A stretch of DNA of 43,737 nt. It comes from Flavobacteriales bacterium (lineage in GTDB: Bacteria > Bacteroidota > Bacteroidia > JANQJC01). The notes under the pieces were generated by a model. The model made no database searches and had not been told where the DNA came from. It saw only the letters and a program-made list of their open reading frames with translations. Every line of letters begins with the position of its first letter. The stretch's first letter is position 1. The DNA lies in assembly GCA_028281825.1 (NCBI GenBank), contig JANQJC010000113.1:1-43737 (forward strand). The letters are read 5' to 3'. Positions 1 to 43,737 of this stretch are shown here, one piece after another. The position numbers were made by a program, and so were the translations under genes.

Positions 1-2
1 CC

Positions 3-2132
3 TATTTTTTTCTTGTCTTTTCTTTTGTCTCCAGTTCTTTATTGGCACAAATCAATACAGACAGCCTTTGGGGTGTTTGGAAAAATCAAAATTTGCCAGA
101 CACGGCAAGGCTTAGAGCTTTGCACACTTATACTAATACTGGTTTTCTCAACACTAAACCTGATAGTGCTTTTAAGCTTGGCCAAATCATGTATGAATTT
201 GCTAAGAACAAAAACAATCCTCAAGGAATGGCTGATGCTAAACATCTTCAGGGGTTGTCCCTTAGTAATCTGGGGCGCTTAGATGAAGTCCTTAAGCATT
301 ATGAAGAATGTCTTACTATCAGAGAAAAAGTTAATGACAAAATAGGAATAACGCATATACTCAACAATATTGCAAACATCTACAAGAACAAAGGGGTTTA
401 TGATAAGGCACTTGAAGTGCATGAGAGAAATCTTGCGCTCAAGCAAGGATTGGGTGATGAACGCAACGTATCTGCAACGCTCTATAATATGGGGGTTATC
501 TATAGCAGAAAGGGAGAATACGAAACAGCATTGAAATACTATATATCAAGTTTAGAAATAGATAAGAGATTGGGAAATAAGGATGATGTAGCGAAAGTAT
601 TGAATAGTATAGGTATAGTTTATTACCATCAAGGTAATATTTCAAGGGCTATTCAGTACTGGACAGAGAGCCTTAACATCCAAGAACAATTAGGTGATAA
701 AAGAGGTGTGGCCAATGCCCTAAACAATATTGGAGTAATTTACGATAATCAGGGAGAGTACGAAAAAGCACTTGAGTATCATGAAAAAGCACTTGCGCTG
801 CGCAGGCAAATAAATGACAAAAGAGGTATAGCAACGTCTCTGCACAACATGGGCGTTATTTATAATCTACAGAGTAAAACGGATAAATCTCTTGAGGTGA
901 ACCTGGAAAGCCTAAAACACAGAGAGCAAACAGGAGACAAACCTGGGATGGCGCATTCATATAATAACATTGGTGAGGCTTACCGCATTAGTAGAAATTT
1001 TCCAGAAGCGATATTTGCGCATCAAAAGAGCCTGGGAATTAGGGAAGATATTGGTGATAAAGATATTGGAAGCTCTTTAACTAACCTTGGGCTTACCTAT
1101 CTGGATATGGGTGATTACAAAAAAGCTATCGGCTACTCTGAAAGGGGGTTGAGCCAAGCTAAGCAAGTGGAAATGGCGGCAAATATCCGCGATGCTTCCA
1201 GACAATTGTATGATGCGTATAGAGCGCTAGGAGAAAATGAAAAAGCTCTGGAATACTATGAACTCCATATTGCCATGCGCGATAGTATTGATAGTGAGGA
1301 AAACCAACGACAAGTTCTCAGGCAGGAATACAAGTATAGCTATGAAAAAGAAGCGTTATCAGACAGTTTAGCTTTTGCAAAAAAAGAAGCTATAATGCAG
1401 GAAAAAACCAAAAGGCAGCAATTGGGTCTGGCCGCTTCCGGGCTTGGCCTAATGCTTTTGATGTCTCTTGCTTTTGCAATTTATAAGGGAAAAAAGCGTA
1501 GTGATGAACTTCTGCTAAATATTCTACCCAAAGAAACTGCAAAAGAGTTAAAGGCTCGTGGTCAGGCAGATGCCAAACTCATTGAAAATACCTCTGTGCT
1601 GTTTACTGATTTCAAAGGCTTTACAGCACTAGCGGAACAGCTAAGTCCAGAAGAACTAGTTGAAGATTTGAATACCTGTTTTTCTGAATTTGACAGGATT
1701 ATGGAAAAATACGGTATTGAAAAAATTAAGACTATTGGCGATGCCTATATGGCAGCTGGGGGCTTACCAACCCCCAATGCTACCCATGCATCGGATGTTG
1801 TAAAAGCAGCCTTGGAAATGCGAGATTTTATAGAAAAGGGAAAAGCTAAAAAAATCGAGCAAGGACTTCCCTATTTCGAGATACGTATTGGCATTCATAC
1901 AGGGCCTGTGGTAGCAGGTATTGTAGGTATTAAAAAGTTTCAGTATGACATATGGGGTGATACCGTAAATACCGCTTCGCGCATGGAAAGTTCAGGAGAG
2001 GTAGGAAAAGTGAATATTTCGGAAACCACTCACGAATTGGTAAAGCATGAATTCTATTTCAAGTATCGTGGTGAGGTAGAGGCTAAAGGTAAAGGCTTAC
2101 TTAAAATGTTTTTCGTGGAGCAGAAAGCTTAA
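3..2132 (+). CDS. TPR-sensor class III adenylyl cyclase (5' partial)
   Basis: This gene probably makes cAMP from ATP. The first in-frame ATG-like codon in the window is a TTG at 42, but the reading frame is open to the left edge and encodes a hydrophobic stretch ending in LLAQ, so the signal peptide and true start lie mostly outside the window. Numbering from the TTG, residues about 50-410 are a run of tetratricopeptide repeats. They are followed by a coiled stretch, one membrane helix at about 465-485 and a C-terminal class III cyclase domain (about 500-690). Catalytic residues are all present: metal-binding D523 and D567, adenine-selecting K563 and D636, and transition-state N643 and R647. 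K and D at the specificity positions favour ATP over GTP. The TPR part would be periplasmic and the cyclase cytoplasmic, suggesting a membrane sensor. No partner gene is adjacent. Confidence 0.9.
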   Translation, partial: YFFLVFSFVSSSLLAQINTDSLWGVWKNQNLPDTARLRALHTYTNTGFLNTKPDSAFKLGQIMYEFAKNKNNPQGMADAKHLQGLSLSNLGRLDEVLKHYEECLTIREKVNDKIGITHILNNIANIYKNKGVYDKALEVHERNLALKQGLGDERNVSATLYNMGVIYSRKGEYETALKYYISSLEIDKRLGNKDDVAKVLNSIGIVYYHQGNISRAIQYWTESLNIQEQLGDKRGVANALNNIGVIYDNQGEYEKALEYHEKALALRRQINDKRGIATSLHNMGVIYNLQSKTDKSLEVNLESLKHREQTGDKPGMAHSYNNIGEAYRISRNFPEAIFAHQKSLGIREDIGDKDIGSSLTNLGLTYLDMGDYKKAIGYSERGLSQAKQVEMAANIRDASRQLYDAYRALGENEKALEYYELHIAMRDSIDSEENQRQVLRQEYKYSYEKEALSDSLAFAKKEAIMQEKTKRQQLGLAASGLGLMLLMSLAFAIYKGKKRSDELLLNILPKETAKELKARGQADAKLIENTSVLFTDFKGFTALAEQLSPEELVEDLNTCFSEFDRIMEKYGIEKIKTIGDAYMAAGGLPTPNATHASDVVKAALEMRDFIEKGKAKKIEQGLPYFEIRIGIHTGPVVAGIVGIKKFQYDIWGDTVNTASRMESSGEVGKVNISETTHELVKHEFYFKYRGEVEAKGKGLLKMFFVEQKA

Positions 2133-2282
2133 ATCCACTTCAGGCCTTAGCCCTAGTTGGCGTAGGAATATATTTCGGGATGGTCATAGTCTCGAATCCT
2201 ATCGCTATCATTAAAGGGGAGCAATTGCTTCACTTTTTTTGTTAAGAATGTTCAGCCATTTGAATGAACGTTGAACGATAAC

Positions 2283-2314
2283 TTGGACTTTCGTTAAGAA
2301 TTAACTTACTTTCG
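2283..2314 (+). promoter_or_regulatory. Candidate Bacteroidota promoter for the 2345 gene
   Basis: TTG at 2283-2285, 21 bp, then TACTTTCG at 2307-2314, one mismatch from TAnnTTTG. Transcription would start near 2321, leaving a leader of about 24 nt before the ATG. No terminator was recognised in the 210 bp between this gene and the cyclase. Confidence 0.4.
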
Positions 2315-2344
2315 AATTGTTATGTTCGATATTAATATATCAAT

Positions 2345-2809
2345 ATGAAGGATGTTCAATCAGAATGGGCTGAAGTAGTTAATAAAACTTCAAAAGGGCT
2401 ATTTGAAAAGGGGTTTGAATTAACAGAAGTAGCTGTTGATGGTATGGCTAAGTATACCGTTTTCATTTTAGGGCAAGTTCGAATCGAACATTTATATTTC
2501 AAGGGCCCAATTGAATGTAATCTTAGAACAGAATATGGGACCATTGATTTGGAGCACTTATGTAATTACTTGAATGGCAAAACAAAGAAGTATAGTTCAC
2601 CCCCAAACTACTATTCAGAATTGGGAGATGCAAGTGCTGAAAAGTATATTACTTATTATAATCAAATTATACTTAATGAGTTAGACGTATTATCAAGATT
2701 TCTTACTGGACTGAAGAAGGAGGATTATAAAGCAGTAATAACATACTCGGGAAAAGAAAATATGAATGCCTGGAGAGAATATGAACACTCGATAAAAAAG
2801 CTAGAGTAA
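2345..2809 (+). CDS. Hypothetical protein, 154 aa
   Basis: I do not recognise this protein. It has no signal peptide or membrane helix, so it is probably cytoplasmic. The N-terminal half (residues about 1-75) reads as an alpha/beta fold with alternating hydrophobic strands (YTVFILG, IEHLYF). The C-terminal half is charged and helical, with many Tyr and Lys residues, and ends in a short amphipathic helix. It looks like the small immunity-type or orphan proteins common in Bacteroidota accessory DNA, but no toxin gene lies beside it, so that is only a guess. The MDR oxidoreductase starts 15 bp downstream on the same strand, so the two may share a transcript from the promoter near 2283-2314. Confidence 0.65.
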   Translation: MKDVQSEWAEVVNKTSKGLFEKGFELTEVAVDGMAKYTVFILGQVRIEHLYFKGPIECNLRTEYGTIDLEHLCNYLNGKTKKYSSPPNYYSELGDASAEKYITYYNQIILNELDVLSRFLTGLKKEDYKAVITYSGKENMNAWREYEHSIKKLE

Positions 2810-2824
2810 TATTCTCATCAAAAA

Positions 2825-3799
2825 ATGAAAGCAATAACCTTCTACAAATACGGAAGCACGGCCAATCTGGAGTTGGAAGAAGTGCCCAAGCCAAAGCCAA
2901 AAGAAGATGAAGTGTTGATAAAAGTATATACAGCCTCTGTCAACTCATGGGATTGGGATTTGGTGAGGGGTAAGCCTTATATAGTAAGGATGATAAGTGG
3001 TGGCTTTTTCAAGCCTAATATAAACATACTAGGCTGTGATATTGCAGGTGTGGTAGAAGCTGTTGGTACTGGTGTTACAAGGCTAAAGGTGGGAGATGCC
3101 GTGTTTGGGGATATATCAGAGAGTGGGTGGGGAGGCTTTGCCGAATATGTGTGTGCACAAGAAAAATTTATGGCTTTGAAGCCCAATAGTTTATCCTTTG
3201 AACAAGCTGCAGCCATACCTCAGGCAGGTGGCTTGGCTTTGGGAGGGATTCATTTTTTGAAAGAAATAAGACCTGGTGATAAAGTGCTTTTTAATGGAGC
3301 AGGTGGTGGGGTTGGTACTATTGGTATGCAAATAGCTAAATCTTTGGGAGCGGAAGTAACAGGTGTGGATAGTGCTGAAAAGTTTGAAGTGATGCATTCT
3401 TCAGGTGCCGACCATGTGATTGATTATAAGAAGGAAGACTTAACAAAAAATGAAAAACGGTATGACAGAATTATTGATGCTGTTATAAACAGGTCTGTGT
3501 TTGATTATGCCCGGTCTCTAAACCCTGAAGGTGTTTGTGGTATAGTGGGCGGAAAAATGGGTAAAATACTTCAGGCTGCTATCATGGGTTCATGGTTATC
3601 AAAAAACAGGAAGGTAGGTTTGGTGGCCTGGAAGCCAAACGTGGAAGCGCTTGAAGAGTTAGTAAAGCTTTATGAGAATGGAAGTTTTAAGCCAATAATT
3701 GGGAAAACCTATGCTTTAAGTGAGACACCCGAAGCACTGCAAAGCATTGGAAACGGCCACACTAAAGGAAAAGCACTAATAGTAATGAATAAAGATTAG
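2825..3799 (+). CDS. Zinc-independent MDR family NAD(P)-dependent oxidoreductase (quinone reductase-like)
   Basis: Medium-chain dehydrogenase/reductase of 324 aa, the usual length for quinone oxidoreductase-like members. Residues about 1-120 form the GroES-like substrate domain, with the family segment GCDIAGVVEAVG at 70-81. Residues about 120-320 form the Rossmann domain, with the dinucleotide loop NGAGGGVGTIG at 157-167. The Cys/His zinc ligands of classical alcohol dehydrogenases are missing (the corresponding stretch reads VNSWDW), so it should be a zinc-free, probably NADPH-using reductase of quinones or enones. The substrate cannot be told from sequence. It is a paralogue of the 4904-5869 gene: both begin MKAI, share the PKP-P-K---VLIK pattern and have nearly the same cofactor loop followed by VDS. 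The LCIB-like gene lies between them on the opposite strand. Confidence 0.9.
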   Translation: MKAITFYKYGSTANLELEEVPKPKPKEDEVLIKVYTASVNSWDWDLVRGKPYIVRMISGGFFKPNINILGCDIAGVVEAVGTGVTRLKVGDAVFGDISESGWGGFAEYVCAQEKFMALKPNSLSFEQAAAIPQAGGLALGGIHFLKEIRPGDKVLFNGAGGGVGTIGMQIAKSLGAEVTGVDSAEKFEVMHSSGADHVIDYKKEDLTKNEKRYDRIIDAVINRSVFDYARSLNPEGVCGIVGGKMGKILQAAIMGSWLSKNRKVGLVAWKPNVEALEELVKLYENGSFKPIIGKTYALSETPEALQSIGNGHTKGKALIVMNKD

Positions 3800-3835
3800 A
3801 TAGATGAATGCTGTTGTACCAGTATCAAATATATT

Positions 3836-4549
3836 CTAAAGGCTTTTTATATCAATCACATCAAAATTGCGGGCATCAAAGTAATCGTCTAGCCCATAGT
3901 CTGTATTGATTATTACTCCCCCCAAAATCGCTACTTTTTCTACATTAAATTCATTTTTACATGTTCTCAGGTAATCATGGATCTTTTTATCAATTACTTC
4001 ATAAGTAGCATCTGTGATTGCCTTTTGCTGATTATCACTATTAATTATTTGCTCACGGGAAGGGAGTAAGCTTTCTTCCAATTTCATTTGTTGATAATCG
4101 TTTTCATTTATCACTGGCTTATATTCACCATCTTGAAATCGGCTTAAAGCTAACATAAGTGCACCACAAGAGTTTCCTGTTTCCTCTTGACGGGGCCTAT
4201 ACATTTTGCCTAAATCACCTTCCAGGGTTATACCAATGTGGGGTCCATAAAATATAAAGGCACTGCCTGCATCTGGAATATGATGTGCAAATGCTGTCAT
4301 ACCTGTTTCCCCAGCAAAAGGCAAACCTCCTAATCCCCCCATGATAAATGGGCCAAACAATACATTAAAGAACGTTGTCGAAGGGACATTAATATCATCC
4401 GAGCATACCGATGTAGCCATCAATACTTTAGAAATATTAATTCCATGTTCATTTTGCATTTTTCCCAAATAGTGAATAGATGTATCCTTAGCATCCATAG
4501 CGTTTGGATAATGTCTTTTTACAACCTGATCAAATTTTCTTTGTAGCAT
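3836..4549 (-). CDS. LCIB/LCIC-like carbonic anhydrase (theta-type) homologue
   Basis: Protein of 237 aa resembling the domain of algal 'limiting-CO2-inducible' proteins LCIB and LCIC, a beta-carbonic-anhydrase-like fold that hydrates CO2 in diatom members. The family pattern is visible along its length: a Cys in the stretch SVCSDDIN (C49, D51, D52), a Gly-rich stretch GPFIMGGLGGLPFAGETG at 66-83, His in AFAHHIPDAGS (H89/H90, D93), and a second Cys in GNSCGAL (C128). Two Cys and one His are what is needed for a zinc site. There is no signal peptide, so it should be cytoplasmic. It stands alone on the minus strand between two MDR oxidoreductases, with a 14-bp perfect palindrome 18 bp before its ATG. 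Some LCIB relatives are inactive as carbonic anhydrases, so family assignment is firmer than activity. Confidence 0.8.
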   Translation of the reverse strand: MLQRKFDQVVKRHYPNAMDAKDTSIHYLGKMQNEHGINISKVLMATSVCSDDINVPSTTFFNVLFGPFIMGGLGGLPFAGETGMTAFAHHIPDAGSAFIFYGPHIGITLEGDLGKMYRPRQEETGNSCGALMLALSRFQDGEYKPVINENDYQQMKLEESLLPSREQIINSDNQQKAITDATYEVIDKKIHDYLRTCKNEFNVEKVAILGGVIINTDYGLDDYFDARNFDVIDIKSL

Positions 4550-4903
4550 GATATTTAATTTAGTTTAAGTCAATTGACTTTTTCTTTTGATTCAATTCTT
4601 TGATGGCCAGACTTTTATAAACAAATCCCCCGATTTTTGGAATCAATATATGTCTGTTACTATTACTCCCATGTAAAACTTAGTCGGTGTGCATGCTTCT
4701 AATTTATAGCATGGTCAAATATAGAAATAATCCACTATTGAGAAAGATGCGAAGCTAAATGTATAAACTTTTCTTTTTTCTGGGTTTCGGTACTCCAAAT
4801 TTTTATTCTTTCATCAACAGCCTATAGCTTTGTAATATATAGGAAGTGGCAGTGGTAAAGGAAAATTGGTTATTGTTGCAAGCGAATAATAGACTTTGCG
4901 AAG
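4550..4903 (+). other. Divergent intergenic region between the LCIB-like and MDR genes
   Basis: A 354-bp AT-rich stretch with no credible gene. It must hold the promoters of both divergent genes. The only clear structure is the palindrome at 4567-4580. On the plus strand, TAGACTTTG at about 4892 resembles the Bacteroidota -7 element but with one extra spacer base, just before the ATG at 4904. Confidence 0.5.
4567..4580. promoter_or_regulatory. Perfect 14-bp palindrome upstream of the LCIB-like gene
   Basis: AAGTCAATTGACTT is identical to its reverse complement. It ends 18 bp before the ATG of the minus-strand LCIB-like gene, where a repressor or a start-proximal activator would act. With no spacer it is unlikely to be an RNA hairpin, so a dimeric regulator site is the better reading. 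No regulator gene is adjacent. Confidence 0.4.
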
Positions 4904-5869
4904 ATGAAAGCGATTGTATGCCTGAAACATGGTTCAGTTGATGTCTTAGAATTGGCTGAATTGCCTAAGCCTACACCGAAAGATAATCAGGTGTTGATAA
5001 AAATCCATGCATCAACGGTTACCATGGGCGACTCTGAAATGAGAAGGTTGCTTATACCTGCCCCTTTTAAGACTTTCCTTAGAGTGTCATTAGCCCTAAA
5101 AAACCCCAAGAAAATATTAGGTCAGGAATTGGCAGGAGAAATTGAGGCAGTGGGTAAATCAGTAACTAAATTTAAAGTTGGGGACAAGGTTTTTGCACCA
5201 ACAGATATAGCATTGGGTGCACATGCGGAATATAAATGCCTACCTGAAAAAAAACCAATAGGACGTATACCGGCTAACATGAATTACCATGAGGCTGCCA
5301 CTATACCAACTGGAGGCTTAAATGGCTTAGACTTTGTAAAAAAAGCAGAAATAAAAAGTGGAGATAAATTGCTGATTAATGGAGCGGGAGGAAGTATAGG
5401 AACCTACGCTACTCAAATAGCTAAGTCAATGGGTGCAGAAGTGACTTGTGTGGACAGTATAGAGAAACTGGAAATGCTTACCTCTATTGGTGCAGATTAT
5501 GTGATTGATTACAATGCGGAAGATTTTAGGAATAGCGGCGAGACTTATGATGCCATTATAGATATAGTGGGTTCTTGTAAGATTGCTGATACCATGCAAT
5601 CCTTGAGTAATGGGGGACGATTTATCATGGGCAATCCACGGATACCTGAAACAGTAAAAGGTCTGTTTGTTTCAAAAAGGAATGGAAAAAAAGCTATCGC
5701 CGTTTTAGCAGATTACAGGCAAGAAGATGTGGATTACCTGATTGAATTAATAGAGGCAGGAAAGATAAAGGCGGTGATTGATAAGGTGTACCCACTGGAA
5801 CGCATGAGAGAGGCACATCAATATGTTGATTCAGGAAAAAAGAAGGGGAATTTGGTTATAAGTATTTAA
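4904..5869 (+). CDS. Zinc-independent MDR family NAD(P)-dependent oxidoreductase (paralogue of 2825-3799)
   Basis: Medium-chain dehydrogenase/reductase of 321 aa. The GroES-like domain holds GQELAGEIEAVG at 73-84 and the Rossmann domain holds NGAGGSIGTYATQIAKSMG at 159-177. As in its paralogue, no catalytic or structural zinc ligands are evident (position 40 region reads TVTMGDSE), so it should be a zinc-free reductase of the quinone or enone type. The two genes share motifs along their whole length, which points to an old duplication rather than a recent one. The SnoaL-like gene follows 89 bp downstream on the same strand and may be co-transcribed. The substrate is unknown. Confidence 0.9.
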   Translation: MKAIVCLKHGSVDVLELAELPKPTPKDNQVLIKIHASTVTMGDSEMRRLLIPAPFKTFLRVSLALKNPKKILGQELAGEIEAVGKSVTKFKVGDKVFAPTDIALGAHAEYKCLPEKKPIGRIPANMNYHEAATIPTGGLNGLDFVKKAEIKSGDKLLINGAGGSIGTYATQIAKSMGAEVTCVDSIEKLEMLTSIGADYVIDYNAEDFRNSGETYDAIIDIVGSCKIADTMQSLSNGGRFIMGNPRIPETVKGLFVSKRNGKKAIAVLADYRQEDVDYLIELIEAGKIKAVIDKVYPLERMREAHQYVDSGKKKGNLVISI

Positions 5870-5958
5870 TCTATCCTTAAGGCAAATGTAAACTACAAGA
5901 CAGCATTGTCTCATAAGGCTTTAATACTTTCACAGCCTAACCTTAAAATTTAATTATT

Positions 5959-6327
5959 ATGACAGTACAAGAAGTAGCCAACAGGCTGGTGGAACTTTGC
6001 AGACAAGGGCAAAACATGCAAGCTATTGAAGAACTTTATGCGGATGATATTGTGAGCCTTGAGCCAGAAGGTTCGCAAGCACCAAGAGTGGAGGGAAAGG
6101 CCAATGTGATTGAAAAAGAGAAAGGCTTTTTTGATATGGTTGAAGAAATGCACGGTGCAGAGATATCAGACCCAATTGTTGCCAGTGATTTCTTTAGTGT
6201 AACCATGAGTATGGACCTTACCATGAAGGGTATGCCAAGGTTCACGATGGAAGAAGTGTGCGTTTATGGTGTAAAGGATGGCAAAATCAATTTTGAGCAG
6301 TTTTTCTTTACTCCTCAAATGGGATAA
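5959..6327 (+). CDS. SnoaL/NTF2-like small protein
   Basis: Protein of 122 aa with the layout of the SnoaL-like branch of the NTF2 superfamily: an N-terminal helix pair (VQEVANRLVELCRQG, then AIEELYADDIVSLEP), followed by a curved beta sheet containing SVTMSMDLTMKG and a C-terminal strand KINFEQFFF. The pattern 'ELY-DD-V---P' is typical. Such proteins are cone-shaped dimers that bind small hydrophobic molecules and are sometimes isomerases or cyclases. Nothing here identifies a ligand. No signal peptide. It follows an MDR oxidoreductase, and a strong hairpin closes the unit at 6346-6385. Confidence 0.8.
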   Translation: MTVQEVANRLVELCRQGQNMQAIEELYADDIVSLEPEGSQAPRVEGKANVIEKEKGFFDMVEEMHGAEISDPIVASDFFSVTMSMDLTMKGMPRFTMEEVCVYGVKDGKINFEQFFFTPQMG

Positions 6328-6345
6328 CTCATTCACGCAAAAGTG

Positions 6346-6385
6346 GAGCCTCATCAACGTATATCAATTTATACTGATGGGGCTC
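6346..6385. terminator. Bidirectional hairpin between convergent genes
   Basis: GAGCCTCATCA at 6346-6356 pairs with TGATGGGGCTC at 6375-6385 (11 bp with one G-T pair), and the loop can itself pair GTATA with TATAC. It lies between the convergent SnoaL-like and Rieske-synthase genes. T-runs on either side are short, so its strength is uncertain. Confidence 0.6.
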
Positions 6386-6410
6386 TTGTATTTACCTCAA
6401 TCGCATTGTA

Positions 6411-8021
6411 TCAACTATTTACTCCCGAATATTTGATGCCTGTGAGTTTATGAATATCCCAATCAAAAGTTGTAAGGTCATTAAAGTCAAATTTAGCAAC
6501 ACTATCATGCCCGCAAGCTCTTGCAATAACTTTCATCAACTCAGATGTGGAGTCAAAAAAGTTATAAAGCTGCTGTGCTGATTTATCTATTATCAATCGA
6601 CTCCTTAAGTTTTCTCTTTGTGTTGCAATGCCCACAGGACAATTATTAGTGTTGCATGCTCTCATCCCCAAGCAACCTATTGCTTGAAGTGCAGAATTTG
6701 CAACTGCTATTGCATCTGCTCCCAGCATCATGGCTTTTGCAAAATCTTCTGCAACCCGTAACCCACCAGTTATGATAAGTGTTACATTAGTTGCTCCTTT
6801 CTTATCCAGGTATTTTCTGGCTCTGGCTAAAGCAGGAATTGTTGGAACATTAATGTTGTTTCTCAAAATCTTTGGAGCTGAACCAGTTCCGCCGCCTCTT
6901 CCGTCAAGAATAATATAGTCAACCCCAACTTGCAAGGCAAAATCTATGTCAGCCTCTATGTGGCTTGCTGCAATTTTAAAACCTACTGGAATGCCTCCTG
7001 ATACGTCTCTCACTTTTTGAGCTACTTTACGAAAGTCATCTATATTATACAAGTCAGGAAAGGCTGCGGGAGAAATTGCGGTCTCACCTTCATTCAACCC
7101 TCTAACTTCTGCAATTTCTTTTGTTACCTTATCCCCGGGCAAATGCCCACCTGTTCCTGTCTTAGCGCCTTGTCCCCCTTTAAAATGAAAAGCCTGAACT
7201 TTTTCAATTTTGTCCCATGAAAATCCAAACTTTCCTGAAGCTAGTTCATAAAAATATTTGGAGTTATTGCTTTGTTCTTGGGGCAGCATTCCTCCTTCGC
7301 CACTGCAAATACCAGTTCCTGACATCTCGGCACCTTTTGCAAGGGCTATTTTAGCTTCACGTGAAAGCGCTCCAAAACTCATATCTGTTACAAACAGTGG
7401 TATATCTATAACGAGGGGCTTATTTGCTTTTGGCCCAATAGCTACTGAAGTGTCAACTTGTTCATTATCAAACAAGGGGCGCTTAGCTAATTGCGCTGGC
7501 AGAAACTGAATATCTTCCCATTTTGGTAAAGTATTTCTATCAACCCCCATTGCTTCCGAAGGCCCGTGATGACCAGTATTTTTTAAGCCGTTTTGTGAAA
7601 GTTCTTTTATGTGGAGTGAATAGGGTTCAGTATCTTCTGGATGCGTATCAGCATATAAACCCAAATAATCATCTCTTTTAAATGGTTGAGGGTTATCTTT
7701 AACAAAATCCGTCAATTCCGCTCTATTTACACAAACATTTCCTTCCTCAATGTAAGTGGTAAATTTGTGCAGAACTTCGTCATTATTGTATTCACTTACC
7801 CCTGTATCTATTCGATAGTCCCATCCATGTAAACCGCAAATAAGATTGTTGCCCTCTATGTATCCATCAGACAATAAAGCCCCCCTATGCAGGCACCTGC
7901 CATATAATACAGAAACTTCTTGATTGTATTTTATCAAAACCAAGTCAATCCCTTCTGCCAATGCATAAGTGGGCTTTTTCTCTTTTAGCTCGGCGTAATC
8001 AATCAGGCTAATTAAATCCAT
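6411..8021 (-). CDS. Rieske domain fused to FMN-binding glutamate synthase-family protein
   Basis: Protein of 536 aa. Residues about 1-110 form a Rieske-type [2Fe-2S] domain with CLH at 43-45 and CGLH at 62-65, the Cys-x-His and Cys-x2-His ligand pairs. Residues about 150-520 are the FMN-binding TIM-barrel of the large glutamate synthase subunit, with the Gly-rich phosphate loops DGRGGGTGSAP and TGGLRVAEDFAKA, and a [3Fe-4S] ligand set C450-x5-C456-x4-C461 in the usual context. The N-terminal glutaminase domain of true GltB is absent, so ammonia would have to come from elsewhere, or the enzyme works on another substrate. The Rieske domain could feed electrons to the FMN. No gltD-like gene is present. 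It is monocistronic, with about 195 bp upstream. Confidence 0.9.
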   Translation of the reverse strand: MDLISLIDYAELKEKKPTYALAEGIDLVLIKYNQEVSVLYGRCLHRGALLSDGYIEGNNLICGLHGWDYRIDTGVSEYNNDEVLHKFTTYIEEGNVCVNRAELTDFVKDNPQPFKRDDYLGLYADTHPEDTEPYSLHIKELSQNGLKNTGHHGPSEAMGVDRNTLPKWEDIQFLPAQLAKRPLFDNEQVDTSVAIGPKANKPLVIDIPLFVTDMSFGALSREAKIALAKGAEMSGTGICSGEGGMLPQEQSNNSKYFYELASGKFGFSWDKIEKVQAFHFKGGQGAKTGTGGHLPGDKVTKEIAEVRGLNEGETAISPAAFPDLYNIDDFRKVAQKVRDVSGGIPVGFKIAASHIEADIDFALQVGVDYIILDGRGGGTGSAPKILRNNINVPTIPALARARKYLDKKGATNVTLIITGGLRVAEDFAKAMMLGADAIAVANSALQAIGCLGMRACNTNNCPVGIATQRENLRSRLIIDKSAQQLYNFFDSTSELMKVIARACGHDSVAKFDFNDLTTFDWDIHKLTGIKYSGVNS

Positions 8022-8170
8022 AAGTTTATGAAGATATGTGTTTACTAAAATGTTATAATAATTAAGTCTTCTGTTTTTGTTGTGTCAATTTAAACACAAG
8101 GCTCTTTATATTTTGTTTTGGATATTATTTTAATGTTGGTTGCGGTGAATAAATATATCTAAACAGATAC

Positions 8171-8201
8171 TTGCTATCCGCAAAGAAAAAACTAAAATTT
8201 G
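8171..8201 (+). promoter_or_regulatory. Candidate promoter for the glycerophosphodiesterase
   Basis: TTG at 8171-8173, 20 bp, then AAAATTTG at 8194-8201, which keeps the TTTG half of the Bacteroidota -7 element but not its first T. Transcription would start near 8208, close to the ATG at 8217. Confidence 0.35.
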
Positions 8202-8216
8202 CCATAAAACCGTATT

Positions 8217-9152
8217 ATGATGATTGGTAGGCATTTATCTCTCCTATTATTATTTCTTGGCTTAGTTTCTTTTCGATGGCAACCTAAGCAAAAAACGTTT
8301 CATTCACAAGAAATGCCAGGCTTGACAATTAAAGAGCTAATCCAAAACTTGGAAGACTCTGAAAATAAAGAAGTGATTGTGGTGGCACATAGGGGTGATT
8401 GGCGTAATGCTCCTGAAAATTCATTACAGGCTATCAAGAATTGCATTGAGATGGGGGTGGATATGGTAGAGATTGATGTGAGAGAAACTAAAGATGGTCA
8501 TTTGGTATTGATGCATGATGAGACTATTGACAGGACAACCAATGGCTCTGGTGCTGTTAAGAAGAAAACTCTCAAAGAATTGAAGGAATTAAGACTTATT
8601 GATGGCTTGGGTGTTGAAACTGCGCATCAAATACCAACACTAGAGGAAGCTTTGCTTGTAGCAAAGGGTGAAATATTAGTGAACCTGGATAAGAGCTACA
8701 GGATATTTGATAAGTGCTATGCGGTGGTGGAAAGAACAGGGACTCTCAATCAGGTTGTGATTAAAGGAAAAAAGACCAGTAAGGAAGTAGAAAAAGAGTT
8801 TGGTAAGTACCTGGATAAGATTTACTTCATGCCTATACTTCCTTTACCTGATAATAATATCAGGGAAAAAGTAGATGAATATCTAGACCATAGAGTGCCT
8901 GTGGCATTTGAGTTTGTGTTGCCCCAAGATACCTTGTCCATTATTGATTATTTTGATGATATAAGAGCCAAAGGTGCCAGCGTTTGGGTGAATGCACTTT
9001 GGCCGCATCATAATGGCGGGCATGATGATGAAAGAGCTGCACTTGACCCTGAGGTGTACGATTGGTTTATTGATAATCATATAGATATTATTCAAACTGA
9101 CAGGCCGCACTTACTACTCACATATTTGAGAGAAAGAGGATTACATAAATAA
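8217..9152 (+). CDS. Glycerophosphodiester phosphodiesterase family protein
   Basis: Protein of 311 aa that should hydrolyse glycerophosphodiesters to glycerol-3-phosphate and an alcohol. The catalytic set of the GDPD TIM-barrel is complete: H58-R59 in AHRGDW, E67 in PENS, E85 and D87 in VEIDVR, and H100-D101 in LMHDETIDRTT. The C-terminal strand TDRPHLL also fits the family. A hydrophobic segment at residues about 7-20 acts as a signal peptide or anchor, so the enzyme is probably periplasmic. Its length is close to that of secreted Bacteroidota members. The start has two adjacent Met codons and the first was taken. Downstream genes on the same strand are separated by 73 bp. Confidence 0.9.
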   Translation: MMIGRHLSLLLLFLGLVSFRWQPKQKTFHSQEMPGLTIKELIQNLEDSENKEVIVVAHRGDWRNAPENSLQAIKNCIEMGVDMVEIDVRETKDGHLVLMHDETIDRTTNGSGAVKKKTLKELKELRLIDGLGVETAHQIPTLEEALLVAKGEILVNLDKSYRIFDKCYAVVERTGTLNQVVIKGKKTSKEVEKEFGKYLDKIYFMPILPLPDNNIREKVDEYLDHRVPVAFEFVLPQDTLSIIDYFDDIRAKGASVWVNALWPHHNGGHDDERAALDPEVYDWFIDNHIDIIQTDRPHLLLTYLRERGLHK

Positions 9153-9225
9153 ATACCTTATTACTTCGATTTTTTTGATTTGAAAACACCTATTTTAGCC
9201 GTAACTATTTAAACCCATAAGCCTG

Positions 9226-9837
9226 ATGAACAAACTAATCTTTACCTTTTTACTTCTCTTGTCATCTGTCGTGCTTCTTGCTCAAGAAGACTTTATTATT
9301 CAAGTGAATGACTCCACTTTTGGATTGTCACTGGACAAAGAGTATAAGCTAAAGGTTGATGGAAAGCCAATTGTATTTAAGGTGATGGCCAAAGATACCT
9401 TGCTTTATGATGATGATATATTCAGTTTCATGTATTTGAAAGATTATAAGCCCAACAAGATTATTGTAGAAGAAGGAATTGAGCAAATCATGATTACAAC
9501 TGCTGGAGGTTCCGGGGTATTGATACAGAAATATGATGGCTTAAACCCTACCATACTTAATGAGTTGATGCTATCTGAAGTAACCAAAGAAAGTGTGAGT
9601 TATGGCTATGATATGAAAAGAGATGATTACAGTAGAAAACTGAAATCTGGGCGCGAAGTTGATGTGGATAGAGCGATATTGACTTACAAGGGAGATAAAA
9701 GCGTTTACGAGGTTTTTTCGGTAGGAAAAAAGGATGAAGGTATTCTAGTGATGACTATGGTAGTAGACCAATCATTTAGCGATGCCGGCAAATCACTTAT
9801 AGACCTAATGTGGAACTCAATAACATACAAAGAGTAG
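9226..9837 (+). CDS. Hypothetical secreted protein, 203 aa
   Basis: I do not recognise a family. Residues 1-19 are a clear signal peptide (KLIFTFLLLLSS then LLAQ), with cleavage expected after the Ala. The mature part looks beta-rich and acidic, with alternating hydrophobic strands such as FIIQVND and KPIVFKVMAKD, and ends in a helix near the C terminus (KSLIDLMWNSI). There is no lipobox Cys and no T9SS sorting domain, so it is likely periplasmic and soluble. The layout resembles periplasmic proteins with a PsbP- or lipocalin-like sheet plus a final helix, but I would not assign it. The AlkC-like gene starts 28 bp downstream on the same strand. Confidence 0.75.
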   Translation: MNKLIFTFLLLLSSVVLLAQEDFIIQVNDSTFGLSLDKEYKLKVDGKPIVFKVMAKDTLLYDDDIFSFMYLKDYKPNKIIVEEGIEQIMITTAGGSGVLIQKYDGLNPTILNELMLSEVTKESVSYGYDMKRDDYSRKLKSGREVDVDRAILTYKGDKSVYEVFSVGKKDEGILVMTMVVDQSFSDAGKSLIDLMWNSITYKE

Positions 9838-9865
9838 ACTAAGTTTTGCGATATAAATAACGCAT

Positions 9866-10612
9866 ATGGGTGTTAAATACAGCATAACGGAAAGCTTTGG
9901 GCGCAATTTGGCAGAGTTGCTTTCAGAGAGAATTATTCAGGTTTATCCCAAATTTGATAGTGCGCGATATATTTCAGCAATTGGGCAAAAATGTGAGGGC
10001 CTTAGTTATACCAAGAGAGTAGAGCTACATGCAGATGAATTAGCTCTTTATATGCCCAGCGATTATGAGAAAGCAATAGGTCTATTCGTGAAAATATTAG
10101 GGCCTGAAAATCCAAATGAAACGGGTATGTTTACTAATTACTATTGGTTGTTACCTATTGGCAAGTATGTAGAGAAATATGGATTGGATAAATACGAAAC
10201 CTCTATTGCGGCTATATCAGAAATTACCAAACGCAACACAGGTGAATATGCCATAAGGCCATATATAAGAAAGTACCCAGAAAAAGCCTTGCAACAAATG
10301 AAAAAGTGGGCACAATCAGAAAACTTTCATTTAAGAAGGTTGTCTTCTGAAGGCCTTAGGCCTAAATTACCGTGGGCACCAAAATTGGATACTTTTATCG
10401 ATAATCCTAAACCTGTATTTGAAATATTAGAATTGCTGAAAGAAGATAACATCAAGTTCGTCCAAAAGTCAGTTGCTAATCATATGACTGATTGGCTGAA
10501 AGTGAATCCTGAACCGGCGAAAGGGCTTCTACGAGATTGGAATAAGTCCAATAATCCCAACACTCAGTGGATAGTGAAAAGGTCAACTAGAAAGATAAGT
10601 ATAGAAGATTAA
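9866..10612 (+). CDS. DNA alkylation repair protein, AlkC/AlkD-like HEAT-repeat glycosylase
   Basis: Protein of 248 aa built of helical HEAT-like repeats, as in the AlkC and AlkD 3-methyladenine DNA glycosylases that remove alkylated bases without base flipping. The central segment LRRLSSEGLRPKLPWAP (about residues 157-173) is characteristic of the AlkC branch, and the later stretch NIKFVQKSVANHMTDWLK (about 204-221) fits the last repeats. No signal peptide, so cytoplasmic. It may share a transcript with the secreted protein 28 bp upstream. It is convergent with the bestrophin gene, separated by 15 bp. Family assignment is good. Substrate range within the family is not visible. Confidence 0.85.
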   Translation: MGVKYSITESFGRNLAELLSERIIQVYPKFDSARYISAIGQKCEGLSYTKRVELHADELALYMPSDYEKAIGLFVKILGPENPNETGMFTNYYWLLPIGKYVEKYGLDKYETSIAAISEITKRNTGEYAIRPYIRKYPEKALQQMKKWAQSENFHLRRLSSEGLRPKLPWAPKLDTFIDNPKPVFEILELLKEDNIKFVQKSVANHMTDWLKVNPEPAKGLLRDWNKSNNPNTQWIVKRSTRKISIED

Positions 10613-10627
10613 GTTGCTTTTTAATGG

Positions 10628-11581
10628 CTAGTTCATGTATTTCACATCAAATCTACCAACTTTAACTGGAATTGGTTTAGGTAAGTCGGTTTCGCCCAAC
10701 ATTTGCCTTAAATCGATTTCTATTGCTCGTGATATGGTAGTCATTGGGGTATCGGCTGCCCTGTTTTCAAATGGTTCTTCGGTAATATTTCCTGACTTTT
10801 CAAGTATTGAGAATACAAATGAAATGGCGATACTCATTGGCATTGTCAACCACCCCATTTCTTTCACCAATGCCAAAGGTAAGCAAAGCACAAAAAGCCA
10901 AAGAAAAACTCTTGTGAAATAGTTATAGTAGTAGGGAAACACCGTATTCTTAATACGCTCACTTTTGCCTTGTAGATTATAGAATTCCTCTAGTTTTTCT
11001 GCAAGCTCGATGTGGCGAAAGCTATCTATTATCCCTTTCTCATAGGCGTACTTCAATTCCAAACCTTGCTTGTTGATGAGTTGAGCAGGCTTATTGATGT
11101 ATGCCTCTAAATCCTTCATATCATCATCGGATAAGTATTCTTTTAAGTCACTCCAATTATCTTGTTTTCTCAGATGGGTTGTGAGTGCATATAACCAAGC
11201 AATGTGTCGGTAAATCATTTGCTTTTGCCATTTTTTCAACTCTTGTTCAGACACCTGAATGTTGGGGTTGTTGGCGTCAGAGGAGAAAGATATCACTTGC
11301 ATGCCAAAAGTTCTTGAATAGTTGACTATGCCACCCCAAATTTTTCTAGCCTCCCACCATCTGTCATAGGCTGAATTATTTCTAAATGCCAGGAATATTG
11401 CCAATCCACCTCCAAGCACTGTAACCGGTGCCACCGGCAACTCCATATCAGTGATATCCCAGTACTCATGGATAAAACAAATGATGAAGGAAATAAGCGT
11501 GAACTTGAATATCCTGGTTCTATTATGAGTTATTATACCCCTTGCTTCTAAAAGCGGTTTGCCTGAAAATGAAATGAGCAT
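10628..11581 (-). CDS. Bestrophin family ion channel
   Basis: Protein of 317 aa, the usual size for bacterial bestrophins, which form pentameric ion channels (chloride in animals, cation-selective in a Klebsiella member) in the inner membrane. Hydrophobic helices are visible at about 25-42 and 52-70, followed by RNNSAYDRWWEARKIWG, a bestrophin hallmark, and again at about 210-250. The C-terminal part carries the conserved stretch EEPFENRAADTPMTTISRAIEIDLR. The N-terminal sequence SGKPLL is also typical. The gene is divergent from the pentapeptide repeat gene, with a 13-bp palindrome in the shared spacer. Confidence 0.9.
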   Translation of the reverse strand: MLISFSGKPLLEARGIITHNRTRIFKFTLISFIICFIHEYWDITDMELPVAPVTVLGGGLAIFLAFRNNSAYDRWWEARKIWGGIVNYSRTFGMQVISFSSDANNPNIQVSEQELKKWQKQMIYRHIAWLYALTTHLRKQDNWSDLKEYLSDDDMKDLEAYINKPAQLINKQGLELKYAYEKGIIDSFRHIELAEKLEEFYNLQGKSERIKNTVFPYYYNYFTRVFLWLFVLCLPLALVKEMGWLTMPMSIAISFVFSILEKSGNITEEPFENRAADTPMTTISRAIEIDLRQMLGETDLPKPIPVKVGRFDVKYMN

Positions 11582-11624
11582 GAACTTACTTGCTTGGTTA
11601 TTTTAGGTGAAAGTAACCAAATAA

Positions 11625-11637
11625 AACAATAATTGTT
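11625..11637. promoter_or_regulatory. 13-bp palindrome in the bestrophin/pentapeptide spacer
   Basis: AACAAT-A-ATTGTT is symmetric about one central base. It lies between two divergent starts, where one regulator could act on both. AT-rich palindromes occur by chance in such DNA, so support is weak. Confidence 0.25.
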
Positions 11638-11668
11638 CATATTGAAGGGGGTAATGCTATCCATTGCT

Positions 11669-11676
11669 TAACTTTG
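11669..11676 (+). promoter_or_regulatory. Exact TAnnTTTG element before the pentapeptide gene
   Basis: TAACTTTG matches the Bacteroidota -7 consensus exactly and ends 8 bp before the ATG at 11685. The nearest upstream TTG (11642-11644) is 24 bp away, longer than usual. It argues for a start at 11685 rather than the TTG at 11664, which would lie upstream of the promoter, and suggests a leaderless or nearly leaderless transcript. Confidence 0.45.
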
Positions 11677-11684
11677 GTTGCCCT

Positions 11685-12245
11685 ATGCCACAAGATGAAA
11701 CTTATAAATCCAGGAATTACTCCATTGAGCCTTTAGAAAAGGGGACTTATGATAATTGTATTTTCAGTGGTTGTACATTTACCAGTGCTGACCTTGCCGA
11801 TGTTGTTTTTGAGGAGTGTGAGTTTGAAGGTTGTGACTTTAGCATGGCTAAGGTTGTCAATACTGCCTTTCGTGAGGCACGGTTCAGGAATTGCAAGTTT
11901 CTGGGAGTAAGATTAGAGGATTGCAACAAGTTTTTACTTTCTATGTCTTTTGATACTTGCCAACTCAATATTGCATCGCTCTATCAATTGGAGTTGAAGC
12001 AGACTCGATTCAATAATTGTAATTTGCAGGAAGTAGATTTTTCTGAGGCTGATTTGACGGGTTCAAACTTTAATAACTGTGACTTCACGGGAGCTACTTT
12101 TGACCGAACCAATGTAGAAAAGTGTGATTTTAGGACAGCACATGGTTACCTGATAGACCCAGAAATGAATAGGGTAGGGAAGGCTAAATTCTCTCTAGCT
12201 GGTGTGGTGGGCTTGTTGTACAATTATGACGTGGAGATTGAGTAA
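11685..12245 (+). CDS. Pentapeptide repeat protein, Qnr-like
   Basis: Protein of 186 aa from this ATG. Residues about 20-150 are pentapeptide repeats with the A(D/N)Lxx/F pattern (for example CTFTSADLADVVFEECEF), which fold into a right-handed beta-helix. The C-terminal tail, with DPEMNRVGKAKFSL then GVVGLLYNYDVEIE, closely follows the end of Qnr proteins, which mimic DNA and protect gyrase from quinolones by forming a rod-like dimer through this tail. Length is somewhat below the roughly 215 aa of mobile Qnr proteins. I infer a gyrase-interacting role, not proven resistance. A longer version from TTG at 11664 is less likely because of the promoter element there. It is convergent with the AraC-type gene, 1 bp apart. 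Confidence 0.8.
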   Translation: MPQDETYKSRNYSIEPLEKGTYDNCIFSGCTFTSADLADVVFEECEFEGCDFSMAKVVNTAFREARFRNCKFLGVRLEDCNKFLLSMSFDTCQLNIASLYQLELKQTRFNNCNLQEVDFSEADLTGSNFNNCDFTGATFDRTNVEKCDFRTAHGYLIDPEMNRVGKAKFSLAGVVGLLYNYDVEIE

Positions 12246-12246
12246 A

Positions 12247-12846
12247 TCAACCCAATAGACTATCCAAAGGCCTTCTATCACTGATGCCTTGATTCTTGTA
12301 TTCGCTTGGTGTGTAGCCTGTGATTTGCTTGAACTGATTGCTGAGATACTGCACGCTACTGTAGCCCATTTGGTAGGCGATTTCACTGAGGGTGAGTTCA
12401 TCGTAACTAATGAGTTCTTTCACCTTCTCAATTTTAATCAGGATAATATATTTCTCAAGGGTAGTCCCTGTTTTGTCAGAGAATACTTTACTTAATTGAG
12501 AGTAGGGTAGTCCTATCTTTTCACTGATATAATCAGAGTTGCGGATAATTGAATTGGCATTGACCCCGTAATAAACCAGCTCTATCACTGCTATTTTTAT
12601 TTGCTCTACTAATTGGTCTTCACGGCTCTTGAGCACCTCAAAGCCATGGTTTCCTAATGCGTGTTCTAGAATAAAAAGGTCTGTTTTTTTGGGGTCGTAT
12701 TCTATAACGGCTTTGCCCAATGTGATGCGTTCAGTCTCTTTAGCCCCATATTTTGCTATTTCATCGCGAACAGTCCTTACACATCGTGAGCTAACCATGT
12801 TTTTGATGTGAAGGGTAGCAATCTTTAGGTTAGGGGTTTCCGGCAT
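12247..12846 (-). CDS. AraC-type regulator with N-terminal HMA-like domain
   Basis: Protein of 199 aa. Residues about 1-75 resemble the heavy-metal-associated ferredoxin-like fold (LHIKNMVSSRCVRTV, later IEYDPKKTDL and ALGNHGFEVL). Residues about 80-190 carry a double helix-turn-helix of the AraC/XylS type, ending in LTLSEIAYQMGYSSVQYLSNQFKQITG and TPSEYK. The combination is a known Bacteroidota architecture. In the HMA loop the first Cys of the metal-binding Cys-x2-Cys is replaced (SSRC), so metal binding is likely weakened or lost. It is the second gene of a tight operon: its ATG begins 1 bp after the stop codon of the membrane protein gene. Targets are unknown. Confidence 0.85.
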   Translation of the reverse strand: MPETPNLKIATLHIKNMVSSRCVRTVRDEIAKYGAKETERITLGKAVIEYDPKKTDLFILEHALGNHGFEVLKSREDQLVEQIKIAVIELVYYGVNANSIIRNSDYISEKIGLPYSQLSKVFSDKTGTTLEKYIILIKIEKVKELISYDELTLSEIAYQMGYSSVQYLSNQFKQITGYTPSEYKNQGISDRRPLDSLLG

Positions 12847-12847
12847 T

Positions 12848-14404
12848 TTATTGCTTTGGAATGTGTTTGGTTAAGATATAATCACCACTTTGATACACCA
12901 CAGGGCCAAGCTGGTCTACAAAACTACATTTTTTGAGATTATCTATGCGATAGTGAATAGGGTATTTATAACCAGCATATTGTTGAAACTGATACTGCTC
13001 AGTTGCCTGTTGCCTGATATCCTTCATCGTGGCACTTTTAATGCTAATACCATATATATCCGAGAAGCGCTGATACCAAGGCAGCATATAAAACGGTTCA
13101 TGGATAATGGCTTGGTATTGAATGACTTGATTACGTTTGGCCTCACAGGCAAAAGAAGTGTTTTGGGGGCTGCACAGTATGGTGGCGTCCAGGGGTAAGT
13201 TATCTTCTATCCACTCATGCATCAAGGTGAGGTCTGTCTTTTTATAGTTGCCAATATGGTAACGGCTTTGCAGCTTTTCATGTGGAAGGTACTTACCATT
13301 AAGTATAGCCACAAGCAACACCAGAGAACAAACCAAAAGCATTGGAGAGTGCCACTTTTTCCATTCGAAAGTAGGGGTGAAGACTTGAAGCTTTTCGGCA
13401 ATAAAGATGGATATGACCATGCTGGCAAACATGTTTAACCACATACTGTTTTTGAACCATTGTATTTTACCGACTGCATTTATTTCCAATACTTCAAGGC
13501 ACAACCAGTATAGTAGCATACCCAATAGTATAACAATTGAAAAGTGGTAAATCTGTTTCTTTTTGTTTATAGGTATCAAGCGGGTAGCTGCAAAACCCAA
13601 AACTATCAAGCTAAATAGTTTAATATAGTCCTTGACAGGAAAGAAAGAGGGGATATAGTGCAAGTGATTCCTAAAGCGATAAAGGAGATTGTAATACAAT
13701 TCCATATCATAATCCATTTGGAGACCAAATTGTCTGTAAAATACAGGCCCTAGTATGCATAAAGCTGGTAACAGATAGAGCAGGGTAGAGAGGGTGATGG
13801 TATTGAAGTCTTTGGTGTTTTTATCAAATAGCAAAAGGAGCCAGAAGATACCAAATACCTGTAAAGCCGCTAAAGGTTGAAACAGGGTGCCAATACCCAG
13901 AAGGAAAAAGGAGAGTTTATATCGTTTATCAATGAAAAGCCAAATACCAGCCAGCGAAAAGGGCATAGTTAGGGTTCCGGGGATGAGTGAGGTATCTTGC
14001 AGCGTATTGCCACCCGCAACATAGCTATGGAATAGAAAGAAAACAAGCAGTGGTGAAAGCAAATGTGCCAGTTTATTGTCTGTGAGCTTTTGAGTGATTT
14101 TTGTCACAAAGAATATATCCAAGACGATGGTGAGAAGCGTGAGCAAAAAGGCAAGAACATTGAGTGGGATTAACAATGATAACCCATAAACGAAATAGAC
14201 GAAGTAATGCCTGACGGTGAATACCTTATTGTATTCCTGCATGAAAAAATCGGTGGGGTAAAGGCCTGGGTTGTGAAGTTGGTAGATTTGTGGTAGGCAT
14301 TCAGCCTGGTCTCCGCTGTTGAATTGGTAGCCTTTATAGAAAATAAAAAGCAGGCCGATAAACAGTGAATAAACAATAAGGTTGTACCTGCCCAAAAATT
14401 TCAT
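12848..14404 (-). CDS. Polytopic membrane protein, GT-C-like architecture
   Basis: Protein of 518 aa with about 11-12 hydrophobic helices through residue 390, starting at about 8-23, and a C-terminal extramembrane domain (about 400-518) with W/Y/Q-rich sequence including LPWYQRFSDIYG. An early extracytoplasmic loop carries GDQAECLPQ, an acidic stretch in the place where GT-C glycosyltransferases have catalytic acids. The layout resembles DUF6798-type or PMT-like membrane proteins, but I cannot confirm a family. It may transfer sugars from lipid carriers, which is inference only. It is the first gene of an operon with the HMA-AraC regulator and is divergent from the response regulator gene (41 bp). 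Confidence 0.7.
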   Translation of the reverse strand: MKFLGRYNLIVYSLFIGLLFIFYKGYQFNSGDQAECLPQIYQLHNPGLYPTDFFMQEYNKVFTVRHYFVYFVYGLSLLIPLNVLAFLLTLLTIVLDIFFVTKITQKLTDNKLAHLLSPLLVFFLFHSYVAGGNTLQDTSLIPGTLTMPFSLAGIWLFIDKRYKLSFFLLGIGTLFQPLAALQVFGIFWLLLLFDKNTKDFNTITLSTLLYLLPALCILGPVFYRQFGLQMDYDMELYYNLLYRFRNHLHYIPSFFPVKDYIKLFSLIVLGFAATRLIPINKKKQIYHFSIVILLGMLLYWLCLEVLEINAVGKIQWFKNSMWLNMFASMVISIFIAEKLQVFTPTFEWKKWHSPMLLVCSLVLLVAILNGKYLPHEKLQSRYHIGNYKKTDLTLMHEWIEDNLPLDATILCSPQNTSFACEAKRNQVIQYQAIIHEPFYMLPWYQRFSDIYGISIKSATMKDIRQQATEQYQFQQYAGYKYPIHYRIDNLKKCSFVDQLGPVVYQSGDYILTKHIPKQ

Positions 14405-14445
14405 TTACTTCGCCTTTCAGGAGCGAAATTAACACTCTTGTTGAA

Positions 14446-15138
14446 ATGGCATACAGGATATTATTGGTAGAAGACGAAGAAAGCCTATTGGACGCAATAA
14501 AGCTGAACCTTGAACTGGAAGGGTATAGCGTTACGCCTGTGATGAATGGCCACAAGGCTCTGGATGAGATAAAGGCCAAGCGCTTTGACCTGGTAATACT
14601 GGATGTGATGTTGCCTGAGGTAGATGGTTTCACTATATGCCAAACGGTGAGATTGGAGAATAATGAAGTGCCAATATTATTCCTCACGGCCAAAAGCTCA
14701 GCTGAAGACCGCATTTTTGGGCTTAAAATAGGTGGGGATGACTACCTTACCAAACCATTTAACCTTGAAGAACTGCTTTTGCGAGTACAGATATTGCTCA
14801 AGAGAAGTAACAAAGGTGTGCCTGATACAGAATTGAGTACTTACCAGTTTGGTGATTGTAGCGTTAATTTCCTGACTTATGAGGTAGTTGATAAAGATGG
14901 GGAGATCCACACTTTGTCTAAAAAGGAGGTAATGCTGTTGCGCTTACTCATAGAACGCAAAAACCAGGTAGTATCTCGTGAGCAGATACTGGAAACCATT
15001 TGGGGATATGATGTGTACCCATCTACAAGAACGATAGATAATTACATTTTAACTTTCCGTAAGCTGTTTGAAGCTAACCCACGTGAGCCTGAATATTTTC
15101 ATTCGATACGAGGTGTAGGATATAAGTTTGTGGGGTGA
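14446..15138 (+). CDS. OmpR/PhoB-family response regulator
   Basis: Protein of 230 aa with a receiver domain (about 3-120) and a winged-helix DNA-binding domain (about 130-229). Receiver residues are all present: acidic pair D10-E11 area (VEDEE), phospho-acceptor D53 in VILDVMLP, the switch Thr in FLTAKS and Lys in YLTKPFN. The C-terminal domain has TLSKKEVMLLRLLIERKNQVVSREQIL, WGYDVYPSTRTIDNYILTFRK and the final GVGYKFV. It should be a phosphorylation-controlled transcription factor. No histidine kinase is next to it, so the partner kinase is encoded elsewhere. Its last 40 bp overlap the 3' end of the convergent glycosyltransferase gene. Confidence 0.95.
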   Translation: MAYRILLVEDEESLLDAIKLNLELEGYSVTPVMNGHKALDEIKAKRFDLVILDVMLPEVDGFTICQTVRLENNEVPILFLTAKSSAEDRIFGLKIGGDDYLTKPFNLEELLLRVQILLKRSNKGVPDTELSTYQFGDCSVNFLTYEVVDKDGEIHTLSKKEVMLLRLLIERKNQVVSREQILETIWGYDVYPSTRTIDNYILTFRKLFEANPREPEYFHSIRGVGYKFVG

Positions 15139-16169
15139 AATTCACTTTTGGGTAGTAAATTCATCAAAGCGTAACAGTAAGTTTTAATACTGAAGGACGA
15201 AACAGTATCCAGGGCATGTTTTTGCATTTCTGAGTAAGAGGCATCTGTCATGTCTCTCACTAACAGGATTTTTTCCAGATATTCGGCTGCATTTTTACAG
15301 AAATATCCATTAATACCATCCTTAAGGAAAATGCTATTTTCGCCAATATTGCTGGCTAGTACAGGAACTCCGCAGGATAAGTATTGCTTTAATTTAAATG
15401 CAGATTTCGCCCGATTTATCTCAGTGTTTAGGAGTGGGGAAATACCTATATCAAATTGTTTAATCCTTTTGTAAATAGAGAGCTCATCCTGCCAGTCAAT
15501 ATCTTCAGGTATTTCTAATATAACATTACTATTAGAGGAGAAGTATCCCTTGATTTCAACCATATGTTCTGGTTTAGTAACACCTAACAAAACCAGCCTA
15601 ATTGGGAAGTTTACATTCTTTAGTGCAGGAAAGAAGAGTTTTCTCAGGTTGTGTTGATGGGCATTATAAAAGCCAATCCAACCGATAGTAAATACATCAT
15701 TTCTTCCGCTTTTAAATTGACTGTGGGCTACAACTGGAGAAGTGAGTATGGTAACATTCTGGTTGAACTGTCCGGCGTAGTTTAATAATGTATGACTGCC
15801 AACTGAAACGCTAGAAGAATTAGCGAGAAAATGATTAATAGTGTGTGGTGGATAGTTTTCATACTCAGCATCATCAATATCATATATTGTATTCTCAGGA
15901 TGGAAGTGCAGTAAAATTTTTAAAGCCGTTGCATATATACGTCGTGTATATATCTTTTGGAAAACTATTGTCGAGTTTTTCTTCCTGAAAATAAGAATCG
16001 AAAAGAATACTCTTAGGAAGTTGAAAATTTCCTTGGGCTTATAACTGGGATATACAAAATCATAAGTGTAGTTATATTCAGCCCGTAGTTTTTCAAGAAC
16101 ATAGATTGCCCTGTATCTTATACTTGGGGCACTTATATTATAGTAGGTAAAATAGTAGATGTGTTTCAA
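15099..16169 (-). CDS. Glycosyltransferase, GT4-like (GT-B fold)
   Basis: Protein of 356 aa. The N-terminal part (MKHIYYFTYYNISAPSIRYR) fits the first strand and 'P-x-x-R' loop of GT-B enzymes. The C-terminal half holds FTIGWIGFYNAHQ, the acceptor-side helix, and then FDIGISPLL and KSAFKLKQYLSCGVPVLAS, the nucleotide-sugar binding segment of the GT4 family. The start codon is TTG at 16169, chosen because the first strand begins immediately there and no ATG replaces it. Its stop lies inside the response-regulator gene, so the last 13 residues, low in recognisable structure, may be a read-on tail. There is no polysaccharide cluster around it. The acceptor and sugar are unknown. Confidence 0.8.
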   Translation of the reverse strand: MKHIYYFTYYNISAPSIRYRAIYVLEKLRAEYNYTYDFVYPSYKPKEIFNFLRVFFSILIFRKKNSTIVFQKIYTRRIYATALKILLHFHPENTIYDIDDAEYENYPPHTINHFLANSSSVSVGSHTLLNYAGQFNQNVTILTSPVVAHSQFKSGRNDVFTIGWIGFYNAHQHNLRKLFFPALKNVNFPIRLVLLGVTKPEHMVEIKGYFSSNSNVILEIPEDIDWQDELSIYKRIKQFDIGISPLLNTEINRAKSAFKLKQYLSCGVPVLASNIGENSIFLKDGINGYFCKNAAEYLEKILLVRDMTDASYSEMQKHALDTVSSFSIKTYCYALMNLLPKSEFHPTNLYPTPRIE

Positions 16170-16387
16170 TAGGCAATAAGGTTTTACGTTGATTATTTAA
16201 AAGTAGTCATAATTATTCTGGTCATATACTAAAGTAGTAAGTGAATGAATTTATGGAATGAACCGTATATACTTAGACACAAAGTACATTTTTCCCATAA
16301 TAAACATTATGTTAAACAGTATTCTTCAAAACCCCTATCCTTAAAGGGATGTGCTTTTTGCCTACTCTATTATAATTGTATGCAAAC

Positions 16388-16420
16388 AAAAAAGGGAAAC
16401 ACATTTCTGTGCTTCCCTTT
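16388..16420 (-). terminator. Rho-independent terminator after the gyrA-TPR unit
   Basis: AAGGGAAACACA and TGTGCTTCCCTT form a 12-bp stem (one A-C mismatch) with a 4-base loop, followed on the minus strand by six Ts. It starts about 20 bp beyond the stop of the TPR gene. The rest of the 270-bp gap up to the glycosyltransferase start holds nothing else I can identify. Confidence 0.85.
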
Positions 16421-16441
16421 CTCTGTAGAATTATCAGAAAA

Positions 16442-17689
16442 TTATTCCTGTTGTAATTTCTCGTTGATTACTTTAAACTTATCCATTTCACCTTTGTATA
16501 GGTACAGGTCTTTAAGTGCGGTTAAAGTATTAAAGTCGTCAGGATTTAATTCTAGCGCTTTCTCTAATGATGGTATTGATTTATCATACCATTCCTGTGC
16601 TTTAGCACTTTCTTCGTTATAAGCTTTGTCGTCAGTCAGTTCGTCCGCATAAGCCTGAATTAACTTGGCGTGGTTGATATATAATGCCCCCAGGTTGTAA
16701 TGGGCATCGAAATACTCTGAGTCTAACTCAACTGCTTTTTTGAACGCAGCTTCAGAGCTTTTCATAATTTCAACATAATCTTCTTCATAAGGGCTGCGGC
16801 CTTTAAGGTTGTCGTAGTCACCCAAATTATAGTATATAGTACCTAAGTTATATTGCAACACCTTGTTGTTGGGGTCTTTTTCAACGGCTAATTTCAGGTT
16901 ATTCAGCGCCTGGTCGTTTTTACCGGCTTTAAGGGCCATATTAAGCTCTTCGGTAATCAATATCCCATCAGATGGGTATTTCTCCCTACCTTCTTTAATG
17001 GTAGCTTCGTACTTGGTGTCGTCACCCATTTCACTGTAAGCCTTAGCTTTTAGGTAATACATTTCACCTGGCTTATAGCCCATTGCCAATAGCTCGTCAT
17101 AGTACTTAATGGCTTCTTCGTACATGCCAGCTGCCGCCGCTGAAACGGCTGCATTATTAAAGGCGTTGGTGTCAGTTTGTGCCTTTAGCATTGGCAATCT
17201 GTACACAGATGCCGCCGCTTCAAATGACTTAACAGCAGCCTTGAAATCCTTGCCTTGGTATTCTTGCACACCTTGACCATAGATTTGCCTGGCAGCAGCC
17301 AGTAAATTAAGTGGCAAACGCTCTTTAAGGCTATTATCCAAGTCTCTCTTTTTATCTCCTTCTGCATCAATATTGGCGGCCTTTACATAAGCATCAATGG
17401 CTACATGCAACAGGTCACGTGGTTTTTCGGCAGCAGAACGGATGCTGTCCTGGAACATCAATTGATGGCTTAGCCCCATATAGTACCAAGTACGTGCCTG
17501 ATTGCTCGTTTTTTCATGCTTAGACGCTGTTGTCACAGCTTTTATAGCTTCGTCAAGGTCGCGTATTTCGTTATACTTTTGGTAGTCGTTCATGTAACCT
17601 ATGGCACTTTCAACCTTCATTGATTGGCCAAAGGAAATCAGCGCAAGGCCAGAAAAAGCAGCGCTTAGTATCAGATGTTTCAACTTCAT
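16442..17689 (-). CDS. Secreted TPR-repeat protein downstream of gyrA
   Basis: Protein of 415 aa with a signal peptide (residues 1-22, LILSAAFSGLALISFGQ) and no lipobox Cys. The mature part is tetratricopeptide repeats almost throughout, for example KDFKAAVKSFEAAASVYRL, EEAIKYYDELLAMGYKPGE and NNKVLQYNLGTIYYNLGDY, ending with ALELNPDDFNTLTALKDLYLYKGE. It is likely a periplasmic protein-interaction scaffold. Its ATG lies 8 bp after the gyrA stop, so the two are almost certainly one transcript, closed by the terminator at 16388-16420. A gene of this kind behind gyrA recurs in Bacteroidota, but I know of no function for it. Confidence 0.85.
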   Translation of the reverse strand: MKLKHLILSAAFSGLALISFGQSMKVESAIGYMNDYQKYNEIRDLDEAIKAVTTASKHEKTSNQARTWYYMGLSHQLMFQDSIRSAAEKPRDLLHVAIDAYVKAANIDAEGDKKRDLDNSLKERLPLNLLAAARQIYGQGVQEYQGKDFKAAVKSFEAAASVYRLPMLKAQTDTNAFNNAAVSAAAAGMYEEAIKYYDELLAMGYKPGEMYYLKAKAYSEMGDDTKYEATIKEGREKYPSDGILITEELNMALKAGKNDQALNNLKLAVEKDPNNKVLQYNLGTIYYNLGDYDNLKGRSPYEEDYVEIMKSSEAAFKKAVELDSEYFDAHYNLGALYINHAKLIQAYADELTDDKAYNEESAKAQEWYDKSIPSLEKALELNPDDFNTLTALKDLYLYKGEMDKFKVINEKLQQE

Positions 17690-17697
17690 GCTATTGT

Positions 17698-20265
17698 TTA
17701 TTCGTTTTGGTTATCGTTTTCTTCTTCGCCTGCAAAATTATCATTTTCAGCGGATGGAGTAGTTTCATCACCTTCGGCTACCGGAGTTGTTCCCTCCTCG
17801 CCTTCTAATAATTCCTCTTCATCCTCTTCCACATCTACTTTTGCCACAGCTGCTATGGAGTCATCACCTTTCAGGTTGATGAGCCTCACACCTTGCGTGG
17901 CGCGGCCCATTATCCTTAAGTCTTTAACTGCCATACGAATGGTGATACCAGATTTGTTGATAATCATCAGGTCATTTTCATCATTCACTTCCTTAATTGC
18001 AATAAGCTTGCCAGTCTTGTCTGTGATGTTTAGGGTTTTTACCCCTTTACCACCCCTATTGGTGATACGGTAGTCTTCTACACTTGAACGTTTCCCGTAA
18101 CCGTTTTCAGATACTACCAGTACAGAACTGGCCTCAGGGTCTGTGATGCATATCATGCCTATTACTTCGTCATCCTTACCAGCCAAGGTAATACCTTTTA
18201 CACCTGAAGCATTACGCCCCATTGGCCTTACCTTCTCCTCAGGAAAGTGAATAGCACGGCCTGATTTAAGTGCCATAAGCATGTGGCTTTGTCCGTCCGT
18301 CAGTTTAGCTTCGAGTAGTTGGTCGCCTTCCCTTACATTGATAGCAATGATACCATTCTGGCGAGGACGTGAATAAGCTTCTAAAGTGGTTTTCTTCACT
18401 ACCCCATTTTTGGTGCACATTATTATATAATGGTTGTCCAAATACTCCTGGTCTTTCAAATCCTTCACATTGATAAAGGCCAATACTTTATCATCAGGAT
18501 CAATATTTATCAGGTTTTGGATAGCACGCCCCTTAGTAGCTTTTGCGCCTTCCGGTATCTCATAAACACGCATCCAGTAACACTTGCCCTTTTGTGTGAA
18601 GAACAACATGTAATTGTGGTTGGATGCTACAAACAAATGCTCAAGGAAGTCTTCGTCACGGGTGGTGCTACCTTTAGAGCCCTTGCCTCCCCTGCCTTGA
18701 CGCTTGTATTCACTGAGTGAAGTACGTTTAATGTAACCCATGTGCGATATGGTGATTACAACGTCTTCATCCTCAATAAGGTCTTCGATGCTGATGTCTT
18801 CAGCACTATACTCGATGTTTGACCTTCTCTCATCACCATACTTATCCCGAACTTCAATCAATTCGTCTTTGATGATTTGCATTCTTAAAGATTCGTCAGC
18901 GAGAATTTCTTTCAAGTGGGCGATGTGCTTCATCAACTCTTCGTATTCTTCTTTCAGTTTCTCACGCTCGAGTCCTGTCAGTTTCTGAAGTCTTAAATCA
19001 AGGATGGCACGAGCTTGAATTTCACTCAATTCAAAGTTGCTCATCAGACCTTCGCGGGCTTCTTCAGGAGTTCTAGACCCGCGAATAAGCTCAATTACAG
19101 CATCCAGGTTGTCGATAGCGATAATGAGACCTTCTAATATGTGGGCTCTTTTCTCTGCTTGCTCTAACTCATATTGGGTGCGACGAACAATAATCTCATG
19201 CCTGTGCTCAACGAAGTATTTGATGAGTTGCTTCAAATTGAGCAACATTGGCTTACCATGCACCAAAGCAATATTATTTACACTAAATGAAGTTTGTAAG
19301 GCCGTGTACTTGAATAAGTTATTCAATACTACATTTGGTATAGCATCTCTCTTCAATTCATACACAATGCGCATACCTTTTCTATCACTCTCATCGCGCA
19401 GGTCGCTGATACCTTCCAGTTTTTTGTCGTTGATAAGGTCGGCAGTTTTCTTAATCATCTCTGCCTTGTTTACCTGGTAAGGTATCTCAGTAGCGATGAT
19501 TTTTTCTCTACCATTGCTTTCCTCAAACATGGTTTTAGCACGCATCACGATGCGCCCGCGGCCTGTTTCAAAGGCATCTTTCACACCTTCATAACCATAT
19601 ACGGTGGCACCTGTCGGAAAGTCAGGTGCTTTAACGTGCTCCATCAGTTCTGATATCTCGATATCGTTATTATCGATGTAGGCTATTGTACCGTTGATTA
19701 CTTCGGTAAGGTTGTGTGGCGCCATGTTAGTAGCCATACCTACCGCAATACCACTGGCACCATTCACCAGTAGTTGTGGAATGCGCGTTGGCAATACTGT
19801 CGGCTCCTGGAGTGAGTCATCAAAGTTGAGAGAAAAATCAACCGTATTCTTATCGATGTCTGACAACATTTCTTCAGCAATCTTGCGCAGCCTTGCCTCA
19901 GTATAACGCATTGCCGCCGGACTGTCACCATCCACAGAGCCAAAGTTACCTTGGCCATCTACCAATGGGTAGCGCAACGACCAATCCTGGGCCATGCGCA
20001 CCAGTGCATCGTAAACAGAACTATCGCCATGTGGGTGATACTTACCAAGCACCTCCCCTACTATCCTCGCTGACTTTTTGTAAGGCCTGTTGGATAGTAC
20101 GCCCAAGTCGAGCATGCCGTATAAGATGCGTCTATGTACGGGCTTTAGTCCATCCCTAATATCAGGCAGCGCACGGGAAACGATAACCGACATCGAGTAA
20201 TCGATGTAGGCAGATTTCATCTCCTCTTCAATGTTTATTTTTATTATTTTCTCTCCTTCCGCCAT
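17698..20265 (-). CDS. gyrA: DNA gyrase subunit A
   Basis: Protein of 855 aa, usual length for GyrA, the DNA-cleaving subunit that with GyrB introduces negative supercoils using ATP. The catalytic Tyr is Y121 in MRYTEARL. The quinolone-resistance region reads [15 protein letters not shown], so the positions equal to E. coli S83 and D87 are S82 and D86, the quinolone-sensitive residues. The C-terminal beta-pinwheel (about 505-820) wraps DNA. Its GyrA box reads QGRGGKG instead of QRRGGKG. An acidic Glu-rich tail closes the protein. ATG chosen at [17 protein letters not shown], which matches family starts. The gene is followed by a TPR gene and is divergent from clpC, 262 bp apart. Confidence 0.98.
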
Positions 20266-20481
20266 AAGTTTTATTTTATGTTAAAAACGTTTAGCACAAT
20301 TTTTGATACATTAATACTAAAAAAGTGTCCGAATTTACGGATTCTCCAAAGGATAGCGGTCATTTTTTAAGCCGTAATTACTAACAAATTTCTGTTGAAA
20401 AAATGGAAGATGTTTGCCGGCTATGTGGATTTTCTAGACTATTTTTGGGGTGTGTTGATGAATGTCCCGTCACAGACAGGA

Positions 20482-20512
20482 TTTGGGATGAACAAAAATT
20501 ATACTTGTTTTG
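20482..20512 (+). promoter_or_regulatory. Candidate promoter for clpC
   Basis: TTTG at 20482-20485, exactly 19 bp, then TTGTTTTG at 20505-20512, seven of eight positions of TAnnTTTG counting the two free ones. Transcription would start near 20519, giving a very short leader before the ATG at 20528. Confidence 0.6.
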
Positions 20513-20527
20513 TAAACTTACAGAGAA

Positions 20528-23113
20528 ATGGAAGCAAAATTTTCACCACGGGTTAAAGACGTGATTACCTACAGCAGAGAGGAAGCCCTGCGATTAGGCC
20601 ACGACTACATTGGTACTGAGCACCTGCTATTGGGATTGATACGCGAAGGTGAAGGTACTGCCATTAAGATACTTCAACAACTTGGGGTTGACCTGGCTGA
20701 GCTACGTAAAAAGATTGAGGCTTCCATCAAAAATACTGGCTCAACAGGTAAAAATAACCTGGGTAATATCCCATTGATTAAGCAAGCTGAGAAGGCCCTT
20801 AAGATAACTTATCTTGAAGCAAAGGTTTTCAAAAGCCCAACAATTGGCACTGAGCACTTGTTGTTATCATTGCTGAAAGACCAGGATAATATTGTGGCGA
20901 GAATTTTGCAGACATACCATATTGGATACGATGACATTAAGGAGGAATTAGACATGATGACAAACAAACCTATGCCGAAAGCAGAGCACGGAACGCCTGC
21001 AGACGACGATGACGAAGATGGTGGAACTTTTGGAGCGGGCTCTCGCAAGATGGGTGACACAAAATCAAAAACCCCTGTATTGGACAATTTTGGCAGAGAC
21101 CTGACAAAAATGGCAGAAGAAGGCAAACTGGATCCAATAGTTGGCAGGGAAAAAGAAATTGAGCGTGTATCGCAAATACTTTCAAGAAGGAAAAAGAACA
21201 ACCCTATACTGATTGGTGAGCCTGGTGTTGGTAAATCAGCCATTGCAGAAGGTCTTGCCATGAGGATAGTAAAGAGAAAAGTGTCGCGTGTACTTTTCGG
21301 TAAACGTGTGATTACGCTTGACCTTGCTTCTTTGGTTGCCGGTACTAAATACCGTGGACAGTTTGAGGAGAGAATGAAAGCTGTGATGAATGAATTGGAG
21401 AAGTCACCGGACGTTATCCTATTCATTGATGAGATACACACCATAATTGGTGCCGGCGGTGCTTCAGGTTCACTGGATGCCAGCAATATGTTCAAGCCAG
21501 CGCTTGCTCGTGGTGAGATACAATGCATCGGTGCCACTACCCTGGATGAGTACAGGCAATTTATTGAAAAAGACGGCGCTTTGGACAGGCGTTTCCAGAA
21601 GGTGATGGTTGACCCAACCAATGAAGAAGAGACGTTGGAGATACTCAATAATATTAAAGACAAGTATGAGGACCACCATAATGTGAACTTTACACCTGAA
21701 GCCGTGAAGGCTTGTGTAGCGCTTACTTCGCGTTATATCACAGACCGTTATTTGCCAGATAAGGCAATTGATGCGCTGGATGAAGCTGGTTCTCGGGTGC
21801 ATATTACCAATATTAAGGTTCCTGAAAAGATAGTTCAAATCGAGAAGAAGATTGAAGACATCAAAGATGAGAAGAACCGCGTGGTGAGAAGCCAGAAATA
21901 CGAAGAAGCTGCCAACCTTCGCGATAAGGAAAGGCAATTGCTTGAGGAACTGGAGAAAGAAAAGAAGAAGTGGGAAGAAGATACTAAGAGCAACCGTGAG
22001 ACTGTAACTGAGGACAACGTGGCCGAAGTGGTATCGATGATGAGTGGTGTGCCCGTGCAGCGTGTGGCCCAGAACGAGGGCGCGAAATTGCGTGAGATGT
22101 ATGGACAGATACAAGGTAACGTAATTGGCCAGGATGAAGCCATTAAGAAAGTGGTGAAAGCCATACAAAGAAACCGCGCAGGATTGAAAGACCCTAATAA
22201 GCCAATTGGCTCATTTATATTCTTGGGCCCTACTGGTGTTGGTAAAACTCAGTTGGCAAAAGTGATTAGCCGCTACCTGTTTGATAGCGAAGAAGCACTG
22301 ATAAGGATTGATATGAGTGAGTACATGGAGAAGTTCTCTGTGTCTAGGTTGATAGGAGCGCCTCCGGGATATGTGGGCTACGAAGAAGGTGGGCAGTTGA
22401 CGGAACGTGTTCGCAGAAAACCTTACTCTGTAGTGTTGCTTGACGAGATTGAAAAAGCTCATCCAGATGTATTCAACTTGTTGCTACAAGCTTTGGATGA
22501 TGGTATGTTGACCGACAGCCTGGGCAGAAAGATAGACTTTAAGAATACCATCATCATTATGACGAGTAACATCGGTACCCGTGAGTTGAAAGACTTTGGG
22601 CAAGGTGTTGGTTTCGCTACTGCGGCTCGCACACAAAATGCGGACGAGAATGCAAGGGGCGTAATTGAGAAGTCGTTGAAGAAGGCTTTTGCTCCTGAGT
22701 TCTTAAACAGGATTGATGATGTAGTTCTGTTTAACTCATTGAAGCGTGAGGATATCCATCAGATTATCGACATTGAGTTAGAAAGCCTTTACAAGCGCGT
22801 GGAAGGCCTTGGCTACCATATTTCATTGACTGATAAGGCTAAGGACTTTATCGCTGATAAGGGATATGATGAAGCCTTTGGTGCAAGGCCATTGAAAAGG
22901 GCTATACAGAAATACCTTGAAGACCCAATGGCTGAGGAAATCATCAACAACAGCATTGAAGAAGGTGATACCCTAAGTGTGGACTTTGACAAGAAAACCG
23001 AGGATATTAAATTCAAGGTTGAAAAGACAAAGGCTTCAAAAAAGGATGATAAAAAAGACTCTAAAGAAGAAGAGCAGGAAGAAAACGAAAGTTCTTCGCC
23101 TGGTAAGTCTTAA
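20528..23113 (+). CDS. clpC: ATP-dependent Clp protease ATP-binding subunit ClpC
   Basis: Protein of 861 aa, a HSP100 unfoldase that feeds substrates to ClpP. Order of parts: two Clp_N repeats (about 5-145), first AAA+ module with Walker A GEPGVGKS at 230-237, a UVR-type coiled middle domain (about 430-485, with EEAANLRDKERQL), second AAA+ module with Walker A GPTGVGKT at 567-574 and Walker B VVLLDEIEKAHP, and a VGF loop (GQGVGF) that docks to ClpP. The UVR domain marks ClpC rather than ClpB, which has a longer M-domain. A charged Lys/Glu-rich tail ends the protein. No clpP or mcsA/B gene is nearby. A strong terminator follows at once. Confidence 0.96.
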   Translation: MEAKFSPRVKDVITYSREEALRLGHDYIGTEHLLLGLIREGEGTAIKILQQLGVDLAELRKKIEASIKNTGSTGKNNLGNIPLIKQAEKALKITYLEAKVFKSPTIGTEHLLLSLLKDQDNIVARILQTYHIGYDDIKEELDMMTNKPMPKAEHGTPADDDDEDGGTFGAGSRKMGDTKSKTPVLDNFGRDLTKMAEEGKLDPIVGREKEIERVSQILSRRKKNNPILIGEPGVGKSAIAEGLAMRIVKRKVSRVLFGKRVITLDLASLVAGTKYRGQFEERMKAVMNELEKSPDVILFIDEIHTIIGAGGASGSLDASNMFKPALARGEIQCIGATTLDEYRQFIEKDGALDRRFQKVMVDPTNEEETLEILNNIKDKYEDHHNVNFTPEAVKACVALTSRYITDRYLPDKAIDALDEAGSRVHITNIKVPEKIVQIEKKIEDIKDEKNRVVRSQKYEEAANLRDKERQLLEELEKEKKKWEEDTKSNRETVTEDNVAEVVSMMSGVPVQRVAQNEGAKLREMYGQIQGNVIGQDEAIKKVVKAIQRNRAGLKDPNKPIGSFIFLGPTGVGKTQLAKVISRYLFDSEEALIRIDMSEYMEKFSVSRLIGAPPGYVGYEEGGQLTERVRRKPYSVVLLDEIEKAHPDVFNLLLQALDDGMLTDSLGRKIDFKNTIIIMTSNIGTRELKDFGQGVGFATAARTQNADENARGVIEKSLKKAFAPEFLNRIDDVVLFNSLKREDIHQIIDIELESLYKRVEGLGYHISLTDKAKDFIADKGYDEAFGARPLKRAIQKYLEDPMAEEIINNSIEEGDTLSVDFDKKTEDIKFKVEKTKASKKDDKKDSKEEEQEENESSSPGKS

Positions 23114-23134
23114 AACATAAATGCTTGAACAGTG

Positions 23135-23170
23135 AAAAGCCTCGCTCCTATTTTGGTGCGGGGCTTTTTT
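23135..23170 (+). terminator. Rho-independent terminator after clpC (copy 1 of a duplicated element)
   Basis: A 14-bp stem begins AAAAGCCTCGCTCC, has loop TATTTT and ends in a run of six Ts. The same sequence, with a few changes, recurs exactly 600 bp downstream after the toxin gene (23734-23768). Confidence 0.9.
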
Positions 23171-23226
23171 GTTGAGTTAGTGTGCAATATTTTTTTTATG
23201 AGTAAATTTGAATAAAGTATAATGAT

Positions 23227-23445
23227 ATGAATATCCAGGCAGAGAAGTTAAAGTTAGTAAAGATGATACTTGATGTAGATAATCCCAATCTCATTAATAA
23301 AGTAAAGTCATTACTGTATAAGGAGACCGACTTTTGGGATACCCTTACGATAGAACAAAAAGAAGATATTGAGTTGGGTATTGAAGAGCTTGATAACGGG
23401 GAAACTGCAAGTATGGATGAAATACTGAAGGATTTGAGGAAATGA
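23227..23445 (+). CDS. Antitoxin of a type II toxin-antitoxin pair
   Basis: Protein of 72 aa, acidic, with the layout of small Bacteroidota antitoxins paired with RelE/ParE toxins: an N-terminal helix (KLKLVKMILDVDNPNLINKVKSLL) and a C-terminal part DIELGIEELDNGETASMDEILKDLRK, a motif often found in such antitoxins (compare 'G---G----HEEV'). I see no clear ribbon-helix-helix or HTH signature. Its final codons overlap the toxin start by 4 bp (ATGA), the usual coupling for toxin-antitoxin pairs. The pair sits between two copies of one terminator. Confidence 0.85.
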   Translation: MNIQAEKLKLVKMILDVDNPNLINKVKSLLYKETDFWDTLTIEQKEDIELGIEELDNGETASMDEILKDLRK

Positions 23446-23732
23446 AAATAGTTTTCTCCAAGCGTTTTCGTATTCATCTTAATGCTCTCTTAGTTTATCT
23501 TGAGAATGAATGGTCGGAAAAGTCGAGAAGAAAGTTTGAAGATGTTTTATTGACCAAAATACATTCTATTCGAAAACATCCCGAAGCTTATAAAGAGTCT
23601 GGTAAGAAAACTGGCGTTAGGCAGTGCGTAATTACAAAGCATACATCTCTTTTCTATAGAATAAAGGATAATGAGATACAAGTAATTACCTTATTTGATA
23701 CTCGTCAAAACCCTGGCAAGTTGAAATTGTAG
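23442..23732 (+). CDS. RelE/ParE-family toxin
   Basis: Basic protein of 96 aa with the ParE/RelE fold: KIVFSKRFRIHLNALLVYLENEW at the start, then FEDVLLTKIHSIRKHPEAYKES, and the C-terminal strands RQCVITKHTSLFYRIKDNEIQVITLFDTRQNP. The final 'ITLFD-RQNP' is the hallmark of Bacteroidota ParE-like toxins. Members poison either gyrase or ribosome-bound mRNA, and sequence alone does not settle which. It overlaps the antitoxin by 4 bp and ends 1 bp before the second terminator copy. Confidence 0.88.
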   Translation: MKIVFSKRFRIHLNALLVYLENEWSEKSRRKFEDVLLTKIHSIRKHPEAYKESGKKTGVRQCVITKHTSLFYRIKDNEIQVITLFDTRQNPGKLKL

Positions 23733-23733
23733 T

Positions 23734-23768
23734 AAAAAGCCTCGTTCCTATTTTGGCGCGGGTTTTTT
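23734..23768 (+). terminator. Terminator after the toxin gene (copy 2 of the duplicated element)
   Basis: AAAAGCCTCGTTCC, loop TATTTT, then GGCGCGGG and six Ts. It differs from the clpC terminator at only a few positions, and the stem here is weaker. The offset between the two copies is 600 bp. Confidence 0.75.
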
Positions 23769-23794
23769 GTGTAAGATACTCTATAACGATTCAA

Positions 23795-24622
23795 CTAGTC
23801 GGAAAGCCTTAGTTTAGTATCTTTCAGAAGCTGAGTCTGAATGTTTATAATTTCAGTAAGCTTTTGGATTTTTCTTTCATCGCAAGCAGCAAAAGTTTTT
23901 CCGTTACCGAGGTATTCATAAAAATCAGTTGTATGATACTCTTTATCCATAAATTTATCATAATAAGTCACTTCTGAAACAAAATAAATTGGAAGATCTA
24001 TACCCCTAAATTTACATGGAACATCCACATAATAAATATTATTAGGACCACTCGCATATATATAATCACCTTTGAACGGAAGTACTCTTTTGAAATTAGG
24101 TGAAACAATAAAACTTCTTGTCCTAATGTCATATGCAAATCGTTTTCCCGTATTTTGAAATGTACAAAAAAACTTGTATTCTTCAGTATCATCACTAACT
24201 TTAAAGCTTATAAATTCTGTGTCATCAAGAATTATTACAGGTCTTCCACTGATTTTTTGATCAATCAGCGATTGATTTGAAACATCTAGTTGTTGATTTG
24301 TAATCTCAAGTTGCTTGTCTGTTAGGCCCTGTATCTCATCGAGATTAGCTATAATCTTATCATTCAATTCTTCAGCGATTTGAAGTTGTACAGTAAACAT
24401 ACTGTCAGCACGTTTGCTGTTTTCTTCTGAGTCTTTTAGAGCCTGACGAGATAATCTTGATGCGTCAATGGCTAATAGCAAAGCCGCTACAGCTACAATT
24501 AATTCAATTGTTGATTTGTTTTTGAGTAGGAATGCATGTAATTGTCTTAACCAGCTTAGTGGAGTATTTATTAGCTTTTTAAGCTTAAGTTTTTTCTTCA
24601 AGTGTATAATATTATAAAACAA
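23795..24622 (-). CDS. Hypothetical single-pass membrane protein with coiled coil
   Basis: Protein of 275 aa that I cannot assign to a family. Residues 1-35 are basic, followed by one membrane helix at about 38-55 (STIELIVAVAALLLAI). Residues about 58-125 form a coiled coil with repeats of the type QLEITNQQLDVSNQSL, and the C-terminal 145 residues form a probable beta domain starting GRPVIILDDTEF and including TGKRFAYDIRTRSF. A basic N-terminal segment suggests that end stays inside the cell. It ends convergently with the toxin gene and is followed upstream by the repeat-rich noncoding stretch. No neighbour gives a functional hint. AT content is high, as in accessory genes. Confidence 0.7.
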   Translation of the reverse strand: MFYNIIHLKKKLKLKKLINTPLSWLRQLHAFLLKNKSTIELIVAVAALLLAIDASRLSRQALKDSEENSKRADSMFTVQLQIAEELNDKIIANLDEIQGLTDKQLEITNQQLDVSNQSLIDQKISGRPVIILDDTEFISFKVSDDTEEYKFFCTFQNTGKRFAYDIRTRSFIVSPNFKRVLPFKGDYIYASGPNNIYYVDVPCKFRGIDLPIYFVSEVTYYDKFMDKEYHTTDFYEYLGNGKTFAACDERKIQKLTEIINIQTQLLKDTKLRLSD

Positions 24623-24686
24623 AGATAGTGAACAGTTTCTTTTTCCACTTCGAGGTATTACAAATCTTGAGAAGCTAAAAGGTGGG

Positions 24687-25015
24687 TTAATATTATGTCA
24701 CTCCTCTGGAGCTTTATCACCATTCTAATCTCTATTAATATTAGCCTCCTCTGGAGGCTACCTGCTTGGCATGAACATTTGGATATTGCCGATTTAGCTG
24801 CGGCGCAGCGATATATAAATAGCAGAGGAGATAAGCACACCACCCAAAGCTCTAGTGGAGCGACACGGTCAATCCCCCATTTCTTGGGATTTGAAATCCT
24901 AAGAATAGTGATGAAAGGCTTTGCGACCTCTGTGGTTATTTTTTTTAGACGCAAAATTTTGCGTCTCTACAAAGATTAATGTGTTGATTTTGAGTGTGTT
25001 ACACAGAAAATCAAC
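24687..25015. repeat. Palindrome-rich noncoding repeat element (MITE/REP-like)
   Basis: A 534-bp gap (24623-25156) without a credible gene holds nested repeats. Near-identical 17-mers in inverted orientation lie at 24699-24715 and 24846-24862 (14 of 17 match), enclosing 164 bp. TTAATATTA starts a 48-bp-spaced direct repeat at 24687 and 24735. Hairpins follow at 24743-24759 (AGCCTCC-TCT-GGAGGCT), 24797-24809, 24883-24903 and a perfect 20-bp palindrome, AGACGCAAAATTTTGCGTCT, at 24947-24966. A 9-bp stem hairpin spans 24983-25015. The layout fits a dispersed intergenic element. The last 140 bp before fabI show nothing further. Confidence 0.6.
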
Positions 25016-25156
25016 TAGCATTGTGTTACTACTTTTAACAGTATATACCCACAAATAACAAGCTAAAAAATTGCTAAAAAGGCCGAAAAACGCGTTTATC
25101 GATACCCCCGAGGGACTCACGGAAAATCTTGGTCGTCGAATAACATCGTATATTTT

Positions 25157-25978
25157 TTAGACCTCTTTACCGAGGACTTTTTCCATCACTTCAATGCTTA
25201 CCCCAGTCGTTGAGTACCCGCCATCGTGGTAGATATTTTGCATGGTAATCATTCTGGTTAAGTCGCTAAACATGGTAATACAGAAGTTAGCGCAGTCTTC
25301 AGCACTGGCATTGCCCAAAGGTGATATCATATCGGTATAGTCTAAAAGTGCATTAAAACCTTTTACACCAGTGCCTGCCGTAGTAGGTGTAGGTGACTGT
25401 GAAATTGTATTCACTCGTATTTTCTTTTCCTTGCCATATACCACACCAAAGCTACGGGCTATTGATTCCAGCATTGACTTGGCATCTGCCATATCGCCGT
25501 AGTAAGGGAATACTCGCTGGGCTGCTATGTATGTTAATGCCAGCACTGAACCCCAATCGCTGATGGCATCCAGCTTACGAGATACTTGCATCACTTTATG
25601 GAATGACATGGCTGAAACATCAACGGTCTTGTGGTAAAAATCATAATTCAAGTCTGGATATTTCCTGTTTTTTCTCACATTAGGTGACATACCTATGGAG
25701 TGAAGAATGAAATCCAATTTACCCCCCAATACTTCCATTGATTGGTTAATCAGGTTTTCAAGGTCTTCAAGGCTAGTGGCATCAGCGGGTATTACTTGTG
25801 AATTGGTCTTTTCAGCCAGCTCATTGATAGTACCCATACGCAAAGCCACAGGTGCATTGGTTAATGTAAAAGTTGCCCCCTCTTCATGCGCTTTCTCAGC
25901 TACTTTCCAAGCTATTGAGTTTGTATCCAGCGCTCCGAAAATAATACCTCTTTTTCCCTTCAATAAGTTATATGCCAT
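25157..25978 (-). CDS. fabI: Enoyl-[acyl-carrier-protein] reductase
   Basis: Protein of 273 aa, the normal length for FabI, which reduces trans-2-enoyl-ACP in the last step of each fatty-acid elongation round using NADH or NADPH. It has the Rossmann start KGKRGIIFGALDTNSIAW, the central SIGMSPN at 94-100, and the catalytic Y160-x6-K167 pair (PYYGDMADAKSML), a spacing specific to FabI. The triclosan-contact Y150 is also there (ALTYIAAQ). The C-terminal QNIYHDGGYST matches family ends. It is the last gene of the coaBC-porD-recN-fabI group, 35 bp after recN. The downstream gap holds no clean terminator. Confidence 0.96.
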   Translation of the reverse strand: MAYNLLKGKRGIIFGALDTNSIAWKVAEKAHEEGATFTLTNAPVALRMGTINELAEKTNSQVIPADATSLEDLENLINQSMEVLGGKLDFILHSIGMSPNVRKNRKYPDLNYDFYHKTVDVSAMSFHKVMQVSRKLDAISDWGSVLALTYIAAQRVFPYYGDMADAKSMLESIARSFGVVYGKEKKIRVNTISQSPTPTTAGTGVKGFNALLDYTDMISPLGNASAEDCANFCITMFSDLTRMITMQNIYHDGGYSTTGVSIEVMEKVLGKEV

Positions 25979-26013
25979 CTTATAGTCTGTTTGTTTTAGT
26001 TGTGCAATTATAG

Positions 26014-27669
26014 TTAATTCACCAATAAATCCCTTGCATTGTCTAATGCGGCCTGGGTTGGTTTCTCTGAGCTCAGCATTTTTGCTATCTCCAGTATGCG
26101 CTCGCCTTGGGTTAGTGGCTTGATGCGTGTAAAGGTCTTATCACTACTTTCTTCTTTATACACGAATAAGTGGTAATTGCCTTTACTGGCTATCTGTGGT
26201 AGATGGGTAATACATATCACTTGCATTCCCTTGCCCATACTGCTCATAATATCACCCATTTTATCAGCAATACCGCCAGAAACACCAGTATCTATCTCAT
26301 CAAATATAACGGTAGGCAGGTTCTTCATACCTGATAGTATTGATTTCAAAGCCAGCATCAATCTTGAAAGCTCACCACCTGAAGCTACTTTCTGGATATC
26401 CTTTGCTTCTTCCCCTTTATTAGCAGTAAAACGGAAATCCACCGCATCCATTCCATTTGGTGTTAGTTCCTCGGTTTTTCCTATTTCCAGTTTAATGGTA
26501 GCATTTGGCATTCCCAGTTTTTGCAATATCTCTTCTACCCTGCTCTCTAGTTTTTTGGCTACTTCCCTCCTTTTGCTTGAAAGTTGCTCAGCTATTTCGC
26601 GGGATTTTTTCTCACTAGTATTTACTTCCTTTCTCAGCTTTTCAATATCATCATCGTAGGAGTCAATCTCTTGAAGCTTTTGGTCAAGCTCGCCTTTTAG
26701 CGATATCAACTCTTCTACTTTACTCACATGATGCTTGTTCAGAAGGTGATTGATGATATCCAACCTTTGGCTTAGCTCAGATATTTTCTCAGGGTCATGT
26801 TGTAAGGCTTCTTGCTCCATATCAGCTTCACGACTGATATCCTTTATCTCGATTAGTGTGCTATCCAGTCTTTCTTTAAGTGATTGGAATTGTTCACTGT
26901 ATTTTGATACCTCTCTCAAAAGGGCGCTGCACTCCTCTAGCTGTTGGATGATATTACCATCACTTTCATTAAGAAGATATACTGCTTTGCTTAAATTAAC
27001 CTTAATGTCTTCAGCATGGGCAAGCGAAGATAATTCACTTTCAATATTCTCCTCCTCTCCTGGATTTAGAGTTGCTTCATCTAGCTCGTTGAATTGAAAA
27101 CGAAAATAGTCCTCATCCCTTTTTGACTCAGTTTCTTTGGAGACCAAATCCTCTAATCTCTTTTTTGCACTGTAATATTGCTGGAAGGCGTTTTTGTATG
27201 AACCCAGTAAAATACCATTTTTAGCGCTGGCATCTAGTAATGAAAGCCTAAACCCTGCGTCTTTTAATTTTAGCGTTTGGTGTTGTGAATGCACGTCCAC
27301 CAATTGGTTGCTCATTTCTTTCAGCGTATTAAGGTTTACTGGAGTATCATTGATAAAAGCCCTTGATTTACCCTGCTGGTTTATCTCTCTTCTTATCAAG
27401 GTAATATCCTCATAATCCAAGTCATTCTCTTTAAAGAATTGCTTAAAGTCAAAATCTTTTAGGTTAAAAGTGGCTTCCACAATACACTTACCTCCATTAT
27501 CCCTGAGAACACCAGTATCTGCCCTTTCTCCCAGCACTAATGATAAAGCCCCGATAATAATAGACTTGCCAGCGCCAGTTTCACCAGTCATAATATTCAA
27601 CTGATTAGAGAAGTCCAGTTCCAGCTGGTCAATCAGGGCATAATTAGATATAGAAAGGTGCTTGAGCAT
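26014..27669 (-). CDS. recN: DNA repair protein RecN
   Basis: SMC-like ATPase of 551 aa from this ATG, a member of the double-strand break repair system that gathers DNA ends. Walker A is in GETGAGKSIIIG near the start, a long coiled-coil middle section (about 150-370) contains many Glu/Lys helices, and the C-terminal signature SGGELSRLMLALK plus Walker B VIFDEIDTGVSGG complete the split ATPase head. Start chosen at MLKHLSISNYALID, which matches family N termini; an ATG three codons upstream (27678) is possible. It follows porD on the same strand and precedes fabI by 35 bp. Cytoplasmic, expected to act with RecA and RecF, the latter also in this window. Confidence 0.95.
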   Translation of the reverse strand: MLKHLSISNYALIDQLELDFSNQLNIMTGETGAGKSIIIGALSLVLGERADTGVLRDNGGKCIVEATFNLKDFDFKQFFKENDLDYEDITLIRREINQQGKSRAFINDTPVNLNTLKEMSNQLVDVHSQHQTLKLKDAGFRLSLLDASAKNGILLGSYKNAFQQYYSAKKRLEDLVSKETESKRDEDYFRFQFNELDEATLNPGEEENIESELSSLAHAEDIKVNLSKAVYLLNESDGNIIQQLEECSALLREVSKYSEQFQSLKERLDSTLIEIKDISREADMEQEALQHDPEKISELSQRLDIINHLLNKHHVSKVEELISLKGELDQKLQEIDSYDDDIEKLRKEVNTSEKKSREIAEQLSSKRREVAKKLESRVEEILQKLGMPNATIKLEIGKTEELTPNGMDAVDFRFTANKGEEAKDIQKVASGGELSRLMLALKSILSGMKNLPTVIFDEIDTGVSGGIADKMGDIMSSMGKGMQVICITHLPQIASKGNYHLFVYKEESSDKTFTRIKPLTQGERILEIAKMLSSEKPTQAALDNARDLLVN

Positions 27670-27725
27670 ATTGCCCAAAAATAAGGGGAATTAGTAAATT
27701 TTAAGAATGATGTGAATAAGTTTTA

Positions 27726-28625
27726 CTAATTACTCTTAGTAATCTTTTGGTACTTATTCGCATTGGATGGATCGCACTCACTAAGTAGAGTAACCATTCT
27801 AGCCTTAGTGTCTGGGAAAGCACCTGAAAAAATATTCACCAATTCATCAGATTTAGCAAGGAAGAATAACTGCAGCAAATAACCTGTTGGTTGGTCTTGC
27901 CTCACTTTTTTAATGCCCTGCAGGCAATCAGTAATCGCCATCCTTGCTGTTTCAGCATCAGAGGTCATCACATCTAAGCCTTGCCTGTGATAAGTATAGT
28001 AAGCATCGCGTAGCTTTTGGAATCTTGGGTTAAGCATGTTCTCTACAAACCAGTAACGGTTTTTGGTGCTTTCAAAAGAACGCCAACCTGGTTCAGGAGA
28101 GCTTTGGCAGTTATTTACTACGGCCAATGCCTTTTGGAAATACTCCTCACCTGAACCCTGACCAAATGACTCATAATCCATACCTATAATCATATACGCA
28201 TAAAAAGCTAATACTGAGGTTAGATTAGAAAGGCTGGTGTTTTCCTGAAATAGTAATGGCTCGTATTCCAAATACTTGAAAGCAAAATCAGGGTCATTGA
28301 TATTGAGCATTACCGAGTTGTAATTGGTATTGTATATAATGCGTCTTGACTGTACTTGGATAGTAGCCCTGAATTCGTCGGATGATACACGTTCGGTTAT
28401 ATTAATGAACATACTGCACTCAATACGCTCATTTTGATCATAGATATCATTTGTCCAACGCTGGGTGTTTATAAACTCGAAAATGGATTTTTGAAGTGTC
28501 TCAAATATTCTTTTATCACTTAACTGTATTTGGCCTGTGTTAACTTGTACGGTGCAATTCAGTTCTTGAGAAAAACTCTGCAAACCAAACACTGAAAGAA
28601 ATATAATGAATAAAAACCTATACAT
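27726..28625 (-). CDS. porD: DUF4835/PorD family protein, T9SS-associated
   Basis: Protein of 299 aa with a signal peptide (residues 1-19, MYRFLFIIFLSVFGLQSFSQ) and the pattern of the DUF4835 family: LNCTVQVNTGQIQLSDKRIFETL near the start, INITERVSSDEFRATIQVQSRR, and SSPEPGWRSFESTKNRYWFVE in the middle. In databases such proteins are often labelled type IX secretion system protein PorD, and they occur beside coaBC and recN across Bacteroidota. The function is not established, so the symbol follows that labelling. It overlaps the 3' end of coaBC by 8 bp, indicating coupled translation. Periplasmic or outer-membrane side. Confidence 0.85.
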   Translation of the reverse strand: MYRFLFIIFLSVFGLQSFSQELNCTVQVNTGQIQLSDKRIFETLQKSIFEFINTQRWTNDIYDQNERIECSMFINITERVSSDEFRATIQVQSRRIIYNTNYNSVMLNINDPDFAFKYLEYEPLLFQENTSLSNLTSVLAFYAYMIIGMDYESFGQGSGEEYFQKALAVVNNCQSSPEPGWRSFESTKNRYWFVENMLNPRFQKLRDAYYTYHRQGLDVMTSDAETARMAITDCLQGIKKVRQDQPTGYLLQLFFLAKSDELVNIFSGAFPDTKARMVTLLSECDPSNANKYQKITKSN

Positions 28626-29823
28626 TATTAACTGCTTCCGTTACCTTATTAATGATATCCTTCGCTACTTCTTGCTTGGACTTTAACTCGAATTTCGTGG
28701 TTTTATTATTTCTGTCAATGATAGTAATTTTGTTGGTATCGCGCTGAAAGCCTGCACCTTTATCTTTCAACGAGTTAAGAACAATAAAATCAAGGTTCTT
28801 TGATTTTAGTTTACCCGAAGCGTTTTTAAGCTCATTTTCTGTTTCCAATGCAAAGCCTACCAAGGTTTGTCCTTTCTTTTTCAATTTTCCTAACTCGGCT
28901 AATATGTCTTTTGTAGGCTCAAGTTCAATATGCAGGGCTACATCCTTTTTCTTAATCTTTTCCCTGGCAACCTTGGTTGGCCTGTAATCAGCAACTGCTG
29001 CTGTCATTATAGCCACATCCATAGCCTTAAAAGCCTTGGTGCAGGCTACATACATTTCTTCAGCCGAAACAACATTTACCCTTTCAATGCTTGGATGAGC
29101 GGTTTCAACACTCGAAGGGCCAATTACCAGTTTTACTTCAGCACCTCTTTTTGCAGCAGTTTCTGCAATCGCTACCCCCATTTTTCCGCTTGAGTGGTTA
29201 CCTATAAAGCGAACCGGGTCTATCGCTTCATAAGTTGGCCCTGCACTGATGAGTATTTTCTTCCCCTTTAGAGAAGTGCCCACTTCAAAATATTCTTCTA
29301 TTTCAGCCAATATTTCTTCTGGTTCAGCCATACGCCCCTCCCCTTCTAGCCCACTGGCAAGCTCGCCTACTCCCGGCTTAATCATGATATTGCCAAAGCC
29401 CTTGAGTTTGCCCAAATTCTCAATAGTGGCTTCATGCCTATACATATCCAAATCCATAGCCGGCGCAAACATCACTGGACACCTTGCTGATAGGTATACC
29501 GCCATTAACAGGTTGTCGCAATTTCCAGTTGCCATTTTAGATAGGGTGTTGGCTGTAGCTGGGGCAACTACCATTAAGTCCGCTTCCATTCCAAGTTTCA
29601 CATGATTATTCCACTCACCTTGTGTTCCGCTTGAAAAATCAGTTAGCACAGGTTTTTTGGAAAGTGATGAAAGCGTGAGCGCAGTAATGAATTGATGTGC
29701 CCCAGGAGTCATCACTACTTGCACATCTGCACCTGCTTTTACTAAAAGGCGAACTAAATAGGCAGACTTGTAGGCAGCTATACCACCACATACTCCCAAT
29801 AGTATTTTCTTTCCTTTCAGCAT
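28618..29823 (-). CDS. coaBC: Bifunctional phosphopantothenoylcysteine decarboxylase/phosphopantothenate-cysteine ligase
   Basis: Protein of 401 aa carrying two coenzyme-A synthesis activities. The N-terminal CoaC half binds FMN (GVCGGIAAYKS at 10-20), with catalytic H74, the PATANT stretch at 88-93 and PAMDLDMY at 121-128. The C-terminal CoaB half (about 187-401) has the ATP/CTP-binding SAGPTYEAIDPVRFIGNHSSGKMG, then IMTAAVADYRP and LEPTKDILAELG, and ends with the GFALETEN stretch. It lies in a run of essential or conserved genes, overlaps porD by 8 bp, and follows a terminator, so it probably has its own promoter in the gap after rpoZ. Cytoplasmic. Confidence 0.96.
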   Translation of the reverse strand: MLKGKKILLGVCGGIAAYKSAYLVRLLVKAGADVQVVMTPGAHQFITALTLSSLSKKPVLTDFSSGTQGEWNNHVKLGMEADLMVVAPATANTLSKMATGNCDNLLMAVYLSARCPVMFAPAMDLDMYRHEATIENLGKLKGFGNIMIKPGVGELASGLEGEGRMAEPEEILAEIEEYFEVGTSLKGKKILISAGPTYEAIDPVRFIGNHSSGKMGVAIAETAAKRGAEVKLVIGPSSVETAHPSIERVNVVSAEEMYVACTKAFKAMDVAIMTAAVADYRPTKVAREKIKKKDVALHIELEPTKDILAELGKLKKKGQTLVGFALETENELKNASGKLKSKNLDFIVLNSLKDKGAGFQRDTNKITIIDRNNKTTKFELKSKQEVAKDIINKVTEAVNNV

Positions 29824-29835
29824 TTACATAAAGCA

Positions 29836-29868
29836 CAAAAAGGCATCCAAGTAAATAATGGATGCCTA
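29836..29868 (-). terminator. Rho-independent terminator between rpoZ and coaBC
   Basis: AGGCATCCA and TGGATGCCT form a perfect 9-bp stem around a 9-base loop, followed by five Ts on the minus strand. It would end the bamD-rpoZ transcript and isolate the coaBC-porD-recN-fabI group downstream. Confidence 0.85.
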
Positions 29869-29892
29869 TTCATATTGTCCGCAAAGCTTTGA

Positions 29893-30225
29893 CTAAAGCT
29901 CGCCTTCTTCTTTGGCAGGGTTCCTAAAGTATACATCGCCGTTATCAAACTCATTGATAGCGATAGCAACCGGCTTAGGAAGCGCCTCATAGAATTTTGA
30001 AATTTCGATTTGCTCCCTATTTTCGAATATCTCTTCAAGGTTATCAGTGTGAGTAGCAAATTCTTTCAATTTACCATCCAACTCCTCTTTCATCTCTTGA
30101 GAAATCTGATTAGCCCTTTTGCCAATAATAGCAACACTTTCGTATATGTTACCAGTATCCATGGCCATGTCTATCACATTTCTTGTAACTGTTGAGTGAG
30201 CTGCGTCGGTCTTCTTGTAATCCAT
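29893..30225 (-). CDS. rpoZ: DNA-directed RNA polymerase subunit omega (Rpb6-like)
   Basis: Protein of 110 aa. The stretch from NIYESVAIIGKRANQIS (about 26-42) is the conserved helix and loop of the omega/Rpb6 family, which clamps the beta-prime subunit. The C-terminal part (PKPVAIAINEFDNGDVYFRNP) matches the Bacteroidota form, in which omega is a longer, Rpb6-like protein that standard omega models often miss. It directly follows bamD on the minus strand, 3 bp after its stop codon, an arrangement widely kept in this phylum. A strong terminator closes the unit. Confidence 0.9.
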   Translation of the reverse strand: MDYKKTDAAHSTVTRNVIDMAMDTGNIYESVAIIGKRANQISQEMKEELDGKLKEFATHTDNLEEIFENREQIEISKFYEALPKPVAIAINEFDNGDVYFRNPAKEEGEL

Positions 30226-30228
30226 GAT

Positions 30229-31038
30229 TTATGTATTGTTTATTTTCTTTAGTTCTCTTACTGTATCTGTATATATCCTCTCAGCTTCTTTTAGGTACTT
30301 ACTTTCAGGATATGCGTCTACAAAGTTATGATATGCTTCGATAGTATCCTTCAATCTTCCCTGTTTTTTCTTTTCTACACTGTTTATTGCCAGTTCATAG
30401 TTTGCTTTTACCACTAAAAAAGCCATTTCTGTGTGATGGTCAGAATCTGGATATTCCTTAATGGTGTTTTTTAATGAAGTAATAGCGGCTTGATAGTTTC
30501 TGGTGTTGAAGTATAGTTTAGAGGTTTCATAAGATTTCCTCTCTAGTTTGTCTCTCAGGTTATCCATCAATTCATTACATCTAGGTATACTATCACTCTC
30601 AGGATACCTGTTTACAAACAATTGCAATTGCTGCATTGCCTTGAAAGTATTTGTCTGGTCTAGGCTATATTCAGGTGAATCCAAGTAAAAGCAATAAGCA
30701 TTCATATAATAACATTCTTCGGCTTTCTTGCTGGATGGAAAGGTTTTGGCGAAGTTGCCAAAGTGATACCCGGCAAGAATAAAATCTCCTATTGAGTAGT
30801 TACACCAACTGTAGTAATAATAGACCTTCTCTGCTTTGGCAGTTCCTTTATATAGGCTTAACAACTCTTCAAAAAGTGGTAAGGCCTTATTATAATCCCC
30901 TTTTTCGTAGTATTCAATAGCCTTTTGGTACTTCAATTCAAAGTCGGTGCTTTTGAGTAATTTATTATACCCATCACAAGATGCTAAAACCAGCATCAGT
31001 AATGCAACCACCCAAAAATACCCCCGTTTTGAAAACAT
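30229..31038 (-). CDS. bamD: Outer membrane protein assembly factor BamD, lipoprotein
   Basis: Protein of 269 aa from this ATG. The N terminus (MFSKRGYFWVV then LVLASC) is a lipoprotein signal with C21 as the lipidated residue. The rest is TPR-like helical repeats typical of BamD/YfiO, for example YEKGDYNKALPLFEELLSLYKG, HFGNFAKTFPSSKKAEEC and NRYPESDS. It forms part of the BAM complex that folds beta-barrels into the outer membrane. An ATG ten codons upstream (31068) is possible, but the -7 element at 31043-31050 lies between the two, and the signal peptide fits only the shorter form. rpoZ follows 3 bp downstream. The gene is divergent from the SPT-like gene. Confidence 0.93.
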   Translation of the reverse strand: MFSKRGYFWVVALLMLVLASCDGYNKLLKSTDFELKYQKAIEYYEKGDYNKALPLFEELLSLYKGTAKAEKVYYYYSWCNYSIGDFILAGYHFGNFAKTFPSSKKAEECYYMNAYCFYLDSPEYSLDQTNTFKAMQQLQLFVNRYPESDSIPRCNELMDNLRDKLERKSYETSKLYFNTRNYQAAITSLKNTIKEYPDSDHHTEMAFLVVKANYELAINSVEKKKQGRLKDTIEAYHNFVDAYPESKYLKEAERIYTDTVRELKKINNT

Positions 31039-31042
31039 CGCG

Positions 31043-31050
31043 CAAAGATA
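31043..31050 (-). promoter_or_regulatory. Exact TAnnTTTG element directly before bamD
   Basis: On the minus strand TATCTTTG matches the consensus exactly and ends 4 bp before the chosen ATG. No good TTG lies 19 bp upstream. With a start site 5-7 bases downstream the transcript would begin at or within the start codon, meaning it would be leaderless. Confidence 0.45.
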
Positions 31051-31206
31051 CAATTTTATTACTTCCATTTTGTGGTAGGGCTAACGCTAATACTTTGGAT
31101 TTATTATTTACCATCATCATCACTAATTTTACGAGAACAATTCGCCTAACAAGCAGTCTGGCCAAGTAAATGCTAACTTTCAACACTTTTTGGTTGAAAA
31201 CAAAAA

Positions 31207-31236
31207 TTGTCAATCCGACTGAAAGCAATAATTTTG
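31207..31236 (+). promoter_or_regulatory. Consensus Bacteroidota promoter for the SPT-like gene
   Basis: TTG at 31207-31209, exactly 19 bp, then TAATTTTG at 31229-31236, an exact TAnnTTTG. This is the best promoter match in the window. Transcription would start near 31243, so translation must begin at the ATG at 31269 and not at the codon at 31170. Confidence 0.8.
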
Positions 31237-31268
31237 CTCCCAATTTTAATCAAGATAACCATATTATC

Positions 31269-32525
31269 ATGATAGACATTTTTGAAAAAATAAAGCACAA
31301 TCGCGGTCCATTAGGTGAACACGCGAAAAATGCACATGGATATTTTACTTTCCCTAAGCTTTACGGAGAGATATCAAATAAAATGGTTTTCAATGGCAAG
31401 GAAAGACTTGTTTGGAGCCTGAATAACTATTTGGGTTTGGCTAACCACCCTGAAGTTCGCAAGGCAGATGCCGATGCTGCGGCAGAATTTGGCTTGGCAG
31501 CGCCTATGGGCGCCAGGATGATGTCAGGTAATACTGACTATCATGAAAAACTAGAAAAAGATTTGGCAGCTTTCGTGCAGAAAAAAGATGCCATACTGGT
31601 TAACTTCGGTTATCAAGCTATGGTTTCTGCCATTGACGCTTTAGTGGATAGGCATGATGTAATTGTTTACGACTCTGAGTCTCACGCTTGCATATTGGAT
31701 GGAGTGAGATTACATATGGGTAAGCGCTTCGTTTTTCCTCACAATAATATTGATAACCTGGAAAAGCAATTGCAAAGGGCTACAAATCTTGTAAAGGATA
31801 ACGAAGGTGGTATCTTGGTGATTACTGAGGGAGTTTTTGGTATGTCTGGCGACCAGGGAAAACTGAAAGAAATAGCCGCACTTAAACAGAAATATAACTT
31901 CCGCCTGTTGGTGGATGATGCACATGGCTTTGGTACATTGGGCGAAACTGGTGCTGGTGCTGGTGAAGAGCAAGGTGTACAGGATGATATAGATGTTTAC
32001 TTCGGAACTTTTGCCAAGTCTATGGCTAGTATTGGCGCTTTCTTAGCCGGTGATACTGATGTAATTGAGTACCTGCGTTACAATATGCGCTCACAAATAT
32101 TTGCCAAGTCATTGCCACTACCTTTGGTTCTTGGTGCCCAAAAGAGATTGGAGTTGCTAAAAACCAAACCTGAGTTGAAAGAGAAACTTTGGACCATAGT
32201 TAATGCCCTGCAAAATGGCTTGAAGGATGCTGGTTTTGAAATTGGTAATACCCAATCATGTGTAACTCCGGTATACTTGAACGGCAGTATACCTGAAGCA
32301 ACTAACCTTATTCTCGACTTAAGGGAAAACTACAACATCTTCTGCTCAATGGTGGTCTATCCTGTGGTGCCAAAGGGTATTATATTGCTCAGATTGATAC
32401 CAACAGCAGTGCACACCATGGAAGATGTGAAGTACACCATTGATACTTTCTCCACTATTCACGATGATTTGAAAGCTGGAAAGTATCAAAGCGATAAAAT
32501 ACCTGAATTCTCACTTGTAAGCTAA
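31269..32525 (+). CDS. Alpha-oxoamine synthase: serine palmitoyltransferase/cysteate acyltransferase-like
   Basis: PLP enzyme of 418 aa in the alpha-oxoamine synthase family, which condenses an amino acid with an acyl thioester and releases CO2. The PLP Lys is K250 in GTFAKSMASIGAFLAGD. Other family marks are GARMMSGNTDYHEKLEKDLAAF (acyl-pocket region), ESHACILDGVRL, and DDAHGFGTLGETGAG with the cofactor-contacting Asp and His. Among family members it resembles bacterial serine palmitoyltransferase and the cysteate acyltransferase of sulfonolipid (capnine) makers more than KBL or BioF, but residues separating the first two are not decisive by eye. It would act in the cytoplasm in long-chain-base synthesis. 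The ATG is fixed by the promoter at 31207-31236. A universal stress gene follows 19 bp downstream. Confidence 0.85.
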   Translation: MIDIFEKIKHNRGPLGEHAKNAHGYFTFPKLYGEISNKMVFNGKERLVWSLNNYLGLANHPEVRKADADAAAEFGLAAPMGARMMSGNTDYHEKLEKDLAAFVQKKDAILVNFGYQAMVSAIDALVDRHDVIVYDSESHACILDGVRLHMGKRFVFPHNNIDNLEKQLQRATNLVKDNEGGILVITEGVFGMSGDQGKLKEIAALKQKYNFRLLVDDAHGFGTLGETGAGAGEEQGVQDDIDVYFGTFAKSMASIGAFLAGDTDVIEYLRYNMRSQIFAKSLPLPLVLGAQKRLELLKTKPELKEKLWTIVNALQNGLKDAGFEIGNTQSCVTPVYLNGSIPEATNLILDLRENYNIFCSMVVYPVVPKGIILLRLIPTAVHTMEDVKYTIDTFSTIHDDLKAGKYQSDKIPEFSLVS

Positions 32526-32544
32526 TTTCTTAAAACCCTATAAC

Positions 32545-33384
32545 TTGAAAATATTAATCCCAACTGACTTCTCGCTTATAGCACGTCATGCTTTAAAGTA
32601 TGCTTTGAACTACTCAAATAGACTAAATACTGAGTTCACCCTTTTGCATATTGATAATGCTCCAAGAGCAAATTTCTCATTCAGTAGCAAGCTAAATGAG
32701 GTAATACAGAAAGGTGACTTAGAAGAGTTAAACAAACTCGCTTCTTCAATCCAAGAAGAGACTGGTTTTGAAGGCAAGATAAATGTAGTCGAGAGCCACG
32801 GCTCCGCTGTATCTGAGATTTGTGCCTATGCCAAAAGACATCAGTTTGACCTGATTATAATGGGCTCAAAAGGTGAGGGTGTAATACCAAGCAAAGTATT
32901 TGGAAGTGTAGCTTCAGGAGTATTGGAAAAAGCAGACTGCCCAGTGTTGTTGGTTCCCATGAAAGCTGAGATAAAAACCCCTAAGGAGATTGTATATGCT
33001 TCAGACCTTACCAACCTGGCTGAAGAGATTAATCATATCATCCCTTTTGCTCAAAAGTTTGATGCTACTATTCATACCGTTCATGTGTATCCTGAGGCAA
33101 TTGACGGACATAGCTTTGATGAAGAAAGGGGAATATTGAACGAAATTGCCAAACACAAGTATGAGGACATCAACTTCAATACAGTGATGGACTTTGATAT
33201 CATTCGAGGTTTAGACCGCTATGTGAGAGAAGTTAATACTGATTTACTTGCTATGTATACTCACAAAAGTTCTATTCTGGAAATACTTTTTAATGACAGT
33301 TATTCTCTTGAAATGGCTTTGCATAATGAGGTGCCACTGTTGGTAATGGCAAAAACCATGGAAACTGACATTGAGGTTGACTAA
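32545..33384 (+). CDS. Universal stress protein, tandem UspA domains
   Basis: Protein of 279 aa with two UspA domains. The first (about 1-140) has the ATP-binding pattern G107-x2-G110-x9-G120-S121 in GSKGEGVIPSKVFGS. The second (about 145-275) begins KEIVYASDLTNLAEE and lacks an equivalent glycine motif near DLLAMYTHK, so only the first half should bind nucleotide. The start is a TTG codon: no ATG lies nearby and MKILIPTDFS matches the family N terminus. It follows the SPT-like gene by 19 bp and probably shares its transcript. Its stop codon overlaps that of the convergent SLC13 gene by 4 bp. Role in stress physiology is inferred from family only. Confidence 0.92.
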   Translation: MKILIPTDFSLIARHALKYALNYSNRLNTEFTLLHIDNAPRANFSFSSKLNEVIQKGDLEELNKLASSIQEETGFEGKINVVESHGSAVSEICAYAKRHQFDLIIMGSKGEGVIPSKVFGSVASGVLEKADCPVLLVPMKAEIKTPKEIVYASDLTNLAEEINHIIPFAQKFDATIHTVHVYPEAIDGHSFDEERGILNEIAKHKYEDINFNTVMDFDIIRGLDRYVREVNTDLLAMYTHKSSILEILFNDSYSLEMALHNEVPLLVMAKTMETDIEVD

Positions 33385-34838
33385 AAACCGAAAATCCAAC
33401 TTCCGTAAGTCCATATCGAAATCATAATAACCACTATTCCTACCAGGTTTAGAAAGAAGCCAGCGCGTGCCATATCTCGTGCCGCAAGTTTCTCGCTTCC
33501 AAAAACTATAGTACTTGGGGGTGTTGCAATGGGTAGCATAAAAGCATAACTGGAAGCTATAACTAAAGGTAGCATCAGCTTTATGGCGGGTATATCTGCC
33601 TCTTTTGAGAAAGCCAACATAATAGGCAAGGTGAGATACGTAGCTGCTACATTAGATGTAAACTCACTCAAAAAAACCATGAATACAATAGTTCCTAGCA
33701 TCAATATCCATAATGGTAACTTGGTTACACTTTCAAGATGGTCAGACATCCAGCTTGCCAGGCCAGACACTTCAACTCCCTGTGCCAAGGCATAGCCTCC
33801 ACCAAAGAGAAATAATATACCAATGGGTGTTTTTTTCGCTTCATTCCAACTCAGAATAAAGCCATCCTTCCGCTTTGTAGGCAAAATGAATAGAAGCAGG
33901 CTAATTGCCATAGCCACCGTTCCGTCAGTAATATGTGAGCCTTCAGGAAAAAGATTAATCCACCCTCGCAGTTGAAAGGAACCTAGTTCTAAATCCGCCC
34001 TGGTAAACCACAAAACAACCACCGTAAAAAATACCCCAATCAATATCTTTTCTTCCTTGGTCATTTTGCCAAGACCTTGGTGCTCTGTCTTAATAGCCTG
34101 CAAGTCAAGGTTAACATCATGATGTTTTGATATAAACATTTTTCGCAAGATGAAATAGCAACCAATAAACATCATGGCTGACATGGGCACTCCAAACATA
34201 AACCACCTACTAAAGGTGATGACCCCTGAATTTGGAAACTCATTTTCGAAAAACCCATAGAATATCATATTGGGCACCGTACCAACTAAAGTGGTGGTCC
34301 CTCCAATTGAAGCGGCATAAGAAAGCCCAAGTAGCAGTGGAGTAGTCATAAACCCACTTTTGTTTTGCTCAAACTGTGTGCCTAAAGCCAGGGCGGCCGG
34401 TAACATCATCATAGTAGTGGCTGTATTTGATATCCACCATGATATCAGGTACACAACCAACATAAACCCAAAAAGTATTTTAGAAGGTGAAGAACCCAGG
34501 GCTAATATGATACCTAAAGCAATCCTTTTGTGTAAGTTCCATTTTTCAATTGCAAAAGCAATCAAAAAACCACCGATAAATAGAAATATTATCTCATTAG
34601 TGTAAAGGGGGGCAACGTCTTTCATGCCCATTATGCCGAGAAAGGGAAAAAGTGTGATAGGTAAAAGAGCAGTGATATAAATCTCCAACGCTTCGGTTAG
34701 CCACCAGACTGCCATCCAAGTGGCAACCCCAGCCATATTTGCAATTTGTGTGTCTTTAGTGTCATGATACAAAAGATACCCAACTAGTAATCCTAATGCT
34801 GGTCCGAATAGTATCTTTAGGGCTTTATTCAATTCCAA
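33381..34838 (-). CDS. SLC13/DASS family sodium-dependent anion transporter
   Basis: Protein of 485 aa with about 11-12 membrane helices and the two-repeat elevator fold of the DASS family, which imports di- and tricarboxylates, phosphate or sulfate with sodium. The first repeat carries the SNT signature in WWISNTATTMMMLPAALALG, and the second has SNVAATYLTLPIMLAF, where the Thr of SNT is replaced by Val. The stretch IASSYAFMLPIATPPSTIVFGS is the second hallmark. Substrate cannot be read from these motifs. It is the last gene of a minus-strand group beginning with a T9SS protein, 3 bp after the DUF721 gene, and overlaps the 3' end of the stress protein gene. Confidence 0.93.
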   Translation of the reverse strand: MELNKALKILFGPALGLLVGYLLYHDTKDTQIANMAGVATWMAVWWLTEALEIYITALLPITLFPFLGIMGMKDVAPLYTNEIIFLFIGGFLIAFAIEKWNLHKRIALGIILALGSSPSKILFGFMLVVYLISWWISNTATTMMMLPAALALGTQFEQNKSGFMTTPLLLGLSYAASIGGTTTLVGTVPNMIFYGFFENEFPNSGVITFSRWFMFGVPMSAMMFIGCYFILRKMFISKHHDVNLDLQAIKTEHQGLGKMTKEEKILIGVFFTVVVLWFTRADLELGSFQLRGWINLFPEGSHITDGTVAMAISLLLFILPTKRKDGFILSWNEAKKTPIGILFLFGGGYALAQGVEVSGLASWMSDHLESVTKLPLWILMLGTIVFMVFLSEFTSNVAATYLTLPIMLAFSKEADIPAIKLMLPLVIASSYAFMLPIATPPSTIVFGSEKLAARDMARAGFFLNLVGIVVIMISIWTYGSWIFGF

Positions 34839-34841
34839 TTG

Positions 34842-35129
34842 CTACTTTAGTACAACCTCTTTCACCAATTCAGTGCCAGCTTCATCATTAATAAAGGCTA
34901 GTATCTTTTCTTTGGAAAAGCTCAGTTCTTGCCTCAAGGCAGCTGAGTCTACATGAATGAATACCTTATTATCCTTGATATAGAGCTTCTTGGTATGGCG
35001 GGCTATCATAGGTCCCATATTCTTTTCCCATGAGTGTATGGCCTTATATTCAGCATACTTTTGGTCAAGCTGATATCGCTTGAGCATCAGCTTAATGGCA
35101 TCACCTATACTATGTTCGTTGCTACTCAT
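34842..35129 (-). CDS. DUF721 (DciA-like) protein
   Basis: Protein of 95 aa with the DUF721 layout: an N-terminal helical segment (IGDAIKLMLKRYQLDQKY), the core WEKNMGPMIARHTKKLYIKDNKVFIHVDS, and a final AALRQELSFSKEKILAFIND. Members related to DciA help load the replicative helicase DnaB in bacteria lacking DnaC, and the gene commonly lies beside recF or dnaA-region genes, as here. Its start overlaps the recF stop by 4 bp (ATGA), showing coupled translation. No signal peptide. The DciA function is inferred from the family and not from specific residues. Confidence 0.9.
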   Translation of the reverse strand: MSSNEHSIGDAIKLMLKRYQLDQKYAEYKAIHSWEKNMGPMIARHTKKLYIKDNKVFIHVDSAALRQELSFSKEKILAFINDEAGTELVKEVVLK

Positions 35130-36229
35130 TTTACCAAAGTTACGTTTCCAGCGCTTACTTCAAAAATCTTCCAGCTTGCTTCAGGGTGAAACATCTCTTC
35201 TACCCTCTCTTTCTGTGTATCAGTGACAAATACCTGCCCAAAGCCTTCTTTGCTTACAAGGCTAATTAATTGCCCAACCCTCTCATTATCTAGTTTATCA
35301 AATATATCATCCAACAATAGGATTGGTGGAAAACCTTTTACCTTTTGCATGAAATCAAACTCAGCCAATTTAAGTGCCAATAAAAAAGATTTTTGCTGCC
35401 CCTGTGAACCAAACTTCTTTATGGGATAACCAGCTATGGTAAAGCTCAAATCATCCTTATGAATGCCAGCTGTTGAATGTGTCACGGCTCTGTCTTTTCT
35501 CAATGCACTTTTCAACAGTTCTTCCATTACAGCTTCATTCAATTGGCTTTTATAGTCAATACTTACTACTTCCCTGCCACCTGAAATAAACTCATAATGC
35601 TGCTGAAAAACAGGGATGAAATCGTCAATGAAAGCTTTACGCCTCTCGTAAACTTTTGTCCCAAGCAAGCCCATTTGTACGTCGTAAGGCTCTAGGGTGG
35701 CTGCATCAAAACCGCCCTTTTCTGCAAATATCTTAAGCATGGCATTTCGCTGAGATAGCACTTTATTGTAGTTGATAAGCGTATCCAAATAGTCTTTGTC
35801 AAACTGTGATATTATGCTATCAATAAACCTCCTTCGGGTTTCGCTGCCACCATTGATAAAATCAGCATCAGCAGGTGATATCATCACCAATGGAAATTGC
35901 CCAATATGTTCAGCCAAACGGCTATATTCCTTATCGTTCTTTTTGAATTTCTTCTTGTGGTTTCTCTTTACTCCGCAATAGACTTTCTCTTCTTTCCCTT
36001 TAAGGTCATAATGCCCGTCAATCACAAAAAAGTCTTCATCATAATTGATGTTCTGGCTGTCTATAGGATTAAAATAGCTTTTGCAAAGTGACAGATAGTG
36101 AATGGCATCCAATAAATTAGTCTTGCCAGAGCCATTTCTGCCAACAAAAAAATTAAGGTTAGGTGAAAACTCCAGGTCAGCACCTGTAATATTCTTAAAG
36201 TTTACAAGAGAAAGTTTTTGCAAATACAC
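35126..36229 (-). CDS. recF: DNA replication and repair protein RecF
   Basis: Protein of 367 aa, usual size for RecF, an SMC-like ATPase that with RecO and RecR loads RecA at gaps. The start MYLQKLSLVNFKNI is typical. Walker A is GRNGSGKT at 30-37. The Q-loop/central part includes FPLVMISPADADFINGGSETRRRFID, the family hallmark. The C-terminal signature reads FGSQGQQKSFLLALKLAEF and Walker B ILLLDDIFDKLD. It overlaps the DUF721 gene by 4 bp and begins 15 bp after the stop of a T9SS-secreted protein gene, an unusual upstream neighbour. Neither dnaA nor dnaN is in this window. Confidence 0.97.
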   Translation of the reverse strand: MYLQKLSLVNFKNITGADLEFSPNLNFFVGRNGSGKTNLLDAIHYLSLCKSYFNPIDSQNINYDEDFFVIDGHYDLKGKEEKVYCGVKRNHKKKFKKNDKEYSRLAEHIGQFPLVMISPADADFINGGSETRRRFIDSIISQFDKDYLDTLINYNKVLSQRNAMLKIFAEKGGFDAATLEPYDVQMGLLGTKVYERRKAFIDDFIPVFQQHYEFISGGREVVSIDYKSQLNEAVMEELLKSALRKDRAVTHSTAGIHKDDLSFTIAGYPIKKFGSQGQQKSFLLALKLAEFDFMQKVKGFPPILLLDDIFDKLDNERVGQLISLVSKEGFGQVFVTDTQKERVEEMFHPEASWKIFEVSAGNVTLVK

Positions 36230-36243
36230 TAGTTACCCTTCCC

Positions 36244-37305
36244 CTATTTCTTCACAACCTTGTTCATATAATGCCTTGAACCATCAGTAAGGTAAACGAA
36301 GTAAATACCTGTTGGTACATTCATCAAATCAAGCTCTAATAGAGAACCTTTATTGGTGTAGCTTCTAACCACAACTTCTTGACCCTGAATGTTTTTTACA
36401 CTCAAATCAAAAGTATTAGAAGAACTGAAGCCAGGCTGAACAATAAAAATGCCCTCACTTGGATTGGGGTAAATGTTAAGGTGAGAATACTCATATTCTT
36501 CTACCCCATCACAAATATCAGTATTGATAGTTATCATATCCGTGTTAGAAAGGCCAGATACACTATCTGTAACAGTGACCATTATATCTTCTGAAGAATT
36601 AGGGGTTCCATCTGTTGTGTAGGCAGGATTTGCACAATCGGTACATGATAAATTAGTTCCGGGCGACCAACTATAACTATAATGCCCGCTACCTAGCTGG
36701 GTATTTACTGATAGTACTGTTGACATTCCTACGTTTCCACTACAAAGTAGAGTTCCTTCTGATGATACGATTTGTATAGGCAACCCATAATGCACTTCGC
36801 AATCGCTTATCTCGCTTACAGCCAATGTATCTATAGGTGGGCAAACACCTGCACTAGGTTTAACACGTACATAAAAAGTCAACAAATCAAAATTGCTAGC
36901 CTGCAATGGGCCAAAAAAGCCACTGCCCAAATCTATAGACGCCCATATCTGCAATGTGTATTGACCAATAACATCATCAGTAGTTCCTGAAATCAGTATA
37001 CAACCTTGTTCTGAATTATCAAATATACCATTAGCATTACTTAACTCCCAGTCAATACCGCAGGGCAGATTGTTCACGCTATCAATTCTCAACCTTTGCA
37101 GTTCTATCCAATTATTATTAAAAAATATAGAGTCAAAATTCATAAACTGTATAGTGTCACTATAGGGAACCCCCTGATCGATACAGTTGAGCGTGTTTGA
37201 AGACATAATGATGCCTGGTGTGGTTATTGAACCATCAGGTATACATTGTGAAAATGAAAGTTGTGCTACAATTAAACTAAGTGCTGCGAGTATAAGTTTC
37301 TTCAT
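36244..37305 (-). CDS. T9SS type A sorting domain-containing protein
   Basis: Protein of 353 aa with a signal peptide (residues 1-19, ending SFSQ) and a C-terminal type A T9SS sorting domain (about 275-353: LNIYPNPSEGIFIVQ then GIYFVYLTDGSRHYMNKVV), which directs export across the outer membrane. The middle is Cys-rich and includes CIDQGVPYSDTIQF, GCILISGTT and the PKD/gliding-like SYSWSPGTNLSCTDC. Its N-terminal module is homologous to the one in the 39629-41467 protein. It is the first gene ahead of recF, 15 bp away, and has its own -7 element at 37333-37340. Probably cell-surface or secreted. Confidence 0.9.
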   Translation of the reverse strand: MKKLILAALSLIVAQLSFSQCIPDGSITTPGIIMSSNTLNCIDQGVPYSDTIQFMNFDSIFFNNNWIELQRLRIDSVNNLPCGIDWELSNANGIFDNSEQGCILISGTTDDVIGQYTLQIWASIDLGSGFFGPLQASNFDLLTFYVRVKPSAGVCPPIDTLAVSEISDCEVHYGLPIQIVSSEGTLLCSGNVGMSTVLSVNTQLGSGHYSYSWSPGTNLSCTDCANPAYTTDGTPNSSEDIMVTVTDSVSGLSNTDMITINTDICDGVEEYEYSHLNIYPNPSEGIFIVQPGFSSSNTFDLSVKNIQGQEVVVRSYTNKGSLLELDLMNVPTGIYFVYLTDGSRHYMNKVVKK

Positions 37306-37332
37306 ATCGTGTGATTTTTAAGAGGTGTTTTC

Positions 37333-37340
37333 AAAGGTAA
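37333..37340 (-). promoter_or_regulatory. Exact TAnnTTTG element for the T9SS-recF group
   Basis: On the minus strand TACCTTTG is an exact match. Transcription would begin near 37326, about 20 bp before the ATG at 37305. A TTG 19 bp upstream is not present. recF, the DUF721 gene and the transporter may depend on it. Confidence 0.5.
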
Positions 37341-37386
37341 TAAATTGAAAGATTTTTAAAATCTAAATTATGCTACTTTTGGATTT

Positions 37387-38397
37387 ATGCCGCAAAAAGT
37401 TCTAATAACAGGTGCTACTGGTTTTATAGGTGGAGCATTGGCGAAAGCCTGTCTTGAAAAAGGTTATGAAGTACATGCCTTTGTGATGGAAGGAGACCCT
37501 GAAGAAGAAAGGGTAAAAGAGATGGGGGCTATTGTTCACCATGGTGATATTAGAAACGAACCTTCTATTGCCTATGCAGCAAAAGGTATTGACCTTATCT
37601 TTCATTGTGCCGGCCTGGTTACTGATTGGGCCTCAAGGCATCATTTTAGGAGGGTAATTCTGGAAGGGACTGAAAATGTGTGCAAAGCAGCCCATGAGGC
37701 ACAGGTAGCGAGGTTAATTTATATTAGCACAAACGATGTTTTTGGAACTATTGAGGGGCCTGTTATTGATGAATTCTATCCATTAAAAAAGTGGGGAGAG
37801 CCCTATCCTGATTTCAAGATAGAAGCTGAAGAAATTGTTCATTATTATTTTAACGAGCACGGTGTTCCCGCTACCATTGTCTACCCATGCTGGGTATATG
37901 GCCCAGGTGACAAAACCTTTGTTCCACTTTTGGCCGATGCAATTGTAAAAAAAGAAATGCTGTTCTGGCGCAAAGATGCGCTGGTTTGGCCAACATACAT
38001 AGACAATCTTATTGATTTGCTTATGCTACTATCAGAAGACGGCCAGGCGGTTGGTAACGGTTATTTAGTTCATGATGGAGAAAGTACCACCTTGCAAAAG
38101 TTTAGTGCTGAAATTGCAGCTGCCTTGAATGTAAAACCACCCAAGCTCCATATCCCATATTGGTTAGCTTACCTGGCAGCCAATGTGGTGGAATTGATAT
38201 GGAAGTTTCTGAAGATTAAACAACGCCCCTTGTTGACTACCTATACGGTGAAGAATTTAGGCTCCCGCTTTCAATATTCCATCGATAGAGCAAAAAGGGA
38301 ATTAGGCTGGACACCTAAGGTAACTTACAAAGAAGCAATGTCAACAACTATGAAGTGGCTTAAAACTTTGGACTTGAAAGAGCTAAAACAAAAATGA
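37387..38397 (+). CDS. Extended-SDR NAD-dependent epimerase/dehydratase family protein
   Basis: Protein of 336 aa, an extended short-chain dehydrogenase. The cofactor loop is GATGFIGGA at 9-17 and the acidic residue that picks NAD is not obvious. The catalytic pair is Y140-x3-K144 (PYPDFK), with S114/T115 in YISTND. Its C-terminal half (PYWLAYLAANVVELIWKFLKIKQRPLL) is hydrophobic, suggesting it lies at the membrane. This matches 3-beta-hydroxysteroid-dehydrogenase-like members and also resembles, in general design, the bacterial ceramide reductase CerR reported in Caulobacter. Its stop overlaps the start of the KDSR-like gene by 4 bp (ATGA), so they work together. A sphingolipid role is inferred from this coupling only. 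Confidence 0.85.
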   Translation: MPQKVLITGATGFIGGALAKACLEKGYEVHAFVMEGDPEEERVKEMGAIVHHGDIRNEPSIAYAAKGIDLIFHCAGLVTDWASRHHFRRVILEGTENVCKAAHEAQVARLIYISTNDVFGTIEGPVIDEFYPLKKWGEPYPDFKIEAEEIVHYYFNEHGVPATIVYPCWVYGPGDKTFVPLLADAIVKKEMLFWRKDALVWPTYIDNLIDLLMLLSEDGQAVGNGYLVHDGESTTLQKFSAEIAAALNVKPPKLHIPYWLAYLAANVVELIWKFLKIKQRPLLTTYTVKNLGSRFQYSIDRAKRELGWTPKVTYKEAMSTTMKWLKTLDLKELKQK

Positions 38398-39203
38398 AGG
38401 ATTTTAACAATAAGAATGTATATATCACAGGTGGTTCAAGTGGCATTGGGCTAGCCATCTCCAAAGAGTTACGAGCACTAGGGGCTAAAGTTCTTTTGAT
38501 TTCCAGGAATGCAGATAAGCTGGAAAAAGCTAAATCTGAGCTCGAAAATGGAATAAGGGGAAGTGAAAAAGTGGGCATCCTATCCCTGGATGTCAGTGAT
38601 AACCAAAAGGTAAAAGAAGGATTGCATAGCGCTATAGAGAGCTTTGGTCAGCCTGACATCCTTATTAATTGCGCAGGTCTTGCAATACCAAAGCATTTTG
38701 AGGACATAAGCTATGAGCAATTTGAGTATATCATGAAAACCAACCTATATGGTGTTTGGAATATGACCCATACCCTAATTCCTTTCATCAAACAAAGACA
38801 AGGGCATATAGTGAATGTATCGTCCATAGCAGGTTTTATAGGTGTATTTGGCTATACGGATTATTGCGCATCTAAATTCGCGATTATTGGCCTATCAGAA
38901 GCCTTAAGAAGTGAGTACTCAAAAGATGGAGTAAGAGTTTCAGTACTTTGTCCACCTGACACTGACACTCCCGCTTTTGAAAAAGAAAACAAAACCAAGC
39001 CAGCAGAAACTAAGGCTATTTCAGAAAATGCCAAGCTAATGCAGCCTTCACAGGTAGCCAAAGCTTTGATAAAGGGAATGAAAAAAGAACAGTTTTTAAT
39101 TATCCCGGGTTTTGATGGAAAGCTGGCTCTTTTTGCCAAGCGAGCTGCTCCTAGTTTAGTACATGCACTCATGCAGAATGATATTAAAAAAGCAAGTAAG
39201 TGA
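38394..39203 (+). CDS. 3-ketodihydrosphingosine reductase-like SDR
   Basis: Classical short-chain dehydrogenase of 269 aa. Cofactor loop TGGSSGIG at 12-19, N92-A-G, catalytic N117, S144 and Y157-x3-K161. What sets it apart is the segment PPDTDTPAFEKENKTKP at 187-203 followed by AETKAISE, which closely follows eukaryotic KDSR, as does FGYTDYCASKFAI. KDSR reduces the 3-keto product of serine palmitoyltransferase to the long-chain base at the membrane face, and an analogous step makes capnine in sulfonolipid producers. The SPT-like gene is 6 kb to the left. It overlaps the extended SDR upstream and the small membrane protein downstream, each by 4 bp. No membrane helix beyond a hydrophobic C-terminal stretch. 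Confidence 0.85.
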   Translation: MKDFNNKNVYITGGSSGIGLAISKELRALGAKVLLISRNADKLEKAKSELENGIRGSEKVGILSLDVSDNQKVKEGLHSAIESFGQPDILINCAGLAIPKHFEDISYEQFEYIMKTNLYGVWNMTHTLIPFIKQRQGHIVNVSSIAGFIGVFGYTDYCASKFAIIGLSEALRSEYSKDGVRVSVLCPPDTDTPAFEKENKTKPAETKAISENAKLMQPSQVAKALIKGMKKEQFLIIPGFDGKLALFAKRAAPSLVHALMQNDIKKASK

Positions 39204-39589
39204 GTTCCAAAACTATAGCAATACTTCAGATAGGCTCTTCCATAGGACTGGTGTTATTTTGGACGGGCTTTTTCACTATTGGTTTGGCTCCTGAAAATCC
39301 ACCACCTGGTTTCTATGTGTATGAGCACTCCTTCCCTCTACCTGATGGAGTATTGGCAATAGCACTGTTTATAGCGGGATACGGGTTGCTTAAAGGTAAG
39401 CCTTATGCAAAACGATTATCACTGTTATGTGCTGGTGCACTATTCTTTTTGGGGCTGGTTGATTTCAGCTTCAACATTCAAAATGGAATGTATCAGATAT
39501 CTTTACTTGATACTGTGCTAAATGCCTTTATCAATCTTTGGTGTCTATTCTTGGGTTTAGCAATAGTGTTTTCTTCCAACAAGTCCTGA
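39200..39589 (+). CDS. Small four-helix membrane protein coupled to the KDSR-like gene
   Basis: Protein of 129 aa, start GTG at 39200, overlapping the KDSR-like stop by 4 bp (GTGA). Four membrane helices are likely at about 8-29, 50-65, 72-90 and 100-125, with a Pro-rich loop ENPPPGFYVY at 32-41 between the first two. No motif, lipobox or charged active-site pattern was recognised. Tight coupling to a long-chain-base reductase suggests a membrane partner in lipid synthesis or transport, which is inference. No close family came to mind. A terminator hairpin lies just after its stop on the opposite-facing strand. Confidence 0.75.
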   Translation: MSSKTIAILQIGSSIGLVLFWTGFFTIGLAPENPPPGFYVYEHSFPLPDGVLAIALFIAGYGLLKGKPYAKRLSLLCAGALFFLGLVDFSFNIQNGMYQISLLDTVLNAFINLWCLFLGLAIVFSSNKS

Positions 39590-39593
39590 TAGC

Positions 39594-39621
39594 GAAAAAA
39601 TCCCCGAGCATTGTCGGGGAC
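39594..39621 (-). terminator. Rho-independent terminator between convergent genes
   Basis: TCCCCGA (39601-39607) pairs with TCGGGGA (39614-39620) around a 6-base loop. On the minus strand it is followed by six Ts, so it ends the T9SS gene at 39629. On the plus strand the T-run is broken (CTTCTTT), though it could still slow transcription from the lipid operon. Confidence 0.85.
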
Positions 39622-39628
39622 TTCTTTA

Positions 39629-41467
39629 TCATTCAATTACAATTTTTGTTTTTAGTAGTTGTCGATTTTCATTGTAAATCGAAACAGTATAAAGGCCATT
39701 ACTATGGCTGCTTAAGTTCAGAGTTTTGCTGTATTTCCCGTGATAATCAGACAATTGCTCTTGATAAACTATTTTACCTAACACATCATGAATGGAGATA
39801 GTTATATTTGAGTTTTGGCTTACATCAAACAACAAGTTGAATACCCCATTATTTGGATTTGGGTATAACTCCAAATTTTTGATAAGTATTTCATCAACCG
39901 AATCCACTGTATCAGGCGGTGTGTAACTTAGTTCAACCACCTGCGATTGCGAAATACAACCAAAGTAGTTGGTAGAAGTAAGGTAATAAGTTCCTGATTG
40001 TTCCAATTCAAGAACATTTCCATTAGCTCCCGGAATCGAGTCACCATTTAAATACCATTGTAAATCATAGCCTTGCAATCCAGTTTGAACAGTATTGCCA
40101 GTTTGCCAGTAATTAGGTGCTGGTGGATTTAATACAACAGTCAAGTCGAATGTATCTGAAATATTGGTGCAGCCTGAACTATTGGTTACAACAACCCAAT
40201 AAGCTCCAGAATCTCCAGTTATAATAGCTGAACTATCAAGCCCTGATAGTAGCAGCGAGTCTTGCCACCATTGCCATTGGTCTCCACTGGTAGATGAAAT
40301 CACAATAGAGTCCCCATGACAAATTGTATCTGCCGTTCCTGTTAAAACTGGCGTGTCAGGTACTGGAAGCACAGTAACTGTCGTGGTATCCAAAAATTCT
40401 ATCACTTGATGGTCTATGTTAATCTTGATTGTAAGAGAACCTCCTTGACTTAAAACCAAGGTATCAGTACTATGGCCATTAAAGGCTACTGTGCCGCAAA
40501 GGTCATCCCCACCTTTCAGTCCACCGTCTTCATCCCATACTTCTATGGTATAAGTGGTGTTTTGAAGGTCGTAAGGTGTAAACGGCACATCCACTGGCGC
40601 ATCTGTATCAGGCACTGACCCAAATGTCGTCTTGGTATTCATCACCTCTTGCCCATTCTCAAACAGCTTAAAGTAAAAATCAGTTGCTGAGAAAGCGTCA
40701 CTACAAGTGGTACTTTCTACTCTTAAATAGTTAAACCTATATGGCAACGTATCAATTATGGTATGGCAGATAATATCATATGTACCAGGATTGGTGTAAG
40801 TTACGGAAGAAGGGTTTTCTGCATCACTGGTAGTTCCGTTACCAAAATCCCATTGGTAGCTAAATCCTGGGTTGTCATTACTAGGGAAGTTAGTATTTAC
40901 TTCTGTCTCTACTGGCGCACAACCATTAGGATTAGATACAGTAAAACTTGCATTACCAGACGCACTTGGGTGAATAGTTAAGCCTACCTTAAAACTTTGC
41001 ACAAGCTCTTGTGTAGTAATACCAGCATCCACTAACACCCTAACGAATACCTGAATACTATCATTGAAAGGTAATATTGGTGTTCCACATACCCTCACAC
41101 ATCCATGCTCAGTGGCTGGTGGATTGTTCACTGGGTAGTACATCACGTTTGGGTAAATATCCAACGTCCATGTCAATCCAAACGGTATGTTCACAATATC
41201 CAAAACTTCCACCTCCAATAAGTCCACATTGAAACCTGTGCCTGGGTCGTCAAAGTTTGATGGCATGTAAAATTGCATCACTTCATCATAGAGGTTGCCA
41301 ACAGTATCAGAAGGCAATGCCGGTGGGCATAATGCTGGGAAAGCTGGTGAAATAGTACAATTTATATCAGGCACGCAACCAGGGCAATTTCCACTTTGCT
41401 GGGCAATAGCATATCCTGAGAATAACATCAATACTAAGATGCTAATAGAAGAGTAAAATCTTTTCAT
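39629..41467 (-). CDS. T9SS type A sorting domain protein with PKD domain
   Basis: Protein of 612 aa from this ATG. A signal peptide MKRFYSSISILVLMLFSGYAIAQ fits only this start; the TTG at 41491 lies within the promoter. The N-terminal module (to about 200) resembles that of the 36244-37305 protein, including the DEVMQF and EHGCVRVCGT stretches. A PKD domain follows (about 205-250, SYQWDFGNGTTSDAENPSSVTYTNPGTYDI), then a C2-like acidic stretch, two Ig-like repeats with SGAYWVVVTNSSGC and SGTYYLTSTNYFGC, and a type A T9SS sorting domain (LELYPNPNNGVFNLLF, ending LLKTKIVIE). Probably a surface or secreted protein with adhesive modules. Monocistronic, closed by the hairpin at 39594-39621. Confidence 0.9.
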   Translation of the reverse strand: MKRFYSSISILVLMLFSGYAIAQQSGNCPGCVPDINCTISPAFPALCPPALPSDTVGNLYDEVMQFYMPSNFDDPGTGFNVDLLEVEVLDIVNIPFGLTWTLDIYPNVMYYPVNNPPATEHGCVRVCGTPILPFNDSIQVFVRVLVDAGITTQELVQSFKVGLTIHPSASGNASFTVSNPNGCAPVETEVNTNFPSNDNPGFSYQWDFGNGTTSDAENPSSVTYTNPGTYDIICHTIIDTLPYRFNYLRVESTTCSDAFSATDFYFKLFENGQEVMNTKTTFGSVPDTDAPVDVPFTPYDLQNTTYTIEVWDEDGGLKGGDDLCGTVAFNGHSTDTLVLSQGGSLTIKINIDHQVIEFLDTTTVTVLPVPDTPVLTGTADTICHGDSIVISSTSGDQWQWWQDSLLLSGLDSSAIITGDSGAYWVVVTNSSGCTNISDTFDLTVVLNPPAPNYWQTGNTVQTGLQGYDLQWYLNGDSIPGANGNVLELEQSGTYYLTSTNYFGCISQSQVVELSYTPPDTVDSVDEILIKNLELYPNPNNGVFNLLFDVSQNSNITISIHDVLGKIVYQEQLSDYHGKYSKTLNLSSHSNGLYTVSIYNENRQLLKTKIVIE

Positions 41468-41488
41468 CCATTTCAGTTTTAACTTATA

Positions 41489-41496
41489 CAAAATTA
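41489..41496 (-). promoter_or_regulatory. Exact TAnnTTTG element for the PKD/T9SS gene
   Basis: On the minus strand TAATTTTG is an exact match. Transcription would start near 41482, 15 bp before the ATG at 41467, which confirms that start over the upstream TTG. No TTG sits 19 bp further upstream. Confidence 0.5.
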
Positions 41497-41546
41497 TTAA
41501 AAATTATACACGGTGTTTAGAACTAATGTAATGCATGCATTATTTT

Positions 41547-43737
41547 TTAGTAATGCTGCCTACTACATATATCTTTAAAGCTACAATAAGAGCATATAGC
41601 AATGTCATCGGTTTGACTGAAAGGTGTGCTTAAATCGTATACCTGTGACAACAAGAGCATTAGGCTATTCTCAAATGATTCCATATCTTCATTGGAGAGA
41701 AACTCAGGCCGAACTTTTCTATCAGTCTTAACCATTTTCACCCCACTCAAATCCCTAAACGAGATAATACCCGAACTTAATTCAGTAAGATGTTTTGCCT
41801 GATACATATAAGCATACATAAGTAATTGGAAAGCCTTATTGAGTTTTGTGTTGGTGTGAAAATCTTCCCAATCCTTCACATACAACTCCCTGTTTTCTAC
41901 TTGTCCTGTTTTGTAGTCTATTATGGTGCAGGCTCCATTGTATTTCTCAATCCTATCAGCTTTTCCGTGTAGTTTTACTTTGATTGTCTCTCCAGTTTGC
42001 GGTAATTTTATTTCCAGTTCTCTGGCCAAATCTTCTTCCAGGCTAATTAACTCAATAACTCCCTCTTTCAACCTTTCCATTTCCAGTTCAATAAATCGTG
42101 TTAAATACCTAATGGCCACTTTCAGGGTTAGCAAGTTTTTACCATACTTGAGCTGGTTACTTTGATGTACTTCAATGAACACCTGCCTTACAACAGGTTC
42201 TATTTGCTCTTTTAGTACTTTCAACTCTTCACTGTTCAGTTGCTTTCCCTTAAAGCCTTTGTAAAGTTCTTCTACCGAATTATGCAGTATAGTGCCAAAA
42301 GTATGAGCAGCTACTTTTTCTTCAACTTCCTCAATTTCAGATAATCCGATTACGTACTTGTAGTAGAACTGAAGTGAACAATTCCGGTAGGTATTTAATG
42401 CAGATGGTGAAAAGCCTTTCTCAGCCCTCTTTCTTAGTATTTCTATAATTCCATCATTCTTAGGAATGGTTATCGGGGCTTCCCTCTCCTGCGAAGAAGG
42501 TTGCATAATAGCAACACTCTCCTTGATTACAATTTCAGGGTTTAATCTTGGTAGCTCATTCACAATTTGTGTAATAAAGCGGCTCTTCTCCCCTGCTCCA
42601 AAATCATCCGTTTCCGAATTATAAACAATAAAGACGTTTTTAGCCCTTTGGAGCAACCTGTAAAAATGGTAAGCATAGATAGCATCCCTGTCTTTGTATA
42701 CTGGCAAACCATATATCCTCTTGAGTTCATAGGGCAAAAATGAGGTTAGCTTGCTATTTGCCGGAAGAAACCCTTCTGAAACAGAGAGCAATATCACATT
42801 ATCAAAATCAAGATTTCGGGTTTCCAGCATCCCCATTATTTGCAGTCCTTGCAAGGGTTCTCCATAAAATGGAATCGCAGACAGTCTAATTAATTGATTA
42901 TAAACCATCCTTAGGGCTTTAATACTAAGAGATATACTACTAACAATTATCAAATCCTCTAATTGATGATTGATTTTGTACAGGTTAAAAAGAAACTCAA
43001 TTTCAACAGGTGTTTTTTCCTTCTCTTTAAGTATAGCATCACTTGCTAAAACCTCTTTTAGTTGAATAACAATCGTTTCGATGGACTGTACGGCCAACAT
43101 GGGGCTCTGTTTCCAATCATTAAAGAGTGTATCAATCGCTGAGTTTATAGGTGGGTTAAGTTCTTTAATCAATCCTTTAATCTCATCAATGGCATAAAAC
43201 ACCTTATTGCTTTCGCTTATCCTTCTTACCAGTCTCTGGGAGATGCTCACCCGTTTGTTGTCTACCAACAATAGCTGTATATAGGGGTGCCTGAACAGCT
43301 GCACAATATCACTATGATAGAACTTGAGGGGTTCATTTTCCTCCTTATACCTGTATGCGTTTTCATGCAACGCGAATATGCTACTCACCATGCTTGCTAT
43401 GGGTGTATTCTTGAGTGGATAACCCATAGTCACGTTGGCTTGACTAATATTATCCGGTAATGAATGCAATACTGGTAGCATTAAGTTTTCATCAGCTAAA
43501 ACCAGTGCCCAGGATTTAAAATTGGGTGCTGCTTTTGATTTCGCGAGTATATCACCGGCAATTTTTGCTTGATTGGCATTACCCGCAGTGGCAATTATTT
43601 CAATATTCTTATTGCCATTTTCAAAGTTGGATGATATCCAATTGGCATTTGCTTTATTAGGAAACAATTCTTCTTCCTTAAGCAACTTTCTCATAAAAGT
43701 TCCAGCCTCCTGCGAGGAGTTTGGCATATAGTAAGTA
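41547..43737 (-). CDS. PD-(D/E)XK nuclease, AddB/RecB-like (5' partial)
   Basis: The frame stays open to the right edge, so the N terminus lies outside the window; about 730 residues are visible of a usual 900-1000 or more. Numbering from the ATG at 43727, residues to about 430 resemble the helicase-like part of AddB, without visible Walker A. The C-terminal nuclease (about 440-726) has the stretch GKADRIEKY with D591, then IIDYKTGQ with D604 and K606, the nuclease core. Cys residues C450, C712, C715 and C721 match the [4Fe-4S] arrangement of AddB. It should work with an AddA-type helicase to process double-strand breaks. The ATG at 43727 is not a real start. No addA gene is in the window. 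Confidence 0.88.
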   Translation of the reverse strand, partial: TYYMPNSSQEAGTFMRKLLKEEELFPNKANANWISSNFENGNKNIEIIATAGNANQAKIAGDILAKSKAAPNFKSWALVLADENLMLPVLHSLPDNISQANVTMGYPLKNTPIASMVSSIFALHENAYRYKEENEPLKFYHSDIVQLFRHPYIQLLLVDNKRVSISQRLVRRISESNKVFYAIDEIKGLIKELNPPINSAIDTLFNDWKQSPMLAVQSIETIVIQLKEVLASDAILKEKEKTPVEIEFLFNLYKINHQLEDLIIVSSISLSIKALRMVYNQLIRLSAIPFYGEPLQGLQIMGMLETRNLDFDNVILLSVSEGFLPANSKLTSFLPYELKRIYGLPVYKDRDAIYAYHFYRLLQRAKNVFIVYNSETDDFGAGEKSRFITQIVNELPRLNPEIVIKESVAIMQPSSQEREAPITIPKNDGIIEILRKRAEKGFSPSALNTYRNCSLQFYYKYVIGLSEIEEVEEKVAAHTFGTILHNSVEELYKGFKGKQLNSEELKVLKEQIEPVVRQVFIEVHQSNQLKYGKNLLTLKVAIRYLTRFIELEMERLKEGVIELISLEEDLARELEIKLPQTGETIKVKLHGKADRIEKYNGACTIIDYKTGQVENRELYVKDWEDFHTNTKLNKAFQLLMYAYMYQAKHLTELSSGIISFRDLSGVKMVKTDRKVRPEFLSNEDMESFENSLMLLLSQVYDLSTPFSQTDDIAICSYCSFKDICSRQHY

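Follow-up and report, generated by a model that had tools for sequence, protein, structure and literature searches.

The window, by which we mean the whole 43,737-nucleotide stretch of DNA that was analysed, carries a gene for an LCIB-type carbonic anhydrase (CA). Homologues and gene content point to a Bacteroidota host. The open reading frame encodes 237 amino acids and runs on the minus strand (4549..3836), with an ATG start at 4549. The interval named in the preliminary description holds a real gene; a plus-strand reading of it is ruled out by stops all along. The features that matter here are as follows.

2825..3799, plus strand: zinc-type alcohol dehydrogenase/quinone reductase; convergent neighbour, outside the system
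3836..4549, minus strand: LCIB-type (theta/beta-like) carbonic anhydrase gene, 237 amino acids, assigned by PF18599 match, fold and residues
4550..4903, minus strand: LCIB upstream region, 354 bp, with no Zur-type palindrome
4904..5869, plus strand: second alcohol dehydrogenase/quinone reductase; divergent neighbour
10628..11581, minus strand: Bestrophin_2 anion-channel gene, 6 kb away on the same strand as LCIB, not co-transcribed

The LCIB gene is thus flanked on both sides by oppositely oriented alcohol dehydrogenase genes, and the divergent one at 4904..5869 indicates that LCIB is transcribed alone. Elsewhere in the window are two fused genes, one joining a class III adenylate/guanylate cyclase domain to TPR repeats (42-2132, 1.7 kb from LCIB) and the other an unusual combination of a Rieske domain with a glutamate-synthase-type FMN domain (6411-8021). 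Some class III cyclases respond to bicarbonate.

Membership of the LCIB family, as first proposed, is borne out by profile search. PF18599 (LCIB_C_CA) covers residues 30-233 with 175.5 bits against a cutoff of 25 (E 1.3e-51) and was the only family listed at E 0.01, Pro_CA (PF00484) not being among the matches. Such membership is ordinary, and bacterial LCIB homologues as such are already known, the family model itself including them. Sequence matches among solved structures were 6kfs (E 5e-36), 9vzj/9w05, PtLCIB4 from Phaeodactylum tricornutum (5b5y), and LCIB and LCIC from Chlamydomonas reinhardtii (CrLCIB, 5k5w; CrLCIC, 5b5x). The protein has no obvious secretion signal and is predicted to be cytosolic.

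An AlphaFold2 model of high confidence (mean pLDDT 91.9, pTM 0.90) is closest to PtLCIB4 and 6kfs (TM 0.88), then to CrLCIB/LCIC (TM 0.63-0.69) and, third, to classical beta-CAs (Foldseek E 4e-5 to about 1e-4, TM about 0.4-0.5). PtLCIB4 and 6kfs share with the window protein its fold, the Cys-Ser-Asp motif and the positions of the His and second Cys, at about 30-34% identity, whereas the C. reinhardtii proteins share the Pfam family and general fold at 17-19% identity. Canonical beta-CAs (PF00484) have a distantly similar fold and ligands (Cys-x-Asp, His, Cys) but no significant sequence match.

Alignment of 25 homologues places C49, D51 (the gate Asp), H90 and C128 on the PtLCIB4 motif, with H90 equivalent to PtLCIB4 H88 and S50 at the position of S47. 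The metal pattern suggested earlier (an Asp with C49, H89/H90 and C128) therefore holds for all but one of its residues: H89 is ruled out as a ligand, as it is replaced in distant family members. C49, S50, D51, H90, R118 and C128 are invariant in 79 of 79 close homologues. Superposition of the model on PtLCIB4 suggests that the ligands C49, H90 and C128 sit in one pocket, the arrangement that the preliminary description had looked for in a predicted structure. PtLCIB4 was reportedly found to be active by Jin et al. in 2016, and the window protein has Ser where PtLCIB4 was altered in the S47R mutant. From sequence and model, we infer a soluble, probably dimeric LCIB/theta (beta-CA-like) carbonic anhydrase that would interconvert CO2 and bicarbonate, with one catalytic metal bound via C49, H90 and C128 in a site that also includes D51 and R118.

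These residues also bear on the reading that the protein is an inactive, CO2/bicarbonate-binding structural or regulatory subunit, a role suggested for recombinant Chlamydomonas LCIB/LCIC. The C. reinhardtii proteins form a chloroplast CO2-leak barrier and lack CA activity as purified recombinant proteins (PMC5876011), and a distant Bacteroidota member encoded beside a beta-CA (locus L095) lacks the first Cys. However, the invariance of the catalytic residues, the PtLCIB4-like Ser after the ligand Cys and a fold nearest to PtLCIB4 and 6kfs, not to CrLCIB/LCIC, make an inactive subunit unlikely in our view.

A scan of 84,980 genomes for close LCIB loci returned 79, nearly all in marine Bacteroidota (Aquimarina, Tenacibaculum, Allomuricauda, Croceivirga, Reichenbachiella, Flammeovirga, Phaeodactylibacter and others). 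Only 17 of 395 genomes sampled evenly across the class encode any PF18599 protein, so the gene is patchy in the class. Close homologues are 62-86% identical to the window copy in protein sequence, and identity at fourfold-degenerate sites, taken over the nearest relatives, is about 15-38% versus 27% expected at saturation. High protein identity with nearly saturated fourfold sites indicates old divergence under strong constraint on the protein. Given 79 homologous loci with these properties, conservation of the gene is far beyond chance. Near-saturation also rules out recent horizontal transfer as the source of 80-86% identity across families. Older transfers between lineages are nevertheless likely, because families are intermixed in the LCIB gene tree and LCIB identity (mean 81%), higher than that of GyrA (mean 72%), does not follow it (Spearman -0.13).

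By gene content, LCIB is a second carbonic anhydrase in most hosts: beta-CA is encoded in 40 of 50 LCIB genomes and in 306 of 395 genomes of the class. The idea that LCIB genomes are poorer in beta-CA than the class at large was rejected (13 of 17 versus 306 of 395).

The genes within 10 kb of LCIB were counted in 78 close loci. The commonest are those for a COG0523 GTPase (35 loci), a Fur-family regulator (22), MerC (19) and a His-rich FtsX-type permease with an ABC ATPase; HupE/UreJ, GTP cyclohydrolase I (FolE, 14 loci) and DUF1826 (9 loci) are also common. At least one of COG0523/ZigA, Fur-family/Zur, MerC, DUF1826 and FolE is present in 43 of the 78, and in a 5-Mb genome the chance of a given cluster lying this close is well below 1%. 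COG0523 together with zur, folE and paralogues of zinc enzymes is a signature of Zur regulons, for which gamma-CA paralogues are on record as members (Haas et al. 2009, PMC2770081).

About half of the 78 loci have the palindrome AAATGCAACnnnGTTGCATTT ahead of LCIB or of the operon that contains it. De novo palindrome search recovered GCAAC-N3-GTTGC exactly in 32 upstream regions, versus 2 for the commonest shuffled word, and the matrix built on the box has the consensus TAAATGCAACnnnGTTGCATTTA. Strong sites number 98 in 1.51 Mb of loci and 0 in 0.38 Mb of shuffled sequence; the genes behind them include LCIB (25), COG0523 (24), MerC (17) and Fur (11). In 30 of 40 boxed loci, TAnnTTT begins 24-26 bp past the centre of the box, where about 0.7 would be expected. 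We take this element to be the -7 element of a Bacteroidota-type promoter. On that assignment the box overlies the predicted -33 region, and therefore a bound repressor would block transcription. A Zur-type operator at the promoter is accordingly seen in relatives, from the frequency of the box, its fixed -7 spacing and its occurrence at zur-zigA in the genome of the window. Whether a locus has the box shows no association with whether the genome has a beta-CA (Fisher p 0.66). Neither box nor zinc neighbours are present in 19 of the 78 relatives. Overall, the pattern suggests that LCIB in most Bacteroidota relatives is a member of a predicted zinc-starvation (Zur) regulon.

At locus L048 (10686-12419) and 13 other loci, a PhoX-type phosphatase gene lies just downstream of LCIB, with its own Zur-type box in three of them. 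PhoX is not known to use zinc, so the phosphatase may be another zinc-sparing replacement.

The genome from which the window comes has a zinc cluster of its own, on another contig.

L145 (G000:C124:3777-10701): zur-like gene, two tandem boxes, zigA-like COG0523 gene, 76-amino-acid ORF, DUF1826, merC, folE, TonB-dependent receptor gene

The best NCBIfam matches of its Fur-family and COG0523 proteins are Zur and ZigA, each scoring under its curated cutoff, and the name zur-like reflects context as well as that match. The exact sequence TGCAACNNNGTTGCA occurs once in 4.0 Mb of this genome, between these two genes, with a second near-perfect copy there. This is an independent check on the pattern in relatives, and on both grounds the palindrome most probably acts as the Zur box in these bacteria.

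The window LCIB gene lies outside this zur-zigA-DUF1826-merC-folE cluster. Its 354-bp upstream region contains no Zur-type box, the best matrix score there being -1.1 compared with >13 in boxed relatives, so the operator seen in relatives is absent from this copy. A hidden box elsewhere in the window was considered and rejected; the top scores (14.8 at 10227 and 10.4 at 355) are both away from LCIB. What the region does have is a promoter-like TAnnTTTG 174 bp before the LCIB ATG and, close to the start codon, a perfect 14-bp palindrome, AAGTCAATTGACTT, which may be due to chance. The Zur-type switch was either lost from this copy or never present; loss is probable, because its nearest relatives in the tree carry the box.

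Neither an alpha-CA nor a beta-CA was detected in this genome (96% complete assembly), and for this reason the unlinked window LCIB probably serves as a general carbonic anhydrase and as the main one of alpha/beta type, a conclusion drawn from one genome. It may not be the sole carbonic anhydrase, since two gamma-CA-like hexapeptide proteins are also encoded.

The bestrophin gene in the window raises another possibility, namely a bicarbonate-handling unit in which LCIB makes or uses the bicarbonate that passes a channel encoded 6 kb away, comparable to the proposal for algal BST1-3 and LCIB. A parallel exists in a second LCIB subfamily (34% identity), where three genomes have Bestrophin_2 directly upstream of LCIB and in the same orientation. 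These form apparent operons.

L135:5013-6771: LCIB with Bestrophin_2
L136:4708-6471: LCIB with Bestrophin_2
L138:2227-5879: LCIB with Bestrophin_2

A Na+/H+ antiporter gene stands in front once and an ion-channel-like gene twice, and these operons could be bacterial bicarbonate-handling units. In algae, LCIB and BST1-3 are both counted among one set of low-CO2 genes (PMC12891040). For the window, however, about six genes on both strands separate LCIB from bestrophin, and in its own subfamily bestrophin lies within 10 kb in only one fetched locus (L059). We consider a bestrophin partnership of the window copy unlikely.

Another arrangement, at L143 (4133-5699), resembles an active/inactive pair: behind a beta-CA gene comes one for an LCIB homologue in which the first ligand Cys has been lost (SIGSDE).

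An unannotated protein of about 165 amino acids, with the pattern CPTDxLE ... SLGNS, is encoded directly downstream of LCIB at about 29 of the 78 loci.

L001:10891-11388: family member
L020:10734-11231: family member
L029:10721-11215: family member
About 26 other loci: family members

This protein has no family or PDB sequence match and no profile link to beta-CA or LCIB. Its likeness to beta-CA comes from fold comparison: all 50 best PDB matches of the predicted structure (pLDDT 79, pTM 0.77) are beta-CAs, the best at E 3.1e-7. By inspection, two of the three zinc ligands are missing: one Cys remains, with the Asp, in the CPTD motif, but there is neither His nor Cys where the second ligand motif would be. 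It is a candidate zinc-free carbonic anhydrase or pseudoenzyme partner of LCIB. No relative was found in the window or in the fetched stretches of its genome among the best 20 tblastn matches listed.

Taking these lines together, the reading that we favour, with fair though limited confidence, is that LCIB is a carbonic anhydrase that would be controlled by Zur in most relatives and called up at low zinc, and that the window copy has been freed from the operator. Zinc-loaded Zur on AAATGCAACnnnGTTGCATTT over the -33 region would shut off the LCIB gene or operon, including partners such as COG0523/ZigA, DinB-like and other genes. Upon zinc depletion the repressor would leave, and LCIB would be produced in addition to the usual beta-CA and serve as a replacement or metal-flexible enzyme. 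The window copy, outside the zinc cluster and without the operator, is probably expressed constitutively. The protein would be a cytosolic metal-dependent enzyme supplying bicarbonate. The uses put forward in the preliminary description, bicarbonate for carboxylases and pH balance, are reasonable but generic: the relatives point to a more specific role in zinc starvation, and general bicarbonate supply is most likely for the operator-free window copy.

Nothing in the sequence indicates zinc independence, because all three metal ligands are kept. Their retention implies that the enzyme would either use another metal or be made in extra amounts. The latter would make LCIB a zinc-binding reserve or high-affinity carbonic anhydrase, produced in quantity at zinc shortage without metal substitution. 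Retained zinc ligands fit this, as does the remark of Haas et al. (PMC2770081) that zinc sites persist in several Zur-regulated paralogues, which may raise enzyme copy number. Such an enzyme would still demand zinc when it is scarce, and why a different CA family was selected would be left unexplained; we think it rather unlikely. A broader proposal, which we put forward tentatively, is a zinc-starvation carbonic anhydrase module in marine Bacteroidota, comprising LCIB using little or no zinc, often with the zinc-ligand-poor beta-CA-fold protein, all under Zur; lineages like that of the window would have freed LCIB as a standing carbonic anhydrase.

The closest regulatory counterparts are the Cam gamma-CA paralogues of Cupriavidus and Pseudomonas, likewise second carbonic anhydrases under Zur beside COG0523 and replacement enzymes (PMC2770081). 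Cam is of the gamma class, with a hexapeptide fold, in Proteobacteria, whereas the LCIB of the relatives is of an unrelated type, in Bacteroidota, with a different operator. PtLCIB4 has an algal, CO2-concentrating context and no known link to a zinc regulon. In Chlamydomonas, a COG0523-type protein represses CO2-concentrating genes including LCIB and BST1/3 (2026, PMC12891040), a suggestive parallel to the bacterial COG0523-LCIB linkage and not evidence of homology.

No report of the Zur-LCIB link, the Bacteroidota Zur box, the bestrophin-LCIB operons or the beta-CA-fold neighbour was found in the open-access papers searched, which is weak evidence of novelty as most subscription papers lay outside that set. 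A review of Zur makes no mention of Bacteroidota (PMC6103462), and our analysis supplies a candidate definition of the Zur box for this phylum. Placement in a zinc-starvation regulon would give bacterial LCIB a concrete low-zinc carbonic anhydrase role in marine bacteria, and the zinc-sparing carbonic anhydrases of diatoms would then have a parallel in bacteria. Such a placement bears on metal use across the whole LCIB family.
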